A stretch of DNA of 64,000 bases from an uncultured bacterium (GTDB taxonomy: Bacteria > Cyanobacteriota > Vampirovibrionia > Gastranaerophilales > Gastranaerophilaceae): the NCBI GenBank assembly GCA_949292175.1, contig CASEYJ010000003.1:124001-188000 (forward strand). Direction: 5' to 3'. Positions 1 through 64,000 of the stretch are shown here, piece after piece (position 1 is the stretch's first letter; the number at the start of each line of letters is the position of its first letter). Made by a program: the position numbers and the translations under genes. A model generated the notes under the pieces. That model searched no databases. It was not told the origin of the DNA and worked only from the letters and a program-made list of their open reading frames with translations.

Positions 1-409
1 AGCCTACGCAAACGGTAAAGTATACGTTACAAGCAGAACTAAAAATCGTCTTGCTATCATAGACTACGAAACAATGGGTCTAATGTCAGAAAATGAAATT
101 TCTGAAAAACCTGTTGATATGTTTATTTATAAAAATGACTTATTCATCCTTGGCGCAGGTAACAAAACAATTGATGTTATAGACACAACAATAGATACAA
201 GAACAAACACTATTGAACTTACTTCAAACATTTTTCCTACAAAAATAACACAAGTTGGGAAAACAAATATTGCACTTGTAACAGATGCAAGAGCAAATTG
301 TTACAGCATTATAAATCTCGATAAGAAAACCGTTATTAAAACAAATCAATTGGAAACTCCTGTAAATTCAATACTTGTTACAAATAAAATTAAGAAGATA
401 GGCAAATGA
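1..409 (+). CDS. C-terminal part of a beta-propeller (YVTN-like) protein, 5' end outside window
   Basis: An open frame runs in from the window edge (reading from base 2) and stops at a TGA at 407-409, so only the last ~135 residues are visible. They show short repeated beta-strand units such as VYVTSRTKNRLAIIDYETM, followed by similar 'YKNDLFILGAGNKTIDVID' and 'IALVTDARANCYSIINLD' units spaced about 40-45 residues apart. That is the look of YVTN/Nhl-type beta-propeller blades, which usually form a binding or scaffold domain in exported proteins. The catalytic or targeting part, if any, lies upstream and cannot be seen. The stop overlaps the start of the next gene (ATGA), so the two are probably translated from one mRNA. 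Function is not assigned. Confidence 0.6.
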   Translation, partial: AYANGKVYVTSRTKNRLAIIDYETMGLMSENEISEKPVDMFIYKNDLFILGAGNKTIDVIDTTIDTRTNTIELTSNIFPTKITQVGKTNIALVTDARANCYSIINLDKKTVIKTNQLETPVNSILVTNKIKKIGK

Positions 410-975
410 TACAAGAATTCGACATAACAACTCAGGAAGTTCTAAAAGAATTAGAAAAAACACAAAGAGATTTTTGGAATATATCACGTCCAACAGCGTT
501 GTTTTTGCATGAGCTGATAAAAAATGAGGGATTCGTTTCTGGGATTGAAGTTGGAACGTCAAACGGTTATAGCGGAATATGGCTTGGAAAAGCTTTCAAG
601 GCTAATGGCGGACACCTTACGACCATAGAATTCTATGAAAAAAGATACTCAATAGCACAATCAAACTTTGAAAAATGTAATGTAGCTGACGTTATAACTA
701 TTCGCCCCGGAGAAGCCTTAAAGGTTTTAGAATATCTTCCGGAAGATTTCAAAGTTGATTTTGCATTTGTAGATGCTAATAAGAGAGAATCTGTAGATTA
801 TTTTAGGCTGATACACCCACACTTAAAAGTTGGTGGCATCTATACTTGCGATAATGTACTTTCTCACAAAGAAAAAGTACAAACATATATCGATGCAATC
901 AACGCTCACCCTGATTACAGACACACTGTTCTGGATTTACCTGCAGGCTTATCGTTTGCAAGAAAAATTCGCTAA
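406..975 (+). CDS. SAM-dependent O-methyltransferase (methyltransferase family 3 type)
   Basis: A 189-residue protein with the Rossmann methyltransferase fold of the catechol/caffeoyl-CoA O-methyltransferase family. The SAM-binding motif I is at residues 46-56 (GIEVGTSNGYS), an acidic strand-2 end follows at 'TTIEFYEK', and the family's metal/substrate region is recognisable at residues 118-126 (DFAFVDANK) and at 'YTCDNVL'. Family members methylate hydroxyl groups of small aromatic or catecholic compounds; the substrate here cannot be told from sequence. The start codon overlaps the stop of the upstream beta-propeller gene by 4 nt, which suggests translational coupling. It converges on dacB with a shared hairpin terminator between them. 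Family assignment is sure, physiological role is not. Confidence 0.85.
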   Translation: MIQEFDITTQEVLKELEKTQRDFWNISRPTALFLHELIKNEGFVSGIEVGTSNGYSGIWLGKAFKANGGHLTTIEFYEKRYSIAQSNFEKCNVADVITIRPGEALKVLEYLPEDFKVDFAFVDANKRESVDYFRLIHPHLKVGGIYTCDNVLSHKEKVQTYIDAINAHPDYRHTVLDLPAGLSFARKIR

Positions 976-990
976 CAAGCGAATATTTCT
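965..990. terminator. Bidirectional hairpin terminator between O-methyltransferase and dacB
   Basis: A 7-bp stem (967-973 with 978-984, ATTCGCT/AGCGAAT) with a 4-nt loop is flanked by A-rich sequence on the left and TATTTCTT on the right. Read on the minus strand it is followed by TTTTTC, so it mainly serves dacB and may also serve the plus-strand gene. The stop codon of the O-methyltransferase lies in the stem. Confidence 0.5.
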
Positions 991-1002
991 TAAAACTTAA
1001 GA

Positions 1003-2358
1003 TTAATAGCTTGTAAACACTGCACGAAGAATATATTCTTCTAACATTCTCTTATCAGCAGGTTTTGACTTTGGATCATTTATCATAATATCAAATGCAA
1101 TATCCCTACCATTTCGAGTCTTTAGATATCCCGCAATTGCACTCACATCTGTCAGAGTCCCTGTCTTAGCATTTAGGTTATCTTTAAAATATAACATTCT
1201 ATCCTTTAGTGTACCAATTCCAGGATATGCCATTGACGCTTTATAAAGCTCAAAATTACCAGCCTTAGACTCTGCAACTAGGAAATCAGTCATAAAATCA
1301 GCGGTCATCAAATTATTTTTTGAAACGCCACTACCATCAACAATTTTTATCTCTTCAGCTTTTAAACCGTTTTTATCACAGAATGCATTAAACATTTTTA
1401 ACGCAGCATCAATGGAACCGGTATTTTTAACATAATTTCCGCCTGCCAACTTAAAGACAGTTTCTGCAACCATGTTATTGCTATTTTGCAAAATATCTCT
1501 TAAAGCATAATCCAAATTATGTTCAACAGATTGTACAAGATAAATGTTTTTGTCAGGAAGTTTCTTTTCGTAAATATTTCCGTAATACTCTATTTTTGAA
1601 TCAGAAACCGCATCCTCTAATCTTAATCTAAAATAACGCTTCATATTGTTAACAGGAATTGTTTTCTTAGTTAACTTCTGAACACTACCTTCCACCTGAA
1701 GCATATCAGGAGAAATACTTACATTACGAGAAAGACGAATATCGTTAATTTTACCTGTGGTTACTAAGTTCATAAATGCCATCGGATAAAAAACTTCTGT
1801 ATAAACATTGGCAGGAGCGCCAAAACTTGTAGGAGCAATCACTATATTTAACAAATTTCTATCCAAATTATAAGGTCCAAACTTTGGCATAAGCGGATTC
1901 AAATCATCATCCCATTGCCAACCTTCACCCCAATTTACAGAATCCAAAATATAATCATCAATGTAGATCATCTTAGGTTCATTGATATTCTTAGCCTTTG
2001 CTGTCTTGAATAAAGTTTTTAAATCCCCTGTTGTTAAATAAGGGTCAGCACCAAGTTTCAAATATAATTCATTATTTGTAGACTTATACAATTTAGTTTC
2101 AAACTTATAATCTTCACCTAAAGAATTTAAAGCCGCTGCCGAGGTTACAAGCTTTTGAGTAGAAGCAGGATTTACAGGTTTATCTCCATTCAATTCAAAA
2201 ATTACCTGCCCTGATTTTAAATCCTTAATAGAAACAGATATCGCACCACGATTAATTTTAGAATCAGCAATAGCTTTGTTAATACTATCTGCATAAACTT
2301 CAGAAACAGAAGCCATAAAAAGAACCAACCCTAACATTAATGAAATAATTTTATTCAT
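1003..2358 (-). CDS. dacB: D-alanyl-D-alanine carboxypeptidase/endopeptidase, PBP4 family (DacB)
   Basis: A 451-residue exported penicillin-binding protein of the low-molecular-mass class C (PBP4) family, which trims or cleaves peptidoglycan cross-links in the periplasm. An N-terminal signal peptide ends near 'EVYADS'. All three active-site motifs are visible: SxxK at residues 66-69 (STQK, the acylated serine), SxN at 346-348 (SKN) and KTG at 398-400. The long stretch between SxxK and SxN matches the extra domains typical of this family. Its ATG overlaps the stop of the upstream nitrilase gene by 4 nt, so it is the last gene of a three-gene minus-strand unit with the DUF374 protein. Assignment is confident; the balance of carboxypeptidase versus endopeptidase activity is not visible. 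Confidence 0.93.
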   Translation of the reverse strand: MNKIISLMLGLVLFMASVSEVYADSINKAIADSKINRGAISVSIKDLKSGQVIFELNGDKPVNPASTQKLVTSAAALNSLGEDYKFETKLYKSTNNELYLKLGADPYLTTGDLKTLFKTAKAKNINEPKMIYIDDYILDSVNWGEGWQWDDDLNPLMPKFGPYNLDRNLLNIVIAPTSFGAPANVYTEVFYPMAFMNLVTTGKINDIRLSRNVSISPDMLQVEGSVQKLTKKTIPVNNMKRYFRLRLEDAVSDSKIEYYGNIYEKKLPDKNIYLVQSVEHNLDYALRDILQNSNNMVAETVFKLAGGNYVKNTGSIDAALKMFNAFCDKNGLKAEEIKIVDGSGVSKNNLMTADFMTDFLVAESKAGNFELYKASMAYPGIGTLKDRMLYFKDNLNAKTGTLTDVSAIAGYLKTRNGRDIAFDIMINDPKSKPADKRMLEEYILRAVFTSY

Positions 2359-3179
2359 ACAGATTTAACCTCGTAGCTTTCCCTAATATCCTTTAGTATA
2401 GTACAACAATTTCTATATTCATACATTTTACAGAAATCAAATTCTGCACTCATCAAACCTTCTTTTTGATCCTTAATCTCAGAAATCGTTTCACCTACGT
2501 AATCAAGGATTCTTGAATGTCCAATATTCCAATCATCATCCTTAATAATTCCTGATTGTGTTACAGCAACCATATAAGCTTGATTTTCAATAGCCCTTGC
2601 TCGAGTCAAAGCCTCCCACGGGATTGGCTTTTTAAGCCCCCAAGCAGCCATATTAACAAGCAAATCCGCTCCGGCCTCTCTGTAAGCACGATAAATTTCA
2701 GGAAATCTTATATCATAACAAATAGTAAGCCCGATATTAACTCCGTCAAGATTTACCATAACAGGAGACTTTCCAACTTTAACAAAAGAACCTTCAGCAC
2801 ATCCGCAATAAGAATACAAATGCATCTTAGAATAAACAGTAACCAGTTCACCCTTTCTGTTAATAACTGGACAAGTATTATAATAATTCCCGTCAGAAGC
2901 TTTTTGAATAAAACTTCCGCCTAACACGTTTGTTTTATAACTCTTCGCAATATCGGCCAAAAAGTTAACAGTCTCACTATTTTCAAGATTTTCTGCACTG
3001 GCAGTAAAATCCTCACACGACCAGCCGACCGTCCAAATCTCAGGCAAAACAAGAAAATCGACATCAGCCTCTAATTCTTTGTCAACAATACTTTCAACCT
3101 TCCTAAAATTTGCTTTTTTATCGCCAATTTTAGAGCACATCTGCAGTGCTGAAACTTTTATTTTTTCAGATTGTTCCAT
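2355..3179 (-). CDS. Carbon-nitrogen hydrolase (nitrilase superfamily, omega-amidase-like)
   Basis: A 274-residue protein with the full nitrilase-superfamily catalytic triad: Glu47 in LPEIW, Lys118 in YSKMH and Cys154 in LTICYDIRFPE. The pattern 'CYDIRFPE' and the compact size fit the amidase branch that includes omega-amidase and YafV, cytosolic enzymes that hydrolyse amides such as alpha-ketoglutaramate. Exact substrate is not decided by the sequence. It overlaps the DUF374 gene upstream by 22 nt and dacB downstream by 4 nt, an arrangement that points to one transcript, although the three products have no obvious shared pathway. Confidence 0.87.
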   Translation of the reverse strand: MEQSEKIKVSALQMCSKIGDKKANFRKVESIVDKELEADVDFLVLPEIWTVGWSCEDFTASAENLENSETVNFLADIAKSYKTNVLGGSFIQKASDGNYYNTCPVINRKGELVTVYSKMHLYSYCGCAEGSFVKVGKSPVMVNLDGVNIGLTICYDIRFPEIYRAYREAGADLLVNMAAWGLKKPIPWEALTRARAIENQAYMVAVTQSGIIKDDDWNIGHSRILDYVGETISEIKDQKEGLMSAEFDFCKMYEYRNCCTILKDIRESYEVKSV

Positions 3180-3841
3180 AACTTATTCTTCTTGGCCTCT
3201 CTATGTGCATCAGGTAACCTTCTGTGGATATCATCCAAAGCATCTTTAATTTGCTTTCTAACATCAGCTTCCTGTTCTTGCGGCAAATCTTTTGGTACAT
3301 AAATAGGTTCACCGTAAAGATTAACTATTTTTACATCTCCAAACGGTGCCGTCATTTTATCCCAAGAAGGCAAATTTACAAAGTTCCACTGAGGACAATA
3401 CCATCCCATAGGAACAATAGGAGCACCTGACATTTTAGCCAATCTAACAGCCCCGTTTTTAACAGTATGCAAAGGTCCGTTAGGCCCATCAACCATCAAT
3501 GCAACACACTCGCCCTCGTTCAAACGCTCAACCATCTGTAAACTGCTTTCAATAGCACCACGCTTGCCGGCAGACCCTCTAACAGTTTTGAAACCTAAAC
3601 CCTCAACCGCATAAGCAACCATATCGCCATCAAAAGAATTGCTTACTAACACACTAAGCTTTCCCTTATTCTGAATACCATACACACAAAATTGATCTGC
3701 ATGCCACATAACATATATACAAGGCTCAAGATTTTTATTATTTACCTCAACAATGTGCGTAAAATATTTTTGAAGCTGCATATAGCCGCTTATGGCCTTT
3801 TTCAGAACAATTACATTCTTATCATTAATCAATCTAACCAT
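3158..3841 (-). CDS. DUF374-family lysophospholipid-acyltransferase-like protein
   Basis: A 227-residue protein with the pattern of the DUF374/LPLAT group: a histidine motif near residues 45-48 (MWHAD), 'GSAGKRGA' in the middle, and 'DGPNGPLHTVKNGAV', which corresponds to the family's DGPxGPxxxxxxG block. Proteins of this group are thought to acylate lipids at the inner membrane, and in Gram-negative bacteria related enzymes take part in lipid A or phospholipid maturation. The role here is inferred from family only. It is the first gene of the minus-strand unit with the amidase and dacB, and is transcribed divergently from tig. No strong ribosome binding site precedes the ATG, so the start is less certain than the frame. 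Confidence 0.78.
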   Translation of the reverse strand: MVRLINDKNVIVLKKAISGYMQLQKYFTHIVEVNNKNLEPCIYVMWHADQFCVYGIQNKGKLSVLVSNSFDGDMVAYAVEGLGFKTVRGSAGKRGAIESSLQMVERLNEGECVALMVDGPNGPLHTVKNGAVRLAKMSGAPIVPMGWYCPQWNFVNLPSWDKMTAPFGDVKIVNLYGEPIYVPKDLPQEQEADVRKQIKDALDDIHRRLPDAHREAKKNKLWNNLKK

Positions 3842-3899
3842 AAGAAAAAGTTAACACAAACAAAAGCTGCAAGCAAGATATCTCCTACCATTAGTGGAC

Positions 3900-3927
3900 T
3901 TGCACAAAAACTTTTTTGAGATATAAT
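3900..3927 (+). promoter_or_regulatory. Sigma-70-type promoter of tig
   Basis: TTGCAC (3900-3905), a 16-bp spacer and a perfect TATAAT (3922-3927) lie 40 nt upstream of the tig start at 3967. The longest open frame begins with a TTG inside this promoter, which argues against that start. Confidence 0.7.
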
Positions 3928-3966
3928 TTGAAAAGATATGATACACAATTTGTAAAGGAAATATTT

Positions 3967-5289
3967 ATGCAAGTTACACTAGAAAATGAAAAAGAGAACG
4001 TAGTAAAATTAGACATCACAGTCCCAGCAAAAGACGCAGCAGATGCGTATAATCAAGCAGTAAAAAGAATTTCACAATATGTAAATATTGACGGTTTTAG
4101 AAAAGGAAAAGCTCCAAGACAAGTTGTTGAAAGACACGTTGGAGTAGAAAGAATTAAACAAGAAGCTCTAGAAAGCTTAATGCCTAGAGTTTTGAGCCAA
4201 GCTATTGACGAAAATAAGCTTGACGTTATTACTCAGCCATACATCACATCTTATGATTACAAAGTTGGCGAAGACTTGAAAGTTACAGCTAAAGTTGAAA
4301 CAAGACCTGAAGTAACTTTGGGCGAATATAAAGGTTTGAGCATTGAAGTTGAAGATTCTCCTATCGCAGAAGATTCAATGGAAAAAGCTCTTGATGCACT
4401 AAGAAACCAACACGCTGAAACTAAAATTATCACTGACAGAGCTACAAAAGATACAGATATAGTAAAAATCGATTTTGACGGTTCTGTAAACGGCGAAAAA
4501 ATCAAAGGTGGAGAAGGAAAGAATTATCCGCTTGATTTAGCTCACTCAAACTTCATCCCAGGGTTTGCTGAACAACTTGTAGGCAAAAACCTTAACGAGG
4601 AATTTGATATCGACGTAACATTCCCTGAAGATTACCACGATGAATCTTTGAAAGGTCAAAAAGCAACTTTCAAAATCAAAATTAACGAAATCAGCGAAAG
4701 AATTATTCCTGAATTAACAGATGAATTTGTTCAAAAAACAGGGCCATTCAAAACAGTTGATGAATTAAAAGCTGATATCCAAAAATATCTTGATGAAGCA
4801 AGAGAAAACACAAATAAAAACAATTCAGAAAACGAAGTTTTCAAAAAAGTAATTGAAAACGCAAGTGTAGAAATTCCTGAATCAATGATCGAAAGAGAAG
4901 CTCAATCACTAACAGCAGAATACAAAAACAGACTTGCTGCACAAGGTTTGAGCTGGGAAATGATTACTCAAGCAAAAGATGAAAAGGAAATTTTGCAGAA
5001 CATTCACGATGATGCAAAAATCCGTATAAAGAACTCACTTGTTATCGACAAAATTGCTAAGGTTGAAAACATTTCTCTTGACAGAAGTGATTTGGACAAA
5101 AAATTTGCAGAGCTAAGTGCAGCATACAGAATTTCACAACAAGATTTGTACAAACAAATCGGTAAAAATCCTGAAATTCTATCTTCACTATCTCAACAAG
5201 CAATGAATGACAAGGTTAGAGATTTCTTACTACAAAATAACAAAGTAGAAATCGTAGCGCCAAAAAAAGCAAAAGTTGAAGAAAAATAA
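3967..5289 (+). CDS. tig: Trigger factor, ribosome-associated chaperone/prolyl isomerase
   Basis: A 440-residue trigger factor. The ribosome-docking signature GFRKGKAP sits at residues 43-50 in the N-terminal domain, a FKBP-type prolyl isomerase domain follows around residues 150-235 ('DIVKIDFDGSVNG', 'FIPGFAEQLVG'), and a long helical C-terminal chaperone domain completes the usual length. The start at 3967 is chosen because AAAGGAA lies 6 nt before it and the promoter lies just upstream; an earlier in-frame TTG at 3916 falls inside the promoter. The order tig-clpP-clpX is conserved in many bacteria and links folding of new chains with Clp proteolysis. Confidence 0.96.
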   Translation: MQVTLENEKENVVKLDITVPAKDAADAYNQAVKRISQYVNIDGFRKGKAPRQVVERHVGVERIKQEALESLMPRVLSQAIDENKLDVITQPYITSYDYKVGEDLKVTAKVETRPEVTLGEYKGLSIEVEDSPIAEDSMEKALDALRNQHAETKIITDRATKDTDIVKIDFDGSVNGEKIKGGEGKNYPLDLAHSNFIPGFAEQLVGKNLNEEFDIDVTFPEDYHDESLKGQKATFKIKINEISERIIPELTDEFVQKTGPFKTVDELKADIQKYLDEARENTNKNNSENEVFKKVIENASVEIPESMIEREAQSLTAEYKNRLAAQGLSWEMITQAKDEKEILQNIHDDAKIRIKNSLVIDKIAKVENISLDRSDLDKKFAELSAAYRISQQDLYKQIGKNPEILSSLSQQAMNDKVRDFLLQNNKVEIVAPKKAKVEEK

Positions 5290-5327
5290 TAATATTCGTA
5301 TAATGAAATAAGAAAGGGAAAATAGAT

Positions 5328-5918
5328 ATGAGTTTTGTACCTGTAGTAATAGAACAATCAAGCAGAGGCGAACGTTCTTTCGACATATTCTCAAGATTAT
5401 TGAGAGAAAGAATTATCTTCTTGGGCACACCTATTGATGATATGGTAGCCAACTTGATAGTTGCACAGTTACTGTTATTAGATAGCGAAAATCCTGAAAA
5501 AGATATTATGTTATATATCAACAGTCCTGGAGGAAGCGTTACTGCAGGTCTTGCAATATACGATACAATGCAACACATCAGAGCTGATGTTTCAACAATC
5601 TGTTTGGGACAAGCAGCATCAATGGGTGCATTCCTATTATCGTCTGGTGCAAAGGGTAAGAGAATGGCTCTTCCACACTCTCGTGTCTTGATTCACCAAC
5701 CTCTTGGCGGCGCTCAAGGTCAAGCTACTGATATTGAAATTCAGGCAGCTGAAATTATTAGAATCAAAAAATCATTAAATGAAATTCTTGCTTCTAACAC
5801 AGGTCAGTCTTTGAAGAAAATTGAAAAAGACACAGACCGTGACTATATCATGACTCCGGCAGAAGCTTTAGAATACGGTATGATTGATAAAGTCATCTCA
5901 AGAGATGCTATCAAGTAG
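5328..5918 (+). CDS. clpP: ATP-dependent Clp protease proteolytic subunit
   Basis: A 196-residue ClpP serine peptidase, which forms the barrel-shaped proteolytic chamber. The catalytic triad is at Ser98 (GQAASMGA), His123 (RVLIHQP) and Asp172 (DRDYIM). The length is standard. A good ribosome binding site (AGAAAGGGAAA) precedes the ATG. It lies 38 nt after tig and 27 nt before clpX, its ATPase partner, so the three are probably co-transcribed from the promoter at 3900-3927. Confidence 0.97.
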
Positions 5919-5945
5919 GATTTCATAATAGGAGAAATTTATATT

Positions 5946-7250
5946 ATGCCAAAGCATGATGACAGCAGATTAAAATGTTCCTTTTGCGGGAAATCTCAAG
6001 ATCAGGTAAAAAAATTAATTGCCGGTCCTGAGGTATATATCTGTGACGAATGTGTAGAACTTTGTAATGAAATTCTTGATGAAGAATTTTTCGAAAACAA
6101 AGACAAAGAAAACGAAAGTACCGAGGATAAAAAGGACGAAAAACCGATCCCTAAACCTCATGAAATAAAAGCATATCTTGACCAATACATTATTGGACAA
6201 GACGATGCAAAGAAGGTTCTTTCAGTTGCGGTTTATAACCACTACAAACGTTTAAAACACAACAAAAACACAGATTTAAAAGAAAATGTTGAAATTCAGA
6301 AGTCAAACATTTTGCTTGTAGGGCCTACCGGTTCCGGTAAAACATTGTTGGCTCAAACTTTGGCAAAAATGCTTGATGTACCATTTGCAGTAGCGGATGC
6401 AACAACATTGACTGAAGCAGGATACGTTGGTGACGACGTAGAAAATATTCTTCTAAGACTTTATCAAAACGCTGATTTTGATTCTGCTAAAGCCGAAAGA
6501 GGTATTATCTACATCGATGAAATTGATAAAATTTCAAGAAAATCAGAAAACACTTCTATCACAAGAGACGTATCAGGCGAAGGTGTTCAACAAGCGTTAT
6601 TGAAAATGATTGAAGGAACAGTCGCTCACGTTCCACCTCAAGGCGGAAGAAAACACCCTCACCAAGAATTTATTGAAGTTGATACAAGCAATATCCTCTT
6701 CATAGTTGGTGGTGCTTTCGTAGGATTAGAAAAAATCATCGAAAGAAGAGCAGACGTGGGTTCAACTGTTGGATTTGGCGCAAAAGCAGCTATGTCACAA
6801 GCTGAAAAAGATGCAAATGCAGCTAAATTACTGAAAAAACTTCAACCGGAAGACTTGTTGAAATTTGGTTTAATTCCTGAATTTATCGGCAGAATTCCAA
6901 CATACGCAGTACTTGATCCGTTGAATGAAAAAACATTAAAAATGATTTTAACAGAACCAAAGAATGCGGTATTAAAGCAATACAAATGTTTGCTTGAAAT
7001 GGATGGCGTAGATTTGGAATTTGAACCGGATGCTGTTGACTTAATTGCACAAGAAGCGCTGAAGCGCAAAACCGGAGCAAGAGCATTACGTTCTATTGTT
7101 GAAGAAATTATGCTTGATGTTATGTACGATGTTCCATCAAAAGAACACGCAGATAAGATAGTCATAACAGTAGATATGGTAAAAAACAGAAAATGTGCGG
7201 AACTGATTCCGCTTCCTAAAAAGGAAGATAGCAAAGAAATTTCTGCATAA
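5946..7250 (+). CDS. clpX: ATP-dependent Clp protease ATP-binding subunit ClpX
   Basis: A 434-residue AAA+ unfoldase that recognises substrates and feeds them into ClpP. The N-terminal zinc domain has Cys11, Cys14, Cys33 and Cys36. Walker A is at residues 126-133 (GPTGSGKT), Walker B at about 187-192 (IIYIDE), and the conserved '[15 protein letters not shown]' substrate-loop region and the 'GFGAK' ClpP-contact loop (IGF position) are visible. Here the contact loop reads VGFGA rather than IGFGA. The gene ends in a strong terminator shared with the convergent minus-strand gene. Confidence 0.97.
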
Positions 7251-7264
7251 TATATAAACAAGAA

Positions 7265-7299
7265 AAATACCGCTTTTGAAATTAAAAGCGGTATTTTTT
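7265..7299. terminator. Bidirectional intrinsic terminator after clpX
   Basis: A 13-bp inverted repeat (7265-7277 and 7284-7296, core ACCGCTTTT/AAAAGCGGT) with a 6-nt loop is flanked by A and T runs. It ends clpX on the plus strand and the hypothetical/polA unit on the minus strand. Confidence 0.85.
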
Positions 7300-7302
7300 A
7301 TG

Positions 7303-7731
7303 CTAAATTTTCTTAATTTGTTCAATCGGAATATCAACATTCAAGTCGATATATTTAAATATATTCAGAACAATTCCCGGTGGGAAATAGTAATTATTAT
7401 TTGTAGGCGTAATTTTCAACATACTTTTATTTGAGCTGTAATAAACAACCGTTGCCAAAAAGTCCCTACCTGCGGCTCTAAAAAGGATATAGCCGGTCTT
7501 GGATTGCATTTCTTTTATCTCAAATTTATTAGCACTAATACTTGCTATTGTTAAGTAAAACAATTTATCTGAAGAAACATTGTAATCTTTAGTACAGTTA
7601 TCGTAAGAAACATTTTGAGGAGTTGTAAGGTGGTACGTACTCATATCCTCGCAATTTACTGCAGTTTGAGTAACAAACAAACAAAATATCAATCCACAAA
7701 ATAATATTAAAATTCGTCTTATTCTTTCCAT
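7303..7731 (-). CDS. Hypothetical exported protein downstream of polA
   Basis: A 142-residue protein with an N-terminal signal peptide (hydrophobic run 'ILILFCGLIFCLFVTQ', likely cut near 'VNCEDM', with a cysteine that could also suggest a lipoprotein though no clear lipobox is seen). The rest is a small domain rich in beta-strand-forming residues and tyrosine. No family is recognised. Its ATG overlaps the end of polA by 13 nt with GGTGAAAC just before it, so it is translated from the polA message. An envelope location is inferred; the pairing with polA is probably just operon convenience. Confidence 0.65.
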   Translation of the reverse strand: MERIRRILILFCGLIFCLFVTQTAVNCEDMSTYHLTTPQNVSYDNCTKDYNVSSDKLFYLTIASISANKFEIKEMQSKTGYILFRAAGRDFLATVVYYSSNKSMLKITPTNNNYYFPPGIVLNIFKYIDLNVDIPIEQIKKI

Positions 7732-10535
7732 GTTTCACCTACATTAATATCAATTACCAGAGGAACTCTCAGAGGCTGATCAAGTTCCATAGCTTTTTTT
7801 ACTAACGCAGAAACTTCATCCAATTCGGATTTCAAAGTTTCAACGACAAGTTCATCGTGTACCTGCAAAATCATTTTTGATTTCAAGTTATTCTTCTTTA
7901 ATTCATTTGAGAAGTTTATCATCGCAATTTTCATTAAATCAGCCGCAGTACCTTGAATAGGCTGATTAATAGCAGCTCGTTTTGCAAACTCTCTAATCAT
8001 CATATTAGGGCTTTCCAACTCAGATTTCAAGTACCTTCTGCGTCCGAAAACAGTTTCAACATACCCCTGTCGCAAAACTTCTTCCACAGTAGCATCCATA
8101 TATAATTTTATATTTGGATAAGTTTCAAAATATTTATTGATAAAATCATCTGCTTCGGCATTAGAAATACCAATTGCCTTTGCAAGTCCATACTTACTCT
8201 GCCCGTAAATAATACCAAAATTTACAGCCTTTGCCTTATAACGCATATCCTTTGTCACCTGATCAATCGGAACTTCAAAGACTTTTGAAGCAGTGAGTGA
8301 GTGTACGTCAACGTCATTATTAAAAGCCTCAATCAAATGTGGATCTTTAGAGATATGAGCAAGTAATCTTAATTCGATTTGAGAATAATCCGCAGACAAC
8401 AACACTGAATTTTCTCTATCTTTCGGAATAAACGCAGAACGAATTTTATTTCCATCCTCAGTTCTAGCCGGAATATTTTGGAGGTTAGGATTTGACGAAG
8501 ACAATCTTCCGGTTGTCGTAACAGTCTGGTTATATGTCGTATGAATACGATTATCACGACTACTTATAAGCGTAGGAAGTGCATCTGTATAAGTAGACTT
8601 TAGTTTAGCAAATTTTCTATACTCAAGAAGCTTCTGTGCAATTTCGTATTCAGAAGCCAATTCCTCTAAAACTTCCGCACTAGTTGATTTTTTACGCTTC
8701 TTCGTCTTCAATTGGAGTTTATCAAATAGAACTTCCCCAACCTGCTTTGGAGAATTAATATTGAATTCACATCCTGCAAGACTATAAATCTCACCTTCAA
8801 GGTTTGTCAACTTCTCTTCCATTTGGCTGGAAAGGTTTTCTAAATAACTAATATCAATAGAAACTCCATTATACTCCATTTCAGCAAGTACACTTGACAT
8901 CGGAAGCTCAATTTCTCTTAAAACTTTCAGCTCTTCTGAAGCCAAAGCCTCCTGCCAATAGTCTGTAAGATCCAAAATAGTTGAAACTTCATCGCAAGCA
9001 TACGCAAGCGCCTTATCAATATCAGCGTTCTCAAGTTGAATTTTATTCTTTTTAATCTCATCAAAACTTGCATACTCACACATTGCGTGGTTAAGATTTT
9101 CCATTGCCTGAATATCAATATCATGCTTTCTTGCAGGATTCTTTATATAACTTGCAAGCTGAACGTCAAAATCTACTCCCTTAAGCTCAATTCCTTGAGC
9201 TCTCAATGTATTATAAGCAACTTTAGCTTCGTAAGTAGTTTTTTTCAAATTTTCATTTTCAAAAACAGGCTTCAAACTCGAAAAAACTTCTTTCTCACTT
9301 AATTGCACAGCAAGATTTGAGTGACCCAACGGGATATAAAAAGCTTCCGTTTTGTCTTGAGATTCTGACCTGAATGCAAAAGAAATTCCAGTAACATATA
9401 TTTCAACTGCACTTCGAATGTGAGTTTTTATATTAAATGCAACAAGCGGCTGTTTCAAAAGTCTAACCGAAAGTTCACTTAAATCAGTACTATCTGTTAT
9501 CAATTTAGATACAAATTCCGTTGCATCCTTATTGATTTCAGCCTGCACAGCCTCAGCAAACAGACCTAATTGAAGTTGATCCTGCGGTGCAGTTGGTTTT
9601 GAAACATTTGAAGAAACATTTACAGGTTGAATATCAGGATTAAATGAAGATAAAATCGCATTTATGTTTTTAATAAACCCATAAAATTGCATCGAAGTTA
9701 AGAACTCCGTAACTTTTGCAATATCAGGAAGCTCAACTTTCGTCTTATCAAAATCAAAATCTATATCCAAATCTCTCACAATAGTAGCAAGGAAATAGCT
9801 TAATTTTGCATCCTCAACACCTGTCTGAACTTTATTTCTAACTGAATTAGACTTAATTTCATCAGAGTGTGCAAGAACATTTTCTAAAGTTCCAAATTGT
9901 CCCAATAACGCTTGGGCCGTTTTCTCTCCAATACCACGAATTCCGGGGATACAATCCGAAGTATCACCTCTTAATGCCTTATAATCTATAATCTGATTAG
10001 GATACACTCCAAGTTTTTCATAAACAGCGTTCCAATCATACTCTTTTAACTCACCTTTTGAAGGCAGGATAACCTTAACACAACCATCCTTATCAATAAG
10101 TTGAAAAGCATCCTGATCACCGGTTAATATTAAAACCTTATGCCCCAATTCACAGGCTTCTCTGGAAATAGTACCTATAACATCGTCAGCTTCAAAGCCT
10201 TCTTTAGTATATATTGGGATATTAAATGCCCGAAGCCCCTCATATATCAAATCCATCTGAGAACGCATCATATCAGGCATTTGTTCTCTATTACTTTTAT
10301 AATTCTCATATTTTTCAACACGAAACGTATGATGACTAACGTCAAAAGTAACAGCAATCGCATCAGTTTTTATTTTTTGATTTTTAAGAAGATCAAATAT
10401 TGCCTTAAAAAAACCATAAACCGCCCAAGTAGGCTGTCCAGATGATGTCTTCATTCCGGTACGTTCAAGCGCAAAATACTGTCTGAAAGCAAGCGCGTGA
10501 CCGTCAATTAATATTAATGTCTTACTATTCCCCAT
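7719..10535 (-). CDS. polA: DNA polymerase I
   Basis: A 938-residue family A polymerase for Okazaki fragment processing and repair. The N-terminal 5' nuclease domain begins with ILIDGHALAFR and includes the H3TH region ('GDTSDCIPGIRGIGEKTA'). The polymerase domain has motif A (DYSQIELR), motif B (the 'RYKAKAVNFGIIYG' helix) and motif C (QVHDELVVE, residues 891-899). The central 3'-5' exonuclease domain is present in length but its metal-binding positions are changed: the expected DxE reads NIK in 'VAFNIKTH', and the later Asp-bearing motifs read YEAKVAYNTL and YACDEV. Proofreading is therefore probably lost, as in several other bacterial Pol I enzymes. Start is an ATG without a clear ribosome binding site. 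Confidence 0.95.
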   Translation of the reverse strand: MGNSKTLILIDGHALAFRQYFALERTGMKTSSGQPTWAVYGFFKAIFDLLKNQKIKTDAIAVTFDVSHHTFRVEKYENYKSNREQMPDMMRSQMDLIYEGLRAFNIPIYTKEGFEADDVIGTISREACELGHKVLILTGDQDAFQLIDKDGCVKVILPSKGELKEYDWNAVYEKLGVYPNQIIDYKALRGDTSDCIPGIRGIGEKTAQALLGQFGTLENVLAHSDEIKSNSVRNKVQTGVEDAKLSYFLATIVRDLDIDFDFDKTKVELPDIAKVTEFLTSMQFYGFIKNINAILSSFNPDIQPVNVSSNVSKPTAPQDQLQLGLFAEAVQAEINKDATEFVSKLITDSTDLSELSVRLLKQPLVAFNIKTHIRSAVEIYVTGISFAFRSESQDKTEAFYIPLGHSNLAVQLSEKEVFSSLKPVFENENLKKTTYEAKVAYNTLRAQGIELKGVDFDVQLASYIKNPARKHDIDIQAMENLNHAMCEYASFDEIKKNKIQLENADIDKALAYACDEVSTILDLTDYWQEALASEELKVLREIELPMSSVLAEMEYNGVSIDISYLENLSSQMEEKLTNLEGEIYSLAGCEFNINSPKQVGEVLFDKLQLKTKKRKKSTSAEVLEELASEYEIAQKLLEYRKFAKLKSTYTDALPTLISSRDNRIHTTYNQTVTTTGRLSSSNPNLQNIPARTEDGNKIRSAFIPKDRENSVLLSADYSQIELRLLAHISKDPHLIEAFNNDVDVHSLTASKVFEVPIDQVTKDMRYKAKAVNFGIIYGQSKYGLAKAIGISNAEADDFINKYFETYPNIKLYMDATVEEVLRQGYVETVFGRRRYLKSELESPNMMIREFAKRAAINQPIQGTAADLMKIAMINFSNELKKNNLKSKMILQVHDELVVETLKSELDEVSALVKKAMELDQPLRVPLVIDINVGETWKE

Positions 10536-10597
10536 AAAGACATTTTTTCACAAAAAACGCTTTTTATCAAGGTTTTTACATAGCTATATAATCAGCA

Positions 10598-11413
10598 CTA
10601 ACCATTCAAATTTTCAAAAGCACTATCAACTACATTTTTGATATTCATCTCACAAGACTCACCATCTGTTGAAATCCACATAAGATATTCAATGTTTCCG
10701 GAAGGTCCCTTTATTGATGAATAAGTCAAACCCTTAACCTTATAACCTATTGACTGAGCATAGTCTAAAACATTCTTTATAACATTACCATGAACGGTCT
10801 TATCTCTTACAACCCCGCCCTTTTCAACATTCTCTTTTCCTGCCTCAAATTGTGGCTTTATAAGACAAATCATCTCGTGAAATTCAGGATTAAGCAAAGT
10901 TTTAAGATTACCCAAAACCTTTGTGAGCGAAATAAATGACAAATCACTAACTAATAAATCCGCTACAACCTCGCCCTCAGAATAAATATCACCGAATTCA
11001 CATATTCTTAAATTAGTTTTTTCAATAACTTTAACTCTGCTATCAGAACGAATTTTCCAATCTAACTGCCCATACCCGACATCCGCTGCATAAACGAACT
11101 TTGCACCATTTTGCAAAAGACAATCAGTAAACCCACCGGTAGAAGCACCAGCATCAAAGCAAACCCTATTACTCACATCAAAACTAAACGCATCTAATGC
11201 TTTCTTAAGCTTAAATCCGCCTCTTGATACATAAGGCATAGACTTCACAACAATATCATATTCCTTACAAGGATTAATCTGAAATCCGGCTTTGGTAATA
11301 TATTCATCATTAATCTTGACGTGTCCGGCAAGAATTGCCGCAGCAGCCTTACTCTTTGTGTCAAAGTACCCTAAATCAGTTAAGTATTTATCTAAACGTT
11401 CCTTTGACATCAC
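10598..11413 (-). CDS. tlyA: TlyA-family rRNA 2'-O-methyltransferase
   Basis: A 271-residue protein with an N-terminal S4 RNA-binding domain (residues ~4-55, 'ERLDKYLTDLGYFDTKSKAAAAILAGHVKIND') and a C-terminal FtsJ-like methyltransferase domain with 'YVSRGGFKLKKAL', the SAM site 'DAGASTGGFTDCLL' and 'DLSFISL'. TlyA enzymes methylate ribose 2'-OH of rRNA cytidines (16S C1409 and/or 23S C1920 positions); older annotations call them hemolysins. The listed start is a GTG whose G is shared with the TAG stop of the upstream gene; an ATG follows directly at 11410 and may be used instead. It is the last gene of the heptose kinase operon. Confidence 0.9.
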   Translation of the reverse strand: MMSKERLDKYLTDLGYFDTKSKAAAAILAGHVKINDEYITKAGFQINPCKEYDIVVKSMPYVSRGGFKLKKALDAFSFDVSNRVCFDAGASTGGFTDCLLQNGAKFVYAADVGYGQLDWKIRSDSRVKVIEKTNLRICEFGDIYSEGEVVADLLVSDLSFISLTKVLGNLKTLLNPEFHEMICLIKPQFEAGKENVEKGGVVRDKTVHGNVIKNVLDYAQSIGYKVKGLTYSSIKGPSGNIEYLMWISTDGESCEMNIKNVVDSAFENLNG

Positions 11414-12738
11414 TAATTCTCACATTTGTTGTTATATAGTACTGATGATATAATTGCAACCATTGTCCAGAAAATAAATTGGATTTGCGGTCTGAAAAAT
11501 ACCGTATCAACAAACCCGTGCATCATAACACCTAATATAGAAACAACTGCAACTGAAACATATATAATCTCATTTCCCTTTGATGATTTAAGGATAAAAG
11601 AAATTCCATCTCTCAACATCACAAACAAAAATCCTAAAAATGCAATCAAAGCAAAAATTCCGCTCTCAACAGCAGTTTCCAGAAATATATTATACGCACT
11701 TAACGCATCAAAACCAGTACGCATATACAAGCCATATATTTCTCTAAAATTCTTATTTCCGACACCAATACCTAACAACCAGTTATCTCTAAACATTTGC
11801 AAAGATGAATGATAAACATTAAATCTAAATGAATTTGATGAATCCTGTCTCATTGCAAAAATAGAAAATACCCTTGCTCTAAGAGCTGACACAAACAATA
11901 ATGCCGAAGTTCCAAGCATTACACAAGACGCTATAATCGCCAAGAAAACTTTCTTATATTTATGCCACAAAAATTTTGCAGCAATAGACGCAGTTACAAC
12001 AAACATAACCATACATCCCATATAAGAGCCTCTGCATCCTGTAAGGAATAATGTTACAACAGACATTAAAGTAAGTCCCAACGTAACCAGACCGAACTTA
12101 ATATGCTTATTATTAAGGAAATACGCACAAAGTCCCATCAAAGAAGGGATTCCTGCAACAAAATACCCGCCTAAAAGGTTTGGATTATATGGTTTTAAAG
12201 TTCCATAAACACGAGTCATAACTTCTTCAGGATTAAGTTTTGAAACATCCTGCCAAGTAGAAATCTCGTCAACATGGGCAAAATTTTGTAAAATACCAAT
12301 AATACTTTCTGCACTAACGCAAAATCCTATTGCTGCAAGCACATATGGAATCTTTTTTGTATTATTTTTCAAATAGTGAACAGTTGATATATAAAACCCA
12401 AGGTAAGTTAGAGTCTTCATAAACCCTTTTAAGCTAAGCGCAAAAAGACTTGAACCCGCAAGACTGATTACGACTATCATAAAATAAGCCAAAAGCCACA
12501 ACTCGAACTTATTAGGTTCACACTTATCACCAGGCTTAGTAAGCAACTGCAAGAAAGTTAAAAATGTCGCAACAAGTGCAATAAATCCAATGGCATCTGA
12601 AGATAAACACGTAGAAGCCAAAAATACAAGAATTATCAACACGAAAATCAGTTTGTCCAAAACCTGAAGGAACAAACTGTTTTCGTACAAAAAATTTAAT
12701 TTTTCTTGAGTATAACTAAATAACTTATTGAACATCAT
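11413..12738 (-). CDS. O-antigen ligase/polymerase-like membrane protein
   Basis: About 441 residues with roughly ten or more hydrophobic helices and a larger loop in the second half containing 'TGCRGSYMGCMVMF' and 'DNWLLGIGVGNKNFREIYGLYM'. That pattern (Arg in a small-residue-rich helix, then 'GxGxGN' in the outer loop) is typical of the Wzy/WaaL O-antigen ligase family, inner-membrane enzymes that join or polymerise surface glycans. The gene sits between the DUF4330 gene (17-nt overlap zone) and tlyA, behind a heptose kinase, which supports a surface-polysaccharide role. Three possible starts (TTG, ATG, ATG) lie in a row at 12741, 12738 and 12735. Ligase versus polymerase cannot be decided. 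Confidence 0.78.
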   Translation of the reverse strand: MMFNKLFSYTQEKLNFLYENSLFLQVLDKLIFVLIILVFLASTCLSSDAIGFIALVATFLTFLQLLTKPGDKCEPNKFELWLLAYFMIVVISLAGSSLFALSLKGFMKTLTYLGFYISTVHYLKNNTKKIPYVLAAIGFCVSAESIIGILQNFAHVDEISTWQDVSKLNPEEVMTRVYGTLKPYNPNLLGGYFVAGIPSLMGLCAYFLNNKHIKFGLVTLGLTLMSVVTLFLTGCRGSYMGCMVMFVVTASIAAKFLWHKYKKVFLAIIASCVMLGTSALLFVSALRARVFSIFAMRQDSSNSFRFNVYHSSLQMFRDNWLLGIGVGNKNFREIYGLYMRTGFDALSAYNIFLETAVESGIFALIAFLGFLFVMLRDGISFILKSSKGNEIIYVSVAVVSILGVMMHGFVDTVFFRPQIQFIFWTMVAIISSVLYNNKCEN

Positions 12739-13303
12739 CAACTTTATTTATATTAGTATCAACATCACCTTTAATATCATCATGGGAAACAGTAATATTA
12801 GAAACTGTACCATTAAACTTATAATCAACACCTTCTAAAGTTATAGGCAAACCCATTTTGACTTTATTACCACCAACAACTGCACCGTCTTTTGTAATTT
12901 TTGCAGTATCGGTTAAAGTTACAATAATGTCATAAAGACCTGCTTGAGCAACATCGTCAACAACAAGCACGTTCTTTGCAGCATTCTTTGAATTTGATAA
13001 AACAGGAAGAACTGTTTTCTTTCTTTCAGTTTTAACATTCAAAACTTCCAAATCAGAATACGGAACGTTTCTGATACTGATGAAAGTCTTATCCCCAGCT
13101 TGTATTGGAGTTTTATCTCCAGTCAATGTAATTCCGCGCAAGAACACATCAAATGTAATTGGGGAAGTAGTTTCAATTTGCTTATCAGCAGTTTGTCTTA
13201 CTTGTTTAAAAGTTAAAAATCCAACAGCAAGAGCAATTGCAACACCTAAAATTACAATCAAATCAAATGCTTTAAGATTTTTTAAAAATTCAAATTTTTC
13301 CAT
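12725..13303 (-). CDS. DUF4330-like single-pass membrane protein
   Basis: A 192-residue protein with one N-terminal membrane helix (residues ~14-32, LIVILGVAIALAVGFLTF) and a beta-rich exported domain. The segment 'GNKVKMGLPITLEGVDYKFNGTVSNI' matches what I recall of the DUF4330 family, known mostly from Cyanobacteria and clostridia; this is a recollection and not a search result. The family has no established function. A good ribosome binding site (AAAGGAGAAA) precedes the ATG. It lies 15 nt after the heptose kinase gene and its end overlaps the start of the O-antigen-ligase-like gene, so a role in surface glycan assembly is a reasonable inference. Confidence 0.65.
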   Translation of the reverse strand: MEKFEFLKNLKAFDLIVILGVAIALAVGFLTFKQVRQTADKQIETTSPITFDVFLRGITLTGDKTPIQAGDKTFISIRNVPYSDLEVLNVKTERKKTVLPVLSNSKNAAKNVLVVDDVAQAGLYDIIVTLTDTAKITKDGAVVGGNKVKMGLPITLEGVDYKFNGTVSNITVSHDDIKGDVDTNINKVDDVQ

Positions 13304-13317
13304 AAGTTTCTCCTTTA

Positions 13318-14322
13318 CTAGAGTTTTTCAACTGCTGAAAGAAGCTCTTCAACAGTAGTAGTTGCGCAACCCCATTGTCTAACGACAATACTAGCCGCAA
13401 CATTGCCGATAATCGCAGCATAAACAGGATCCGCACCAGCAGCCAAAGCTAGCGAATACACCGCAGTAACCGTATCACCGGCACCTGTAACATCAAACAC
13501 CTCGGATTTATTGAATACAGGAATTTTAGTATACTTTTTATCAGGCTCGGCAACAAACATCCCATCAGCCCCACAAGTAATAAGGATTGCTTCCGCAGAA
13601 GTTTCTCTAAGAAGCATATCGCCAGCCTTTTCAAGAGACTCTCTATCTACGATATTAAACCCAACAGATTTTTGAGTATCAGGAAGATTTGGCGTCATCG
13701 AGGTAATACCTTTATAACTTCCTAAATCCCTTTGCGCATCAACAACAACTTTCTTGTTATATTTTTTTGCAAGTTCAATTGTCTTACCAATAACACTCTC
13801 AGTTAGAGTTCCGATATGATAATTTGACAATATAACCAAATCGCAATCAGGCAATGCTTTCTCGATATTTGCTATAACCTTTTCTTCAGTTGTTTTTGAT
13901 AACGGCGCATTAGTTTGTCTGTCAATTCTTACAATTTGTTGAGTAATAGATGTAGTTATAGAACCCAAAATTCTTGTTTTAGTAATGGTTTTACGAGTCT
14001 CATCCTGCACAACGTATTGCGTATCAATCCCTGCATCTTTAAATGTGTCATAAAGTTGGTCGGCTTGATAATCCTTTCCAAAAACTCCGATAACTGAAAT
14101 TTTTCCACCATTTAAAGTTGCAACGTTATGAGCAGCATTTGACGCTCCACCTAAAATAGGTTTTGTATGAGTATGTTGGAGAATTAAAACGGGAGCCTCT
14201 CTTGAAATTCTTTCCGCATCACCATAAACCATTTCATCCATGGCCAAATCTCCCACTACAAGGATTTTCGGCTCAGTCAACTTCTTTATATAAGAAACAA
14301 GTTTTTCCTTATCAATATTCAT
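13318..14322 (-). CDS. rfaE1: D-glycero-beta-D-manno-heptose-7-phosphate kinase (RfaE1/HldA type)
   Basis: A 334-residue PfkB-family sugar kinase. It has the N-terminal 'ILVVGDLAMDEMVYGDAERISREAPVLIL' block and 'GGASNAAHNVATL' typical of the kinase half of HldE/RfaE, and the C-terminal PfkB signature DVTGAGDTV with the catalytic Asp. The enzyme phosphorylates heptose 7-phosphate at C1 on the way to ADP-heptose for LPS core. In enterobacteria this domain is fused to an adenylyltransferase; here the second activity is a separate gene at 50793-51260. The start at 14322 is chosen over an upstream in-frame codon because GGTAAGGAAA lies just before it. It heads an operon with DUF4330, O-antigen-ligase-like and tlyA genes. 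Confidence 0.9.
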   Translation of the reverse strand: MNIDKEKLVSYIKKLTEPKILVVGDLAMDEMVYGDAERISREAPVLILQHTHTKPILGGASNAAHNVATLNGGKISVIGVFGKDYQADQLYDTFKDAGIDTQYVVQDETRKTITKTRILGSITTSITQQIVRIDRQTNAPLSKTTEEKVIANIEKALPDCDLVILSNYHIGTLTESVIGKTIELAKKYNKKVVVDAQRDLGSYKGITSMTPNLPDTQKSVGFNIVDRESLEKAGDMLLRETSAEAILITCGADGMFVAEPDKKYTKIPVFNKSEVFDVTGAGDTVTAVYSLALAAGADPVYAAIIGNVAASIVVRQWGCATTTVEELLSAVEKL

Positions 14323-14388
14323 AAACGTTTCCTTACCGCCCAAGCGTACCACGAAGGTATTAAAAAATCAAATTTAAGACCTTTTACT

Positions 14389-16317
14389 CTAATTTTTCTT
14401 ACTTACAGATAATACAGGAGAAGGAGCTTTTATTTGAATTAAACGTTCAAGCTTCGGATCGAACTTCTGAAGAACAATACCATTAGTATTTTCAACAGAA
14501 GTTGGTTCTATTGGGCCATTCCAATTAATCTTCTTCAAATCCTGCTTTGCTGCACTTGTATTAACCTTATTATTTGAAGAGAAAACTCTTGTAGAAAGCG
14601 CATTAATATATTTAGGAGTCAAGTGAGCATAATCAAAAAGACTTACGCCATTAACATTCACCTTTCTTGTTTCGTGAATTTGTCTTATCAAATCCTCTTC
14701 ACTTCCACCCATAAATGTTACAAACAAGCCTGCAATCAAATCTGTTTCAGGAGTCTTATAATTTAATACAGTAGAAATTTGAGAATTAAGAGTTTTTGGG
14801 TTACAAGTCAAAAACAGTGGAGTGAAAGCGTGAATATAATGTTTTTGGGACCAAGCAGCCCAGTCTTGAAGTTTTCTTGAATAAGCAATACTCTTATCAG
14901 GGAAAATAACAGCACTGACGTATATTCCCTTTGCTTTTCCAATTTTGCCTATTTTTTCAACAAAATTTGTAACTTGCAAACGTCTAAAATCACCCCATTT
15001 TACCCACAAAGTATGATCCGTTTTCATTGATATTGGATCAACACCATACTGTTGATAGAACAAAGATCTTGCCATCTCAGTATATCCCCAGTTTCCGTCA
15101 GCAGATGGAGAAATCGCTTGAGGGTATCTGATATAATCAAGGTTTATACCATCGGGCTTGTAATCCACAATTATTTCAGTCAAAAGCCTTAACAAGAACT
15201 CTTGAACCTCAGGATTTGCAGGATCCAAGAAGTAACCGTTATGTTCTGATGAAGATGGAGTTGCAATAGCGGATTCATATTCCTTTAATGTTTTATTTCC
15301 CCAATCAGGTTTTACCGCCAGAATATTATGGGAATTAGAAGATGGAACTTGGTTTCCTACATAAAAAGTTTCAAACCAAATATGAACCTTCAAACCTTGT
15401 TTATGAGCTTCTTTTATCCAAATTTGCAAAGGATTTATACCTTTAAATTTTTCATTTTGCTTAATAAATCCATAACTTTCCATAGTTTTACTAGGGAAAA
15501 TTGTACGCCCGTGAAAATAAGTTTCTAAGAAAATATTATCTATACCGGCTTTCTTAATCTTTCCAACAGCATCAGCGATTGCACTTTCAGTAGTTTCTGT
15601 TGGACGAATCCAAACACCCTTAAATTCATTAACCTTAAATGGTAGTACACTTTTAATAGCAGCATTTGCTGATTCAATTGCTAATTTTGAATATCTTTGA
15701 ATTTCTTCAGGGTTCTTCGAACCTTTTCTTATGTAATTCTGCGCATCCTTCACAAATTCATTCGGAACTTTCCAATCATAAGAAGGATTCTGATTTTTAT
15801 AATAATTAATCATTGCAGAAGCTTCTTGAACCTTCTGCAACGCTTCAAATATAAGACTTTTAGAAGTGTTGTAAGTAGTAATTACACCAGTATTTTGGTC
15901 ATAATATATTTTAGTCCCAATGCTGATATTTGAATTTATCCAACTTTTTGCAACACCGTGACCACTTATTACAGCACCATTTTGAGGGATAAACGAATCT
16001 GCACCGCTCAACTCCGTAACAGTATTCCCTTCAATAATAGCCTCTGTACCAAATTCATTTGTATGAGTTCTATCACCGAATTCAGGAGTATAAATAATAA
16101 GTTGATCAGCTCCTCTTGCTCCAGGGAAATAAGCCCCTGCACGATTAGAATACACTGTAGGGTTAATAGCGTCTACCTGTCTTCTTGACTGGCTAAATAA
16201 GATTTCATTAGTTTCCATCTTATAAGGTTCATACAGATTTTGATCGAGAGCGTAAGCTCCTGAGGCTATAATATTAAATATTAATAAAAATCCAAATATG
16301 ATACTCTTTACTCTCAT
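14389..16317 (-). CDS. Exported family-10-like glycosyl hydrolase (GHL10/DUF187 type)
   Basis: About 642 residues with a signal peptide (MRVKSIIFGFLLIFNIIASGAYA). The C-terminal two thirds carry the GHL10 pattern: 'EFKGVWIRPTETTESAIADAVGKIKKAGIDNIFLETYFHGRTIFPS', 'WIKEAHKQGLKVHIWFETFYVG', 'FLDPANPEVQEFLLRLLTEIIVDYKPDGINLDYIRYP' with the acidic Asp/Glu positions expected in a TIM-barrel glycosidase. The N-terminal part is a separate beta-rich domain. Such proteins are common in cyanobacteria and Firmicutes and are thought to act on cell-wall or surface glycans. A GTG at 16320 and an ATG at 16317 are both possible; the ATG is 6 nt from AGGGAG. It follows the TPR gene with no gap. Confidence 0.82.
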   Translation of the reverse strand: MRVKSIIFGFLLIFNIIASGAYALDQNLYEPYKMETNEILFSQSRRQVDAINPTVYSNRAGAYFPGARGADQLIIYTPEFGDRTHTNEFGTEAIIEGNTVTELSGADSFIPQNGAVISGHGVAKSWINSNISIGTKIYYDQNTGVITTYNTSKSLIFEALQKVQEASAMINYYKNQNPSYDWKVPNEFVKDAQNYIRKGSKNPEEIQRYSKLAIESANAAIKSVLPFKVNEFKGVWIRPTETTESAIADAVGKIKKAGIDNIFLETYFHGRTIFPSKTMESYGFIKQNEKFKGINPLQIWIKEAHKQGLKVHIWFETFYVGNQVPSSNSHNILAVKPDWGNKTLKEYESAIATPSSSEHNGYFLDPANPEVQEFLLRLLTEIIVDYKPDGINLDYIRYPQAISPSADGNWGYTEMARSLFYQQYGVDPISMKTDHTLWVKWGDFRRLQVTNFVEKIGKIGKAKGIYVSAVIFPDKSIAYSRKLQDWAAWSQKHYIHAFTPLFLTCNPKTLNSQISTVLNYKTPETDLIAGLFVTFMGGSEEDLIRQIHETRKVNVNGVSLFDYAHLTPKYINALSTRVFSSNNKVNTSAAKQDLKKINWNGPIEPTSVENTNGIVLQKFDPKLERLIQIKAPSPVLSVSKKN

Positions 16318-16320
16318 CAC

Positions 16321-16989
16321 TTACTCCCTGATAGTATGACGCTGGTAATCTTTCTTGCTATAATATGCTTTGTCTAATAATAACAGTCTCTTATTCAATG
16401 ATTGTTGATTTGGGTTGACTACCAACGAAACTGTATAATGTTCCTTCGCCTTTTCTAAATCGCCGAGCTTTTCATAAACTGTCGCCAACCTATTATGAAC
16501 TTCATAATAAGATACGTAACCGTTTTCCATAGCTCGCCTATAATATTTAAGCGCACGATGGTAATCTTTTATATTAAAATAATACTCCCCAAAATAATAA
16601 TTGGCAAAAGGGTTAAGTTTTTCTAAGTTAATCGCTCTGAAAAAATAATTTTTTGCCTGAGTTTTTCTTCCACTTAAATCGTGAATAACGCCAATTTGAG
16701 TGCAAAAAATTACATTATCCGGCTGCATACTTAAAAGAAGCATATACTTAGCAAGAGCTTTTGCCAAATATGCTTCTTTTAATTTTTCATTCTTTTCCTC
16801 AACACCCTTATAAAAATAGGCGTCAGCTTCTTCTTCAATTTTTTGTGGTGACTTAAATGTCACTCCGGAACTTTTATAATCCAAACCTTTACGCGGAACA
16901 CTCTCTGCACAAGCAAACCCAGTGCAAAGCAACACAAATATACTTGCGCATACAAACAATCCGCGAGTAAAGTAATTCCTACAAATCAT
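16321..16989 (-). CDS. Exported tetratricopeptide-repeat protein
   Basis: A 222-residue protein with an N-terminal hydrophobic signal (LFVCASIFVLLCTGFACAES) followed by three to four TPR units, for example 'AFNYYFGEYYFNIKDYHRALKYYRRAMENG', 'YYEVHNRLATVYEKLGDLEKAKEHYTVSLVVNP'. TPR proteins act as protein-interaction scaffolds; no enzymatic motif is present. Its start overlaps the end of the upstream small exported protein by 11 nt and its stop abuts the start of the glycosidase, so the three exported products are probably made together at the cell envelope. Partner is unknown. Confidence 0.8.
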   Translation of the reverse strand: MICRNYFTRGLFVCASIFVLLCTGFACAESVPRKGLDYKSSGVTFKSPQKIEEEADAYFYKGVEEKNEKLKEAYLAKALAKYMLLLSMQPDNVIFCTQIGVIHDLSGRKTQAKNYFFRAINLEKLNPFANYYFGEYYFNIKDYHRALKYYRRAMENGYVSYYEVHNRLATVYEKLGDLEKAKEHYTVSLVVNPNQQSLNKRLLLLDKAYYSKKDYQRHTIRE

Positions 16990-17320
16990 GAACGTTTACA
17001 TAAGGTCTAATATCGTGGCGCATAAATTCATCTCTGTCTTGCGCTGGATCAAGATAGTTGAAAAAGTAAACAGTTCCATCAACGATATTATTCCAAATTT
17101 CTGAATTAGTATATAGTCTTGATTGACGTCTTTCACTTATCGGAGTTACGTAAGTTTCACCATTCACTTGAGCTTTGTTCAATTGAACAAACTTAACAGT
17201 GTCACTTGATAAACCATAGTTCTTCAAATACTCTGTACTAGTTGATTCCTTAACGCCTATACCCGCAAACGCAGGAAGAGACAACGCCAAAATTCCAACT
17301 GTCAATAAAAATTTCTTCAT
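16979..17320 (-). CDS. Small exported hypothetical protein, first gene of envelope operon
   Basis: A 113-residue protein starting MKKFLLTVGILALSLPAFA, a clear Sec signal peptide with AxA-type cleavage at 'AFAG'. The mature part (~94 residues) is polar, ends in 'RPYVNVHDL' and resembles no family I know. The start at 17320 is chosen because AGAGGTG lies just upstream and a promoter follows at 17347-17375; a longer frame upstream would run through the promoter. Followed by the TPR and glycosidase genes with overlaps, so a shared envelope function is inferred. Confidence 0.68.
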   Translation of the reverse strand: MKKFLLTVGILALSLPAFAGIGVKESTSTEYLKNYGLSSDTVKFVQLNKAQVNGETYVTPISERRQSRLYTNSEIWNNIVDGTVYFFNYLDPAQDRDEFMRHDIRPYVNVHDL

Positions 17321-17346
17321 AAAACACCTCTGCTTATATAATTTAT

Positions 17347-17375
17347 AATATAACATTTTTTTGCAATTCTTGCAA
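17347..17375 (-). promoter_or_regulatory. Sigma-70-type promoter of the small exported protein/TPR/glycosidase operon
   Basis: On the minus strand TTGCAA (17375-17370), a 17-bp spacer and TATATT (17352-17347) lie 27 nt before the start codon at 17320. TTGCAA is itself palindromic and is repeated 9 bases further along. Confidence 0.5.
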
Positions 17376-17411
17376 TAGTATTATAAATTCTTAACAAGAA
17401 AAAAAAATGTA

Positions 17412-18467
17412 TTATTCGTATGATTTTTTTATAATTTCTTCTAATTTATTTAAAAGTTGGTTTTCTGGAACCTTTGCTACAATCTCGCCTTTTTTAAAAA
17501 CGTAACCTTCTCCAATACCGCCTGCAATACCGAAATCAGCATGTCTTGCCTCTCCTGGACCGTTAACCGCACAGCCCATAGTTGCTATTGTTATAGGAAG
17601 ATCCAAATCTTTAAAACGTTCTTCAACCTTTTTAGCAAGTCCAATCAAGTCAATTTGAGTTCTACCGCAAGTAGGACAAGAAACGAAGTTTACACCTCTT
17701 TCTTTTAGTCCAAGACTCTTCAAAATATCTATTCCTGCACTTACTTCCTCAACAGGATTTTCTGTCAAAGAAACTCTTATCGTATCTCCAATACCTTCTG
17801 CCAACAACGTACCTAGACCAACTGAAGACTTAATCAATCCACCACGCATAGTACCTGCTTCCGTAACACCCAAATGCAAAGGGTATGGGATTTTTTGTGC
17901 AATTGCGCGATAAGCTTCAATCGTAGTAAGTACGTCAGAAGATTTCAAAGAAACTTTTATCAAATCAAAATTCAAATCCTCTAAAATCTGAATATGCTTC
18001 ATTGCGCTAATAACCATCTTTTCAGATAAAGGCATATCAGCTTCAATTAATTCCTTCTCAAGTGACCCTGCGTTTACACCAATTCTAATAGGAACACACT
18101 GTTGCTTAGCAAGCGTTACAACTTTTTCTACATTTTCACGCTTCCCTATATTACCAGGGTTTATTCTTAATGCGCTTACACCATTATTTATACACTGAAT
18201 CGCCAGCCTGTAATCAAAATGAATATCTGCAACCAAAGGTACTTTCGACTTCTTGACAATTTCGCCAATTGCATCCGCAGCATCTTTATTAAGCACCGCA
18301 AGACGAACAATATCGCACCCTCTCTCAGCCATTTCATCAATTTGATAGCAAGTTTTATTAATGTCACGTGTGTCAGTATTACACATTGACTGTACACTTA
18401 TAGGGGCATCTCCGCCAATTTTTACATTTCCAATGGAAATCTGTTTTGAAACTCTTCTTTTAATCAT
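17412..18467 (-). CDS. ispG: 4-hydroxy-3-methylbut-2-enyl diphosphate synthase (IspG/GcpE)
   Basis: A 351-residue protein of the non-plant IspG type. It carries out the reductive ring opening of MEcPP to HMBPP, the sixth step of the MEP isoprenoid pathway, using a [4Fe-4S] cluster. The TIM-barrel part begins with 'ISIGNVKIGGDAPISVQSMCNTDTRD' and the cluster-binding C-terminal part shows the cysteines of 'VSCPTCGRTQ' and 'TMGCAVNGPGEARHADFGIAGG'. Length is usual for the two-domain bacterial form. It is transcribed alone, divergent from the phosphoesterase gene. IspD of the same pathway is at 21266-21919. Confidence 0.96.
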   Translation of the reverse strand: MIKRRVSKQISIGNVKIGGDAPISVQSMCNTDTRDINKTCYQIDEMAERGCDIVRLAVLNKDAADAIGEIVKKSKVPLVADIHFDYRLAIQCINNGVSALRINPGNIGKRENVEKVVTLAKQQCVPIRIGVNAGSLEKELIEADMPLSEKMVISAMKHIQILEDLNFDLIKVSLKSSDVLTTIEAYRAIAQKIPYPLHLGVTEAGTMRGGLIKSSVGLGTLLAEGIGDTIRVSLTENPVEEVSAGIDILKSLGLKERGVNFVSCPTCGRTQIDLIGLAKKVEERFKDLDLPITIATMGCAVNGPGEARHADFGIAGGIGEGYVFKKGEIVAKVPENQLLNKLEEIIKKSYE

Positions 18468-18508
18468 AATTTTATGTTATCATAAACATAAAAAAGGAGA
18501 GAACATTA

Positions 18509-19246
18509 ATGAAAGTTGCTGTAATATCAGATATACACGGGAATGCCCAAGCATTAGAAAGCGTACTCGCAGACTCGCAATTGAACAATTGTAAGCAAGT
18601 TTGGTGTTTGGGGGATCTTGCAATGGCAGGGCCTCAACCTCGCAGCGTGCTTGATTATTTTATGAACAATGCTCAAGACTGGGTTGTCATTCAAGGTAAT
18701 ACCGACAAAATGATTACTGAATTTACTCTAAAAATGTATGAAGAAGTTCAAGAGAAATTTCCTGTAATGGCAAACGCATTACTTGACGACGTTGATATCA
18801 TTGAACAAGACAAGAAAGATTATCTTAAGGAGCTACCAACTAAAAAATCTTTATTTATAGAAGGAGTTTCTGTCTTATTAGTACACGGTTCCCCAAGAAG
18901 AAATAATGAAGACATTTTACCTGATATGAAACTTTCTGAGATACAAGAAATTATTGAAGGTGAAACTGCAGATTTAATTTTATGCGGGCATACTCACGTA
19001 CCTTGCGGATACCAAACATTAACGAAACAAACAATAGTTAACGTTGGAAGTGTCGGCAGACCAATGACAGGAATACCAAAAGCAAACTATGCAATCCTAG
19101 ACTTCAACAACGGCACATTTACTGTTGAACACAGAGAAGTGGAATACGACTATGAACTTGCAGCAAGTTTAATTAGAGCAAGGCAATTTGAGGGAGCCTC
19201 TGAACTTGCAGACCAATTGATTATGCCAATTCTAAGACACTTGTAA
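18509..19246 (+). CDS. Metallophosphoesterase (YfcE/PP2A-like calcineurin superfamily)
   Basis: A 245-residue protein with the complete two-metal site of the calcineurin-like phosphoesterases: SDIHGN near residues 7-12, CLGDLAMAGP (GD), QGNTDK (GNxD), 'LLVHGSPR' and CGHTHVP (GHTH). Related bacterial proteins hydrolyse phosphodiesters or phosphomonoesters in the cytosol; the substrate is not apparent. The ATG is preceded by AAAAAGGAGAG. It is flanked by ispG (divergent) and a strong terminator, so it is transcribed alone. Confidence 0.87.
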   Translation: MKVAVISDIHGNAQALESVLADSQLNNCKQVWCLGDLAMAGPQPRSVLDYFMNNAQDWVVIQGNTDKMITEFTLKMYEEVQEKFPVMANALLDDVDIIEQDKKDYLKELPTKKSLFIEGVSVLLVHGSPRRNNEDILPDMKLSEIQEIIEGETADLILCGHTHVPCGYQTLTKQTIVNVGSVGRPMTGIPKANYAILDFNNGTFTVEHREVEYDYELAASLIRARQFEGASELADQLIMPILRHL

Positions 19247-19270
19247 AACTAAACTTTCAAAATATACAAA

Positions 19271-19308
19271 AAAGAGTACCTATTTTCGCAAAATAGATAC
19301 TCTTTTTT
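19271..19308 (+). terminator. Intrinsic terminator after the phosphoesterase
   Basis: An interrupted inverted repeat (AAAGAGTA-CC-TATTTT pairing with AAATAG-ATACTC) with a CGCA loop, followed by seven T residues. Confidence 0.8.
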
Positions 19309-19483
19309 TATCCAAAACTTAATCTAAAAAGAAATCTTATACTACTTATTTTTTTACACCAAATTATACTTAAAAATCTCACCTGCAAAATATAGTCTAA
19401 CAAAAAATTTCGAGGGACGATTAAATTCCAATAATTGTATCTTATAACTAAAGCACAATAAGAACAAATCATCAGGAGGAGAT

Positions 19484-20152
19484 ATGGAGATATCACCGGT
19501 TAGAATATTACTAGTTGAAGACCACAAACTAATGCGAGTCGGACTAAAGTCTTTATTTGAAGAACACAAAGAACTCGATGTTATATCAGAGGCTCAATCC
19601 GGAAAAGAAGCCATCGAAAACTATAAAATCTCGCATCCTGATGTAATCTTGATGGACATAGGCTTACCTGACATTACCGGAATAGAAGCAACAAAAAAAA
19701 TTATCGAATTAAATTCTCAAGCAAGAATAATTATCTTAACATCGCACCTGTCAGAACAAGAGGTCATCGATTCTTTACACGCAGGCGCAAGAGCTTACGT
19801 AATGAAGGATATAAATATCGAAATTTTAAAAATGATTATCAAAACAGTAAAAGACGGTGCTATGTGGCTTGACCCGCAAGTTGTACCAATTTTAAGAGAA
19901 AAAAACTGCGGCATAATTCCACCAAGACAAATGTCCAGAGCGATGTTCAAAGAGCAACACGCAAACCTGACACAAAGAGAATACGAAGTTCTCAAACTTG
20001 TTGTTGACGGGAAGTCAAATAACGAAATTGCACAAGAACTAACGATTTCAGAACACACAGCAAAAGCTCATGTTTGTAACATTATACAGAAATTAGTTGT
20101 AGATGATAGAACTCAAGCCGCAGTGAAAGCACTTAAAGAAGGCCTTGTTTAA
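19484..20152 (+). CDS. NarL/LuxR-type response regulator, orphan
   Basis: A 222-residue two-domain regulator. The receiver domain starts 'RILLVEDHKLMRVGLKSLF', has the phosphoacceptor Asp in 'VILMDIGLPD' and the conserved Lys in 'YVMKD'. A helix-turn-helix of the LuxR type is at the C-terminus ('LTQREYEVLKLVVDGKSNNEIAQELTISEHTAKAHVCNIIQKL'). It is expected to bind DNA as a phosphorylated dimer. No histidine kinase is adjacent, so its partner and targets are unknown. AGGAGGAG directly precedes the ATG. The next gene downstream is a small protein with its own sigma-28-like promoter. Confidence 0.92.
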   Translation: MEISPVRILLVEDHKLMRVGLKSLFEEHKELDVISEAQSGKEAIENYKISHPDVILMDIGLPDITGIEATKKIIELNSQARIIILTSHLSEQEVIDSLHAGARAYVMKDINIEILKMIIKTVKDGAMWLDPQVVPILREKNCGIIPPRQMSRAMFKEQHANLTQREYEVLKLVVDGKSNNEIAQELTISEHTAKAHVCNIIQKLVVDDRTQAAVKALKEGLV

Positions 20153-20179
20153 GTTTTGTAAACTTACATAATAAAACAC

Positions 20180-20207
20180 TAAAGATTTTACACTAACCTG
20201 ACGACAT
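20180..20207 (+). promoter_or_regulatory. Weak sigma-28-like (FliA/SigD) promoter before small gene 20232
   Basis: TAAAGATT (20180-20187), 12 bases, then GACGACAT (20200-20207). This matches the sigma-28 consensus TAAAGTTT/GCCGATAA at 7 of 8 and 5 of 8 positions, with exactly the geometry of the better site at 54929-54956. It lies 24 nt upstream of the ATG. Confidence 0.4.
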
Positions 20208-20231
20208 GTTCCTTGTAATAAGGATAATTGT

Positions 20232-20426
20232 ATGGGAAATTTCAATGAATACCAACAAGGAATGCCGGATCTAGGCAAAACTTACTGGCAAGACCTTAAA
20301 TCAAAAGAGAATAAAGATAACAGTTCTGTCAACAAGATTGTTGAAATGAACTGTAAAACAATTTTCTCGCCGGAAGATTTCAAGAACATTTCGACATTCA
20401 ATCCTTCAATCTTTAACGAAGACTAA
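20232..20426 (+). CDS. Small hypothetical protein (64 aa)
   Basis: A 64-residue acidic, polar protein with no signal peptide or membrane segment. No family is recognised. It is judged real because TAAGGA lies 7 nt before the ATG, a sigma-28-like promoter lies upstream, and a strong terminator follows the stop. The sequence has a proline/glycine-poor helix-like middle and ends 'FNPSIFNED'. It is separate from the regulator gene upstream (79-nt gap). If the promoter is used, the protein would belong to a motility- or late-gene-type regulon. Confidence 0.55.
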   Translation: MGNFNEYQQGMPDLGKTYWQDLKSKENKDNSSVNKIVEMNCKTIFSPEDFKNISTFNPSIFNED

Positions 20427-20451
20427 TTTTTCTCCTTTTACTTTGTATAAA

Positions 20452-20487
20452 AAATAAGCTCCGTAAGTTACGGAGCTTATCTTTTTA
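20452..20487. terminator. Bidirectional intrinsic terminator
   Basis: A 13-bp perfect stem (20454-20466/20468-20480, core AAGCTCCGTAA/TTACGGAGCTT) with a one-base centre, A-rich on the left and CTTTTTAT on the right. It serves gene 20232 on the plus strand and gene 20503 on the minus strand. Confidence 0.85.
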
Positions 20488-20502
20488 TATATAAAATTTC
20501 AA

Positions 20503-21174
20503 TTACTTACTTGCAATTTTGGAAGCAATAGCGCTACTTATAAGAGCTATACCAGAAGCAACACCTGCAAAGATACCGGCTTGTTTCAACTTCATATTCA
20601 TAGCAGCTTTCTTAAAGAATTTTGCACTTTCGTCAAATGCTTCACCTTTTTTGAATTGTTTTTTCGCAGAATCAAAAACCTCAGCAAATTCTTCTCTTAC
20701 AGCACCCTTGTAATCAGAATTTTCAATAGCATATCTCATAGATTCAGGAAGAAAAGCTTCCTTAACTGCTGCGGCATCTTTATCTTTCAAGAAAGCTTTT
20801 ACAGCATCTTGCAAAGTTTGACCTTCTTCAGGTACGATACCAAGAGCCTTTGCGTGTTTTGTTGCAAACTTGTTAAGAGCAGCTTCGGCATTTTTCATTT
20901 TCTTCTCAGCAAATGCCAAAACCTTTTTACGATCACCCTTCAACTTGATAACATCTTCATCTGTCAAGAAAGGATTAATTTTATCAAGTTTATCAGCCTC
21001 TTTCATCAACTTCTTATCGCTTTTTTCAAAACTATCAGCAACATAGTTAACGAATTTGTCTGTAATTTGACCATCTTTATTAACAGCCTTTGCTGTTACA
21101 AAACCGGTCGCACCGGCAACCGCGCCAGCTAATGCAGTAGGAACCGCAACACTACTTATTCTATCTACTTCCAT
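20503..21174 (-). CDS. Hypothetical protein with hydrophobic ends
   Basis: A 223-residue lysine- and alanine-rich protein. A small-residue hydrophobic segment is at residues ~8-28 (AVPTALAGAVAGATGFVTA) and another at the C-terminus ([20 protein letters not shown]); between them is a highly charged helical region. This is the look of a two-anchor membrane protein with a large helical loop, or of a lineage-specific surface protein. No known domain is seen. AAAGGAG precedes the ATG. It stands alone between ispD (same strand, upstream is 21266) and a bidirectional terminator. Confidence 0.62.
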   Translation of the reverse strand: MEVDRISSVAVPTALAGAVAGATGFVTAKAVNKDGQITDKFVNYVADSFEKSDKKLMKEADKLDKINPFLTDEDVIKLKGDRKKVLAFAEKKMKNAEAALNKFATKHAKALGIVPEEGQTLQDAVKAFLKDKDAAAVKEAFLPESMRYAIENSDYKGAVREEFAEVFDSAKKQFKKGEAFDESAKFFKKAAMNMKLKQAGIFAGVASGIALISSAIASKIASK

Positions 21175-21265
21175 GATTTCTCCTTTGAGGTTATTTTCTA
21201 GTATTTTAAAGCGCTAAAACAAAATTTTTGCTACTTTTCCTCAAATATATTTACATAATTTAATA

Positions 21266-21919
21266 TTAAATGTGCATTAAATAAACTTTTGCAAGTTCAA
21301 TATCACTTTGGGTTGTAATTTTTATATTACGATAACTTCCGTCAATTACATAAACTTCCTCACCCATTTCTTCTAACATGCCAGCATCATCAGTAAAGTT
21401 TTTACCTTCAAAATGCTTGTGAGCTTTCAAAATTTTCTCATACTCAAAAGCTTGAGGGGTCTGGGTATTATATAATTTTGAGCGATCTATCGTACGAATT
21501 ATTTTTCCGTGTTCAACTTCTTTTATTGTATCGATAGTCTTAGTCATAACAGAAAGCGCCTTTACCTCTTTAACCATTTCTTCGCAAATATTTATCATTT
21601 CAGTAGAAATTATCGGCCTTGCTCCATCATGAATCAGCACATAATCACATTTTTCATACTTTAATCCGTTATAAACAGATTGCTGTCTTGTATTTCCACC
21701 TTCAATAATTACAACATTCTGGTAATCAGCAAACAAGTTCTTAAGCTGATCAATAATAGAAACATTCGCACAGATAATAATCTTATCTACCTTCGAATAT
21801 CTAAACGCATCAACGGTATATTTTATAACTTCTATCCCATTTATTTTTTCCAGCAATTTGTTTGAATTTCCAAACCTTGAAGAGTTTCCTCCTGCTGTTA
21901 TAATCGCATTAGTTGTCAT
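21266..21919 (-). CDS. ispD: 2-C-methyl-D-erythritol 4-phosphate cytidylyltransferase (IspD)
   Basis: A 217-residue cytidylyltransferase, third step of the MEP pathway (MEP + CTP to CDP-ME). Visible family blocks are the nucleotide-binding start 'AIITAGGNSSRFGNSNKLL' (a variant of GxGxRxG...K), 'YVLIHDGARPIIS', 'LYNTQTPQAFEYEKI' and 'FTDDAGMLEEMG'. The first glycine loop deviates from the usual AAGxGxRMG, but the HDGARP and TPQ motifs leave little doubt. It lies 2 nt after thiL and is the last gene of the GGDEF-thiL-ispD unit. Confidence 0.9.
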   Translation of the reverse strand: MTTNAIITAGGNSSRFGNSNKLLEKINGIEVIKYTVDAFRYSKVDKIIICANVSIIDQLKNLFADYQNVVIIEGGNTRQQSVYNGLKYEKCDYVLIHDGARPIISTEMINICEEMVKEVKALSVMTKTIDTIKEVEHGKIIRTIDRSKLYNTQTPQAFEYEKILKAHKHFEGKNFTDDAGMLEEMGEEVYVIDGSYRNIKITTQSDIELAKVYLMHI

Positions 21920-21921
21920 TT

Positions 21922-22824
21922 TTACTCCTTAAAATGCTTAAATAGTTTTTTTTCAACATCGTCCTTTGTATAAATTTTTACACAATCTCTATACCTTACT
22001 TTCACACCGGAACCTTCCCTAACCTCTCCGATTATAGCTCCGCCATAATCCTTGTCACCCGTAGCAACAAGCCCATAATCTTCGCCGCCGAAAAAGATTA
22101 AATCCTGCCAATTGTCAAACTTTTCAAGTTCCTTGCTGTGAGGAATTTTATCAAAATCCACATCCAACATTACTCCACTTGATAAAGCGATAGCTGATAA
22201 TGCATCCATTAATCCATCCGATGTATCCATCATAGCATAATCCTCTTGAATATTTAAAGAAATATTTTTTGAGAATTCAATCTGTGCTTTCGGAAGCAAA
22301 TGTGCATTAACAAATTCACTTTCCGCCTCAGGATTTTTCATCAACTCAGCAAGACCGGCTCCTGAAGACCCGTGAACTCCTGCTACAATAATCTTTTGCC
22401 TAATTTTAGCAGAACTTCTGGAAGATATCTTGCGACCGCTCACAGAGCCTATTGCGGATACAGACACGTATATTTTGTCAGCACTTGTAATATCGCCGCC
22501 TACAATTTGTGCATCACCGGAAGCATCCTTTGCCCCACGATAAAACTCTTCTACAAACCGTTCATCAACATCATCCGGAAGAGATAATGCTATTGTTAAA
22601 TATTTAGGTTCCGCACCACTTGCACAAACATCAGAAATATTTACCATAACAGACTTATATCCGAGCTTGTAAGGTATTGAAATTGATCGCAGGAAATGAA
22701 CTCCTTCAACAAGGCTATCCTGAGTAACTACAATCCCTAAATCCTTTAAATAAGCACAATCATCTCCCAAATATTCCGACTGTAAGATATTATTTATTAT
22801 ATTTATAAAATCTCTTTCCTTCAT
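21922..22824 (-). CDS. thiL: Thiamine-monophosphate kinase (ThiL)
   Basis: A 300-residue kinase of the AIR-synthase/PurM-like superfamily, which phosphorylates thiamine monophosphate to the active cofactor thiamine diphosphate. Family blocks seen: 'YLGDDCAYL', 'TQDSLVEGVHFLR', 'VMVNISDVCASGAEPKYLTIALSLP', 'GGDITSAD' and the C-terminal 'GGEDYGLVAT'. Length is normal. It starts 2 nt after the stop of the GGDEF protein gene and ends 2 nt before ispD, a very tight three-gene unit. Confidence 0.92.
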   Translation of the reverse strand: MKERDFINIINNILQSEYLGDDCAYLKDLGIVVTQDSLVEGVHFLRSISIPYKLGYKSVMVNISDVCASGAEPKYLTIALSLPDDVDERFVEEFYRGAKDASGDAQIVGGDITSADKIYVSVSAIGSVSGRKISSRSSAKIRQKIIVAGVHGSSGAGLAELMKNPEAESEFVNAHLLPKAQIEFSKNISLNIQEDYAMMDTSDGLMDALSAIALSSGVMLDVDFDKIPHSKELEKFDNWQDLIFFGGEDYGLVATGDKDYGGAIIGEVREGSGVKVRYRDCVKIYTKDDVEKKLFKHFKE

Positions 22825-22826
22825 TG

Positions 22827-24719
22827 TTATTCTAAATCATTTTCTATAAGTGCCATAAATTCATTAACTAATGCGGCATTCCACTTTTTACCGGAATCCT
22901 TTTTAATAACTTCCAAAGCATCTTGCCAAGACAACTTATCCCTGTAAGGGCGAGGTTCGGTAAGAGCATAGTAAGCATCTACAATCAAAATTATCTGAGA
23001 AGTTATAGGAATTTCATTCTTAGAAAGCTTTGCCGGATAACCGCTGCCGTCCCAATTTTCATGGTGTGCTTCAACAATCGGAATTACATCCTGAATGTAA
23101 GAAATCGGGGTTAAAATCTTTTTAGCCGCAATAACAGGGTGCTCCATGATTATTCCACGTTCATCATCAGTTAAAGGTGCAGCTTTCTTGAAAATTTCTT
23201 GAGGGACAAGAAGATTACCAATATCATACAAAAGCATTGCAATCTTCAAATTATCAACATCTTCTTTAGAAAGGTCAAATCTTTTTGCCAAACTTACAGC
23301 CGTCAAAACCTTAGACTTGACAATCCCTTGCCTGTGAAGCGGGTTATAAGTCTGAGTGAGCAAATCCGCAACCGAATACAAAACCTCTATCTGAGAACTT
23401 CCGCTTATCAATCGATTAGATAAATCGTTTTTAAAATCTTCTGCCAAAGGAATTCTTCTCTTATTCAAAATATCGAGGAATGCACTAACAGCAAGTTCCT
23501 GCCAAGAAGTTTCATCTATTGGTTTTGCTAATGTTACCTGATTTCGACCATTTCGTTTTGACAAGTACATTGCCTGATCTGTAAGCTCAAGTATGTCCTC
23601 TATGTTATCAGAGTGTTCCAAAAATGTTGCAACACCAATACTTGCTGTAATATGCCCGATAGTATCAAGCTCAGTATTCTCAATGGCCTTACGAATTCTC
23701 TCCGCAGCAATCATTGCACCGTCTGATGTAACACCCGGCAAAATAATATTAAACTCTTCTCCACCCATTCGGGCAGCAGTATCAATAGATCTCGCATTAG
23801 ACATCAAAACCTGTGCAATTGATTTTATGGCTAAGTCGCCATATGCGTGGCCATACTTATCATTAATACGTTTTAGAAAGTCTAAATCAATCCCTATAAT
23901 ACTAAATGGCTGGTTGATACGTTTTGCTCTTACAACTTCCTTTTTAAGATACTCTTCAAAATATCTCCTGTTATAAAGTCCGGTCAACCCATCCGTAACA
24001 GCCTGTTCTTTAACCTTTTCAAACAGATCTGCAATTGTAATTGCAAGCTCTATTTGTTGAGCAAACATCGAAAGGAAATCCGTTTCAGATTCCGCAAGCT
24101 CCTCTCTTGAAGAGAATACGCAAAAAACTCCAAAAGGATTTTGCCTTGAATAAAGCGGAATAACTATAATAGAACGAATTGACTTATCAGTCAGAACCTC
24201 ATCAATTACTGAAGAATCTTCATTAGGCATAATTGCATTTAGTGAAGCTGCAATATCCTTTGACTGAATAATTTTTCTATTTTCCAACGCTTGAGCAAAC
24301 ATTCCGTCTTGCATATAAGCAAGTCTTCTTGCTTGAATTGGAGTCTTCAATATATCATCCGCACGTTTTATGGTATTGTTTTCTGCTTCAGCTACAACTG
24401 ATAAATAATACCCGTCATCATCCTTTTCCTTGCGCATAATTGAACTATGCACATACCCAAGCTCACCTTGAATACTATTAACAATAGTTTGCAGAACATT
24501 ATTTAGAGGCTTAGATGAGTTCATCATATCCCAGATGTGCTGCAAAGTGAGCATTCTTTTATTTGCAACATTTAGTTCGTGAGTTCGCTCTTCAATTTCT
24601 TTTTCAAGTTGAAGATTTCTCTCATAAATTTCCAAAAAATCCTGTTTACCGTGGTAGATATTACTTTCCACCTCGGAAACTTTTCTTCTGATTTCATTAA
24701 ATTTATCGAAAAATCCCAT
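22827..24719 (-). CDS. GAF-GGDEF protein with degenerate HD-GYP domain
   Basis: A 630-residue cytosolic signalling protein. A coiled coil is at residues ~30-60, a GAF sensor domain at ~60-232, a GGDEF diguanylate cyclase domain at ~240-400, and an HD-GYP-like domain at ~440-610. The cyclase site is intact (GGEEF, 319-323), with the inhibitory I-site RSID at 310-313 five residues before it, so c-di-GMP synthesis with product inhibition is likely. In the HD-GYP part the metal-binding His-Asp pair reads Tyr-Asp (498-499) and the earlier conserved His is also missing, while His527, His552-His553 and GSGYP (558-562) remain; hydrolysis of c-di-GMP is therefore doubtful. No membrane segment is present. 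It heads the unit with thiL and ispD. Confidence 0.88.
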   Translation of the reverse strand: MGFFDKFNEIRRKVSEVESNIYHGKQDFLEIYERNLQLEKEIEERTHELNVANKRMLTLQHIWDMMNSSKPLNNVLQTIVNSIQGELGYVHSSIMRKEKDDDGYYLSVVAEAENNTIKRADDILKTPIQARRLAYMQDGMFAQALENRKIIQSKDIAASLNAIMPNEDSSVIDEVLTDKSIRSIIVIPLYSRQNPFGVFCVFSSREELAESETDFLSMFAQQIELAITIADLFEKVKEQAVTDGLTGLYNRRYFEEYLKKEVVRAKRINQPFSIIGIDLDFLKRINDKYGHAYGDLAIKSIAQVLMSNARSIDTAARMGGEEFNIILPGVTSDGAMIAAERIRKAIENTELDTIGHITASIGVATFLEHSDNIEDILELTDQAMYLSKRNGRNQVTLAKPIDETSWQELAVSAFLDILNKRRIPLAEDFKNDLSNRLISGSSQIEVLYSVADLLTQTYNPLHRQGIVKSKVLTAVSLAKRFDLSKEDVDNLKIAMLLYDIGNLLVPQEIFKKAAPLTDDERGIIMEHPVIAAKKILTPISYIQDVIPIVEAHHENWDGSGYPAKLSKNEIPITSQIILIVDAYYALTEPRPYRDKLSWQDALEVIKKDSGKKWNAALVNEFMALIENDLE

Positions 24720-24795
24720 TCTTGACCTATCACATTGTATGTAGACTTATATATTATACACTATTTTTTAAAATTTCGATAGTGGGTAAAAAAAC

Positions 24796-25743
24796 TTAAG
24801 CGAGATACGCTGCACCGATAACCCCAGAAAAATCTCCCAAAGCAGTCTTTCTAAACTCAATTTTAGTTGCAGGTACAGGAAGACACTTCAACTTTGCTTC
24901 TTTGATAGTTTTTTTGTAAAAGTAATCAACAGCTTCAATCAATCCCCCGCCCAAAATTATTAGCTTAGGATTTATGAGATTAATTACACTTGCAAGCCCG
25001 CCGGAAAGATATTCTGCAGCCTCATCCACATAATGAGTAACCAACTCATCCTCACGTTCAATAGATTTTCTAATCATACTTGAAGTGATAGATTTTCCTT
25101 CTTCAAGATACTCAGAGATAACTGAAAATCGACCCTTTTTGAGCGCCCCCTCAATTCTCTTTTCGATAGCTGATCGAGATGCATAAGCTTCCAAACAGCC
25201 GTGAGCTCCACAAGCACAAGGACGACCATTCAAATCTACGATTATGTGACCAATCTCGCCAGCAGTTCCGGTTGCCCCACGAAGGATTTTTCCATCCTTA
25301 ACAATACAAGAGCCGACACCTGTACCAACGAAAACGCAAACCAAATCGTCAACGCCTTTCCCTGCGCCAAATTTCATCTCACCTAAAGTTGCAGCCTCAA
25401 CATCATTTGCAAGATGAACAGGAATTTCAAACTCACTTTCTAAAATTTCTCTAATATGCAAATCAAAACAGTCTAAATTTGGAGCACTTAAAATTATTCC
25501 GTTCTCTCTATCAATTTGCCCTGCCGCAGCTATACCTATTGAGCCAATTTCATCTCGCTCAACTTTAGTTTCTTCAAAAAGCTCCTGGATACTTGAAAGC
25601 ATTTTTCTAACTATATTTTCAGCACCCTTTTCTTTCTTAGTCTTCTTCTTAATATGGTAAACGACTTTTCCACAAGTTATATCAACCAAACCTGTTAAAA
25701 TCTTTGTTCCACCTAAATCAATTCCAATTGAATATTTTTTCAT
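24796..25743 (-). CDS. ROK-family sugar kinase (glucokinase-like)
   Basis: A 315-residue ROK protein. The N-terminal phosphate-binding motif is IGIDLGGTK, followed by 'GIAAAGQID', 'HLANDVEAATLGEMKFGAG', 'VCVFVGTGVGSCIV' and the ROK zinc motif CACGAHGCLEAYAS. These fit a glucokinase/N-acyl-sugar kinase; glucokinase is the most common activity but substrate is not provable here. The start at 25743 is preferred because a minus-strand TATAAT at 25756-25751 overlaps the alternative ATG at 25752, which would leave a leaderless or near-leaderless mRNA. Divergent from ftsH. Confidence 0.86.
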   Translation of the reverse strand: MKKYSIGIDLGGTKILTGLVDITCGKVVYHIKKKTKKEKGAENIVRKMLSSIQELFEETKVERDEIGSIGIAAAGQIDRENGIILSAPNLDCFDLHIREILESEFEIPVHLANDVEAATLGEMKFGAGKGVDDLVCVFVGTGVGSCIVKDGKILRGATGTAGEIGHIIVDLNGRPCACGAHGCLEAYASRSAIEKRIEGALKKGRFSVISEYLEEGKSITSSMIRKSIEREDELVTHYVDEAAEYLSGGLASVINLINPKLIILGGGLIEAVDYFYKKTIKEAKLKCLPVPATKIEFRKTALGDFSGVIGAAYLA

Positions 25744-25839
25744 ACTGCCCATTATAACATAAAAGTCTGTTAAGAAAAAGCAATAAACGTATTTTTATGT
25801 TATAATAAATGCACTACAGAATAATAAGAGAGGGAAAAT

Positions 25840-27735
25840 ATGAATAAAAATCAATCAGCAGGGATGTACATTGTTCTGGCAATAGTTGCCTTAGTATTTA
25901 TTTCATCAGTGTTTATGTCCGGACCGGCAACAAGCACTTCAGAGATTTCATATTCAGAATTCTTACAAAAGCTTGATAACGGGGAATTTAAAAACGTAGA
26001 AAAAGCGGACGAATACTTGATTGCAATACCAAAAGAGCAACCAAAAGCAAAAAAAACAGAGAAAACTTCTCAAACCAGCCTTCAAACGAGTCCTTTTTCT
26101 GTAGAAAAGAAGGCGCCTCAAGTTCAATACAAAGTTTTGACTCCAAACGATCCCGGCCTGATGAGTAAACTAGAAAAAGCAAATGTTGATATTGCTGTAA
26201 AAAAACCGTCTGAGTCATCCCAAATGTTGGGATTACTGGGCAGTCTTATTCTCCCACTTATGTTTATAGTATTCATAATTATTCTTGCAAAAAGCCTTCA
26301 AGCAGGTGGTTCACAAGCAATGAGCTTTGGTAAGAGTAAAGCTAAAATGCTTCTCGACAGCAAGGTAAAAACAACATTCAAAGATGTTGCTGGTATCGAT
26401 GAAGAGAAAAAAGAACTTGAAGAAATTGTAGACTTCCTAAAAAATGGAGAAAAATACATAAAACTTGGTGCAAGAATTCCTAAAGGTGTTCTTCTTGTAG
26501 GCCCTCCGGGAACAGGTAAAACATTAATGGCAAAAGCCGTAGCCGGCGAAGCAGGCGTTCCATTCTTCTCAATAAGCGGTTCTGACTTCGTTGAAATGTT
26601 TGTTGGTGTCGGTGCAAGCCGTGTAAGAGATTTGTTTGAACAAGCAAAAAAACATCAACCTTGTATCATTTTCATCGATGAAATTGATGCCGTAGGACGT
26701 CAAAGAGGTGCAGGTCTTGGTGGCGGACACGATGAAAGAGAACAAACTCTAAACCAACTTCTTGTTGAAATGGATGGGTTTGATGAAAACACAAATATAA
26801 TCGTTATTGCAGCAACTAACAGACCTGACATTTTGGATAATGCACTTTTACGTCCGGGAAGATTTGACAGACAAATATACATCAACGCTCCTGACGTTAA
26901 AGGTCGTGAAGAAATATTGAAAGTTCACGCAAAAAACAAACAACTTGAAGATGATGTTGATTTAAAAGTTCTTGCAAAACGTACTCCGGGATTCACAGGG
27001 GCAGACTTACAGAACTTATTAAATGAATCAGCTCTACTTGCAGCTCGCAATAATAAAGATAAAATTTCAATGAATGATATTGATAATTCTATCGACAGAG
27101 TTATCGCAGGTGTCGAAAAGAAAAGCAAAGTTCTTACTGATGAAGATAAAGAGCTTACATCATACCACGAAGTTGGCCACGCACTTATCGACAAATTATT
27201 AAAAGATGCTAATGAATTACATAAAGTATCTATCATCCCTAGAGGTATGGCTCTTGGCGTAACTTGGACAAGACCTAAGGATGAAAAAGTTCACGTAAGC
27301 AAGGCAAAATTATTGGCTAAAATAACAGTTTCTCTTGGCGGACGTGCTGCTGAGGAAATCGTTTACGGCGCAGATAGAGTAAGCACAGGTGCTTCCCAAG
27401 ACTTAATTAACGTAACAAATATCGCAAGAAAAATGGTTACAGCTTGGGGTATGTCTGAAAAATTAGGTACTATGGCTTATGGTAAAAATGAAGAAAACGT
27501 ATTTATGGGAAGAGACTTTGGACACCAAAGAGATTACTCTGAACAAGTTGCATACGAAATTGATACCGAAATCAAACAAATCGTAGACGAAAGATACGCT
27601 TTGGCAAAAAATCTCCTTACAGAAAACAGAGATATGCTTGAAGCAATTTCAAGAGAACTCCTTGAAAAAGAAACTATTGATGAAAAAGAATTTGAAGAAA
27701 TTATGAATAGGGTAAAAAGTGAACGACAAGCCTAA
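25840..27735 (+). CDS. ftsH: ATP-dependent zinc metalloprotease FtsH
   Basis: A 631-residue membrane-anchored AAA+ protease that degrades unneeded or misfolded membrane and cytosolic proteins. Two membrane helices flank a short exported loop (residues ~9-27 and ~131-151). Walker A is at 221-228 (GPPGTGKT), Walker B at ~276-282 (IIFIDEID), the second region of homology ends in '[11 protein letters not shown]', and the zinc site HEVGH is at 443-447. Length is standard. GAGAGGGAAA precedes the ATG and a plus-strand TATAAT is at 25801-25806. Its last 17 nt overlap the start of the AcsD-like gene, so the protease and the corrinoid protein are on one transcript. Confidence 0.97.
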
Positions 27736-28516
27736 TCAAATCAGAACAATAGAATTTAACGGAATGAAAATCGGGGGAGAAACATCTTTCCCGATTTTCA
27801 AACATACATTTATTTTAAATATTTCTGCATTTAGCTCTGAACAAGAGATTATAAAAGCACAAGACTCAGATGCTGATATTTTGGGACTGGCCTTTAATAT
27901 TGAAACAGAAGAAGAAATTTCAAAAGCAGAAACAACTTTATCAAAACTTCTACCTTTAATCCACAAACCGCTTATGATTAAAGGAACGAGCAACAATGAC
28001 ATTGATAAATTACTTCTTCCAAAACTTATACAACAACTTAAGCAACCTGCAATAATTGCAGGAGCAAATGATAATACCTACCAAACAATTGTCCCATATA
28101 TCACAAAAGGATCTCATATCCTAGTTTTAAGAAGCCCAATAGATATAAATCTTGCAAAAGAACTCAATATTTTATCAAACGATATGGGGCTTGATTTAAA
28201 TAAAATTTTAATTGACACAGATATCGGCGGACTCGGGTACGGGTTTGAATACGGATACAGTATTATAGAAAAGATAAAACTTGAAGGGCTTAATGGAGAT
28301 AAATACCTTAATATGCCAATCATAAGCTTTGCCTGTGAAGAATCACTTAAAACAAAAGAAGCTAAATCCGATTCATTTTCGCAAAGCTGGGGAAACGTAG
28401 AGAAAAGAGCCCGATTTTTTGAACTAAGCTCCGCTTCAGCAGTAATTGCAGCAGGAGCAAACGTTATCGTTATGAATAATTCGCAAAACATTTCAATAAT
28501 GAAAGGACTTGTTTAA
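27719..28516 (+). CDS. acsD: Corrinoid iron-sulfur protein small subunit homologue (AcsD/CdhD type)
   Basis: A 265-residue TIM-barrel protein. The C-terminal half follows AcsD of acetogens almost word for word: 'RSPIDINLAKELNIL' (138-152), 'DTDIGGLGYGFEYGYSI' (166-182), 'GDKYLNMPII' and a final 'AGANVIVM'. In acetogens AcsD pairs with AcsC to make the corrinoid iron-sulfur protein (CFeSP), which carries a methyl group on cobalamin from methyl-folate to acetyl-CoA synthase. It is ~50 residues shorter than typical AcsD, mainly in the N-terminal half. A GTG start lies 7 nt after AGGG and inside the ftsH gene; the stop overlaps the ATG of the AcsC homologue by one base. No CODH/ACS gene is in the window, so acetogenesis is not implied. 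Confidence 0.88.
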   Translation: MNDKPNQIRTIEFNGMKIGGETSFPIFKHTFILNISAFSSEQEIIKAQDSDADILGLAFNIETEEEISKAETTLSKLLPLIHKPLMIKGTSNNDIDKLLLPKLIQQLKQPAIIAGANDNTYQTIVPYITKGSHILVLRSPIDINLAKELNILSNDMGLDLNKILIDTDIGGLGYGFEYGYSIIEKIKLEGLNGDKYLNMPIISFACEESLKTKEAKSDSFSQSWGNVEKRARFFELSSASAVIAAGANVIVMNNSQNISIMKGLV

Positions 28517-29622
28517 TGGAACTTTCGGGACTTCAAATATTCAAATATCTTCCCGCAGCAAAAAAAGCTGAAAACTCAAATTGCAAAAAATGCGGCTGCC
28601 CAACTTGCATGGCTTATGCCTTAAAGCTTGCAAAACATCAGGCTGAAATTTCTTCCTGTCCTTTCATCCCTGAGGATCTGGTTAGTTTGTACGAACACGC
28701 CTCAAAACACCCTCAAAAAACCGTTGAAATAAACGATCTTAAAATAGGTGGTGAAAATGTCCTATACCGCCACGAAAAAACATTTATAAACAAAACTGCA
28801 CTTGCTGTAATCGTCAACTCTGAGGAAGAATTCGAACGCATTAAAAACTTTGAAATCACACGAGTTGATGAGACAATGAGGGTTGATTTAGCAATTCTAA
28901 AATGCGAACCACCAAAAGATACAGGAAATATTAACACCATTTCTTATGAGGATTTTATAAAACTTCCACTAAAAGAAATTCAAGCCAAAAACTTTAAAGA
29001 AACGGCAGAAGAATTAATAAAAATAAGAACCCTTGCAATAAAAAATAAAGATGAAGAATTTGCAACTCCGGTGTACGTTCATTTTAAAAACAAAGACTTA
29101 AACACAATATGTGCAGAAGCAAGTTTCTACATATGCAAATATGCTAACATGCTTGTCTTCGAGCAGTTTGATGAAGCTTTATTGGCAACATTGATGACAC
29201 TTCGCCAAAACATATTTACAGACCCGCAAAAACCGCTTCAAGTTGAATCAAAAATATATGAATTCAACAATCCGGATGAAAATTCACTAATTTTCATGAC
29301 CACAAACTTCGCTCTCACATTCTTTGCAGTTGCAAATGAATTGGAAAGTTTACCTGTTCCATCATATTTAATAGTAACCCCGGCAGATGGTATGAGTGTA
29401 CTGACTGCATGGTCAGCTGAAAAATTCACTGCCAAAATGGTAGCTAAAAACCTAAAAAAATGGAACTTTGCCGAAAAAGTTAAAAATAGAAAAATCATTA
29501 TTCCCGGACTTTTAGCACATATGAAAAAAGAACTGGAAGAAGAAATTGAAGATTTTGAAATCGTTATTGGAACAATAAATGCTTACGATATAGCTGATTT
29601 CGTAAAAAATTACAATAATTAA
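28516..29622 (+). CDS. acsC: Corrinoid iron-sulfur protein large subunit homologue (AcsC/CdhE type), barrel shortened
   Basis: A 368-residue protein. The N-terminal [4Fe-4S] domain keeps all ligands with the exact acetogen spacing: Cys23, Cys26, Cys31, Cys48 (C-x2-C-x4-C-x16-C, within NCKKCGCPTCMAYALKLA). The C-terminal cobalamin-binding region is well kept: 'LRQNIFTDPQ' (229-238), 'FMTTNFALTFF' (260-270), 'PADGMSVLTAWS' (289-300) and 'RKIIIPG' (325-331). Between them, residues ~125-200 replace a region about 80 residues longer in acetogen AcsC, so the central TIM barrel is shortened. The Fe-S cluster normally reduces cob(II)alamin to the active state. Start overlaps the acsD stop by one base (TAATG) with AAAGGA upstream. 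Ends at a strong terminator. Its methyl donor and acceptor here are unknown. Confidence 0.88.
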   Translation: MELSGLQIFKYLPAAKKAENSNCKKCGCPTCMAYALKLAKHQAEISSCPFIPEDLVSLYEHASKHPQKTVEINDLKIGGENVLYRHEKTFINKTALAVIVNSEEEFERIKNFEITRVDETMRVDLAILKCEPPKDTGNINTISYEDFIKLPLKEIQAKNFKETAEELIKIRTLAIKNKDEEFATPVYVHFKNKDLNTICAEASFYICKYANMLVFEQFDEALLATLMTLRQNIFTDPQKPLQVESKIYEFNNPDENSLIFMTTNFALTFFAVANELESLPVPSYLIVTPADGMSVLTAWSAEKFTAKMVAKNLKKWNFAEKVKNRKIIIPGLLAHMKKELEEEIEDFEIVIGTINAYDIADFVKNYNN

Positions 29623-29628
29623 ATAATA

Positions 29629-29664
29629 AAAAAAAGCTGTCTTTGTTAAAGACAGCTTTTTTAT
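29629..29664. terminator. Bidirectional intrinsic terminator between acsC and fusA
   Basis: A 14-bp perfect stem (29631-29644/29648-29661, AAAGCTGTCTTT with its complement) and a GTT loop, A-rich on one side and T-rich on the other. Confidence 0.88.
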
Positions 29665-29680
29665 ATCTTTAAAGAAATTA

Positions 29681-31771
29681 CTACTTAGCAGAAGCGCCAG
29701 ATTTTTCAATAATTTCTTTTTCAATATTTGCAGGAACTTGTTCATAGTGGTCAAATTCCATAGAGAATGTACCACGACCTTGAGTATTAGATCTCAAGTC
29801 GGTAGCATAACCGAACATATTAGCAAGAGGAACAATAGCTCTTACAATTACGTTACCAGTGTTACCAAGAGGTTCTTGACCTTCGATACGTCCTCTTCTT
29901 CTTGAAATATCACCAATGATTGTACCTGTAAATTCATCAGGGATTTCTATTTCAACCTTCATCATAGGTTCAAGGATACAAGGTTGAGCTTTTCTACAAC
30001 CTTCTTTGATAGCCATGGAACCGGCAATCTTGAACGCCATTTCAGAAGAGTCAACTTCGTGGTATGAACCATCATAAAGTTCAACCTTAACGTCGATCAT
30101 AGGGAATCCGGCAAGAATACCACCTTCAAGGGCTTCTTCCATACCTTTTCTAGCAGGTTCAATATATTCACGAGGGATAGCACCACCGACAATTTTGTTT
30201 TCAAATACAAATCCTGCATTTTCTTCAGCCGGTGAAATTTTAACCTTAACGTGACCATATTGACCTTTACCACCTGATTGACGGATGAATTTAGAATCTT
30301 GGTCAGCCATACCTCTGATAGTTTCACGGTAAGCAACTTGAGGTTTACCAATATTAGCTTCAACTTTGAATTCTCTTAACATACGGTCAACGATGATATC
30401 AAGGTGAAGTTCACCCATACCAGAGATGATAGTCTGACCAGTTTCTGTATCAGATTTAACACGGAAAGAAGGATCTTCTTCAGCAAGTTTTTGAAGAGCG
30501 ATACCCATCTTATCTTGGTCAGCTTTTGTTTTTGGTTCGATAGCAACAGAGATAACCGGTTCTGGGAATGACATTTTTTCCAAAATGATTGGAGCTTTTT
30601 CGTCACACAAAGTATCACCTGTTGTAGTATCTTTCAAACCAACAGCGGCACAGATGTCACCAGCGTATACATCTTGTTCTTCAAGTCTTTGGTCAGCATA
30701 CATACGAACCAATCTTGCGATACGTTCTTTCTTACCGTTAGTAGCGTTCAAAACGTAAGAACCAGATGAAATAACACCAGAGTAAACTCTTAAGAATGTT
30801 AAACGACCTACATAAGGGTCTGTCATAACTTTGAATGCCAAAGCTGAGAATGGTTCATTGTCAGAAGAATGTCTTTCAGTTTTTGTTCCATCTTCAAGTT
30901 CACCTTCGATAGCTTTTACATCTACTGGAGATGGCATATAGTCAACAACGTTGTTCAATAAAAGTTGAACACCCTTGTTTTTAAATGCTGTACCACAGCA
31001 AACAGGAACGATCTTGTTATCGCAAACAGCTTTTCTCAAAGCTTTTTTCAATTCATCGATAGTGATTGAATCAGGATCTTCAAAATATTTTTCCATCAAA
31101 GCATCGTCTTCAGAAGCGATAGCTTCAACCATAGCATCTCTATATTCTTTAGCCTTGTCAGCCAAATCAGCAGGGATTTCTTCTTCTCTGATATCAGTAC
31201 CCAAATCGTTAGTATAAATTTCAGCCTTCATAGTCATCAAGTCAACAAGACCGTTGAATTTATCTTCAGAACCGATAGGCAACTGAATAGGAACAGCGTT
31301 AGCACCCAATCTTGTTTTGATTTGTTCAACAACTCTGTAGAAGTCAGCACCAGTTCTATCCATTTTGTTAACGAATACCATACGAGGAACTTCGTATCTG
31401 TTAGCCTGTCTCCAAACAGTTTCAGATTGAGATTGAACACCACCAACTGCACAGAATACAGCAACAACGCCGTCTAATACACGCAAAGAACGTTCAACTT
31501 CGATAGTGAAGTCAACGTGTCCAGGGGTGTCGATAATATTAATTTGGTGGCCTTTCCATTCAGCAGTAACAGCAGCTGATTGGATTGTAATACCACGTTC
31601 TTTTTCTTGTTCCATAAAGTCAGTTACAGCTGCACCATCGTGAGTTTCACCAATTTTATGAGTTTTACCTGTGTAAAACAAAATACGTTCAGTCGTAGTG
31701 GTTTTACCAGCATCGATGTGAGCGGCAATACCAATGTTTCTGATTTTTTCTAATGGAGTTTTTCTTGCCAT
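29681..31771 (-). CDS. fusA: Translation elongation factor G
   Basis: A 696-residue EF-G, the GTPase that drives ribosomal translocation. G motifs: AHIDAGKTT (17-25), '[17 protein letters not shown]' (G3 and neighbours) and 'NKMD' (G4). Domains II-V are complete, ending in '[17 protein letters not shown]'. Length is standard. AAAAAGGAAAAAC precedes the ATG. It stands alone here, away from rpsL-rpsG and tuf, with its own promoter at 31832-31859. Confidence 0.97.
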
Positions 31772-31831
31772 TTTTGTTTTTCCTTTTTATATAATTGTGT
31801 ACTTCTGCTATTTTATTTTAGCTATAACAAG

Positions 31832-31859
31832 ATTATCCCATAAACATGGATTTTTTCAA
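31832..31859 (-). promoter_or_regulatory. Sigma-70-type promoter of fusA
   Basis: On the minus strand TTGAAA (31859-31854), a 16-bp spacer and GATAAT (31837-31832) lie about 60 nt before the fusA start. Confidence 0.55.
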
Positions 31860-31959
31860 TAGAAATGAACATAACTTAACATTTGCTTGCGCCTCGTTAT
31901 AACTCATGGTAGACTACTGGCAAAGAACAATTCACTAGATTGGGGTAGAGAAAGGTAAG

Positions 31960-32634
31960 ATGAAAAGTTCAACTATCAGAAGATCAAATTTATCAAAGGA
32001 GAAAATTGCAGTGTTGGAAGCTCTTTCAAAATTTAAAAACAAGAATAGGATTTCAAGTAGCAGTCTAAATAGCAGCAATAGCGGTAGTATTAACGTTGAA
32101 CCTCAAAACGACAGTACTCCTGAAGTTTACGTTAGAAACAATAAGGAAAAAGAATTAGATTTATTATGGCAGAATTTCAGAATGCCTAAAGTGGAAAGAT
32201 CACCTATCGTTTACCTTGGCATGGGTTTTGCGGCAGGGGTTGTTGCAACAATTCTTGTATCAGCTCTTATAGGAATCAGCACAACAGATTTTCATCCAAA
32301 TTTCAAATTCAACATTAAAATGCCTTCAATAGCAATGCCAACACCACAGAAGGCAAATAAATTAAACTTCCTACCATCAAGCGGTTCAGCTTCTCAAGAA
32401 GCTGAACCAGAACAAAAGCCTGATGAAGAATACACCGTTCAAAGCGGCGATACTATGGAAGCAATTGCCAGAAGATTTTACGGGACATATTCACCGGAAA
32501 AAGTTGAGCTTATTATGAAAGCTAACAATATGACTAATCCGAACAAACTGTCAATCGGACAAAAGTTAATAATTCCGATGAATGATACATCAGAAGCAAT
32601 TCCGACAGATGAATCGGCAACTGAAGAACAATAA
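31960..32634 (+). CDS. LysM-domain membrane protein
   Basis: A 224-residue protein with a ~80-residue polar cytosolic N-terminus rich in Ser/Asn, one membrane helix at residues ~82-106 (SPIVYLGMGFAAGVVATILVS region) and a C-terminal LysM domain at ~157-206 (EYTVQSGDTMEAIARRFYG through IGQKLIIP). LysM binds N-acetylglucosamine chains of peptidoglycan, so the protein probably anchors the membrane to the wall or helps a division or wall enzyme; no catalytic domain is present. The acidic tail after LysM (DESATEEQ) is short. Followed by a strong terminator. Confidence 0.85.
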   Translation: MKSSTIRRSNLSKEKIAVLEALSKFKNKNRISSSSLNSSNSGSINVEPQNDSTPEVYVRNNKEKELDLLWQNFRMPKVERSPIVYLGMGFAAGVVATILVSALIGISTTDFHPNFKFNIKMPSIAMPTPQKANKLNFLPSSGSASQEAEPEQKPDEEYTVQSGDTMEAIARRFYGTYSPEKVELIMKANNMTNPNKLSIGQKLIIPMNDTSEAIPTDESATEEQ

Positions 32635-32640
32635 GCATTA

Positions 32641-32672
32641 AAAACGGAACTTTCTTAAGTTCCGTTTTTTCT
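32641..32672 (+). terminator. Intrinsic terminator after the LysM gene
   Basis: A 12-bp perfect stem (32641-32652/32657-32668, AAAACGGAACTT with its complement), TCTT loop and a T run. Confidence 0.85.
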
Positions 32673-32724
32673 AAAAATTAGAAATGAAATTTTAAAAATG
32701 GGGTTAATATAAGAAAGGAGTATT

Positions 32725-34002
32725 ATGAGAATATACAGCATAGCTGCAACTAATTACAACAGCCATAGCAAAGGGAAATTATCACCGCAAAAAAATATGA
32801 CCCAACCGAACTTTAAAGGTCAGGAATACGAATATCAAGCAAGATGTGGAAGTTCTGACCGCGGGAATGGAGCTTACTGTGCAATATATGACAAATACGG
32901 CAATATAATACAAGAAGGCTACGGTAGCATGTATGGGAACGGAAAACCCGAAGCTGTAAGAAATGCCCTAACCAGATTACACCCTGCACACAATAGCACG
33001 GAGATAATATCTATCAATCCTGATAAATATTACCCTGACAATAAAAAAGGGAAATTATATCTTGCAGATCCGGAAGAAGGTATAACTCAGGCAATGCGAG
33101 CAAAATATGATTATATTGCACTTGATAAAATGCCACCTCTTCCTTCATTAAAAAACCTTGATAGAAAATTTCACGCTATTAATGGAGATCCTACCGATTA
33201 CAATACACCATTAAAAGAGCTTGCAGCTTACCACAAAAGGTTACTCAAAGCTGACTTAAAAACATACAACAATATTGAACTAAAAAATATAGAGGATGAG
33301 GAGTATTTGCAACAATCACTTGCTAATAGAGATAAGTACTATTTTGAACACTTAGCAAATCCTCGTTCACAATATATTGTTGATAAACTAAACAAAGAAT
33401 CTTATTTCACATACATCAACCAAAAGAATGTTTCAGAAAACAAGGCTAAACTTGATTATTACTCAGCCAGAATAGATTCAACAAGGGAAAGGATAAAATT
33501 TGCAACAGAACTTGAACATATTTTGAACAAGGCTGGTGGAATATTAATTCAACGAGATATTGCTGCAAATAATTACAGTAAGACTAAAAATTCTCTTGAA
33601 TTATTAATAATGGATCATATTGATACTGACCACGCAATCAAAATGAAGAATTCTGAAAGGCTTTATTGCATCACACAACTTCAACTATATAAAGAACAAA
33701 AAAGCAAGCTAAAGAAACAAGAATTTATTGGGAACGAAGCTCGCCACAAAGCTTGGGACAGAACTGATAACTGTGGCGGTCTTGAATTTAGAGAAGCAGA
33801 AAAACAACTCAAGGCAAAAATAAAAGAAATAAATATTGAACTTCATAATTTAAAAGAAAAAAGACAAGGAATAAGTCAAAAAATAGCAGAAACAAAACCA
33901 CAAGTTGAAGAAAGCAAACAGAAAGTAATAGACTTAATCAAACAAGCAGATGTAATTTATCAAGAATTGCAAGCATACTATGAACAGAACAATCCGTTCT
34001 AA
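32725..34002 (+). CDS. Hypothetical coiled-coil protein with N-terminal NFKG motif
   Basis: A 425-residue protein with no signal peptide. Residues ~28-31 read NFKG, a short motif that recurs near the start of other uncharacterised proteins in this window. Residues ~35-110 form a compact region with 'CGSSDRGNGAYCAIYDKYGN' and a proline/tyrosine-rich part; from ~150 to the end the protein is charged and helical with long coiled-coil stretches (residues ~215-420). No known domain is recognised. AAAGGAG precedes the ATG and a strong terminator follows, so expression is likely. A structural or effector-like role is possible but not shown. Confidence 0.6.
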   Translation: MRIYSIAATNYNSHSKGKLSPQKNMTQPNFKGQEYEYQARCGSSDRGNGAYCAIYDKYGNIIQEGYGSMYGNGKPEAVRNALTRLHPAHNSTEIISINPDKYYPDNKKGKLYLADPEEGITQAMRAKYDYIALDKMPPLPSLKNLDRKFHAINGDPTDYNTPLKELAAYHKRLLKADLKTYNNIELKNIEDEEYLQQSLANRDKYYFEHLANPRSQYIVDKLNKESYFTYINQKNVSENKAKLDYYSARIDSTRERIKFATELEHILNKAGGILIQRDIAANNYSKTKNSLELLIMDHIDTDHAIKMKNSERLYCITQLQLYKEQKSKLKKQEFIGNEARHKAWDRTDNCGGLEFREAEKQLKAKIKEINIELHNLKEKRQGISQKIAETKPQVEESKQKVIDLIKQADVIYQELQAYYEQNNPF

Positions 34003-34003
34003 A

Positions 34004-34040
34004 ACAAAAAGCTCCGAGTGATTAATTCGGAGCTTTTTAT
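34004..34040. terminator. Bidirectional intrinsic terminator
   Basis: A 12-bp perfect stem (34006-34017/34027-34038, AAAAAGCTCCGA with its complement) with a 9-nt loop, between the coiled-coil gene and the convergent methyltransferase gene. Confidence 0.85.
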
Positions 34041-34052
34041 TATCAACTCAAA

Positions 34053-34928
34053 TTATTTAACTTTTTGGAAAAGCATAACGTACTCGTGCTTGAAGATATA
34101 AAAACCACCGGCCAAAGCACGATAGCGCCATAAATTAGCAGTTTTACCTTTTGCACGTTCATTACCCTGCATATCTTTCACAATGATAGACTTGGTAATA
34201 AAACCAACATTATTCATCCTTTTCATACACTCAAAACCAAGTGGAACAAGCTGTGAGTTTGCATATTTGTCCCCTATGATAAGCGCTGCAAAACGACCTT
34301 TTTCAAGCAAATCATATCCGTTCTTTGCGACTTTTTCAAACAAATCGTAAAATTCTTCTGTTGTCGCACAATTTGAAAGATCTTCTTTCTTATCTGAGAA
34401 CTTAATAATATCATCATAAGGCGGATGAAGGATTAATAACTGAGCTTTTTCCTCACCCATAATATCCAAACGAGCTTTTATTTTTTCTTTGGCTAACTCA
34501 GTAGTACTATCTGCACAAATAATATTCACATCAGTAACCAATTGTTTTGGAGTAAATTTTTCAGAAACACTTTCTGCCAGTTCATCTTTCAATTCAACCC
34601 CAATACAACGTCTACCCATATTGATAGCCTCAATTCCGGATGTTCCGGAACCGAAAAACATATCAAGTACGATATCATTTTTCTTTGTAAATCTTTCATA
34701 AAGCTGCTGAGCAATTTGCGGAATATAATTTCCGTGATATTCGTTAGAATGCCCGCCTTCTTTTAGTCTATTCGGGAATTCCCAGAGGGTATCAGTCTTT
34801 ATGTGATCATAATTTTTCCATTCGTTCAGATTTATATCACTATATTTAGTGGTTTTGACAGGTTTTACGACCTGCAAATCTGCCTTTTTAATAGGTTTTA
34901 ACTTAGTATTAGCTTTTAATCTTGCCAC
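34053..34928 (-). CDS. Solitary DNA methyltransferase (N4-cytosine/N6-adenine type)
   Basis: A 291-residue amino-methyltransferase. The SAM motif is at residues 89-100 (DMFFGSGTSGIE), followed by 'GRRCIGVEL', and the catalytic motif IV reads HPPY at 168-171. The order SAM motif first, then PPY, and the block 'TLWEFPNRLKEGGHSNEYHGNYIPQIA' before it, match a group of DNA methylases in which motif IV is commonly HPPY. No restriction endonuclease or specificity gene is adjacent, so it is probably an orphan methylase used for epigenetic marking or repair strand signals. The start is a GTG preceded by AGAGGG. Divergent from mutL across ~125 nt. Target base and sequence are unknown. Confidence 0.83.
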   Translation of the reverse strand: MARLKANTKLKPIKKADLQVVKPVKTTKYSDINLNEWKNYDHIKTDTLWEFPNRLKEGGHSNEYHGNYIPQIAQQLYERFTKKNDIVLDMFFGSGTSGIEAINMGRRCIGVELKDELAESVSEKFTPKQLVTDVNIICADSTTELAKEKIKARLDIMGEEKAQLLILHPPYDDIIKFSDKKEDLSNCATTEEFYDLFEKVAKNGYDLLEKGRFAALIIGDKYANSQLVPLGFECMKRMNNVGFITKSIIVKDMQGNERAKGKTANLWRYRALAGGFYIFKHEYVMLFQKVK

Positions 34929-35053
34929 GTTATCCCTCTTTCCCCGTTAATAGTCTTTCACGCTACTATCTTATAGAAATGTTTCAAATTTGTAATCAAA
35001 CATTTAGATGAATTTTTATTTGATGTAAATTGAGTGTAAGAAGGGGAGAATTA

Positions 35054-36823
35054 ATGGCGAGAATAAAGCAGTTATCAAAACATCTTATCAACCAAATCGC
35101 AGCTGGAGAAGTAATTGAAAGACCTGCTTCTGTTGTGAAAGAACTTGTTGAAAATTCTGTTGACGCAGGAGCAACAAAGATAAGCATTGAAATTACAAAC
35201 GAATGCAGAAACATTCGTGTTGCCGATAACGGTTCAGGTATTCACCCAGACGATATTCTCTTAGCATTTTCAAAACACGCAACAAGCAAAATTTCAACAG
35301 ATGAAGACTTATACGCAATTCAAACCCTTGGCTTTAGAGGGGAAGCTCTATCTTCAATAATATCTATCTCTAAATTAAGCTGCACAACAAGAACAAAAGA
35401 TTTTGAAAATGGTACCAAAGTTACTTGCGAAAATTCAGAAGTTCACCAAGTTCAAACAGGCTGCGCTGTTGGAACGATTATGGACGTAAGAGATTTGTTT
35501 TACAATATTCCGGCAAGATTAAAATTCCTAAGAAATCCAAACACCGAATTTTCTTACATCCAAGAAATCGTACAGTCAATCGCTGTAATTCACCCTGCAA
35601 TTGCATTTGAACTAAAGAAAAACGGGAAAACTGTATTAAAAACCACAGCTCAACAAGATCTGAAACGAAACTTGCGAGAAATTTTTTCAACAAACGTAAC
35701 AGATAGCCTGAAAGGAGTTCTCAAGACAGATGAACTTGCAGGACTGAAAATCTCAGGCTATGTGAGCACTCCGGATTTTACTCGTTCAAGCAAGAAAGAT
35801 TACCACATATACATCAACTCAAGGACAGTCAAATGCCCAATCTTCCAAAAGGCAATTGATACAGCATACAAAAGCCTAATAGCAAGTGGTAAATACCCTT
35901 TCGTCGTCTTAAATCTTGAAATTCCAACTTCTGATGTCGATGTTAACGTTCACCCAACAAAAAAAGAAGTTCGATACAAAAATGTCAATCAGATCTTTAA
36001 CTTTATCATTGCAGGAATCTTAGGCGGATTATCAAATTACAAAGAAACTCCTACAAACAATCAACCACAAGTAACATCTCACAATGAAAATATTATTGAA
36101 TTTCAACCAAAAGAGAAGTCACTTGACGTATTTTATGACAAGGCAAATGATGAAATTGCTATTAGGGAAGAATTACCTATTTATACTCCAACAAACACCT
36201 ATAATCCACAACCAGAACACGTTGAGCAAAAGCAATTTTTTAATCCAACAGAACAAGCAACCCCTGAACCTGAAGATATAATTATCGGTCAATATAAAAA
36301 TACATACATTTTAATAGAACTTGATGAAGGGTTAGAAATTGTTGATCAGCACATAGCTGAAGAACGCTATAATTATGAAAAACTTAAAAACGAAAAACAA
36401 GTAACATCGCAACTTTTATTTATCTCTGATGTATTGACAGTCTCTGCAACTGAAGCTGAACTTATAAAAGAACATTTGGATAAATTTGAAAAATTTGGTT
36501 ACGGAATTGAATTTACCTCTGATACAGAACTTATTTTTAGAAAAGTTCCTCAGATGATAGCAAAAGTTAATCCAAAAGAAATTTTAAGTGATATTCTGGA
36601 ACACATTGAGGGAGATATCGATAATTTAGAAGAAAATATTCTAAAAACAACAGCCTGCAAAGCATCTGTAAAAGCAGGCCAAAAGTTATCATTGTGGCAA
36701 ATGCAAGAAATTATAAAAAAATGGAGAACAACTGAGCTTCCATACACTTGCCCTCACGGGAGACCTATTAATAAAGTCATCCCGCATAAAGAACTTGCCG
36801 GATGGTTCCAAAGGAATGCTTAG
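35054..36823 (+). CDS. mutL: DNA mismatch repair protein MutL (endonuclease-type)
   Basis: A 589-residue MutL. The GHKL ATPase domain is complete ('QIAAGEVIERPASVVKELVENSVDAGA', 'DNGSGI', 'TLGFRGEALSSI'). The C-terminal domain has the metal-binding endonuclease motif at 431-442, reading DQHIAEERYNYE where DQHAxxExxxxE is usual, and also ACKASVKAGQ and CPHGRP (566-571). It should therefore nick DNA itself, as in most bacteria without MutH. The single Ala-to-Ile change inside the motif is unusual but conserves the metal ligands. The start at 35054 has AAGGGGAG just before it. Its stop overlaps the convergent DUF3137 gene by 4 nt. Confidence 0.94.
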   Translation: MARIKQLSKHLINQIAAGEVIERPASVVKELVENSVDAGATKISIEITNECRNIRVADNGSGIHPDDILLAFSKHATSKISTDEDLYAIQTLGFRGEALSSIISISKLSCTTRTKDFENGTKVTCENSEVHQVQTGCAVGTIMDVRDLFYNIPARLKFLRNPNTEFSYIQEIVQSIAVIHPAIAFELKKNGKTVLKTTAQQDLKRNLREIFSTNVTDSLKGVLKTDELAGLKISGYVSTPDFTRSSKKDYHIYINSRTVKCPIFQKAIDTAYKSLIASGKYPFVVLNLEIPTSDVDVNVHPTKKEVRYKNVNQIFNFIIAGILGGLSNYKETPTNNQPQVTSHNENIIEFQPKEKSLDVFYDKANDEIAIREELPIYTPTNTYNPQPEHVEQKQFFNPTEQATPEPEDIIIGQYKNTYILIELDEGLEIVDQHIAEERYNYEKLKNEKQVTSQLLFISDVLTVSATEAELIKEHLDKFEKFGYGIEFTSDTELIFRKVPQMIAKVNPKEILSDILEHIEGDIDNLEENILKTTACKASVKAGQKLSLWQMQEIIKKWRTTELPYTCPHGRPINKVIPHKELAGWFQRNA

Positions 36824-37947
36824 AGTCCTGTTTTTTCATCCAATTTAAAGTAATCAACCAAAGCAATAATAGATGAGAACTCATTGAAAAATTCTGTCAT
36901 TTGCTTTGGATTATCCAAACTTCTAAACAAACAACCTATTTCAAACAAATTTTTATTTGTAGATATTGCAAACATAAGGTTATTACCATAGAATGAACAT
37001 TTTGCTTTTTTTGCACCAAATGCTGTCTGCAAATGCTTAAATCTCTCCATAAATGCTGGAGTAATAAGATATCTTCCCTCAACTTGGTTTGATGAATATG
37101 CTACATACTTTTTAGAAAATTCAGGATCTTCAAGTTTCATCTCCCTCAAAACCTGTCTAGCCGGATCACCATGAAGATTCCTAAACAGAGAATATACAAA
37201 AAACAAGAAGCCTAGTGCTAGAACCCAAAAAATTATCTGATAATATGGAAACATATAAAACAATGAAACAATAAAACCAATTATACCCAAAGCGCCTTTG
37301 TTTTTGATATTCCTATCCCCTCTTGTTGCAATAATAGTAGTATTTTGAACATTTTTATTAGCAGGAAATTTTATTATCACACCTCTAAAAACAGTAACAA
37401 CACGACGATTTTTTCCTGAACCTGATTCATAATAAAGATATGTTTCATCAATATTAAATTTAAGATTTTTATACACCCCACTAAATGAATCATAAGCCTT
37501 TCGCCTGTTATATATAGAAAAAAGATTACTATCTAATAATTCTTTATCAGAATTCAAAGGAGTTTGTTCAAACCAATCCATCTGCCCAAACGCCGCCAAA
37601 ATTTTTGGCATACAAGTCATCTTTAACTTCGTAACAAATTTCTTATTATAGCTTATAGGTAGTGCAATTCCTCCTATGAAAGAAGCAAGCGCAACCAAAG
37701 GTGTAAATGTCGATATCATCTGAGAAGTTGCATCCGTCGCAGCATACTCCAAAGTACAAAAAGAATATACAGACATAACAAAAAAACATACAATAACAGC
37801 TTCTAAACAACATAGTTCAAAAAGTTTGTTTTTACGCTCCCTCTCAAAAGTTAACAAAATAGGAGCAATTTTTTGATGATATATATTATAAAAATTACTT
37901 CTATACTCTGACATTTTTCTATTTGACACTGCACTTTTCGATTGCAT
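36820..37947 (-). CDS. DUF3137 membrane protein
   Basis: A 375-residue protein with two N-terminal membrane helices (residues ~45-65 and ~80-100) and two central ones (~222-260), and a soluble domain in between. The C-terminal pattern 'YVAYSSNQVEGRYLITPAFMERFKHLQTAF' followed by '...FYGNNLMFAISTNKNLFEIG' is characteristic of the DUF3137 family, whose function is not established. AGAGAGGTG precedes the ATG. It is convergent with mutL (4-nt overlap of ends) and transcribed alone. Confidence 0.78.
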   Translation of the reverse strand: MQSKSAVSNRKMSEYRSNFYNIYHQKIAPILLTFERERKNKLFELCCLEAVIVCFFVMSVYSFCTLEYAATDATSQMISTFTPLVALASFIGGIALPISYNKKFVTKLKMTCMPKILAAFGQMDWFEQTPLNSDKELLDSNLFSIYNRRKAYDSFSGVYKNLKFNIDETYLYYESGSGKNRRVVTVFRGVIIKFPANKNVQNTTIIATRGDRNIKNKGALGIIGFIVSLFYMFPYYQIIFWVLALGFLFFVYSLFRNLHGDPARQVLREMKLEDPEFSKKYVAYSSNQVEGRYLITPAFMERFKHLQTAFGAKKAKCSFYGNNLMFAISTNKNLFEIGCLFRSLDNPKQMTEFFNEFSSIIALVDYFKLDEKTGL

Positions 37948-38032
37948 AAATACACCTCTCTTTTTGTCTAGTCTAGCATACTTTTTAAAAATTTCACTAA
38001 TATGTTTATACGAAATATCACTTATACAAATT

Positions 38033-38064
38033 AAAAAAGGCGGCTCTAAAAAGAACCGCCTTTT
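38033..38064. terminator. Intrinsic terminator of the rpoB-rpoC1-rpoC2 operon
   Basis: AAAAGGCGG...CCGCCTTTT (about 38036-38061) forms a GC-rich stem with a small internal mismatch; on the minus strand it is followed by a T run. It ends the polymerase operon. Confidence 0.8.
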
Positions 38065-38089
38065 AAATTATTTCCCGTGAATTTAATTA

Positions 38090-41000
38090 TTATTCTTCAC
38101 TAATACCATTGTCATCAATAGTCAAATCAGGAGCGCCGAACATACCTTCAATTTCTTCCAAAATTGCAGAAGGTTTTCTTGCTTGATTTCTTTGAGCAAC
38201 AGCACGTTTTCTAGCTTCACGTTCTTTTTCTTCATTTGCGTTAGAAAGGTGATGGAAACCAGTACCAGCCGGAATTAAACGACCGATAATTACGTTTTCT
38301 TTCAAACCTCTCAACATATCTTTCTTACCGTCAACTGCAGCTTCTGTAAGAATTCTTGTTGTTTCTTGGAAAGAAGCAGCTGAAATGAAGCTTTCAGTAT
38401 TCAATGAAGCTTTTGTGATACCTAACAACATATATTCACAAGTTGCAGGAGTTCCGCCGTTCTTTTCAACTTCTTCATTTTCTCTTTCGAAAATTTGAAC
38501 TTCAACAAGTTCACCAGGAAGAAGTTTAGTATCTCCGGCATCAACAACCTTAACTTTCTTAGTCATTTGACGAACAATGATTTCAACGTGTTTATCAGCA
38601 ATTTCTACACCTTGAGAACGATAAACTCTTTGAACTTCGTCTACTAAGTACTGTTGAGCAGCTTCAGGTCCACAAAGTCTAATAACATCATGTGGATTCA
38701 AAGGACCTGATGTCAAAGGTTGACCTTTCTTAATCTTCTGCTTATCGTGAACAACGATGTTAGCATCGATAGCGTACTTGATTTCAGTTCTGCCATTATC
38801 ATTTACTAAGTAAAGTCTTGGCAAATCATCATCAGTTTCAATTTCAGCAACACCATCTTCTTCTGCAAGGATTGCACAATCTTTTGGCTTACGACCTTCA
38901 AGAAGTTCTTCTACCCTTGGCAAACCTTGAACGATGTCACCTGTTTTTTGTCTTTCGAATACCAATGTAGCAATCATATCACCACGTAGAACCAACGCTC
39001 CGGCATCAACGATTAACATTGTACCTGGGCTGATCAAATATGGTCTTCCGTGTCTGATAGTAATTTCGCCTTTATTAACTGATATTACTTGACCAGAAAC
39101 AGCTGATTTTTCACCGCCTTCAGTAAGAAGTTGATCTACTTTTACGAAATCACCTTTCTTAACAAGAGCCTTGCCTGAAACATTAACAACAGTTTCATAC
39201 AATTCACTTGTTAACAATAATCTTCTTGTTTCTTCTTCAGTATTTTTAACAGATGCAACACCATCATTGATAGCAAGAACTTGAGTTTTTGCAATAGGTG
39301 TTTTTGCATCAATTACCTGACCATCTTTTACAAGAAGTTCAGTTTGCAATGAAGATAACAATTTAGAATTACCTTCTTGTTCACGACGTACAATCAAGTT
39401 TTCAAGAACAACAATTCTCAAATTGTTATTGCTATCAAGCTCAACCATACCTTTCAAGTGTGACAAGTAACCTTGCATTTGAAGAACCAAACTTGTTCTT
39501 GTAATTGTAGAACCGTCAAGATTACGAACTCTTGCACCATCCTTGTATTGAAGTTGTGTTACAGGAACAATGTCAATCAAACCATCTGTTGTGTTGAATT
39601 TGATTGATACATCTTTTTGATCAACATTCAATACTTGAACAGGTCTTACAAGGATTTGAATTGGCTGATTAGAAATACTATCTTCATCTAATGACAAGTT
39701 AGTATCCAATTCTTCATCCAAATCATCAATATCTAAATCATCCATTGATGAATCCATAATTGTAACGATTGAAGTTTCTTTAACCTTTACGCCATCAGCA
39801 ATTACTGTTCCAGCCTTAATAACTTCACCTTCGTCAACTTTCAATGCGCCAACGTTAGGAAGTGTATGAACTTCTCCTGGTCTTATAGTAATTTCGTGGA
39901 TAATATCGTTATATTCTTTAAATTCAACAATACCGTCCAAGTGGCAATATACGTCTTTAACAACTTCAGTTCCGGCAGTAACAAATGTTCCGTTATCTAC
40001 CATCTTCAATGAACTATCCTTAGAAATTTGGTGAATTTCTTCCGGAATGAACACTACTGAACCTGGTTTAGTAATGATTTGATTTTCATCAACTTCAACG
40101 TCAATATATCTGATTTCACCTGAAGATGTAACTGCACAATCGTCATCAATAAGTTCAGCAACGATCATACCGTTTTCAACCGGAGTATCAACAGGAGCTT
40201 TTACGATATATTTTTCACCAGTCTTAGCAACTGTCCATAGTTGTTCTTTCTTAGTTTGTTCAAATGTTGCATTTTCAGGAGATAAAGATGCAATTACAAT
40301 TGTAATTTCCTTACCTTGAACAATTTTCTTAATATTCTTACCTTCAAATTTAACATCTTCAACAACAAGGTCTTCACCGAAACGAACTTCACCACCGTGT
40401 TCACTGATAGTTAAAGTTTCAGCCAATTTTTCACCGGCTTTAACTTTTTGTTCGTTCTTAACAAGAACTTTAGAACCACCAGGTAGGTTGTAAACATCGC
40501 CGCCTAGAACCCAAATAACACCTTGTTTATTTGTAGTTCTTGAAATGTTACCTTGTCTGTCTTTCTTTTCGTCAGCAACAAAATCTTCAAACAAAACTTC
40601 ACCAGATAAATCTGTTGTAATATCTTTTGTCGCTTTTTCTGTCAAACGAGAACCATCACCTTGAGATACCGGTTCGTATGAAGCAAGCTTAAATCCTTTT
40701 TCAACTTGCATTCCATTTGTAAAGAAGATTGTTGAACCAGCTGGGATATGGTATTTTTCAGTTCTCTTAGCACCCTTCACTTCGATGTCTGTTTCGTAAT
40801 TTGAAACTTTTACAACATCACCGTGACGAGTTCTCAATTCTCTAGTCTTAACGTTAGAGATAACTTCACCGGCAATGTTAGCTTCAACAGTCTTCATAGC
40901 ACCAGAACCTTTGAATACACCACCAGTGTGGAATGTTCTCATTGTAAGCTGTGTACCAGGTTCACCGATTGACTGAGCTGCGATAATACCGATTGCTTCA

Positions 41001-41956
41001 CCGATATCAACAAGCTTTTGAGTAGTCATCGCCCAACCATAGCATTTTTGGCAGATACCGTATTCCAAACCACAAGTCAAACCTGAACGAACCTTAAGTT
41101 CTTGCAAGTTCAAATGTGAAATCTTCTTGATATCATTACGATCTAAAGTTTTGCCGCATTCAACAAGAACTTTACCTTCGCTATCAAGAATATCTTCAGC
41201 AATAGTTCTACCTAACAATCTGTCGATTAACGGAACGATAACTGTGTCACCATCACAAATCGGCTTCATGTTAATTGATTTTGTAGTATGGCAATCATCT
41301 GCTCTAATAATTACATCTTGTGCAACGTCAACCAAACGTCTTGTCAAATAACCTGAGTCAGCTGTTTTCAACGCAGTATCTACAAGCCCTTTTCTTGCAC
41401 CATATGATGAAATAATGTACTCTGTAACGGATAAGCCTTCTTTAAAGTTTGCTTTAATCGGCAAGTCGATAATTTGACCTTGCGCATCTGCCATCAAACC
41501 ACGCATACCAACAAGCTGAGATACCTGTGATAAGTTACCTCTCGCTCCGGAGAATGCCATCATATATACAGGGTTTAATCTATCGAAGTTATCTACTACA
41601 CTTGATGTCAACTTAGCTGTTGTTTCTGACCAAGTATCGATAACCTTTGTATATCTTTCTACTTCAGTAATTTCACCTTTTAGGTATCTGTTAGTAGATT
41701 TTTCAATTTCTTTTTCGGCCTCCTGCAAAAGTTCTTTCTTAACAGCCGGAACCTGCAAATCCGCAATTGAAATTGTTGTACCGGATTTAGTTGCATATTT
41801 GTAACCGAGGTTTTTCAAGCTGTTTGCCAATTCTGCAGTAGTCGCACCGCCGAACTCCAAATACATCTGAGATAAAAATTGGTTTAAAGCCTTTTTATCC
41901 ATCTGTTTGTTAATGAAGTCTAAGTGCTTCTTTGAATTAGTATAAGTTGTTTCCAT
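38090..41956 (-). CDS. rpoC2: RNA polymerase beta-prime subunit, C-terminal part (RpoC2)
   Basis: A 1288-residue protein corresponding to the downstream half of bacterial beta-prime. It has the region after the split, the second zinc site (Cys of 'DDCHTTKSI', 'TCGLEYGICQKCYG'), the bridge-helix/trigger-loop signature 'IGEPGTQLTMRTFHTGG', a very long insertion (residues ~345-960, made of repeated barrel-sandwich-like units) in the place where cyanobacterial RpoC2 carries its large SI3 insertion, and the C-terminal 'GLPRVEELLEGRKPKD'. The start at 41956 is chosen because GAGGAAA lies 6 nt before it; the frame upstream opens only with a TTG. It lies 46 nt after rpoC1 and is not a frameshift of it: it has its own ribosome binding site. 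Confidence 0.95.
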   Translation of the reverse strand: METTYTNSKKHLDFINKQMDKKALNQFLSQMYLEFGGATTAELANSLKNLGYKYATKSGTTISIADLQVPAVKKELLQEAEKEIEKSTNRYLKGEITEVERYTKVIDTWSETTAKLTSSVVDNFDRLNPVYMMAFSGARGNLSQVSQLVGMRGLMADAQGQIIDLPIKANFKEGLSVTEYIISSYGARKGLVDTALKTADSGYLTRRLVDVAQDVIIRADDCHTTKSINMKPICDGDTVIVPLIDRLLGRTIAEDILDSEGKVLVECGKTLDRNDIKKISHLNLQELKVRSGLTCGLEYGICQKCYGWAMTTQKLVDIGEAIGIIAAQSIGEPGTQLTMRTFHTGGVFKGSGAMKTVEANIAGEVISNVKTRELRTRHGDVVKVSNYETDIEVKGAKRTEKYHIPAGSTIFFTNGMQVEKGFKLASYEPVSQGDGSRLTEKATKDITTDLSGEVLFEDFVADEKKDRQGNISRTTNKQGVIWVLGGDVYNLPGGSKVLVKNEQKVKAGEKLAETLTISEHGGEVRFGEDLVVEDVKFEGKNIKKIVQGKEITIVIASLSPENATFEQTKKEQLWTVAKTGEKYIVKAPVDTPVENGMIVAELIDDDCAVTSSGEIRYIDVEVDENQIITKPGSVVFIPEEIHQISKDSSLKMVDNGTFVTAGTEVVKDVYCHLDGIVEFKEYNDIIHEITIRPGEVHTLPNVGALKVDEGEVIKAGTVIADGVKVKETSIVTIMDSSMDDLDIDDLDEELDTNLSLDEDSISNQPIQILVRPVQVLNVDQKDVSIKFNTTDGLIDIVPVTQLQYKDGARVRNLDGSTITRTSLVLQMQGYLSHLKGMVELDSNNNLRIVVLENLIVRREQEGNSKLLSSLQTELLVKDGQVIDAKTPIAKTQVLAINDGVASVKNTEEETRRLLLTSELYETVVNVSGKALVKKGDFVKVDQLLTEGGEKSAVSGQVISVNKGEITIRHGRPYLISPGTMLIVDAGALVLRGDMIATLVFERQKTGDIVQGLPRVEELLEGRKPKDCAILAEEDGVAEIETDDDLPRLYLVNDNGRTEIKYAIDANIVVHDKQKIKKGQPLTSGPLNPHDVIRLCGPEAAQQYLVDEVQRVYRSQGVEIADKHVEIIVRQMTKKVKVVDAGDTKLLPGELVEVQIFERENEEVEKNGGTPATCEYMLLGITKASLNTESFISAASFQETTRILTEAAVDGKKDMLRGLKENVIIGRLIPAGTGFHHLSNANEEKEREARKRAVAQRNQARKPSAILEEIEGMFGAPDLTIDDNGISEE

Positions 41957-42002
41957 TCTATATTTCCTCAATTTTATTAATTTACGTTTTGTTGAGTATC
42001 TA

Positions 42003-43715
42003 TTATAAAGTAATTGCTTTTCTTACTGTTTCGTTGAATATAATTCTACCAACAGTAGTTTCAATTCTGTCACCCTTTTCATCTCTTACAACGATCTTAT
42101 CGTGTAATTCGATTACTCCGACTTCAAGTGCTGAAATTGCATCTTGGAAGTTATAGAAATAACCTTTAACATCCATTTCAGGGTTTTTCATAATAGTCAA
42201 GTAATACATACCAAGGACCATATCCTGAGATGGTGTAATAATAGGTTTACCGGTAGCCGGAGCAAGGATGTTATTTGTTGCTAACATCAACATTCTAGCT
42301 TCTGTTTGAGCTTCAATTGATAATGGAACGTGAACAGCCATTTGGTCACCATCGAAGTCCGCGTTGAACGCTGTACATACCAATGGGTGAAGTTGGATAG
42401 CACGACCTTCTACCAATTTTGGTTCGAAAGCTTGGATACCTAATCTGTGAAGAGTTGGGGCACGGTTCAATAGTACCGGGTGACCATCAATTACCTCTTC
42501 CAAAATATCCCATACGATAGCTTCAGAACGTTCAATCTTCTTCTTAGCAGATTTAATATTTTGAACGTATCCTCTTTCTATCAATTTATTAACAACAAAC
42601 GGTTTAAACAACTCAATTGCCATTTCTTTTGGTAAACCACATTGATTCAAGCTCAATTGTGGACCTACAACGATAACAGAACGACCTGAATAGTCTACAC
42701 GTTTACCAAGTAAGTTTTGACGGAAACGACCTTGTTTACCTTCAATAATGTTAGACAATGATTTCAATGCTCTATTGTTAGGACCAACAACAGTTCTACC
42801 GCGTCTGCCGTTATCAATCAAAGCATCTACTGCTTCCTGAAGCATACGTTTTTCGTTTCTTACGATGATTTCAGGAGCGCCCATTTCCAACAATCTTTGT
42901 AAACGGTTATTTCTGTTGATAACACGTCTGTATAAATCGTTCAAATCAGATGTTGCAAAACGACCACCGTCTAATTGCACCATCGGTCTCAAATCCGGAG
43001 GTGTAACTGGAAGTACATCCATTATCATCCAAGTCGGATCTGTTTCTGAAGAAATTAACGAATCTAACAATCTCAATCTCTTGATTAACTTAGATTTTCT
43101 TTGAACAGAAGTTACGTTTCCGTTTAATTCTGCTCTCATTTCTTCTGCCATAGCTTTTATATCAAGCTCTGACAATAATTCTTTAATAGCTTCAGCACCA
43201 ATACCAACTTTCAATTCGCTGTCTTCGTGCTCAGCCATGTAATCTTCATATTCTTCTTCGCTTAATAGTTGTAATTTTTTGAATTCACTATCAGCTGGAT
43301 CTAGAACTACGTAGTTATTGAAATAGATAACTTGTTCAAGATCTTTCAAAGTCATATCTAAAAGCAAACCTAAGTATGAAGGGATTCCTTTCAAAAACCA
43401 AATATGAGAAACAGGAGCTGCAAGCTTGATGTGTCCCATTCTTTGTCTTCTAACTTTAGAATCAGTAACTTCAACACCGCAACGTTCGCAAATGATACCT
43501 TTGTGACGTACTCTTTTATACTTACCGCAATAACATTCCCAATCCTTTGATGGTCCGAAAATTCTTTCACAGAATAAACCATCTCTTTCAGGTTTCAATG
43601 TACGGTAGTTGATTGTTTCCGGTTTAGTAACTTCACCGTAGGACCATTTCAAAATCCTTTCAGGGGAAGCTATACTAATTCGTATATAGTCAAAATAATC
43701 AATACTTGTTGACAT
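42003..43715 (-). CDS. rpoC1: RNA polymerase beta-prime subunit, N-terminal part (RpoC1/gamma)
   Basis: A 570-residue protein corresponding to the upstream half of beta-prime. The first zinc site has Cys61, Cys63, Cys76 and Cys79; the lid/rudder region follows, and the catalytic magnesium loop NADFDGDQ is at 451-458. The protein ends shortly after the active-centre region ('[10 protein letters not shown]'), at the same general place as the cyanobacterial gamma subunit. AAAGGAG precedes the ATG. It lies 56 nt after rpoB and 46 nt before rpoC2. A genuinely split rpoC is a marker of Cyanobacteria, plastids and the Melainabacteria-type relatives. Confidence 0.96.
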
Positions 43716-43771
43716 TTATAATTTCTCCTTTTATTTGCAGGGGAAAAATCCCCTGCTTAATTATTAGCTTA

Positions 43772-46700
43772 TTATAGGTCTCCGAAAGTAGTAGGTGTTT
43801 CAAAGAAGTTAATATTTAATAACTCAGAATCGATATCAGAAAGTGTTCTCTTTGGAGCAGACTTTCTCAAATCATCCATATCAGTCATCAAATCAACTTC
43901 AGCACCGTCTTTCTTCGCTACCGTAATATCCAAACCTATGGATTGTAATTCTCTAACAAGAACCTTGAATGATTCCGGAATACCAGGTCTTGGAATATTA
44001 TCACCTTTAACGATTGCTTCGTAAGCTCTGTTACGTCCGTTTACATCATCTGACTTGATAGTCAACATTTCTTGCAATGTATAAGCCGCACCATAAGCTT
44101 CCAAAGCCCAAACTTCCATTTCACCGAATCTTTGTCCGCCGAACTGAGCTTTACCGCCTAAAGGTTGTTGTGTAACTAATGAGTAAGGACCTGTTGATCT
44201 TGCGTGAATTTTATCATCTACAAGGTGAACAAGTTTCAAGATGTAAGAAAGACCAACAGCAACCGGTCTGTCAAATGGTTCACCAGTTCTACCGTCAATC
44301 AATGTAACCTTACCGTCTTCGTTAACCCAATCGCAACCTGATTCTTTAATACCTTTCAGAAGTTCTGCTTTTGTAGCTTTTTCTGAAGTATTGTCACCGT
44401 ATCTTTCATCGAAAGATGGAGCCTCATAATGGTTTCCAGTCAAGTATGCTGCCAAACCAAGAAGTAATTCATAAGTTTGACCAACGTTCATACGGGAAGG
44501 AACACCAAGAGGGTTCAATACGATGTCGATTGGTGTACCGTTTGGCAAGAATGGCATATCTTCTCTTGGAAGAATTCTTGATACGATACCTTTGTTACCG
44601 TGACGTCCTGAAAGTTTATCACCAACAGAAACCTTACGTTTTTGAGCTATATAAACCCTGATAACTGTGTTTGCACCAGGAGGAAGCTCATCACCTTTTT
44701 CTCTGTCAAATACCTTAACGTCGAGAACTCTACCGCCTTCGCCGTGAGGTACTCTTAAAGAGTTATCTTTTACATCTCTTGCTTTTTCCGCAAAAATTGC
44801 TCTTAACAATTTTTCTTCAGGCGGATGTTCAGATTCACCCTTAGGTGTAACCTTACCAACAAGAATATCGTCAGCATAAACTCTGGCACCGATACGAACA
44901 ATACCACGTTCATCCAAGTGTCTCAAAGCATCTTCTGAAACGTTTGGAATTTCACGTGTAATTTCTTCCGGTCCAAGTTTTGTTTGACGAGCGTCTATTT
45001 CTAATTTTTCAATGTGAATTGAAGTAAAGATATCATCGTGAACGCATCTTTCAGAAATCAAAATCGCATCTTCGAAGTTATATCCTTCCCAAGGCATATA
45101 CGCTACTAAAACGTTTTTACCTAATGAAAGTTCACCGCAGTTTGTAGAAGCACCGTCGGCAATAACATCGCCGGCTTTAACTTCATCACCCTGTCTAACG
45201 ATTGGTTTCTGATTGATACAAGTATCTTGGTTACTTCTCAAATATTTAACCAAAGGATAAATATGAGGTTTGTTTTGTTTATCTCTAATTACAATTTCTT
45301 CACCAACAACTCTTTCAACAACACCGTCAACATCAGATACGATTACCATACCTGAATCTTTTGCTGCACGAGCTTCCATACCGGTACCAACAACAGGTCT
45401 GTCGGTAATTAGAAGCGGCACTGATTGACGTTGCATGTTTGAACCCATCAAAGCACGGTTAGCATCGTCGTGTTCGATGAACGGAATAAGAGATGTCGCA
45501 ACAGAAATAATCTGGATTGGAGAAACACCGACAAAGTCAACTTTATCAGCATCGCCCATTGTGAACTCTGATCTGTAACGAACAGGAACGTAATCTGCTT
45601 TAATTGTGTTATCAGGATTCAACTGAATATCAGCAGGAGCACAACGGAAGTTTTCATCTTCATCCGCTGTCATATAAACTACTTCATCAGTAACTTTTCT
45701 GTCTTTTACAACGAAGAACGGAGATTCAATAAATCCGTAATCGTTTACTTTAGCGTGAGTTGCCAATGAACCAATCAAACCTGCGTTTGGACCTTCCGGT
45801 GTTTCAATCGGACAAATACGCCCATAGTGTGATGGGTGGATGTCACGAACAGCAAAACCTGCTCTTTCTCTCATCAAACCGCCAGGTCCTAATGCAGAAA
45901 TACGTCTTTTGTGAGTTAATTCTGCAAGCGGGTTAATCTGGTCCATAAATTGTGATAACTGTGAACTTCCGAAGAATTCCTTCAATGAAGCAACCAAAGG
46001 TTTTGTGTTTAACAAGTTCAACGGAGTCAATGTTTCAGAATCTTGAAGAGTCATTCTTTCCTTAACGATTCTTTCAATTCTTGACAAACCAACTCTGAAT
46101 TGGTTCTGCAACAATTCACCAACTGAACGGATTCTTCTGTTACCTAAGTGGTCGATATCATCAACTGTTCCTTCATCGTATGTTAAGTTAATCAAGTATT
46201 CGATTGAAGCAACGATATCTTGAACAGTCAAAGTTCTTTGGTTCTTAGGAATGTTCAAGTTCAATTTTTTATTTAATTTATAACGACCTACACGACCGAT
46301 ATCATATTTCTTTTCATCAAAGAAACGAGCTTCCAAAATTTGTCTTCCACCTTGAGGAGAAGCCGGATCGCCAGGTCTTAGTTTTTTATAAACTTCAATT
46401 AATGCATCATCAGTAGTTTCAGCTGTATCCTTATCCAAAGTTTTCTTCAAGAAATCAAAGTGAGTGAATAAAGATTCCATTTCAGAAACTGTGATACCCA
46501 TAGCTTTCAACAATGTTGTAGCTAAGATTTTTCTATTCTTATCGATTTTAACGTAAATCAAGTCGTTAGAATCTGTTTCAATTTTCAACCAAGCACCTCT
46601 GTTAGGAATCATGGTTGCGTTATACAAACGTTTACCTGCTGGAGATATTTCACGTTTAAAGTAAACACCAGGAGAACGAACAATCTGAGAAACGATTACA

Positions 46701-47089
46701 CGTTCTGCACCGTTAACAATGAATGTACCTTTGTCAGTCATTGTAGGAATATCACCAATGTAAACTTCTTGTTCTTTAATTTCACCGCTGTCACGGTTAA
46801 CTAATCTGATCATAACGCGCAATTGTTTTGCATAAGTTGCGTCATGAATTCTTGCTTCTTCAACGGTATATTTTGCGTTGTCGAAAGTATAATTCGGCAA
46901 GAAGTGTAATTCTAATCTTCCGGTATAATCCTTAATTGGAGAGAAAGAAAGTAATTCTTCTTTCAAACCTTCTTTCAAGAACCATTCAAAAGACTTTTTT
47001 TGCACTTCAATAAGGTCCGGTAAATCATCCAAACGAGTATGTGGTATACCCATAGGAGTTACTCTTGTAGCTATTTTTGTCTTAGACAT
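43772..47089 (-). CDS. rpoB: RNA polymerase beta subunit
   Basis: A 1105-residue beta subunit. Landmarks include the rifampicin-pocket region ('[31 protein letters not shown]'), 'ATHAKVND', '[11 protein letters not shown]', the '[15 protein letters not shown]' block and the C-terminal '[32 protein letters not shown]'. The rifampicin-region residues look wild type. Length is close to the short, insertion-poor cyanobacterial/Gram-positive form. GAGGTGA precedes the ATG. Unlike in many bacteria, rplJ-rplL are not directly upstream; the gene has its own promoter and a leader of about 200 nt. Confidence 0.98.
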
Positions 47090-47300
47090 TAAATCACCTC
47101 GTTAAATAAATGGTGTACGTACTATAAAAAATGGTTTTCTAAATTCTAACTTAAGGCTGTTAACCTTTTATCTCTTAAAACTGAATATACGACGAAAAGT
47201 TTTGGTATTAAACGGTTTCAGGGTGATAAACTTTTTTATATATTTCGGAGTTTCCAAATACGGGCACACTTACTCCTACTTTAATTTTGCATGTTCTTAA

Positions 47301-47329
47301 ATCATATTCTCAACAAAATTAGTAGTCAA
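47301..47329 (-). promoter_or_regulatory. Sigma-70-type promoter of rpoB-rpoC1-rpoC2
   Basis: On the minus strand TTGACT (47329-47324), a 17-bp spacer and TATGAT (47306-47301). Matches the consensus at 5 of 6 positions in each box. The expected transcript start is near 47294, about 205 nt before the rpoB ATG. Confidence 0.75.
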
Positions 47330-47445
47330 GGAAATTTCTCATATATTAATATGAAATATTAATTTTTTGTTACAAACCCAATTTATAAAACTTTACAATT
47401 AACGAAAACTATTCTTACACAAAACTTTCAGTACAAATTACATAC

Positions 47446-47477
47446 AAAAAAATGACGGGTTTGAACCCGCCATTTTC
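47446..47477 (-). terminator. Intrinsic terminator of gene 47489-48280
   Basis: On the minus strand AAAATGGCGGGTT-CA-AACCCGTCATTTTTTT, a stem of about 12 bp with one G-T pair, a tiny loop and seven T residues. Confidence 0.85.
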
Positions 47478-47488
47478 AAGAAATTTTA

Positions 47489-48280
47489 TTACTGAACCTT
47501 TTCTCCTTCAGGGTTATACTTTTCAACACTGCCATCAGGCCGAGTTATTGTTACAAACCCATTTTCTTCCCCAAAAATCCGATTATCATGAAAGATCTTT
47601 GTACCATCCTTAAGGGTATATTCTCTAGAACCACCATCTCTGTATACATTAGTATTTACCAATTGTCCGTTGAAAAGTTTTGATATTGCTGCATTATACA
47701 ACTCGTAGCCATCCTTGTTACCGGCACTAATATTCGCATCAATAGTTGTCAAAGCCTTGGTCAAATCTGATCCTTTACTAATATCATAATCTGCGATCAA
47801 CTTTCCAATTTCATCAAGTTTTTGAGCTTTAGCCTTCAATTTAGCCATCTCTTCAGCTTTTTGTTCAGCTCTTGTTTTTGTATTTTTGTACACATTTTGA
47901 ATTTCTTCTGCCGTAGCCTGATAGATACCTGAATTCTTACCAATAGAAAATTCTCCATCCATAAAGAAAGCTTCTCTATCTTCTAAAGGAACCTTGTCTA
48001 AATTAGCATCCAGAAGCGTCATTAATGTTTTCAACTCTTTTTCACTTACATTTTTACTATCGCCATCCAAGTTCAAAATGGCGTCAAAATTCTTCTTACC
48101 TTCAGCATCCAATTTTTTATACGCCTTAGCAAACAGAGAACTTTTCTTTAACTCTGCAACTGAAATACTTGTTCTATCGCCCAAAAATTCTTGAGTTTTT
48201 TCTGACAATTTTTTCTGATACTCTGCATCTTTTACAGCATCACCCATTCCAACAAGTGAACCATTAATATATGTAGGCAT
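47489..48280 (-). CDS. Hypothetical protein with EF-hand-like loop
   Basis: A 263-residue acidic, lysine-rich protein without signal peptide or membrane segment. Residues ~68-90 (ILNLDGDSKNVSEKELKTL) look like one calcium-binding EF-hand-type loop (D-x-D-x-...-E). A helical charged middle (~128-160) is followed by a C-terminal part with Thr/Gly-rich strands ('YRDGGSREYTLKDGTKIFHD', 'VTITRPDGSVEKYNPEG') that resemble RHS-like or adhesin-type beta repeats. No family is recognised. GAGAGGAGG precedes the ATG, an alternating TA promoter element lies at 48305-48320, and a strong terminator follows, so it is a real, separately transcribed gene. Confidence 0.65.
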   Translation of the reverse strand: MPTYINGSLVGMGDAVKDAEYQKKLSEKTQEFLGDRTSISVAELKKSSLFAKAYKKLDAEGKKNFDAILNLDGDSKNVSEKELKTLMTLLDANLDKVPLEDREAFFMDGEFSIGKNSGIYQATAEEIQNVYKNTKTRAEQKAEEMAKLKAKAQKLDEIGKLIADYDISKGSDLTKALTTIDANISAGNKDGYELYNAAISKLFNGQLVNTNVYRDGGSREYTLKDGTKIFHDNRIFGEENGFVTITRPDGSVEKYNPEGEKVQ

Positions 48281-48304
48281 TAATACCTCCTCTCGTGTTC
48301 ATAC

Positions 48305-48320
48305 ATATATATATAAAAAC
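48305..48320 (-). promoter_or_regulatory. Alternating TA promoter-like element
   Basis: TTTTTATATATATATG on the minus strand, 25-40 nt before the start at 48280. The same element lies at the same distance before genes 54817 (minus) and 50528 (plus); a -10 role is inferred. Confidence 0.4.
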
Positions 48321-48433
48321 AATTCTTTCAAAATAATTTACAACGAACCTAAAAGAAAACACCATAAAACCCTTATGTACAAATAGTTTCTCATAGAAAG
48401 ATTCGAAATTTTACATTTGTTTACATTTTTATT

Positions 48434-48463
48434 TTCGACCAGTTATACAATTTATGCTACAAT
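48434..48463 (+). promoter_or_regulatory. Promoter of gene 48482 (extended -10)
   Basis: TTCGAC (48434-48439), 18-bp spacer and TACAAT (48458-48463) preceded by TGC, giving an extended -10. The start codon is 18 nt downstream. Confidence 0.5.
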
Positions 48464-48481
48464 TTACAGCAAAGGAGTAAT

Positions 48482-49093
48482 ATGAAAAAGTTTTTTATAG
48501 TATTTGCAATAGTTTTGCTGGGTTTAACAGGAATTACATACGCAGAAGAAACAAAAACTCTTTCTGCGGGAGTTGAGTTCAACTGGATTAATATGATGCA
48601 GTTTCAAAGAGATGAAGCTATCGAACATTATAAACAGGAAATCTTTGCAAATGATGATGTAAAGTCAATAAAAAAGAAAGAGTTTCGTACAATATACAAA
48701 GATTACCTTAAGGATTCCAACCAAAAAACTCACTACCGCTTAATTTCAAACGGAGCGACAGAAACGAAAGACGCAAACTTGTGTGGATTTTTCATACAAG
48801 ATGATATTCTATACAGCTATGCAATTCAATTCAAAAACAACCCGAGATTTGTATATTATTATTCAGCGTTTGGAAGACTTATTTATCTTGATGTATCATC
48901 AGAAAAATATCCTGAATATCCTTATTACTCAAAACAATTCAGAGCAAACGGAAAATTATCCGGAGCTATTTATTTTGTATCAAAAGATCTTCAGTACGTA
49001 TATGAACCTGATGGCAAATTCAAAGGTGTTTGGTACAAGGATAAAATGTTTGACAGAAATGCTAAGCAAATTTTAACCCGAAACAATTGGTAA
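48482..49093 (+). CDS. Hypothetical exported protein upstream of asd
   Basis: A 203-residue protein with a clear signal peptide (MKKFFIVFAIVLLGLTGITYA, cut before EET). The mature part is polar, rich in Tyr/Lys/Phe, and contains strand pairs such as 'SYAIQFKNNPRFVYYYSAFGRLIYLDV' and 'SGAIYFVSKDLQYVYEPDGKFKGVWY', which could be short beta-hairpin repeats of the kind found in surface 'YD/MORN-like' proteins. No family is assigned. AAAGGAG precedes the ATG and an extended -10 promoter lies just upstream. asd follows after 34 nt, probably on the same message. Confidence 0.68.
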   Translation: MKKFFIVFAIVLLGLTGITYAEETKTLSAGVEFNWINMMQFQRDEAIEHYKQEIFANDDVKSIKKKEFRTIYKDYLKDSNQKTHYRLISNGATETKDANLCGFFIQDDILYSYAIQFKNNPRFVYYYSAFGRLIYLDVSSEKYPEYPYYSKQFRANGKLSGAIYFVSKDLQYVYEPDGKFKGVWYKDKMFDRNAKQILTRNNW

Positions 49094-49127
49094 TATAACA
49101 GTAGTATCATTGAATAGAGAGGAAAAC

Positions 49128-50147
49128 ATGAAAAGAAGCCCAAATATTGCAATTTTAGGAGCAACAGGTGTTGTAGGCAGAGAAATCACTAAGATTATTG
49201 ATGAATTAAACATTGAGTTTAATGAAATCAAGTTTTTATCAAGCGCAAAAAGTGCAGGTAAAAAATTAGAATTCCAAGGAAAGACATACACCGTTGAAGA
49301 AGCAACCCCTGAAAGCTTTGATGGAGTAAATATTGTGCTTGCATCAGCAGGCGGTTCAACATCACAAAAATTCGCACCTGAAATTGTAAAACGCGGCGGA
49401 GTTTTAATTGATAATTCAAGTGCATTCAGAATGGATAAAGATGTTCCGTTAGTTATAGCATACGTTAATGACGAAGACCTTAGAAAGCACAAAGGAATTA
49501 TCGCAAATCCTAATTGTTCAACCTCACAACTTATGCTTGTACTAAAACCGCTACACGAAAAAGCAAAAATAAAAAGACTACTTGTTTCAACATATCAAGC
49601 GGTATCAGGAGCAGGTCTTGCTGCAATTAATGAACTTACGGAAGACACTAAAGCTAGACTTGAAGGCAAAGATATTGAAAATAAAGCATTCAAAAAACCG
49701 ATTTCGTTTAACGTAATTCCACAAATAGATGTTTTCACGGAAAACGGCTATACAAAAGAAGAAATGAAAGTTGTAAACGAAACAAAAAAAATATTGCACC
49801 TTCCGGAAGATTTGCCTATATCTTGCACAGCAGCAAGAGTTCCGGTTTACAACGGACACTCTGAAGCTGTTGATATAGAATTCGAAGACGAAATCACTCC
49901 TGATGAAGTACGTGAAATTTTATCAAACTCTTTTGGAGTTAAAGTAATAGATAACCCTGAAAACTTTGAATACCCAACAACTAGAGATGCCTCAGGAGTT
50001 GATCCGGTATTTGTAGGACGTGTAAGGAAAAACCTTGCATTCAAAAACGGTATTTCACTATGGTGTGTTGCGGATAACCTAAGAATTGGTGCAGCTTTGA
50101 ATACAGTTCGAATTTGCAAAAAAATTATCGAGATGGAATTATATTAA
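49128..50147 (+). CDS. asd: Aspartate-semialdehyde dehydrogenase
   Basis: A 339-residue enzyme that reduces aspartyl phosphate to aspartate semialdehyde, the branch point to lysine/diaminopimelate, threonine and methionine. The NADP-binding motif GATGVVGRE is near the N-terminus, the catalytic Cys is in 'NPNCSTSQL' and 'STYQAVSGAG' follows; the later 'RVPVYNGHSEAV' region contributes the active-site His. The start at 49128 is chosen because GAGAGGAAA lies just before it, while the longer frame begins with a TTG without support. Probably co-transcribed with the exported protein gene upstream. Confidence 0.95.
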   Translation: MKRSPNIAILGATGVVGREITKIIDELNIEFNEIKFLSSAKSAGKKLEFQGKTYTVEEATPESFDGVNIVLASAGGSTSQKFAPEIVKRGGVLIDNSSAFRMDKDVPLVIAYVNDEDLRKHKGIIANPNCSTSQLMLVLKPLHEKAKIKRLLVSTYQAVSGAGLAAINELTEDTKARLEGKDIENKAFKKPISFNVIPQIDVFTENGYTKEEMKVVNETKKILHLPEDLPISCTAARVPVYNGHSEAVDIEFEDEITPDEVREILSNSFGVKVIDNPENFEYPTTRDASGVDPVFVGRVRKNLAFKNGISLWCVADNLRIGAALNTVRICKKIIEMELY

Positions 50148-50209
50148 GAAAAGTTAATAATCTTATAAAGTTTGGCAATTCTCATATTCATTATCTTTAT
50201 AAAAGTACT

Positions 50210-50416
50210 ATGAATAAATTGACAAACATATCATTCGCTGGAAAAATTAATTACATTAAAGCTCAAGACATAAAAGGTAAAATTCCGACAAGGTATGATG
50301 ATATCGTAAAAGACATCATGCACGACGAATACAACTTTTACTTTAAGCAAAAGCTGTACCACAAAAAACTGAAGAGGGTACATACACCCTTGGGGAAAAG
50401 CTTTCAAACAATGTAA
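50210..50416 (+). CDS. Possible small protein with N-terminal SFAG motif (68 aa)
   Basis: A 68-residue basic frame starting MNKLTNISFAGKINY. The 'NISFAG' near the start resembles the NFKG motif of gene 32725 and NFTS of gene 53831, which is the main reason to think it is real. No good ribosome binding site is visible and only a weak promoter (TTGGCA at 50172-50177) precedes it. No domain is recognised. It could be a real lineage-specific small gene or the remnant of a longer one. Confidence 0.35.
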   Translation: MNKLTNISFAGKINYIKAQDIKGKIPTRYDDIVKDIMHDEYNFYFKQKLYHKKLKRVHTPLGKSFQTM

Positions 50417-50474
50417 AAAAACTTCTTGCAGCTTGCAACATTTCTTAACATACTGTTTTGCACAGACAATTTTT

Positions 50475-50519
50475 CCTCCCTGAAAACGTTTATATATATA
50501 CGAGGGAAATACAGGGGGG
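50475..50519 (+). promoter_or_regulatory. Possible ribosome-binding-site-masking hairpin
   Basis: CCTCCCTG (50475-50482) can pair with CAGGGGGG (50512-50519), which contains the ribosome binding site of gene 50528 (8 pairs, one of them G-U). GAGGG at 50502-50506 is a competing partner. The TA element 50488-50502 lies between; if transcription starts there, the upstream arm is not in the RNA. Confidence 0.3.
50488..50502 (+). promoter_or_regulatory. Alternating TA promoter-like element
   Basis: GTTTATATATATACG, 26-40 nt before the start at 50528, same position and sequence type as the elements at 48305-48320 and 54841-54856. Confidence 0.35.
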
Positions 50520-50527
50520 ACAAAATT

Positions 50528-50680
50528 ATGGAGCAAAAACAAGTAAAAACAGTAATCAAAAATTCCGGCAAAAAAATCAGTTTTTTAGACTGGCTATTTC
50601 TAAAAAATCAGAAATGCATTTCTTTAGAAGTTCCACGATCATCTTTTGATTATCTGAACGAAACATTACAGACTGCTTAA
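50528..50680 (+). CDS. Small hypothetical protein (50 aa)
   Basis: A 50-residue basic protein starting MEQKQVKTVIKNSGKK with one amphipathic Trp/Leu-rich segment (FLDWLFLKNQ). The start at 50528 is picked because AGGGGGGA, an unusually strong ribosome binding site, lies 8 nt before it; the longer frame starting at 50426 has no support. A good terminator follows. No family is known. It may be a small membrane-associated or regulatory protein. Confidence 0.5.
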   Translation: MEQKQVKTVIKNSGKKISFLDWLFLKNQKCISLEVPRSSFDYLNETLQTA

Positions 50681-50683
50681 TAT

Positions 50684-50712
50684 AAAAAATCCGCTTATAC
50701 AGCGGATTTTTT
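50684..50712 (+). terminator. Intrinsic terminator after gene 50528
   Basis: AAAAAATCCGCT/AGCGGATTTTTT, a 12-bp perfect stem (50684-50695/50701-50712) with a 5-nt loop. Confidence 0.85.
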
Positions 50713-50792
50713 ATTACTTTTTGTTAATAAAGGTGTGTTTTATATTGTTTTTCTGGTAAAATGGAGGAGCAAGGATTAGAGGGTATGTGTCA

Positions 50793-51260
50793 ATGGGACA
50801 GATTCAACGAAGAGAAACTATCGTACAACTCGTAAATGAGCTAAGAAAACAAGGCAAAACTATTGTTACAACTAATGGTTGTTTTGATATTTTGCATGTT
50901 GGGCACGTAAGATACCTGCAAAAGACTAAAAGCTTTGCAGATGTTTCGATAGTATTACTAAATTCAGACAAATCTGTTCGAGCAATAAAAGGTGAAGGTC
51001 GTCCGATAAATAACGAAAACGACCGTGCAGAAATACTTTGCGCACTTTCTTGCGTAGATTACGTTGTGATGTTTGATGAAAACAGTCCGGCTGCACTTTT
51101 GGATGAAATAAAACCGGATGTTTACACAAAAGGCGCAGACTACACAATGGAAACTCTTCCGGAAGCAGATATTATGAGAAAAAACGGAACAAGGGTTGAA
51201 TTTATAAGTTTTGTGGAAGGTAAATCTACAACAAATATCATAAAAAAAATAAACAGTTAA
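50793..51260 (+). CDS. rfaE2: D-glycero-beta-D-manno-heptose 1-phosphate adenylyltransferase (RfaE2 type)
   Basis: A 155-residue cytidylyltransferase-fold enzyme with 'TNGCFDILHVGHVRYL' (the HxGH nucleotide site), 'LNSDKSVRAIKGEGRPIN', 'DYVVMFDENSPAALLDEIKPDVYTKGADY' and 'FVEGKSTTNII'. This is the adenylyltransferase half of HldE, making ADP-heptose. In this organism it is a gene of its own, 36 kb from the kinase gene at 13318-14322. GAGGG lies 9 nt before the ATG at 50793; an in-frame GTG at 50787 is too close to it. It leads into the lipid A genes lpxD-lpxC-fabZ. Confidence 0.92.
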   Translation: MGQIQRRETIVQLVNELRKQGKTIVTTNGCFDILHVGHVRYLQKTKSFADVSIVLLNSDKSVRAIKGEGRPINNENDRAEILCALSCVDYVVMFDENSPAALLDEIKPDVYTKGADYTMETLPEADIMRKNGTRVEFISFVEGKSTTNIIKKINS

Positions 51261-51304
51261 CTACAAAATTAAAAGCCGGCTGATAATTAAAAAAGGAGTA
51301 TAAA

Positions 51305-52393
51305 ATGAAATCTTTTACAGTAGAAGAAATTACACAGATTGTAGGCGGAATGCTCACAAAAGAACAAGATGCAAAGATCGAAAAGATTGCACCTCCGCTT
51401 TTGGCTGACGAAAACACTCTTGCGTTAGCATTGGGTGAAGATGAAATCGCAAATCTTGCAAAATCTAAAGCAAAAGCAGCTCTTGTACCTCTTGGAGTAC
51501 AAATTGACGGTTTAACAACTATCGAAGTTGAAAGACCAAGACTTGCTATGATGAAGTTGTTAAATTTATTCTACGTAGCACCAAGAGTTAACGATGGAGT
51601 TCACCCTACTGCAGTAGTTGATCCATCAGCAAAACTTGGAGAAAATGTTCAAATTGGCCCGAACGTTGTCATCTCACACGATGCTGTAATCGAAGATGGA
51701 ACAAAAATTATGGCAAATTGCTACATTGGTGGCGGAGCTCACATTGGTAAAAACTGCTTCTTCCACCCTGGCGTAAATATCGGTGACAGAGTTCAAGTTG
51801 GAAACGATGTAATCCTTCACCACGGCGTATCACTTGGTGCAGACGGATTCAGCTTTGTAACAGAAAATCCTGATAACATTGAACAAGCAAGAAAAGAAGG
51901 TTCTATCAAAGAAGAAAATACTAAACACGTAATCTTCAAAATTCCTTCAATCGGCTCAGTTGTTATTGGAAACAACGTAGAAATTGGTGCAAACACAGCA
52001 ATCGACAGAGGCACAATTGAAAATACAACTATCGGCGATAATACAAAAATTGATGACCTTGTTATGATTGGTCATAACTGCCGTATTGGAAAAGGCTGCT
52101 TAATAGTTTCTCAAGTAGGTATTGCGGGCAGCTGTGTTATCGGAGATAGAGTTGTTATCGCAGGTCAAGCAGGCTTAGCTGACCACATCGAAATTGGATC
52201 TGACACAATTATCACAGCAAAAGCAGGTGTTACAAAATCATTCCCTGAAAAATCTATCGTAGTTGGTATCCCTGCTGTTCCAAGAAAAGAATTTATCAAA
52301 CAACTTAAGACAATGAAAGATGCGCAAGACATTTTTGCAAAATTTAGAAAATTTGAACCAATGCTTGACGCATTTGTAGAGGAACACCAATAG
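51305..52393 (+). CDS. lpxD: UDP-3-O-acylglucosamine N-acyltransferase (LpxD)
   Basis: A 362-residue acyltransferase, third step of lipid A synthesis. The N-terminal uridine-binding domain (~1-100) is followed by a long left-handed beta-helix of hexapeptide repeats (~105-320: 'VQIGPNVVISHDAVIEDGTKI', 'IGNNVEIGANTAIDRGT', 'TIGDNTKIDDLVMIGHNCRIG'), with the catalytic His expected in the 'HHGVSLGADGF' region, and a short C-terminal helix. AAAAGGAG precedes the ATG. The stop shares its last base with the GTG start of lpxC. Confidence 0.95.
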   Translation: MKSFTVEEITQIVGGMLTKEQDAKIEKIAPPLLADENTLALALGEDEIANLAKSKAKAALVPLGVQIDGLTTIEVERPRLAMMKLLNLFYVAPRVNDGVHPTAVVDPSAKLGENVQIGPNVVISHDAVIEDGTKIMANCYIGGGAHIGKNCFFHPGVNIGDRVQVGNDVILHHGVSLGADGFSFVTENPDNIEQARKEGSIKEENTKHVIFKIPSIGSVVIGNNVEIGANTAIDRGTIENTTIGDNTKIDDLVMIGHNCRIGKGCLIVSQVGIAGSCVIGDRVVIAGQAGLADHIEIGSDTIITAKAGVTKSFPEKSIVVGIPAVPRKEFIKQLKTMKDAQDIFAKFRKFEPMLDAFVEEHQ

Positions 52394-53205
52394 TGATTAC
52401 ATTAAAAAAAGAAACATCTATAACAGGCAACGGTTTAATGAAAAATAAACCTTGCAATATAAAATTCTTCCCGTCAACAAGTGGGAAAATCAGATATTTT
52501 CTAAACGGAGAAGAATTTGAGGCAAAAGTTGATAATGTTTTGTCAACAGAACATTGCGTAGTTTTAGGAAAAAATAAAACGAAAGTAATGTTGACCGAAC
52601 ATTTAACAGCAGCTCTTGCTTTCTGTGGAATTGATTCTTTAGATATATGTTTGGATGAAGGTGAAATTCCGGCTTTAGACGGCAGCTCAAAACAATGGGT
52701 TGAGTTGTTCAAAGAAGCTGGAATTGATAAACCTCTTCTTTACAAGCCTAAAAAATATACTGTTAAAGAACCTGTATACTATCTTAACGGTAAAACAAGT
52801 TTGGTGATATTACCTGCAGAAGACTTATTCATATCATATGCAGTTAATTATAATCACCCTGACTTAAGAAGATGTTTCGTAAACTACGATCCTAAAAATC
52901 AGGACGAAATAATCGAAGCCAGAACATTTGGTTTCTACAAAGATTTAAAAAAATTCCAAATGTTCGGGTTTGCTCAAGGGGTAACAAGAGAAAATACGGT
53001 AGGCTTGACTGATGACGGCTATACAACAGAACTTCGCTCAGAAAAAGAACCAGTTAAACATAAACTGCTTGATCTGGTAGGAGATTTGTATTTAACCGGT
53101 GTAAACCCTCTTGATATGAAGTGCCAAATTTTAGCAAAAGAAGCAGGGCACGCAGTTCACGTAAAAGTTGCTAAAATTTTAAAAGACAAATTAATAGAAT
53201 GTTAA
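52393..53205 (+). CDS. lpxC: UDP-3-O-acyl-N-acetylglucosamine deacetylase (LpxC)
   Basis: A 270-residue zinc enzyme for the committed step of lipid A synthesis. Zinc ligands are the His of 'MLTEHLTAAL' and the His/Asp of 'HKLLDLVGDLYLTG'; the active-site 'EGEIPALDGSS' and the C-terminal 'AGHAVHVK' (family AGHxxH) are present. It is a little shorter than the enterobacterial enzyme (~305). The start is a GTG at 52393 overlapping the lpxD stop by one base, so translation is coupled. The C-terminal end overlaps the start region of fabZ. Confidence 0.93.
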   Translation: MITLKKETSITGNGLMKNKPCNIKFFPSTSGKIRYFLNGEEFEAKVDNVLSTEHCVVLGKNKTKVMLTEHLTAALAFCGIDSLDICLDEGEIPALDGSSKQWVELFKEAGIDKPLLYKPKKYTVKEPVYYLNGKTSLVILPAEDLFISYAVNYNHPDLRRCFVNYDPKNQDEIIEARTFGFYKDLKKFQMFGFAQGVTRENTVGLTDDGYTTELRSEKEPVKHKLLDLVGDLYLTGVNPLDMKCQILAKEAGHAVHVKVAKILKDKLIEC

Positions 53206-53222
53206 TAAGTAAGGAGAGAAAA

Positions 53223-53666
53223 ATGACAGAAGAACAAGTTTTAAAATTTGATATCATGGAAATTATGGACATGATTCCTCACAGATACCCATTTTTACTT
53301 GTAGATAGAATCACAGAATGTGTTCCTGGCAAGTACGCTAAGGGTTACAAAAATATGACAATGAACGAAGGATTTTTCCAAGGTCACTTCCCAAATAACC
53401 CAATCATGCCTGGCGTACTTCAACTTGAAGCATTAGCTCAATGTTCAGCTCCTGTATTAATGACAATGCCTGAATTCAAAGGCAAATTAACACTATACGC
53501 AGGAGTAGACAACGTTCGCTTCAAAAATATCGTAAGACCTGGTGACAGATTTGAAATGGAAGTTGAATTACAAAAGGTAAAAGGCCCTATCTGCAAAGCT
53601 CACGGTACAGGTAGAGTAGATGGAAAAGTTTGCGTAGAAGCTGATATGACTTTTGCTCTAAAATAG
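53223..53666 (+). CDS. fabZ: 3-hydroxyacyl-[acyl-carrier-protein] dehydratase FabZ
   Basis: A 147-residue hot-dog-fold dehydratase of type II fatty-acid synthesis. The catalytic His is in 'GHFPNNPIMPGVLQLEALAQ' (with the Glu later in the same block) and 'MIPHRYPFLLVDRI' is the usual N-terminus. The start at 53223 is preferred over an in-frame ATG at 53199 because TAAGGAG lies just before it. It balances lipid A and phospholipid acyl supply next to lpxC, as in many Gram-negatives. lpxA, usually next, is absent; a terminator follows instead. Confidence 0.95.
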   Translation: MTEEQVLKFDIMEIMDMIPHRYPFLLVDRITECVPGKYAKGYKNMTMNEGFFQGHFPNNPIMPGVLQLEALAQCSAPVLMTMPEFKGKLTLYAGVDNVRFKNIVRPGDRFEMEVELQKVKGPICKAHGTGRVDGKVCVEADMTFALK

Positions 53667-53694
53667 TAATTAAAAACAACAAATTAAATCATAA

Positions 53695-53726
53695 AACAGC
53701 CTTAGTTTAAAACTAAGGTTGTTTTT
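53695..53726 (+). terminator. Intrinsic terminator after fabZ
   Basis: AACAGCCTTAGTT pairs with AACTAAGGTTGTT (53695-53707/53711-53723, one G-T pair), followed by TTTTT. It ends the rfaE2/lpxD-lpxC-fabZ transcript. Confidence 0.8.
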
Positions 53727-53830
53727 GTTTTAGGTTTAAGTTTATTTTTGTAACATTTTTATCTGAAATATAACAAAAATTTTTATTACGAGTTTTAATG
53801 TGAATGCGCGTTTCAATTTGGAATTTAGCT

Positions 53831-54295
53831 ATGGCAATATCTCTCAACCCTGCAATAAATTTCACCTCAAACAGAACAAATAGGAATTACGAATCTTTAA
53901 GTAATCCGACAGTACAAGATGTACCACAAGAATATACTGCACCAAAACAACAGCCTGCAAGAACGGCTTTTTCTGATATTGCAAAATTCTTCGTATCAAC
54001 ATCAGAAATGACAAAGGCCACAATAAAAGCCGTAGTATATGGATTTCTAACCGGAACAGCAATAGCCGGTTACAAATGGGCAACAAAGGCCATTCCAAAT
54101 GCGTTTAAAGAAGGAGGTTCATTAGTAGAAACAATGAAACATCCTGCCAAAAGTATAGGATGGAAAGGCAATCTATTTGCTGGAGTCGCAGCCTTAGGTG
54201 TTGCCTCATTCCAAATCGTAAAGGGAAAACTAAAAACAAATCAAAGAACCGCAAATGTGGATCACCAATTATACACGGGCCACAGAGACATATAA
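53831..54295 (+). CDS. Hypothetical membrane protein with N-terminal NFTS motif
   Basis: A 154-residue protein. The first ~20 residues contain 'AINFTSN', like the NFKG/SFAG motifs of other uncharacterised proteins here. A Gln/Pro-rich linker follows, then two small-residue membrane helices at ~75-95 and ~120-138 ('VYGFLTGTAIAGYKWATKA' and 'NLFAGVAALGVASFQIVKG'). No family is recognised; it resembles gene 20503 in its alanine/glycine-rich helices. The start at 53831 is chosen over a longer frame because GGAA lies ~9 nt before it. Followed by a strong terminator. Confidence 0.58.
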   Translation: MAISLNPAINFTSNRTNRNYESLSNPTVQDVPQEYTAPKQQPARTAFSDIAKFFVSTSEMTKATIKAVVYGFLTGTAIAGYKWATKAIPNAFKEGGSLVETMKHPAKSIGWKGNLFAGVAALGVASFQIVKGKLKTNQRTANVDHQLYTGHRDI

Positions 54296-54312
54296 TATAA
54301 ACACTCATACAC

Positions 54313-54346
54313 AAAAAAACGGGAACTTAACATTCCCGTTTTTTTA
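54313..54346. terminator. Bidirectional intrinsic terminator
   Basis: AAAAAAACGGGAA/TTCCCGTTTTTTT, a 13-bp perfect stem (54313-54325/54333-54345), 7-nt loop, between genes 53831 and 54347. Confidence 0.87.
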
Positions 54347-54817
54347 TTAACCCATAAATCCATTTCTAAAGAAACTACTTCTAAACGTAAACCCGCCAGG
54401 AAAACTAGGAGCTCCAAATCCAGGTCCCCAAGTACCACCAGGCATCATCGGATTCATCATTGTATCCCACATTCCGGGACCATAACAACCACTAGTTGGT
54501 CCATAACAAGAATATGGCCCACTAAACATCATATTCATGCTATGGGTAAACAAACTTGCATTCATCGTATTATATAAAGCCTGCTGAGCATTATCTCCAG
54601 CGACACTTTTTCCAACATAACCAAGGTTACTGCCTGTACATTCTCTTAACTCAGCAGCATTTTGGGTAGCCGCAGCATTACCAAACAAGTTTATACCAGC
54701 AGTCGTAACTTTGTCACCAATAGTTTCGCCAGCCTTCCGCGGACGCATCAAGTCAAGACCAAATTGCAGTCCGTCACTTATATAACTGAGGTTTTTATTT
54801 AGGTTAGCCCAATCCAT
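54347..54817 (-). CDS. Hypothetical Gly/Met/Pro-rich protein
   Basis: A 156-residue protein. The first ~95 residues are an ordinary polar helical region; from ~96 the sequence becomes rich in Met, Gly, Pro, Ser and aromatic residues ('MNMMFSGPYSCYGPTSGCYGPGM', then 'MMNPMMPGGTWGPGFGAPSFPGGF'), with two Cys in a 'CYGP' pair. This low-complexity tail suggests a metal-binding, adhesive or phase-separating part. No signal peptide and no known family. CGGAGAG precedes the ATG and an alternating TA element is at 54841-54856, as for genes 48280 and 50528. Confidence 0.55.
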   Translation of the reverse strand: MDWANLNKNLSYISDGLQFGLDLMRPRKAGETIGDKVTTAGINLFGNAAATQNAAELRECTGSNLGYVGKSVAGDNAQQALYNTMNASLFTHSMNMMFSGPYSCYGPTSGCYGPGMWDTMMNPMMPGGTWGPGFGAPSFPGGFTFRSSFFRNGFMG

Positions 54818-54840
54818 AATTATACTCTCCGGTTACCTGT

Positions 54841-54856
54841 ATGTATATATATAAAA
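54841..54856 (-). promoter_or_regulatory. Alternating TA promoter-like element
   Basis: On the minus strand TTTTATATATATACAT, 24-40 nt before the start at 54817. See also 48305-48320 and 50488-50502. Confidence 0.4.
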
Positions 54857-54928
54857 TATTTATTGTTTAAATAATTGCCCTTTTTTGCATTTTTTGTAAA
54901 CTTATGTAAACAACTTTCCAAAAAAACT

Positions 54929-54956
54929 TAAAGTTTACAAGAAGAATTGCCGATAG
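54929..54956 (+). promoter_or_regulatory. Strong sigma-28-like (FliA/SigD) promoter of gene 54993
   Basis: TAAAGTTT (54929-54936), 12 bases, then GCCGATAG (54949-54956). Matches the sigma-28 consensus TAAAGTTT/GCCGATAA at 8 of 8 and 7 of 8 positions. The expected transcript start (~54963) gives a 30-nt leader with AAGGG before the ATG. Confidence 0.7.
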
Positions 54957-54992
54957 ATAAGACATAAGGAAATTGAACAAGGGATATAGCTA

Positions 54993-55514
54993 ATGGCAAT
55001 AAGTGTTTATGAACAATTGAATACTATGGGATTAAGCATCGATAGAGCTACTTTACAGCAAGTATCTCAGTCAATTCTTAAAAGAGCTGAGCAAAAAAAT
55101 GCTCAGTATAATGTTGATGCTGCCAGAAATTTCTTCCAACAAAGAGATTTGGGAGTTGATTTATACAGCGGAAAAGTTGATTCAGCAACAGCGAAACAAA
55201 TTGCAATGACAAACTCTGGGTTTGATGTACAACTAAACCAAAATACATTAAACTCAATTAAATATTTAAACTCAATGGCTGCACAAAACATTCAAAAAAA
55301 TATTGAAGGTAAAATGACAGTTACAGTAAACGAAATCACAATCAAAGAACAACAAGCACCTGTAACAGCTTTCAACAGCATTGTAAGCCAAGGCACCGCA
55401 AAAGATAAAAACGGATCTAATCCTTTTTATCACGGCGAACTTTTGATGAAAGACAGAAAGAAAGAAGAAACTACTGAAGACGTAAGAGCAATCACAACAA
55501 GTGTATTCGCTTAG
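54993..55514 (+). CDS. Hypothetical protein under a sigma-28-like promoter
   Basis: A 173-residue, Gln/Asn-rich helical protein with no signal peptide or membrane segment, starting MAISVYEQLNTMGLSI. The middle has 'NNSIKYLNSMAAQNIQ'-type amphipathic helices, and the C-terminal ~50 residues are charged and probably flexible ('DRKKEETTEDVRAITTS'). Overall composition is reminiscent of flagellar or secretion-substrate proteins, but no motif proves it. Its promoter is the best sigma-28 match in the window. AAGGG precedes the ATG. The stop overlaps the convergent gene's stop by 4 nt. Confidence 0.62.
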   Translation: MAISVYEQLNTMGLSIDRATLQQVSQSILKRAEQKNAQYNVDAARNFFQQRDLGVDLYSGKVDSATAKQIAMTNSGFDVQLNQNTLNSIKYLNSMAAQNIQKNIEGKMTVTVNEITIKEQQAPVTAFNSIVSQGTAKDKNGSNPFYHGELLMKDRKKEETTEDVRAITTSVFA

Positions 55515-55918
55515 TCAACAATATCTTCAACATCGTCATCATCAGAAGATTTCAAGTCTAAATCCTCACTACTATTAATACTTCCAAGTAGTAATTCCTC
55601 GTGTTTTTTCTTTAATAATCTCTGAGTGTTAAGGAGTTCTTCCTGTTTTTTAGCTTCAATCTTCTTCGCATTAATAACGTTTGCGACATTCATCATGGCT
55701 AAAGAATTCAATGTGGCACGCAAAACTGCGCTTCTATCCATATATCTTTCAGAATTCTGTTCAGCATTTTCTTCTTCTTGCTTTTGTTGAGCAAAATATT
55801 CACCGCCCTGCCCCATTTTGTCATCCTGAGTACGAGCAGCGGTGCCGGAAATATCACCGCTCTTGAAATTAAAAGCGCCGCCGATTCCGAAAAATCCTGC
55901 TGACCTGTTATCGACCAT
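55511..55918 (-). CDS. Hypothetical coiled-coil protein
   Basis: A 135-residue protein. The N-terminus is Gly/Phe-rich (GFFGIGGAFNFKSGDI), again with an NFKS/F-x-G-type motif; residues ~45-115 are a charged coiled coil (Gln/Glu/Lys-rich) and the tail is acidic (SSDDDDVEDIVD). No family is recognised. AGAGG lies ~10 nt before the ATG. It converges on gene 54993, sharing 4 nt of overlapping stops. Confidence 0.55.
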   Translation of the reverse strand: MVDNRSAGFFGIGGAFNFKSGDISGTAARTQDDKMGQGGEYFAQQKQEEENAEQNSERYMDRSAVLRATLNSLAMMNVANVINAKKIEAKKQEELLNTQRLLKKKHEELLLGSINSSEDLDLKSSDDDDVEDIVD

Positions 55919-56085
55919 GATTCTTTAACCTCTGTGCGAAAATTCTTATATCAAATCCTCGCATGTCAATTATTCTACCTACGTGTTAAGTATAGAAAAT
56001 TTAATGATATATTAAATCCTCTAAATAAATTATTTTGCTACAATGTTAACATTTTTTTACATTTCAAAATTATTTTACATAGTAT

Positions 56086-56110
56086 CAAACCCTGCCATAT
56101 GACAGGGTTT
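56086..56110 (-). terminator. Probable terminator after ferritin gene
   Basis: CAAACCCTG...CAGGGTTTG is a near-perfect palindrome (9-bp arms around CATATG), ten bases past the ferritin stop on the minus strand. The T run is short, so termination may be partial. Confidence 0.5.
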
Positions 56111-56119
56111 GAAAAGTTA

Positions 56120-56632
56120 TTACGCTTTATAAATATGAGGTTTATACTCTCTTTTTCCTAATTCTTTATCTATATGGTATAGTATAGAATTTTCAGTACC
56201 AAACATTTTCAAATTTTTTATAACATCTGAAACATTGGCTTCTTCTTCAACCTGCTCTGAGACATACCAGTTGATAAAATGTCTTGTTGCTATATCACAC
56301 TCACCTTCAGAAAGTTCTGCCACCCCTCTAATACTATCGGTAACAGTCTTTTCATGGGTTAAGATAAGCTCAAAAGTCTGAATCGGATCTGTAAAGTTTT
56401 TAGCAGGAGACTCAATTTGACGCAAATCAACGTTACCATCACGCTCGATTATATAGTCAAACAACATCATTCCATGTTCTACTTCTTCCTTAGCTTGAAC
56501 CTTTGTCCAATGAGAAAATCCTTTAAGACCAATTTCGTCAAAATAAGCAGACATAGCAAGATACAAATAAGCGGAATAGAATTCTTTATTAATCTGTGCA
56601 TTTAAAATGTCCTCTACTTTTTTATTAATCAC
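56120..56632 (-). CDS. ftn: Non-haem ferritin
   Basis: A 170-residue iron-storage ferritin with the helical bundle and ferroxidase ligands expected: Glu of 'NKEFYSAYLYLA', the Glu/His of 'KEEVEHGMMLFDYI' and later 'HEKTVTDSI' and 'WYVSEQVEEEANVSDV'. The start is taken as a GTG at 56632 because GGGAGG lies 6 nt before it; it overlaps the desulfoferrodoxin gene's end by 8 nt. Coupling with superoxide reductase makes sense because iron oxidation and superoxide chemistry are linked in anaerobes. Confidence 0.93.
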   Translation of the reverse strand: MINKKVEDILNAQINKEFYSAYLYLAMSAYFDEIGLKGFSHWTKVQAKEEVEHGMMLFDYIIERDGNVDLRQIESPAKNFTDPIQTFELILTHEKTVTDSIRGVAELSEGECDIATRHFINWYVSEQVEEEANVSDVIKNLKMFGTENSILYHIDKELGKREYKPHIYKA

Positions 56633-57020
56633 AAGCACCCTCCCATAAACCGTGTAAGTTACAATACGCTAAAGTACTCTGTTTGTCAGTTTTTCTATCC
56701 ATTAACATCTTAGGCTCATCACCTGCTTCAAGATACTGAAGCTGAAGACGCTTTCTATCTTCAGAAATTGTTTCTATAAATTTGATAGAGTGTTCTGCTG
56801 TCATCGGATGAGGTTCTTCCCCAACCTGAATAACTATTCCGTTTTTGTCTGTATATTTATAAACAGGAACGTGATATTCCGTTTTGACAATATCAGTAGT
56901 ATTAGGTTTCAAAAGTTCCATAGGTTCTCCGCAGCATACAAGTTCGCCTGCCCCGTCTAAAATTACCTGCACTAAATTACCGCAAATCTTACAGCGGTAC
57001 ATTTCTAATTTTTTAGTCAT
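56625..57020 (-). CDS. dfx: Desulfoferrodoxin (superoxide reductase, two-iron)
   Basis: A 131-residue protein with both iron centres. Centre I ligands are Cys10, Cys13, Cys29 and Cys30 in the desulforedoxin-like N-terminus; centre II has His50, His71, His77, Cys120 and His123 ('EYHVPV', 'EPHPMTAEHSIKFIE', 'CNLHGLW'). It reduces superoxide to peroxide without making oxygen, an anaerobe's defence. The start at 57020 has AAAGGAG 7 nt before it; the longer frame upstream lacks support. It is the first gene of a dfx-ftn unit. Confidence 0.95.
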   Translation of the reverse strand: MTKKLEMYRCKICGNLVQVILDGAGELVCCGEPMELLKPNTTDIVKTEYHVPVYKYTDKNGIVIQVGEEPHPMTAEHSIKFIETISEDRKRLQLQYLEAGDEPKMLMDRKTDKQSTLAYCNLHGLWEGACD

Positions 57021-57071
57021 ACTCTGCTCCTTTCGCAGTAAAAATATTAGCGTCAACCAAAAAATTTAACA

Positions 57072-57100
57072 TTCGACTGTAAGGCTACTTTTGTTATACA
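57072..57100 (+). promoter_or_regulatory. Promoter of rqcH giving a near-leaderless transcript
   Basis: TTCGAC (57072-57077), 17-bp spacer, TATACA (57095-57100). The expected start of transcription (~57107) is only a couple of bases before the ATG at 57109, and no ribosome binding site is present. Confidence 0.5.
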
Positions 57101-57108
57101 ATAATCAT

Positions 57109-58698
57109 ATGATTACATTTGACAGTCTAACGCTAAAAGCATTTACCGAAGAAGCGAAAGAATTTCTGGAAGATGCTCGTATCCAAAAAATTCAACAACC
57201 AACCAGAAGAGATTTTGTTTTCTCGATTAGAAAAGGCGGAGAAACGAGGAAATTATACATAAATATTAACCCTCAAATTCACCACATTTGCTTTATGAGC
57301 AAAGAGAATGAATTAAGAAGGCGTATTGAAATACCTCAAAAACCACCTATGTTCTGTATGCTTTTAAGAAAATATCTTGAAAATTCCAGAATATGTAAAA
57401 TTAATCAACCTCAATACGAAAGAATTTTGGAATTATACGTAGAAACATACAATGAAATAAACGAAAAAATATATCTTTGCCTAGCCATAGAACTGATGGG
57501 AAAACACTCAAATGTAATACTCTACAATGACGACACCAACGTAATTTTAGGGTGTGCACATAATGTCGGAGCAGAAAAAAGTCAAGTTCGAGAAATGGCA
57601 GGAACTTTGCCATACACCTACCCGCCAAAACAAAATAAAATTGACATATTAAATTATAACGGAGAAATCGATTTTACAGAACTCAGCCGAAACTTTTACT
57701 GGTTCTCCACATCTTTTGCAAAACAATGTGAAGGCAAAAACATAGAAAAATTGAGAGATTTCGTCCAACTAAAAGCTTTAGCCCCGAAAATCTCCAGTGA
57801 CTACAAAGAATTTAGCTTATTTGAAGAACTTATCCCAGAAGGGCATAAAAAATCTTCCGTAAACGAAATGATAGATGACTACTTTACGTATTGGCAAGAG
57901 GATGAAAAATTCAAATCTCTAAAAACCCACCTGCTTACATTAACGCACCAAAAACTTAAACGCACAAAAACATCTATCGAAAAAATGCAATCCCAAATAA
58001 TACGAGAAGAAAATTGCGACCAATATCGCTTATTTGGCGACCTAATCATGGCAAATCTCTGGGGCGGAAAAGATTACACCGGCAGTATCGAAGTGTTTGA
58101 TTATGAAAATAACCAAAATATAACAATACAACTGGATGAAACAAAAACCTTGAAAGAAAATGCCCAAAAATTCTATAAACAATATAATAAGGGCAAAACT
58201 TCAAAACAAAAACTTACAGAGCTTTCAGAAGAACTGATTCAAACAAAAGAATATCTGGAACAAATAGAATATTCTCTTCTAACCGCAAAAAATTATGACG
58301 AGTTGGCAGAAATCCGTCCGGAATTAATTCAAGAAGAAAACAGTAAAGCCAAAATCTCTTCTGCTACAATGCCTGATAAAATAATAAAAAATGACTTTAC
58401 AATATACATCGGGAAAAATAACAAACAAAATGATTATATAGTATCAAAACTGGCAAAAGATGAAGACTTATGGTTCCATACAAGAAACTGCGCAGGCTCA
58501 CACGTTCTTCTTAGGGGTACCAATCCCTCTGATGAACTCATCCTAGAGTGCGCTAAAATCGCAAAACAATACTCATCAGGTAGTACGTCTACTAAAGTTG
58601 GCGTTATATACACGAAATGTAAATATCTTAAGAAACCGCCAAAAGCAAATCTAGGGTACGTTACGTACAGTAAGGAAAAAGAAATTATTATTGATTAA
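57109..58698 (+). CDS. rqcH: RqcH/NFACT-family ribosome quality-control protein
   Basis: A 529-residue NFACT protein. The N-terminal NFACT-N domain starts 'MITFDSLTLKAFTEEAKEFLEDARIQKIQQPTRRDFVFSIRKGG', a long coiled-coil middle is at ~270-380, and the C-terminal NFACT-R domain contains 'DLWFHTRNCAGSHVLLRG'. In Bacillus, RqcH binds peptidyl-tRNA on split 50S subunits and adds alanine tails to stalled chains for degradation; older names are fibronectin-binding protein or FbpA. The start at 57109 is chosen because the promoter lies immediately upstream. It is convergent with the tandem dTMP-kinase-like genes. Confidence 0.9.
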   Translation: MITFDSLTLKAFTEEAKEFLEDARIQKIQQPTRRDFVFSIRKGGETRKLYININPQIHHICFMSKENELRRRIEIPQKPPMFCMLLRKYLENSRICKINQPQYERILELYVETYNEINEKIYLCLAIELMGKHSNVILYNDDTNVILGCAHNVGAEKSQVREMAGTLPYTYPPKQNKIDILNYNGEIDFTELSRNFYWFSTSFAKQCEGKNIEKLRDFVQLKALAPKISSDYKEFSLFEELIPEGHKKSSVNEMIDDYFTYWQEDEKFKSLKTHLLTLTHQKLKRTKTSIEKMQSQIIREENCDQYRLFGDLIMANLWGGKDYTGSIEVFDYENNQNITIQLDETKTLKENAQKFYKQYNKGKTSKQKLTELSEELIQTKEYLEQIEYSLLTAKNYDELAEIRPELIQEENSKAKISSATMPDKIIKNDFTIYIGKNNKQNDYIVSKLAKDEDLWFHTRNCAGSHVLLRGTNPSDELILECAKIAKQYSSGSTSTKVGVIYTKCKYLKKPPKANLGYVTYSKEKEIIID

Positions 58699-58708
58699 AC
58701 CAAAAAAC

Positions 58709-59386
58709 CTAAGCCAAAACTCCCGAATCAAGGATTTTTTGGACTTCGTCATTCATAATCTTATGGATTTCATCAATACTCATCGTACCGTCAATTGATT
58801 TAAAATTGTATTCAGCTTTCATATTGTTGTATTCATCAAGACATTTTTGCTGATAAATTTTAAAGCTTTTATAAAAATCAGTAGAAAATCCTACATCACG
58901 GCCACTTTCATAATAATTTAAACCAGTTGTCCCGATAATTCTTTTCAAAAGTACATCAACCGGCATATCTAAATAGAAAATCAAATCAGGTTCAGGCGCA
59001 TAATCATACAAATTTTTAACCCAGTTAATATCCTGTCCTCTAACGACATCTCTGGCTAGGGCCGTATAATAATATCTGTCCAACAGCACAATAAACCCTG
59101 ATTTAAGTGCAGGAATAATCTGGTTTTCCAACCTATCGGCAAAATCAGCAGCATACAAAAGGCTATATGTTGTAGCATTCAGAAGGTTTCTTTCTTTTGC
59201 ATCATCAATAACATTTGCAATAAGCCTTGATGTCTTCCACTCTGAAACCATAACACCATAAGACTTGTCCTGAATTGAACGTTTTAAAAGTTCAAGCTGC
59301 GTAGATTTTCCGGAACCGTCAGTTCCTTCAATTACAATCAAAAGTCCTTCATAACCGCTTTTTGTTTTGTACTTTTTCTTCGCCAT
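58709..59386 (-). CDS. Thymidylate-kinase-like protein, second of tandem pair
   Basis: A 225-residue P-loop kinase of the dTMP kinase family, starting MAKKKYKTKSGYEG, with the Walker loop EGTDGSGKST at 20-29 and 'DRYYYTALARDVVRGQDINW' as the DRx substrate block. In true Tmk this block usually reads DRYxxSxxAYQG, so the substrate side differs. It is a clear paralogue of the gene directly upstream (59394-60068), sharing 'FSLL', 'ADFADRL', 'PALKSGFIVL' and 'YDYAPEPDL' blocks. Which of the two makes dTDP, if either, cannot be told; the C-terminal ~40 residues are less alike. It lies 7 nt after its paralogue. Confidence 0.8.
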   Translation of the reverse strand: MAKKKYKTKSGYEGLLIVIEGTDGSGKSTQLELLKRSIQDKSYGVMVSEWKTSRLIANVIDDAKERNLLNATTYSLLYAADFADRLENQIIPALKSGFIVLLDRYYYTALARDVVRGQDINWVKNLYDYAPEPDLIFYLDMPVDVLLKRIIGTTGLNYYESGRDVGFSTDFYKSFKIYQQKCLDEYNNMKAEYNFKSIDGTMSIDEIHKIMNDEVQKILDSGVLA

Positions 59387-59393
59387 AATACAC

Positions 59394-60068
59394 CTAAATT
59401 TCTATACCTTTAGCTCTTAAAATATCACAGAGCATCTCACGAATTTTAACCTGCTTAGAATGGATAGAATCGGTAGCATCAAGCTGCACAAGCCCAAATT
59501 CATCCACCATTTTTTGATATTCTTTAATGACACGGCCCTGAAAAATCATATAACTTTCATATGGATCGTTACTTAATTTCAAATCCATACCGGCCTCATA
59601 GAACTTTGGAGTTCTGTTGAAACAAATTCTCTCCATTGAAACTTTCGGATCAATATCAAAATACACCGCTAAATCCGGCTTCAGGGCAAAATCATAAACA
59701 TTGCGAACCCAATTCGGATCAACACCTCTTGCAACATCACGGGCAAAAGCTGTGTAAGCATATCTGTCTGCAAGCACTATAAAACCGGCCTTAAGAGCAG
59801 GTGCTATGACTTGTTTTAACCTATCTGCAAAATCGACAGCGTGCAACAAAGAAAATGTTCTTGGTGAAAGTAAGTTCTTCTTTTTGGCAAGCTTAGTTGT
59901 TTGAGAAATCAATTCAGAGGAATTCCACTCCGTAAAAATAACATCCTGATTGTTATTTTTAAGCCAATCTCTTAACAGAGCTAGCTGAGTAGACTTACCG
60001 GAACCATCAATTCCTTCGACACAAACAAGTGTTCCCTTCAAATTATGATTTTCATTTAATTTAGACAA
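59394..60068 (-). CDS. Thymidylate-kinase-like protein, first of tandem pair
   Basis: A 224-residue P-loop kinase with EGIDGSGKST at 18-27, 'TEWNSSELISQTTKLAKKKNLLSPRTFSLLHAVDFADRL' and 'DRYAYTAFARDVARGVDPNW'. This sequence type is found annotated as dTMP kinase in several bacteria, but the AYQG part of the canonical site is replaced. The start is taken as a TTG at 60068, 6-7 nt after AAAGGGG and just past the stop of the YhaM-like gene; a longer frame from a GTG at 60101 would overlap that gene by 32 nt. The paralogue follows 7 nt downstream. Confidence 0.8.
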   Translation of the reverse strand: MSKLNENHNLKGTLVCVEGIDGSGKSTQLALLRDWLKNNNQDVIFTEWNSSELISQTTKLAKKKNLLSPRTFSLLHAVDFADRLKQVIAPALKAGFIVLADRYAYTAFARDVARGVDPNWVRNVYDFALKPDLAVYFDIDPKVSMERICFNRTPKFYEAGMDLKLSNDPYESYMIFQGRVIKEYQKMVDEFGLVQLDATDSIHSKQVKIREMLCDILRAKGIEI

Positions 60069-60069
60069 T

Positions 60070-60912
60070 TTACGCCCCTTTTTCTTCCAATCGAGCAACA
60101 CTAATTTTTCCGAATTTAGCAGAAAGGTTATCTATGAGATGAATAAAATACAATTCAGGCTCCAAATCCTTCTGATCTAAATCAATTATCGCGCCCCAAT
60201 CACTTCTACCGTGGTGAGCAGCAATCATTCTGGCTACATTTTTAAACCCTTCATTCATACAAATTGAAAAACCATACTGAGAATGACTCAACCATTCTTT
60301 TCTAAAGCTTTCATCATAATCAATCAGACCAGTTTCCAAATCAATTGTGTATTCAAAGATTTTACCTATATCATGCAAAATACAAGCAGCAAATATTTCA
60401 TCACGATTAAATTCATACTGGGACATTTCCATATTAGCTTCCGCATACTGCAAGCACTCCAGCAAATGCACCATTAATCCGCCTATATAATTGTGGTGCA
60501 TAACCTTTGCAGCAGGCATAACTTTTATCAAATCTTTATGTTCAATAAAATACTTCATAACAAAAGCATTGAGTTTCTCATCACTGATTTTATCAATATA
60601 ATCAACAATTGCCGCATAATAGGTCTCTCTCTGAGCTTCAGACAAACCGGTTTTAGCTTCCTTAACAAGCTCTAAAGCTGATACTAAACAGTTGTTAAAC
60701 TTCTCGTTAAAAGATGCTGACACAATTCTCACAATATTACCTGTTCTGAAAATCTTACTGTCAAAACGATTAAGAGTTTCTTCCCATAAAATACAATTCA
60801 ACAGAGAATTATCTTGAGTATTTTTCAACTGAAGTTTACCCATCTTGGTCCCCGCCTTTGTATCACCAACGGCAAAAGTAACAACTTCATAATCTATATC
60901 TGTACTAAACAT
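60070..60912 (-). CDS. yhaM: YhaM-like 3'-5' exoribonuclease (OB-fold plus HD domain)
   Basis: A 280-residue protein with an N-terminal OB-fold nucleic-acid-binding domain (residues ~10-95, 'GTKMGKLQLKNTQDNSLLNCILW') and an HD hydrolase domain with intact metal ligands: 'HHNYIGGLMVHLLECL', 'ACILHDIGKIFEY' and 'AAHHGRSDWGA'. This is the layout of YhaM, a 3'-5' exonuclease acting on short RNA and DNA ends in Gram-positive bacteria. It is the first gene of the unit with the two kinase-like paralogues. Confidence 0.87.
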   Translation of the reverse strand: MFSTDIDYEVVTFAVGDTKAGTKMGKLQLKNTQDNSLLNCILWEETLNRFDSKIFRTGNIVRIVSASFNEKFNNCLVSALELVKEAKTGLSEAQRETYYAAIVDYIDKISDEKLNAFVMKYFIEHKDLIKVMPAAKVMHHNYIGGLMVHLLECLQYAEANMEMSQYEFNRDEIFAACILHDIGKIFEYTIDLETGLIDYDESFRKEWLSHSQYGFSICMNEGFKNVARMIAAHHGRSDWGAIIDLDQKDLEPELYFIHLIDNLSAKFGKISVARLEEKGA

Positions 60913-60924
60913 AAATATCCTTTA

Positions 60925-61950
60925 TTAATTTCTATTTCTGTCAATAATCTTATTTTCATTGTTCCACTTGAAAGAAGATCTAATCTCTTGTCCAACTTGT
61001 TCAATAAGATGGCTGGCATTTTCTTCTCTCAAAGCATTAAACTTTTTACATCCGGACTTCATTTCATCAAGAAATTCATTTGCGAAAGCTCCGGATTGAA
61101 TATCTTTCAACAAATCTTCCATAGCCTTACGAGATTCTTGACCAATAACCTTAGGGCCACGAGTCATATCACCATATTCTGCTGTATTTGAAATAGAATA
61201 TCTCATATCAGCAAGACCACCCTGATTTATCAAATCAACAAGTAACTTCATCTCATGTAAAACCTCAAAGTAAGCCATATAAGGTGAGTAGCCCGCATTA
61301 ACAAGAACTTCAAAACCTGTTTTAATCAATGCTGAAACACCACCACAAATAACAGCTTGCTCACCAAACAAGTCAGTTTCGGTTTCTTCTCTGAATGTTG
61401 TTTCAATAATACCTGCACGACCAGCACCAATTGCAGAAGCATAAGATAGAGCAACCTCTTTTGCATCTCCTGAAGGATCTGAATAAACCGCAATAAGAGA
61501 AGGAACGCCTCTACCTATCTGATATTCGCTTCTAACAGTATGACCAGGGCCTTTTGGTGCAACCATAATTACGTTAACACCTTCAGGCGCAACGATTTTT
61601 TTATAGTGAATATTAAAACCGTGAGAGAACATCAAATACTGTCCTTTTCTCATATAAGGAGCGATTTGTTTCTCATAAACATCGGCCTGAATTTCATCCG
61701 GGATTAGAATTTGAACAATATCTGCCCATTTTACGGCATCTTCAATGCTCATAGTCTTAAATCCATAATCTCGAGCCTTAACATCAGATTGCCCGCCAAG
61801 TCTTAATCCCAATACGACATCACAACCGGAATCTTTCAAATTAGTTGACTGACCGTAACCTTGAGAACCAAAACCAATAATTGCAATCTTTTTAGATTTA
61901 ATCAAATCTGTATTTATGTCTTTATCCAAATAAATTTTTAATTTATCCAT
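60925..61950 (-). CDS. ilvC: Ketol-acid reductoisomerase (class I)
   Basis: A 341-residue class I KARI, second step of valine/isoleucine synthesis. The N-terminal Rossmann domain has GFGSQG at 26-31, and the C-terminal knotted domain carries the acidic metal ligands ('ETETDLFGEQAVICGG', 'FEVLHEMKLLVDLI'). In the cofactor loop after strand 2 the sequence is LRLGGQSDVKA, where the usual NADPH-type pattern is LRxGSxSWxKA: the first phosphate-contact Ser is Gly and the Trp is Asp. The start at 61950 has GAGGT just before it. Transcribed alone. Confidence 0.94.
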   Translation of the reverse strand: MDKLKIYLDKDINTDLIKSKKIAIIGFGSQGYGQSTNLKDSGCDVVLGLRLGGQSDVKARDYGFKTMSIEDAVKWADIVQILIPDEIQADVYEKQIAPYMRKGQYLMFSHGFNIHYKKIVAPEGVNVIMVAPKGPGHTVRSEYQIGRGVPSLIAVYSDPSGDAKEVALSYASAIGAGRAGIIETTFREETETDLFGEQAVICGGVSALIKTGFEVLVNAGYSPYMAYFEVLHEMKLLVDLINQGGLADMRYSISNTAEYGDMTRGPKVIGQESRKAMEDLLKDIQSGAFANEFLDEMKSGCKKFNALREENASHLIEQVGQEIRSSFKWNNENKIIDRNRN

Positions 61951-61978
61951 AATATACCTCACAAAATCCCGTCACGTT

Positions 61979-62007
61979 ATGCTAGCACAAATATAATACC
62001 TCGTCAA
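61979..62007 (-). promoter_or_regulatory. Promoter of ilvC (extended -10)
   Basis: On the minus strand TTGACG (62007-62002), 17-bp spacer, TAGCAT (61984-61979) preceded by TGC. An 11-bp palindrome ATTGTCACAAT at 62026-62036 just upstream is an operator candidate. Confidence 0.45.
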
Positions 62008-62101
62008 ATAAAAAAACGTTACGACATTGTCACAATTATTAAGACTTTCGAGGAAAATTATCAGGTCATACAGACAATATTACAACTTACATATCGGCTT
62101 A

Positions 62102-63085
62102 TTATAGCTCTAATAGTTTTGGAATAATTTCAAAAGCATCCCCAACAATCCCGTAGTCACAAATGTCGAAAATTGGAGCATTTTTATCTGTATTTATTGC
62201 AATAATTTTCTCCGCAGAATTCATACCGATAGTATGTTGTAAAGCCCCGGAAATTCCGCAAGCAATATACAGTTTTGGAGAAACGGTTTTCCCTGTCTGA
62301 CCAATTTGGACTGCTTGAGGAGCAAGTCCCATTTCCACAGCAACTCTGCTTGCACCAACACATCCGCCCAACTTATCTGCAAGTTTTTTTAATAAAGCAA
62401 AGCCTTCGGCATTTTTCATACCCTTACCACCTGCAACGATAATTTTTGCACTATCTAAATCATTCAAATCACAAACCAATTTTTTGGTGAATTCAAGGAC
62501 TTCAATCTGCGGAACATAATCATCCAAATCCACAGACATTTTTATAAATACGGTATCTCTTGTAACATCAACCTCGGAAGGCTTGAAAACTTTAGGACGA
62601 ACACTTGCCATTTGCGGATATTTTTTACACAAAATTGTTGCCATCAACTGACCGCCAAAAGTCGGACGAGTTGCCGCAAATTTACCATTTTCTAAAATAT
62701 CCAGCCCTGTACAATCTGCCGTTAGCCCGGTACCCAGAGCCGTAGAAATTCTCGGAGCCAAATCTCTACCCTGACAAGTCGCACCGACAAGCATAATTTC
62801 AGGATCAATTTGCTTTACTGCTTGCACTGCAGCTTTTGCAAATAAATCAGTCCGATATGTTCCAAATCTTTCATCTACAACATAAAAAACTTTGTCAAAA
62901 CCGCTTTTTTGAAAAGCTTCTTTATACTCATTTATCAAATCAGGCTTCGTAAGGACCAACGCCATAACGGGCGCATCTTCCATTTTTTTAGAAAGTTCAA
63001 CAGCCTTATTGGCAAGCTCAAAAACAACTGTATGAAGATAATCGTCCGAAGTTATCTCGGAATATACCAAAATTCCCTTACTCAC
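62102..63085 (-). CDS. etfA: Electron transfer flavoprotein alpha subunit
   Basis: A 327-residue ETF alpha subunit. The FAD-binding C-terminus is fully present: 'GGCVGASRVAVEMGLAP', 'QIGQTGKTVSPKLYIACGISGALQHTIGM', 'AINTDKNAPIFDICDYGIVGDAFEI'. With EtfB it shuttles electrons between acyl-CoA or hydroxy-acid dehydrogenases and carriers, and in anaerobes may bifurcate electrons; which type applies is not visible. The start is a GTG at 63085, close to GGAGGT and overlapping the etfB stop by 8 nt; the longer frame would overlap etfB by 50 nt. Confidence 0.94.
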   Translation of the reverse strand: MSKGILVYSEITSDDYLHTVVFELANKAVELSKKMEDAPVMALVLTKPDLINEYKEAFQKSGFDKVFYVVDERFGTYRTDLFAKAAVQAVKQIDPEIMLVGATCQGRDLAPRISTALGTGLTADCTGLDILENGKFAATRPTFGGQLMATILCKKYPQMASVRPKVFKPSEVDVTRDTVFIKMSVDLDDYVPQIEVLEFTKKLVCDLNDLDSAKIIVAGGKGMKNAEGFALLKKLADKLGGCVGASRVAVEMGLAPQAVQIGQTGKTVSPKLYIACGISGALQHTIGMNSAEKIIAINTDKNAPIFDICDYGIVGDAFEIIPKLLEL

Positions 63086-63860
63086 AAATACCTCCACACT
63101 TTTTAATACATTCGGCAAGTTCTTCACAAGACTCTACAAAAACACACTCCGTTTCCTTTTGCGGAGCCCTATATGCTTTATTAACATATGTAGGAGAACC
63201 TTTCAACCCGGCATCCTCAACGCTAAGTCCAATATCATCTATACCGTAAACAGGGATTTCAACTTGTTGAGAATGAATTATCCCGTTTATACGAGCTCTT
63301 ACAGGCTCAAACTCACCTTGCAAAACACATATTAACGCAGGAAGCTTAACTCTGACCTTTTCAAAACCACTATCAAGCTCTCTGATGACAGTCAAATATC
63401 CGTCTTCATATCCCACAACCTCCTTAACATAAGTTACCTGAGGAATATCAAGGAAATTTGCAATACTAGGCCCTGTTTGAGCAGTATCACCATCGATAGC
63501 AAATTGACCGCACACAATTAAGTCAAAATCAGACAATTTAGATTTAATAGCAGCAGCAATAGTTTTCGCAGTCGCAAAAGTATCAGCACCCGCAAACTTC
63601 TTATCTGATAACAAAACCGCATCATCAACGCCAATTGCAATAAGCTTTCTAAGCATACCTTCTGCCTGCTTTGGCCCCATCGTCAACGCAGAAATATTCA
63701 CATTTTTATATTTATTTTTCAAACGCAAAGCGGACTCAAAAGCATAAACATCGTAAGGATTAATTATACTCTCCAGCCCTTCACGTTGAATTGTGTTATT
63801 CTCAGTCCACTTGATATCAGAAGTATCAGGTACCTGCTTAACACACAATACTATTTTCAT
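63078..63860 (-). CDS. etfB: Electron transfer flavoprotein beta subunit
   Basis: A 260-residue ETF beta subunit with the standard 'MKIVLCVKQVPDTSDIKWTENN' start, the adenosine/AMP-binding region 'LIVCGQFAIDGDTAQTGPSIANFL', and 'VTYVKEVVGYEDGYLTVIRELDSGFEKVRVKLPALICV'. Precedes etfA with an 8-nt overlap. AAAAGAG lies upstream of the ATG. The gene just before it (63883-64000) is cut by the window edge, so the dehydrogenase partner is not identified. Confidence 0.94.
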   Translation of the reverse strand: MKIVLCVKQVPDTSDIKWTENNTIQREGLESIINPYDVYAFESALRLKNKYKNVNISALTMGPKQAEGMLRKLIAIGVDDAVLLSDKKFAGADTFATAKTIAAAIKSKLSDFDLIVCGQFAIDGDTAQTGPSIANFLDIPQVTYVKEVVGYEDGYLTVIRELDSGFEKVRVKLPALICVLQGEFEPVRARINGIIHSQQVEIPVYGIDDIGLSVEDAGLKGSPTYVNKAYRAPQKETECVFVESCEELAECIKKCGGICE

Positions 63861-63882
63861 ATTATAAAACTCTTTTTACAAA

Positions 63883-64000
63883 CTATATACGTTTTTTAGG
63901 AATTTGTCTTGAGTTAGCATCAAGCAAAGCATTGTAGCCCATAATATAAATTGAGCATTTTTTAATTGTTGGGATATACCAACCACAACGTTCTTGAGTA
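63883..64000 (-). CDS. C-terminal fragment of an unrecognised protein upstream of etfB
   Basis: The last 38 codons of an open frame that continues past the window edge, ending CGWYIPTIKKCSIYIMGYNA...PKKRI and a TAG. It lies only 22 nt upstream of etfB on the same strand, so it is probably in the same operon and might be the ETF's electron donor or acceptor, but the tail does not look like the usual acyl-CoA dehydrogenase C-terminus. Not identified. Confidence 0.5.
   Translation of the reverse strand, partial: TQERCGWYIPTIKKCSIYIMGYNALLDANSRQIPKKRI

Follow-up and report, generated by a model that had tools for sequence, protein, structure and literature searches.

The window, that is the whole stretch of 64,000 nucleotides analysed here, covers positions 124001-188000 of one contig in a genome of 1.63 Mb, which is assembled in 17 contigs and 90% complete. 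Open reading frames (ORFs) were called with a simple in-house script. Gene 54993 and its divergent neighbour are separated by an intergenic region of 175 nt, which is common to both genes and contains a putative regulatory box. The features of this locus are:

54347-54817, minus strand: divergent partner gene, 156 aa, with no Pfam or NCBIfam match
54893-54910, plus strand: HLR1-type direct repeat TTTGTAAACTTATGTAAA, agreeing at 16/16 defined positions with the reverse complement of KTTACAWW-N2-KTTACAWW
54929-54956, plus strand: predicted sigma-28 (FliA/WhiG-type) promoter, with -35 element TAAAGTTT (54929-54936), a spacer of 12 nt and -10 element GCCGATAG (54949-54956)
54963, plus strand: predicted transcription start, placed according to the -10 element, which would give a leader of 30 nt
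54979-54984, plus strand: Shine-Dalgarno-like AAGGGA, 8 nt 5' of the ATG, seen by eye in homologous leaders as well
54993-55514, plus strand: target gene (ORF call), 173 aa

The protein encoded by gene 54993 matches no Pfam family above cut-off and no NCBIfam model. Its structure model is of low confidence (mean pLDDT 56, pTM 0.19), with helices only to residue 101, and the protein lacks a hydrophobic N-terminus (hydropathy score 0.49). Homologues occur in 118 of the 146 family genomes, leaving 28 without a match. The titles of 80 homologue loci name Candidatus Gastranaerophilales (50), Melainabacteria (3), Cyanobacteria (2) and Scatousia (1); another 21 read 'bacterium' or 'uncultured bacterium', and 3 look misnamed (Brachyspira, Clostridiaceae, Fusobacterium). 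Judged by these relatives, the genome of the window would belong to the Gastranaerophilales. Of 78 loci, 76 have a divergent ORF of at least 60 aa at the equivalent position; for 25 loci its similarity was assessed by eye. The preliminary description of this DNA had overlooked both the divergent gene and its conservation. Between the divergent genes, AATTGCC and TATATATA are conserved at 54818-54892; perhaps these form the promoter of the minus-strand gene.

The full site at 54929-54956 reads TAAAGTTT-ACAAGAAGAATT-GCCGATAG, and its -10 end lies 36 nt from the ATG at 54993. The E. coli-type sigma-28 consensus is TAAAGTTT-N11-GCCGATAA. In line with the preliminary description, which had reported a near-consensus sigma-28 motif here, the window site agrees with this consensus at 15 of 16 letters, with a spacer (12 nt) that is 1 nt longer. 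The letters alone are little proof, because about one loose match per window is expected by chance. Scans of the own genome were similarly uninformative by themselves. With up to two mismatches, TAAAGTTT-N12-GCCGAT matched 35 times and its reversed control 22 times, and no site other than that of the window was perfect. The N11 version showed no excess (33 versus 31). The full consensus ending in GCCGATAA had no match in the own genome, and TAAAN{14,16}SCGATA, a pattern whose spacing cannot fit the window site, gave 37 matches versus 34 in the control. Four N12 matches had a single mismatch, one of which (L071) is inside an ORF. Together with the window site, the candidates 5' of genes in the own genome are five (L085, L069, L070 and L072 being the others).

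The promoter is decided by its conservation and by the relatives. We compared upstream regions at the best 80 of 111 loci with 54993 homologues; in many cases these loci and the homologues counted in the family genomes stem from identical MAGs, and genomes of relatives do not count as independent samples. Scored against TAAAGTTT-N11/12-GCCGAT, at least 12 of 14 letters were matched in 65 of the 80 upstream regions (0.35 per 80 in dinucleotide shuffles), and at least 13 of 14 in 57 (0 per 80 in shuffles). The spacer of the 65 good sites was 12 nt in 53 and 11 nt in 12, only these two lengths having been scored. From the end of GCCGAT to the ATG the distance was 24-41 nt in 63 sites and 62 nt in 2. 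The remaining 15 promoters scored below 12/14, several of them with an altered -10 element. Upstream of four homologues (L364, L365, L371, L391) GCCGAT is replaced by GCCGTA or GTCGTA, a change that may be specific to a lineage. Across the 146 family genomes, the exact motif TAAAGTTT-N11/12-GCCGAT occurs 583 times (in 133 genomes) and its reversed pattern 10 times. A degenerate form of the motif gives 120 matches in 13 genomes of the genus versus 8 in the control, with 3 in the own genome and 5-14 in each congener. This pattern of conservation indicates that the promoter is almost certainly real and of the sigma-28 type. With the observed 16 letters at up to three mismatches, the window holds one occurrence versus 0.71 expected from shuffles, but a chance match is refuted by the retention of the motif across homologues and by its family-wide excess, and its probability is negligible.

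Seven proteins of the own genome contain a sigma-70 region 2. Only one of these, L006, is above the cut-off of the FliA/WhiG model (TIGR02479, 235.9 bits versus a cut-off of 189.6). The preliminary description had held that absence of any FliA/SigD-type factor from the genome would speak against the promoter; such a factor is present. L006 is also above the cut-off of the FliA model PRK06986, and its best NCBIfam score is with the WhiG model PRK06288 (250.9 bits, under the cut-off of 343). Its residues 40-263 align with the FliA structure 6pmi. Its best PDB chains are 6pfv and 6pfj, which are labelled merely 'RNA polymerase sigma factor' and which we take to be WhiG. In the family, 140 of the 146 genomes have a FliA/WhiG match above cut-off. 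At E<=1e-3 all 146 have one, but so do 10 of 14 controls (3 above cut-off), as this threshold is reached by other sigma factors too. A FliA/WhiG sigma factor is thereby very probably what reads the promoter, as far as its letters and the protein models can tell. An alternative explanation might be that another sigma factor, such as the SigB/F/G-like L007, whose best match is a SigF model (under cut-off), reads it instead. This is very unlikely, given that GCCGAT is a -10 element of the FliA/WhiG type, that L006 is alone in clearing the cut-off, and that the same motif precedes fliD in the flagellated genome G128. No sigma-28 motif was found before fliA or rpaB (best 9/14).

The preliminary description expected a real motif to be placed non-randomly with respect to genes, and the genus genomes agree. 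We examined 89 of the 120 genus matches, handling own-genome matches apart. Sixty precede an ORF, in 40 cases at 20-60 nt from the start codon; 23 lie inside ORFs and 6 before no ORF, so the match list contains false positives. Recurrent targets are the 54993 family, a 51-aa family (MLKKI.SPSSN) and families of 50-57 aa, 69 aa and 108 aa. Other recurrent targets are large proteins in which EF-hand-like stretches were recognised by eye and some calpain-type stretches also occur, LysM proteins with a lysozyme domain, and surface-repeat proteins with signal-peptide-like starts. Defining a mean hydropathy above 1.7 over 17 residues as strongly hydrophobic, 58 of the 60 genus regulon proteins have no such stretch. 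The five surface-repeat proteins reach 1.34-1.72. Signal-peptide-like starts were seen by eye in five regulon proteins (L212, L224, L289, L294, L309), and these would use Sec. When 20 of the genus regulon proteins were compared with Pfam, only L227 (LysM and phage lysozyme) and L321 (calpain-type, Peptidase_C2) were above cut-off; calpain-type stretches in L226 and L228 stayed under it. The protein at L227:3-1469 (minus strand) combines LysM repeats with a phage-lysozyme-type domain and has no hydrophobic start.

We further examined 27 of 28 matches in G128 and 10 of 11 in G077. In G128, 25 of the 27 precede ORFs, and one of these ORFs is fliD, a classic sigma-28 target, with both FliD_N and FliD_C above cut-off. 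The expectation that the motif would precede fliC and other flagellar genes was thus borne out for fliD of G128 but not for its flagellin, where the best upstream site reaches only 11/16. Among 10 regulon proteins from G128 and G077, FliD and one HD/GAF protein were above a Pfam cut-off. Motif-driven proteins beginning with MG(L/M)AASQ(A/V)R were seen in G128 (L197, L199, L201) and G077 (L432); L197, L201 and L432 have no Pfam family above cut-off.

The HLR1-type box, which the preliminary description had also overlooked, starts 36 nt 5' of the -35 element. The consensus given for HLR1, the RpaB box, in the relevant passage of PMC13421787 is KTTACAWW-N2-KTTACAWW, and a position at about -45 to -66 is described there as activating in cyanobacteria. 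With transcription starting at 54963, as inferred, the window box would sit at about -53 to -70. Perfect HLR1 boxes number 2 in the window versus 0.03 expected from simulations. In the following counts the box position is given relative to the -35 element, and a box matches at least 13 of 16 positions unless stated otherwise. A box at -36 to -34 was found in 57 of 64 homologous promoters, these being the sites from the 80 loci that scored at least 12 and had enough upstream DNA (control 3-nt windows: mean 0.86, maximum 4). The same was found in 26 of the 60 genus promoters, which include 2 of 54993 homologues (mean 1.14, maximum 5), and in 20 of 27 promoters of G128 (mean 0.36, maximum 2). Conversely, only 1 of the 23 motif matches inside ORFs has a box in register. 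When the box was scored at each offset from the -35 element, the score averaged over promoters was highest at -35 or -36 for the homologous set, the genus set and G128. In G077 only 1 of 10 promoters has a box, yet the mean score still peaks at -35. The repeat is visible without any HLR1 model when the 27 G128 promoters are aligned on the -35 element alone. In a set of 32 promoters made non-redundant by first residues, 25 have a match of at least 12/16 at -36 to -34 and none at -60 to -58. Among the candidates of the own genome, L072 (13/16), L085 (12/16) and L069 (12/16) carry the box in register, and L070 does not. We considered and rejected the option that the box belongs to the divergent gene alone, because other regulon promoters carry it in the same register. 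It may serve both divergent genes.

The own genome encodes an RpaB orthologue, an OmpR-type regulator at locus L125 (NF045944 equivalog, 361.2 bits, cut-off 330). The putative box is probably a site of RpaB, judging from its letters and from this orthologue. Alternatively, the direct repeat might be the site of another OmpR/PhoB-type regulator, such as RpaA. Members of this family recognise direct repeats of a similar kind, and half-sites of the form TTAAG or TGTTACA are present in many relatives. The homologues of RpaA, RpaB and NblS noted in Melainabacteria, with their function left open in the passage concerned (PMC3787301), likewise supply such a candidate. That the window copy equals the published RpaB consensus (16/16), and that the own RpaB is above its equivalog cut-off, nevertheless makes another regulator distinctly less probable than RpaB.

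The second perfect box of the window lies elsewhere:

48410-48427, minus strand: second perfect HLR1 box, 5' of gene 47489-48280
47489-48280, minus strand: gene behind the second box, 263 aa, with a look-alike in the congener G001

No sigma-28 motif stands beside this box (best 9/14), and RpaB may act with another sigma factor as well. The G001 look-alike of the gene, recognised by eye, has its start 124 nt downstream of fliR and a 14/16 box upstream, which loosely links the boxes with the flagellum-type apparatus.

As stated in the preliminary description, the window contains no flagellar-type gene, at least for 14 tblastn queries including FliA (E<=1e-4). Its suggestion that the 54993 protein might be motility-related is not supported. 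The own genome (90% complete) has no Flagellin_N match in a search that was positive in 4 of 14 control genomes, and a canonical-class flagellar FliP was found in none of the 13 genus genomes. Export-gate genes are widespread. A FliP of 214-238 bits is open and above cut-off in all 54 genomes of 41 genera searched (G128, the 13 genus genomes and single representatives of 40 further genera). An extra FliP of 257-274 bits occurs in 18 of the 54, and a fragment in G023 besides; it was found in 0 of the 13 of the genus. FlhA-type matches occur in 145 of the 146 family genomes and fall into two classes. One, of 848-885 bits, is present in 57 genomes. The other, of 719-736 bits among the matches listed, ranks first in 81 genomes and is also present in at least 37 of the 57, which by hand count places this second class in at least 118 of the 146 genomes. 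Seven genomes, the own genome included (E 1.3e-44), have only weaker, partial FlhA matches, and one genome has none. The own genome encodes FliN-like, FliO, FliP, FliQ and FliR proteins in a row (L271), all above Pfam cut-offs. In G001, FliE, FliF, an unrecognised protein, FliH and FlhA are encoded in a row, the named ones above Pfam cut-offs. The unrecognised protein, at the FliG position of this cluster (L192:11611-12675, minus strand), has no Pfam match at E<=0.01. G128, which has flagellin and FliD, has both sets. No sigma-28 motif was found before the fliE cluster of G001 or the FliN-like/fliOPQR cluster of the own genome (best 9/14). FlhB and FliI are part of the 13-gene flagellar list in PMC3787301.

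Our results can be brought together as follows. The FliA/WhiG sigma factor of the genome would read a working sigma-28-type promoter, which would probably be activated by RpaB through the HLR1-type box, some 53-70 nt 5' of the predicted start. Gene 54993 would then belong to a regulon that extends across the family and consists largely of unknown proteins, the majority of them lacking a hydrophobic N-terminus. The flagellum-type export set, kept where neither flagellin nor canonical FliP was found, would export the regulon products, and the 54993 protein would be a conserved secreted or surface component that is not part of a swimming flagellum. The genomes contain the conserved promoter, the box in its register, the sigma factor, the RpaB orthologue and the export-gate genes; that the sigma factor and RpaB are used, and that RpaB activates, is what we infer from these. 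We give a probability of roughly 0.6 to an RpaB and sigma-28 regulon whose products possibly leave through a flagellum-type gate. Export of the 54993 product itself is a tentative prediction, with the odds somewhat against it; 28 of the 146 genomes have no match to 54993 while FliP is in all 54 genomes searched.

The contrasting explanation is that the promoter was retained from a flagellated ancestor, that its targets are cytosolic or Sec-exported envelope proteins, and that FliP and FlhA are remnants, type III export being unrelated. FliD, whose gene has this promoter type in G128, is a type III substrate, which argues against this. Moreover, remnants would be expected to decay, whereas FliP is open and above cut-off throughout the 41 genera and the second FlhA class is similarly widespread. 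Conversely, the 54993 protein has no known domain, five regulon proteins have signal-peptide-like starts, and export of regulon products is a hypothesis only. Earlier authors also leaned this way. Incomplete sets of flagellar genes have been described for gut members (PMC4040986, PMC5877343, PMC3787301); the passage concerned in PMC4040986 takes them as not encoding a functional flagellum, and that in PMC3787301 sees possible ongoing genome reduction in the absence of filament and ring genes from one Melainabacteria member. On balance we consider the remnant explanation unlikely, and prefer a regulon with possible export through the gate.

The known parts of this arrangement, the sigma-28 promoter, the RpaB box and the export gate, occur here in a combination of which we found no report. 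Our literature search, which covered mainly papers readable without subscription, yielded no report of a link between RpaB/HLR1 and sigma 28 in Gastranaerophilales, no paper joining Gastranaerophilales with a sigma factor, and, within the literature on sigma 28/FliA in cyanobacteria, none with HLR1. Where the function of RpaB in Melainabacteria was open, there are now concrete candidate targets in register with sigma-28 promoters. With these candidates, and with an export gate retained in genomes that yielded no filament genes, the role of RpaB and the question of genome reduction both become testable. The composite promoter is also a signature by which members of the regulon can be catalogued in genomes of uncultured gut bacteria. 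A more speculative extension, which we regard as rather improbable, is that RpaB and sigma 28 drive a regulon whose products leave the cell via a stripped-down, filament-less flagellum. This could be nearer to the original role of RpaB, with photosynthesis genes brought under its control only afterwards; the 'incomplete flagella' seen in gut members would be working export organelles rather than relics.

How does this arrangement compare with known systems? It shares with the late flagellar promoters of FliA/SigD the elements TAAAGTTT and GCCGATA, a FliA/WhiG factor, and the motif before fliD in G128. It differs in the spacer (12 instead of 11 nt), in the lack of a flagellin match, in its mostly unknown targets, and in the HLR1-type box at a fixed register upstream. 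FliA-family sigma factors without a flagellum are known from Streptomyces (WhiG), Legionella oakridgensis and Chlamydia. Our case resembles these in having such a factor without a flagellum, and the best NCBIfam score of L006, though under cut-off, is with a WhiG model; it differs from them in the conserved flagellum-type export gate and the RpaB-type boxes. The flagellar type III export apparatus is represented by FliN-like, FliO, FliP, FliQ and FliR proteins in the own genome and by FlhA, FliH, FliF and FliE in G001. In contrast to this apparatus, no flagellin was found, a second FliP class is present that is mostly shorter, and the protein in the FliG slot has no Pfam match. Lastly, RpaB is known for regulating photosynthesis genes in response to light and redox state, and the Gastranaerophilales are non-photosynthetic sisters of the Cyanobacteria. 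The NblS-RpaB/HLR1 regulon of photosynthetic Cyanobacteria has the same 18-bp box, the same activating-type upstream placement and an orthologous RpaB, whereas here the host is non-photosynthetic and the box is coupled to sigma-28 promoters.
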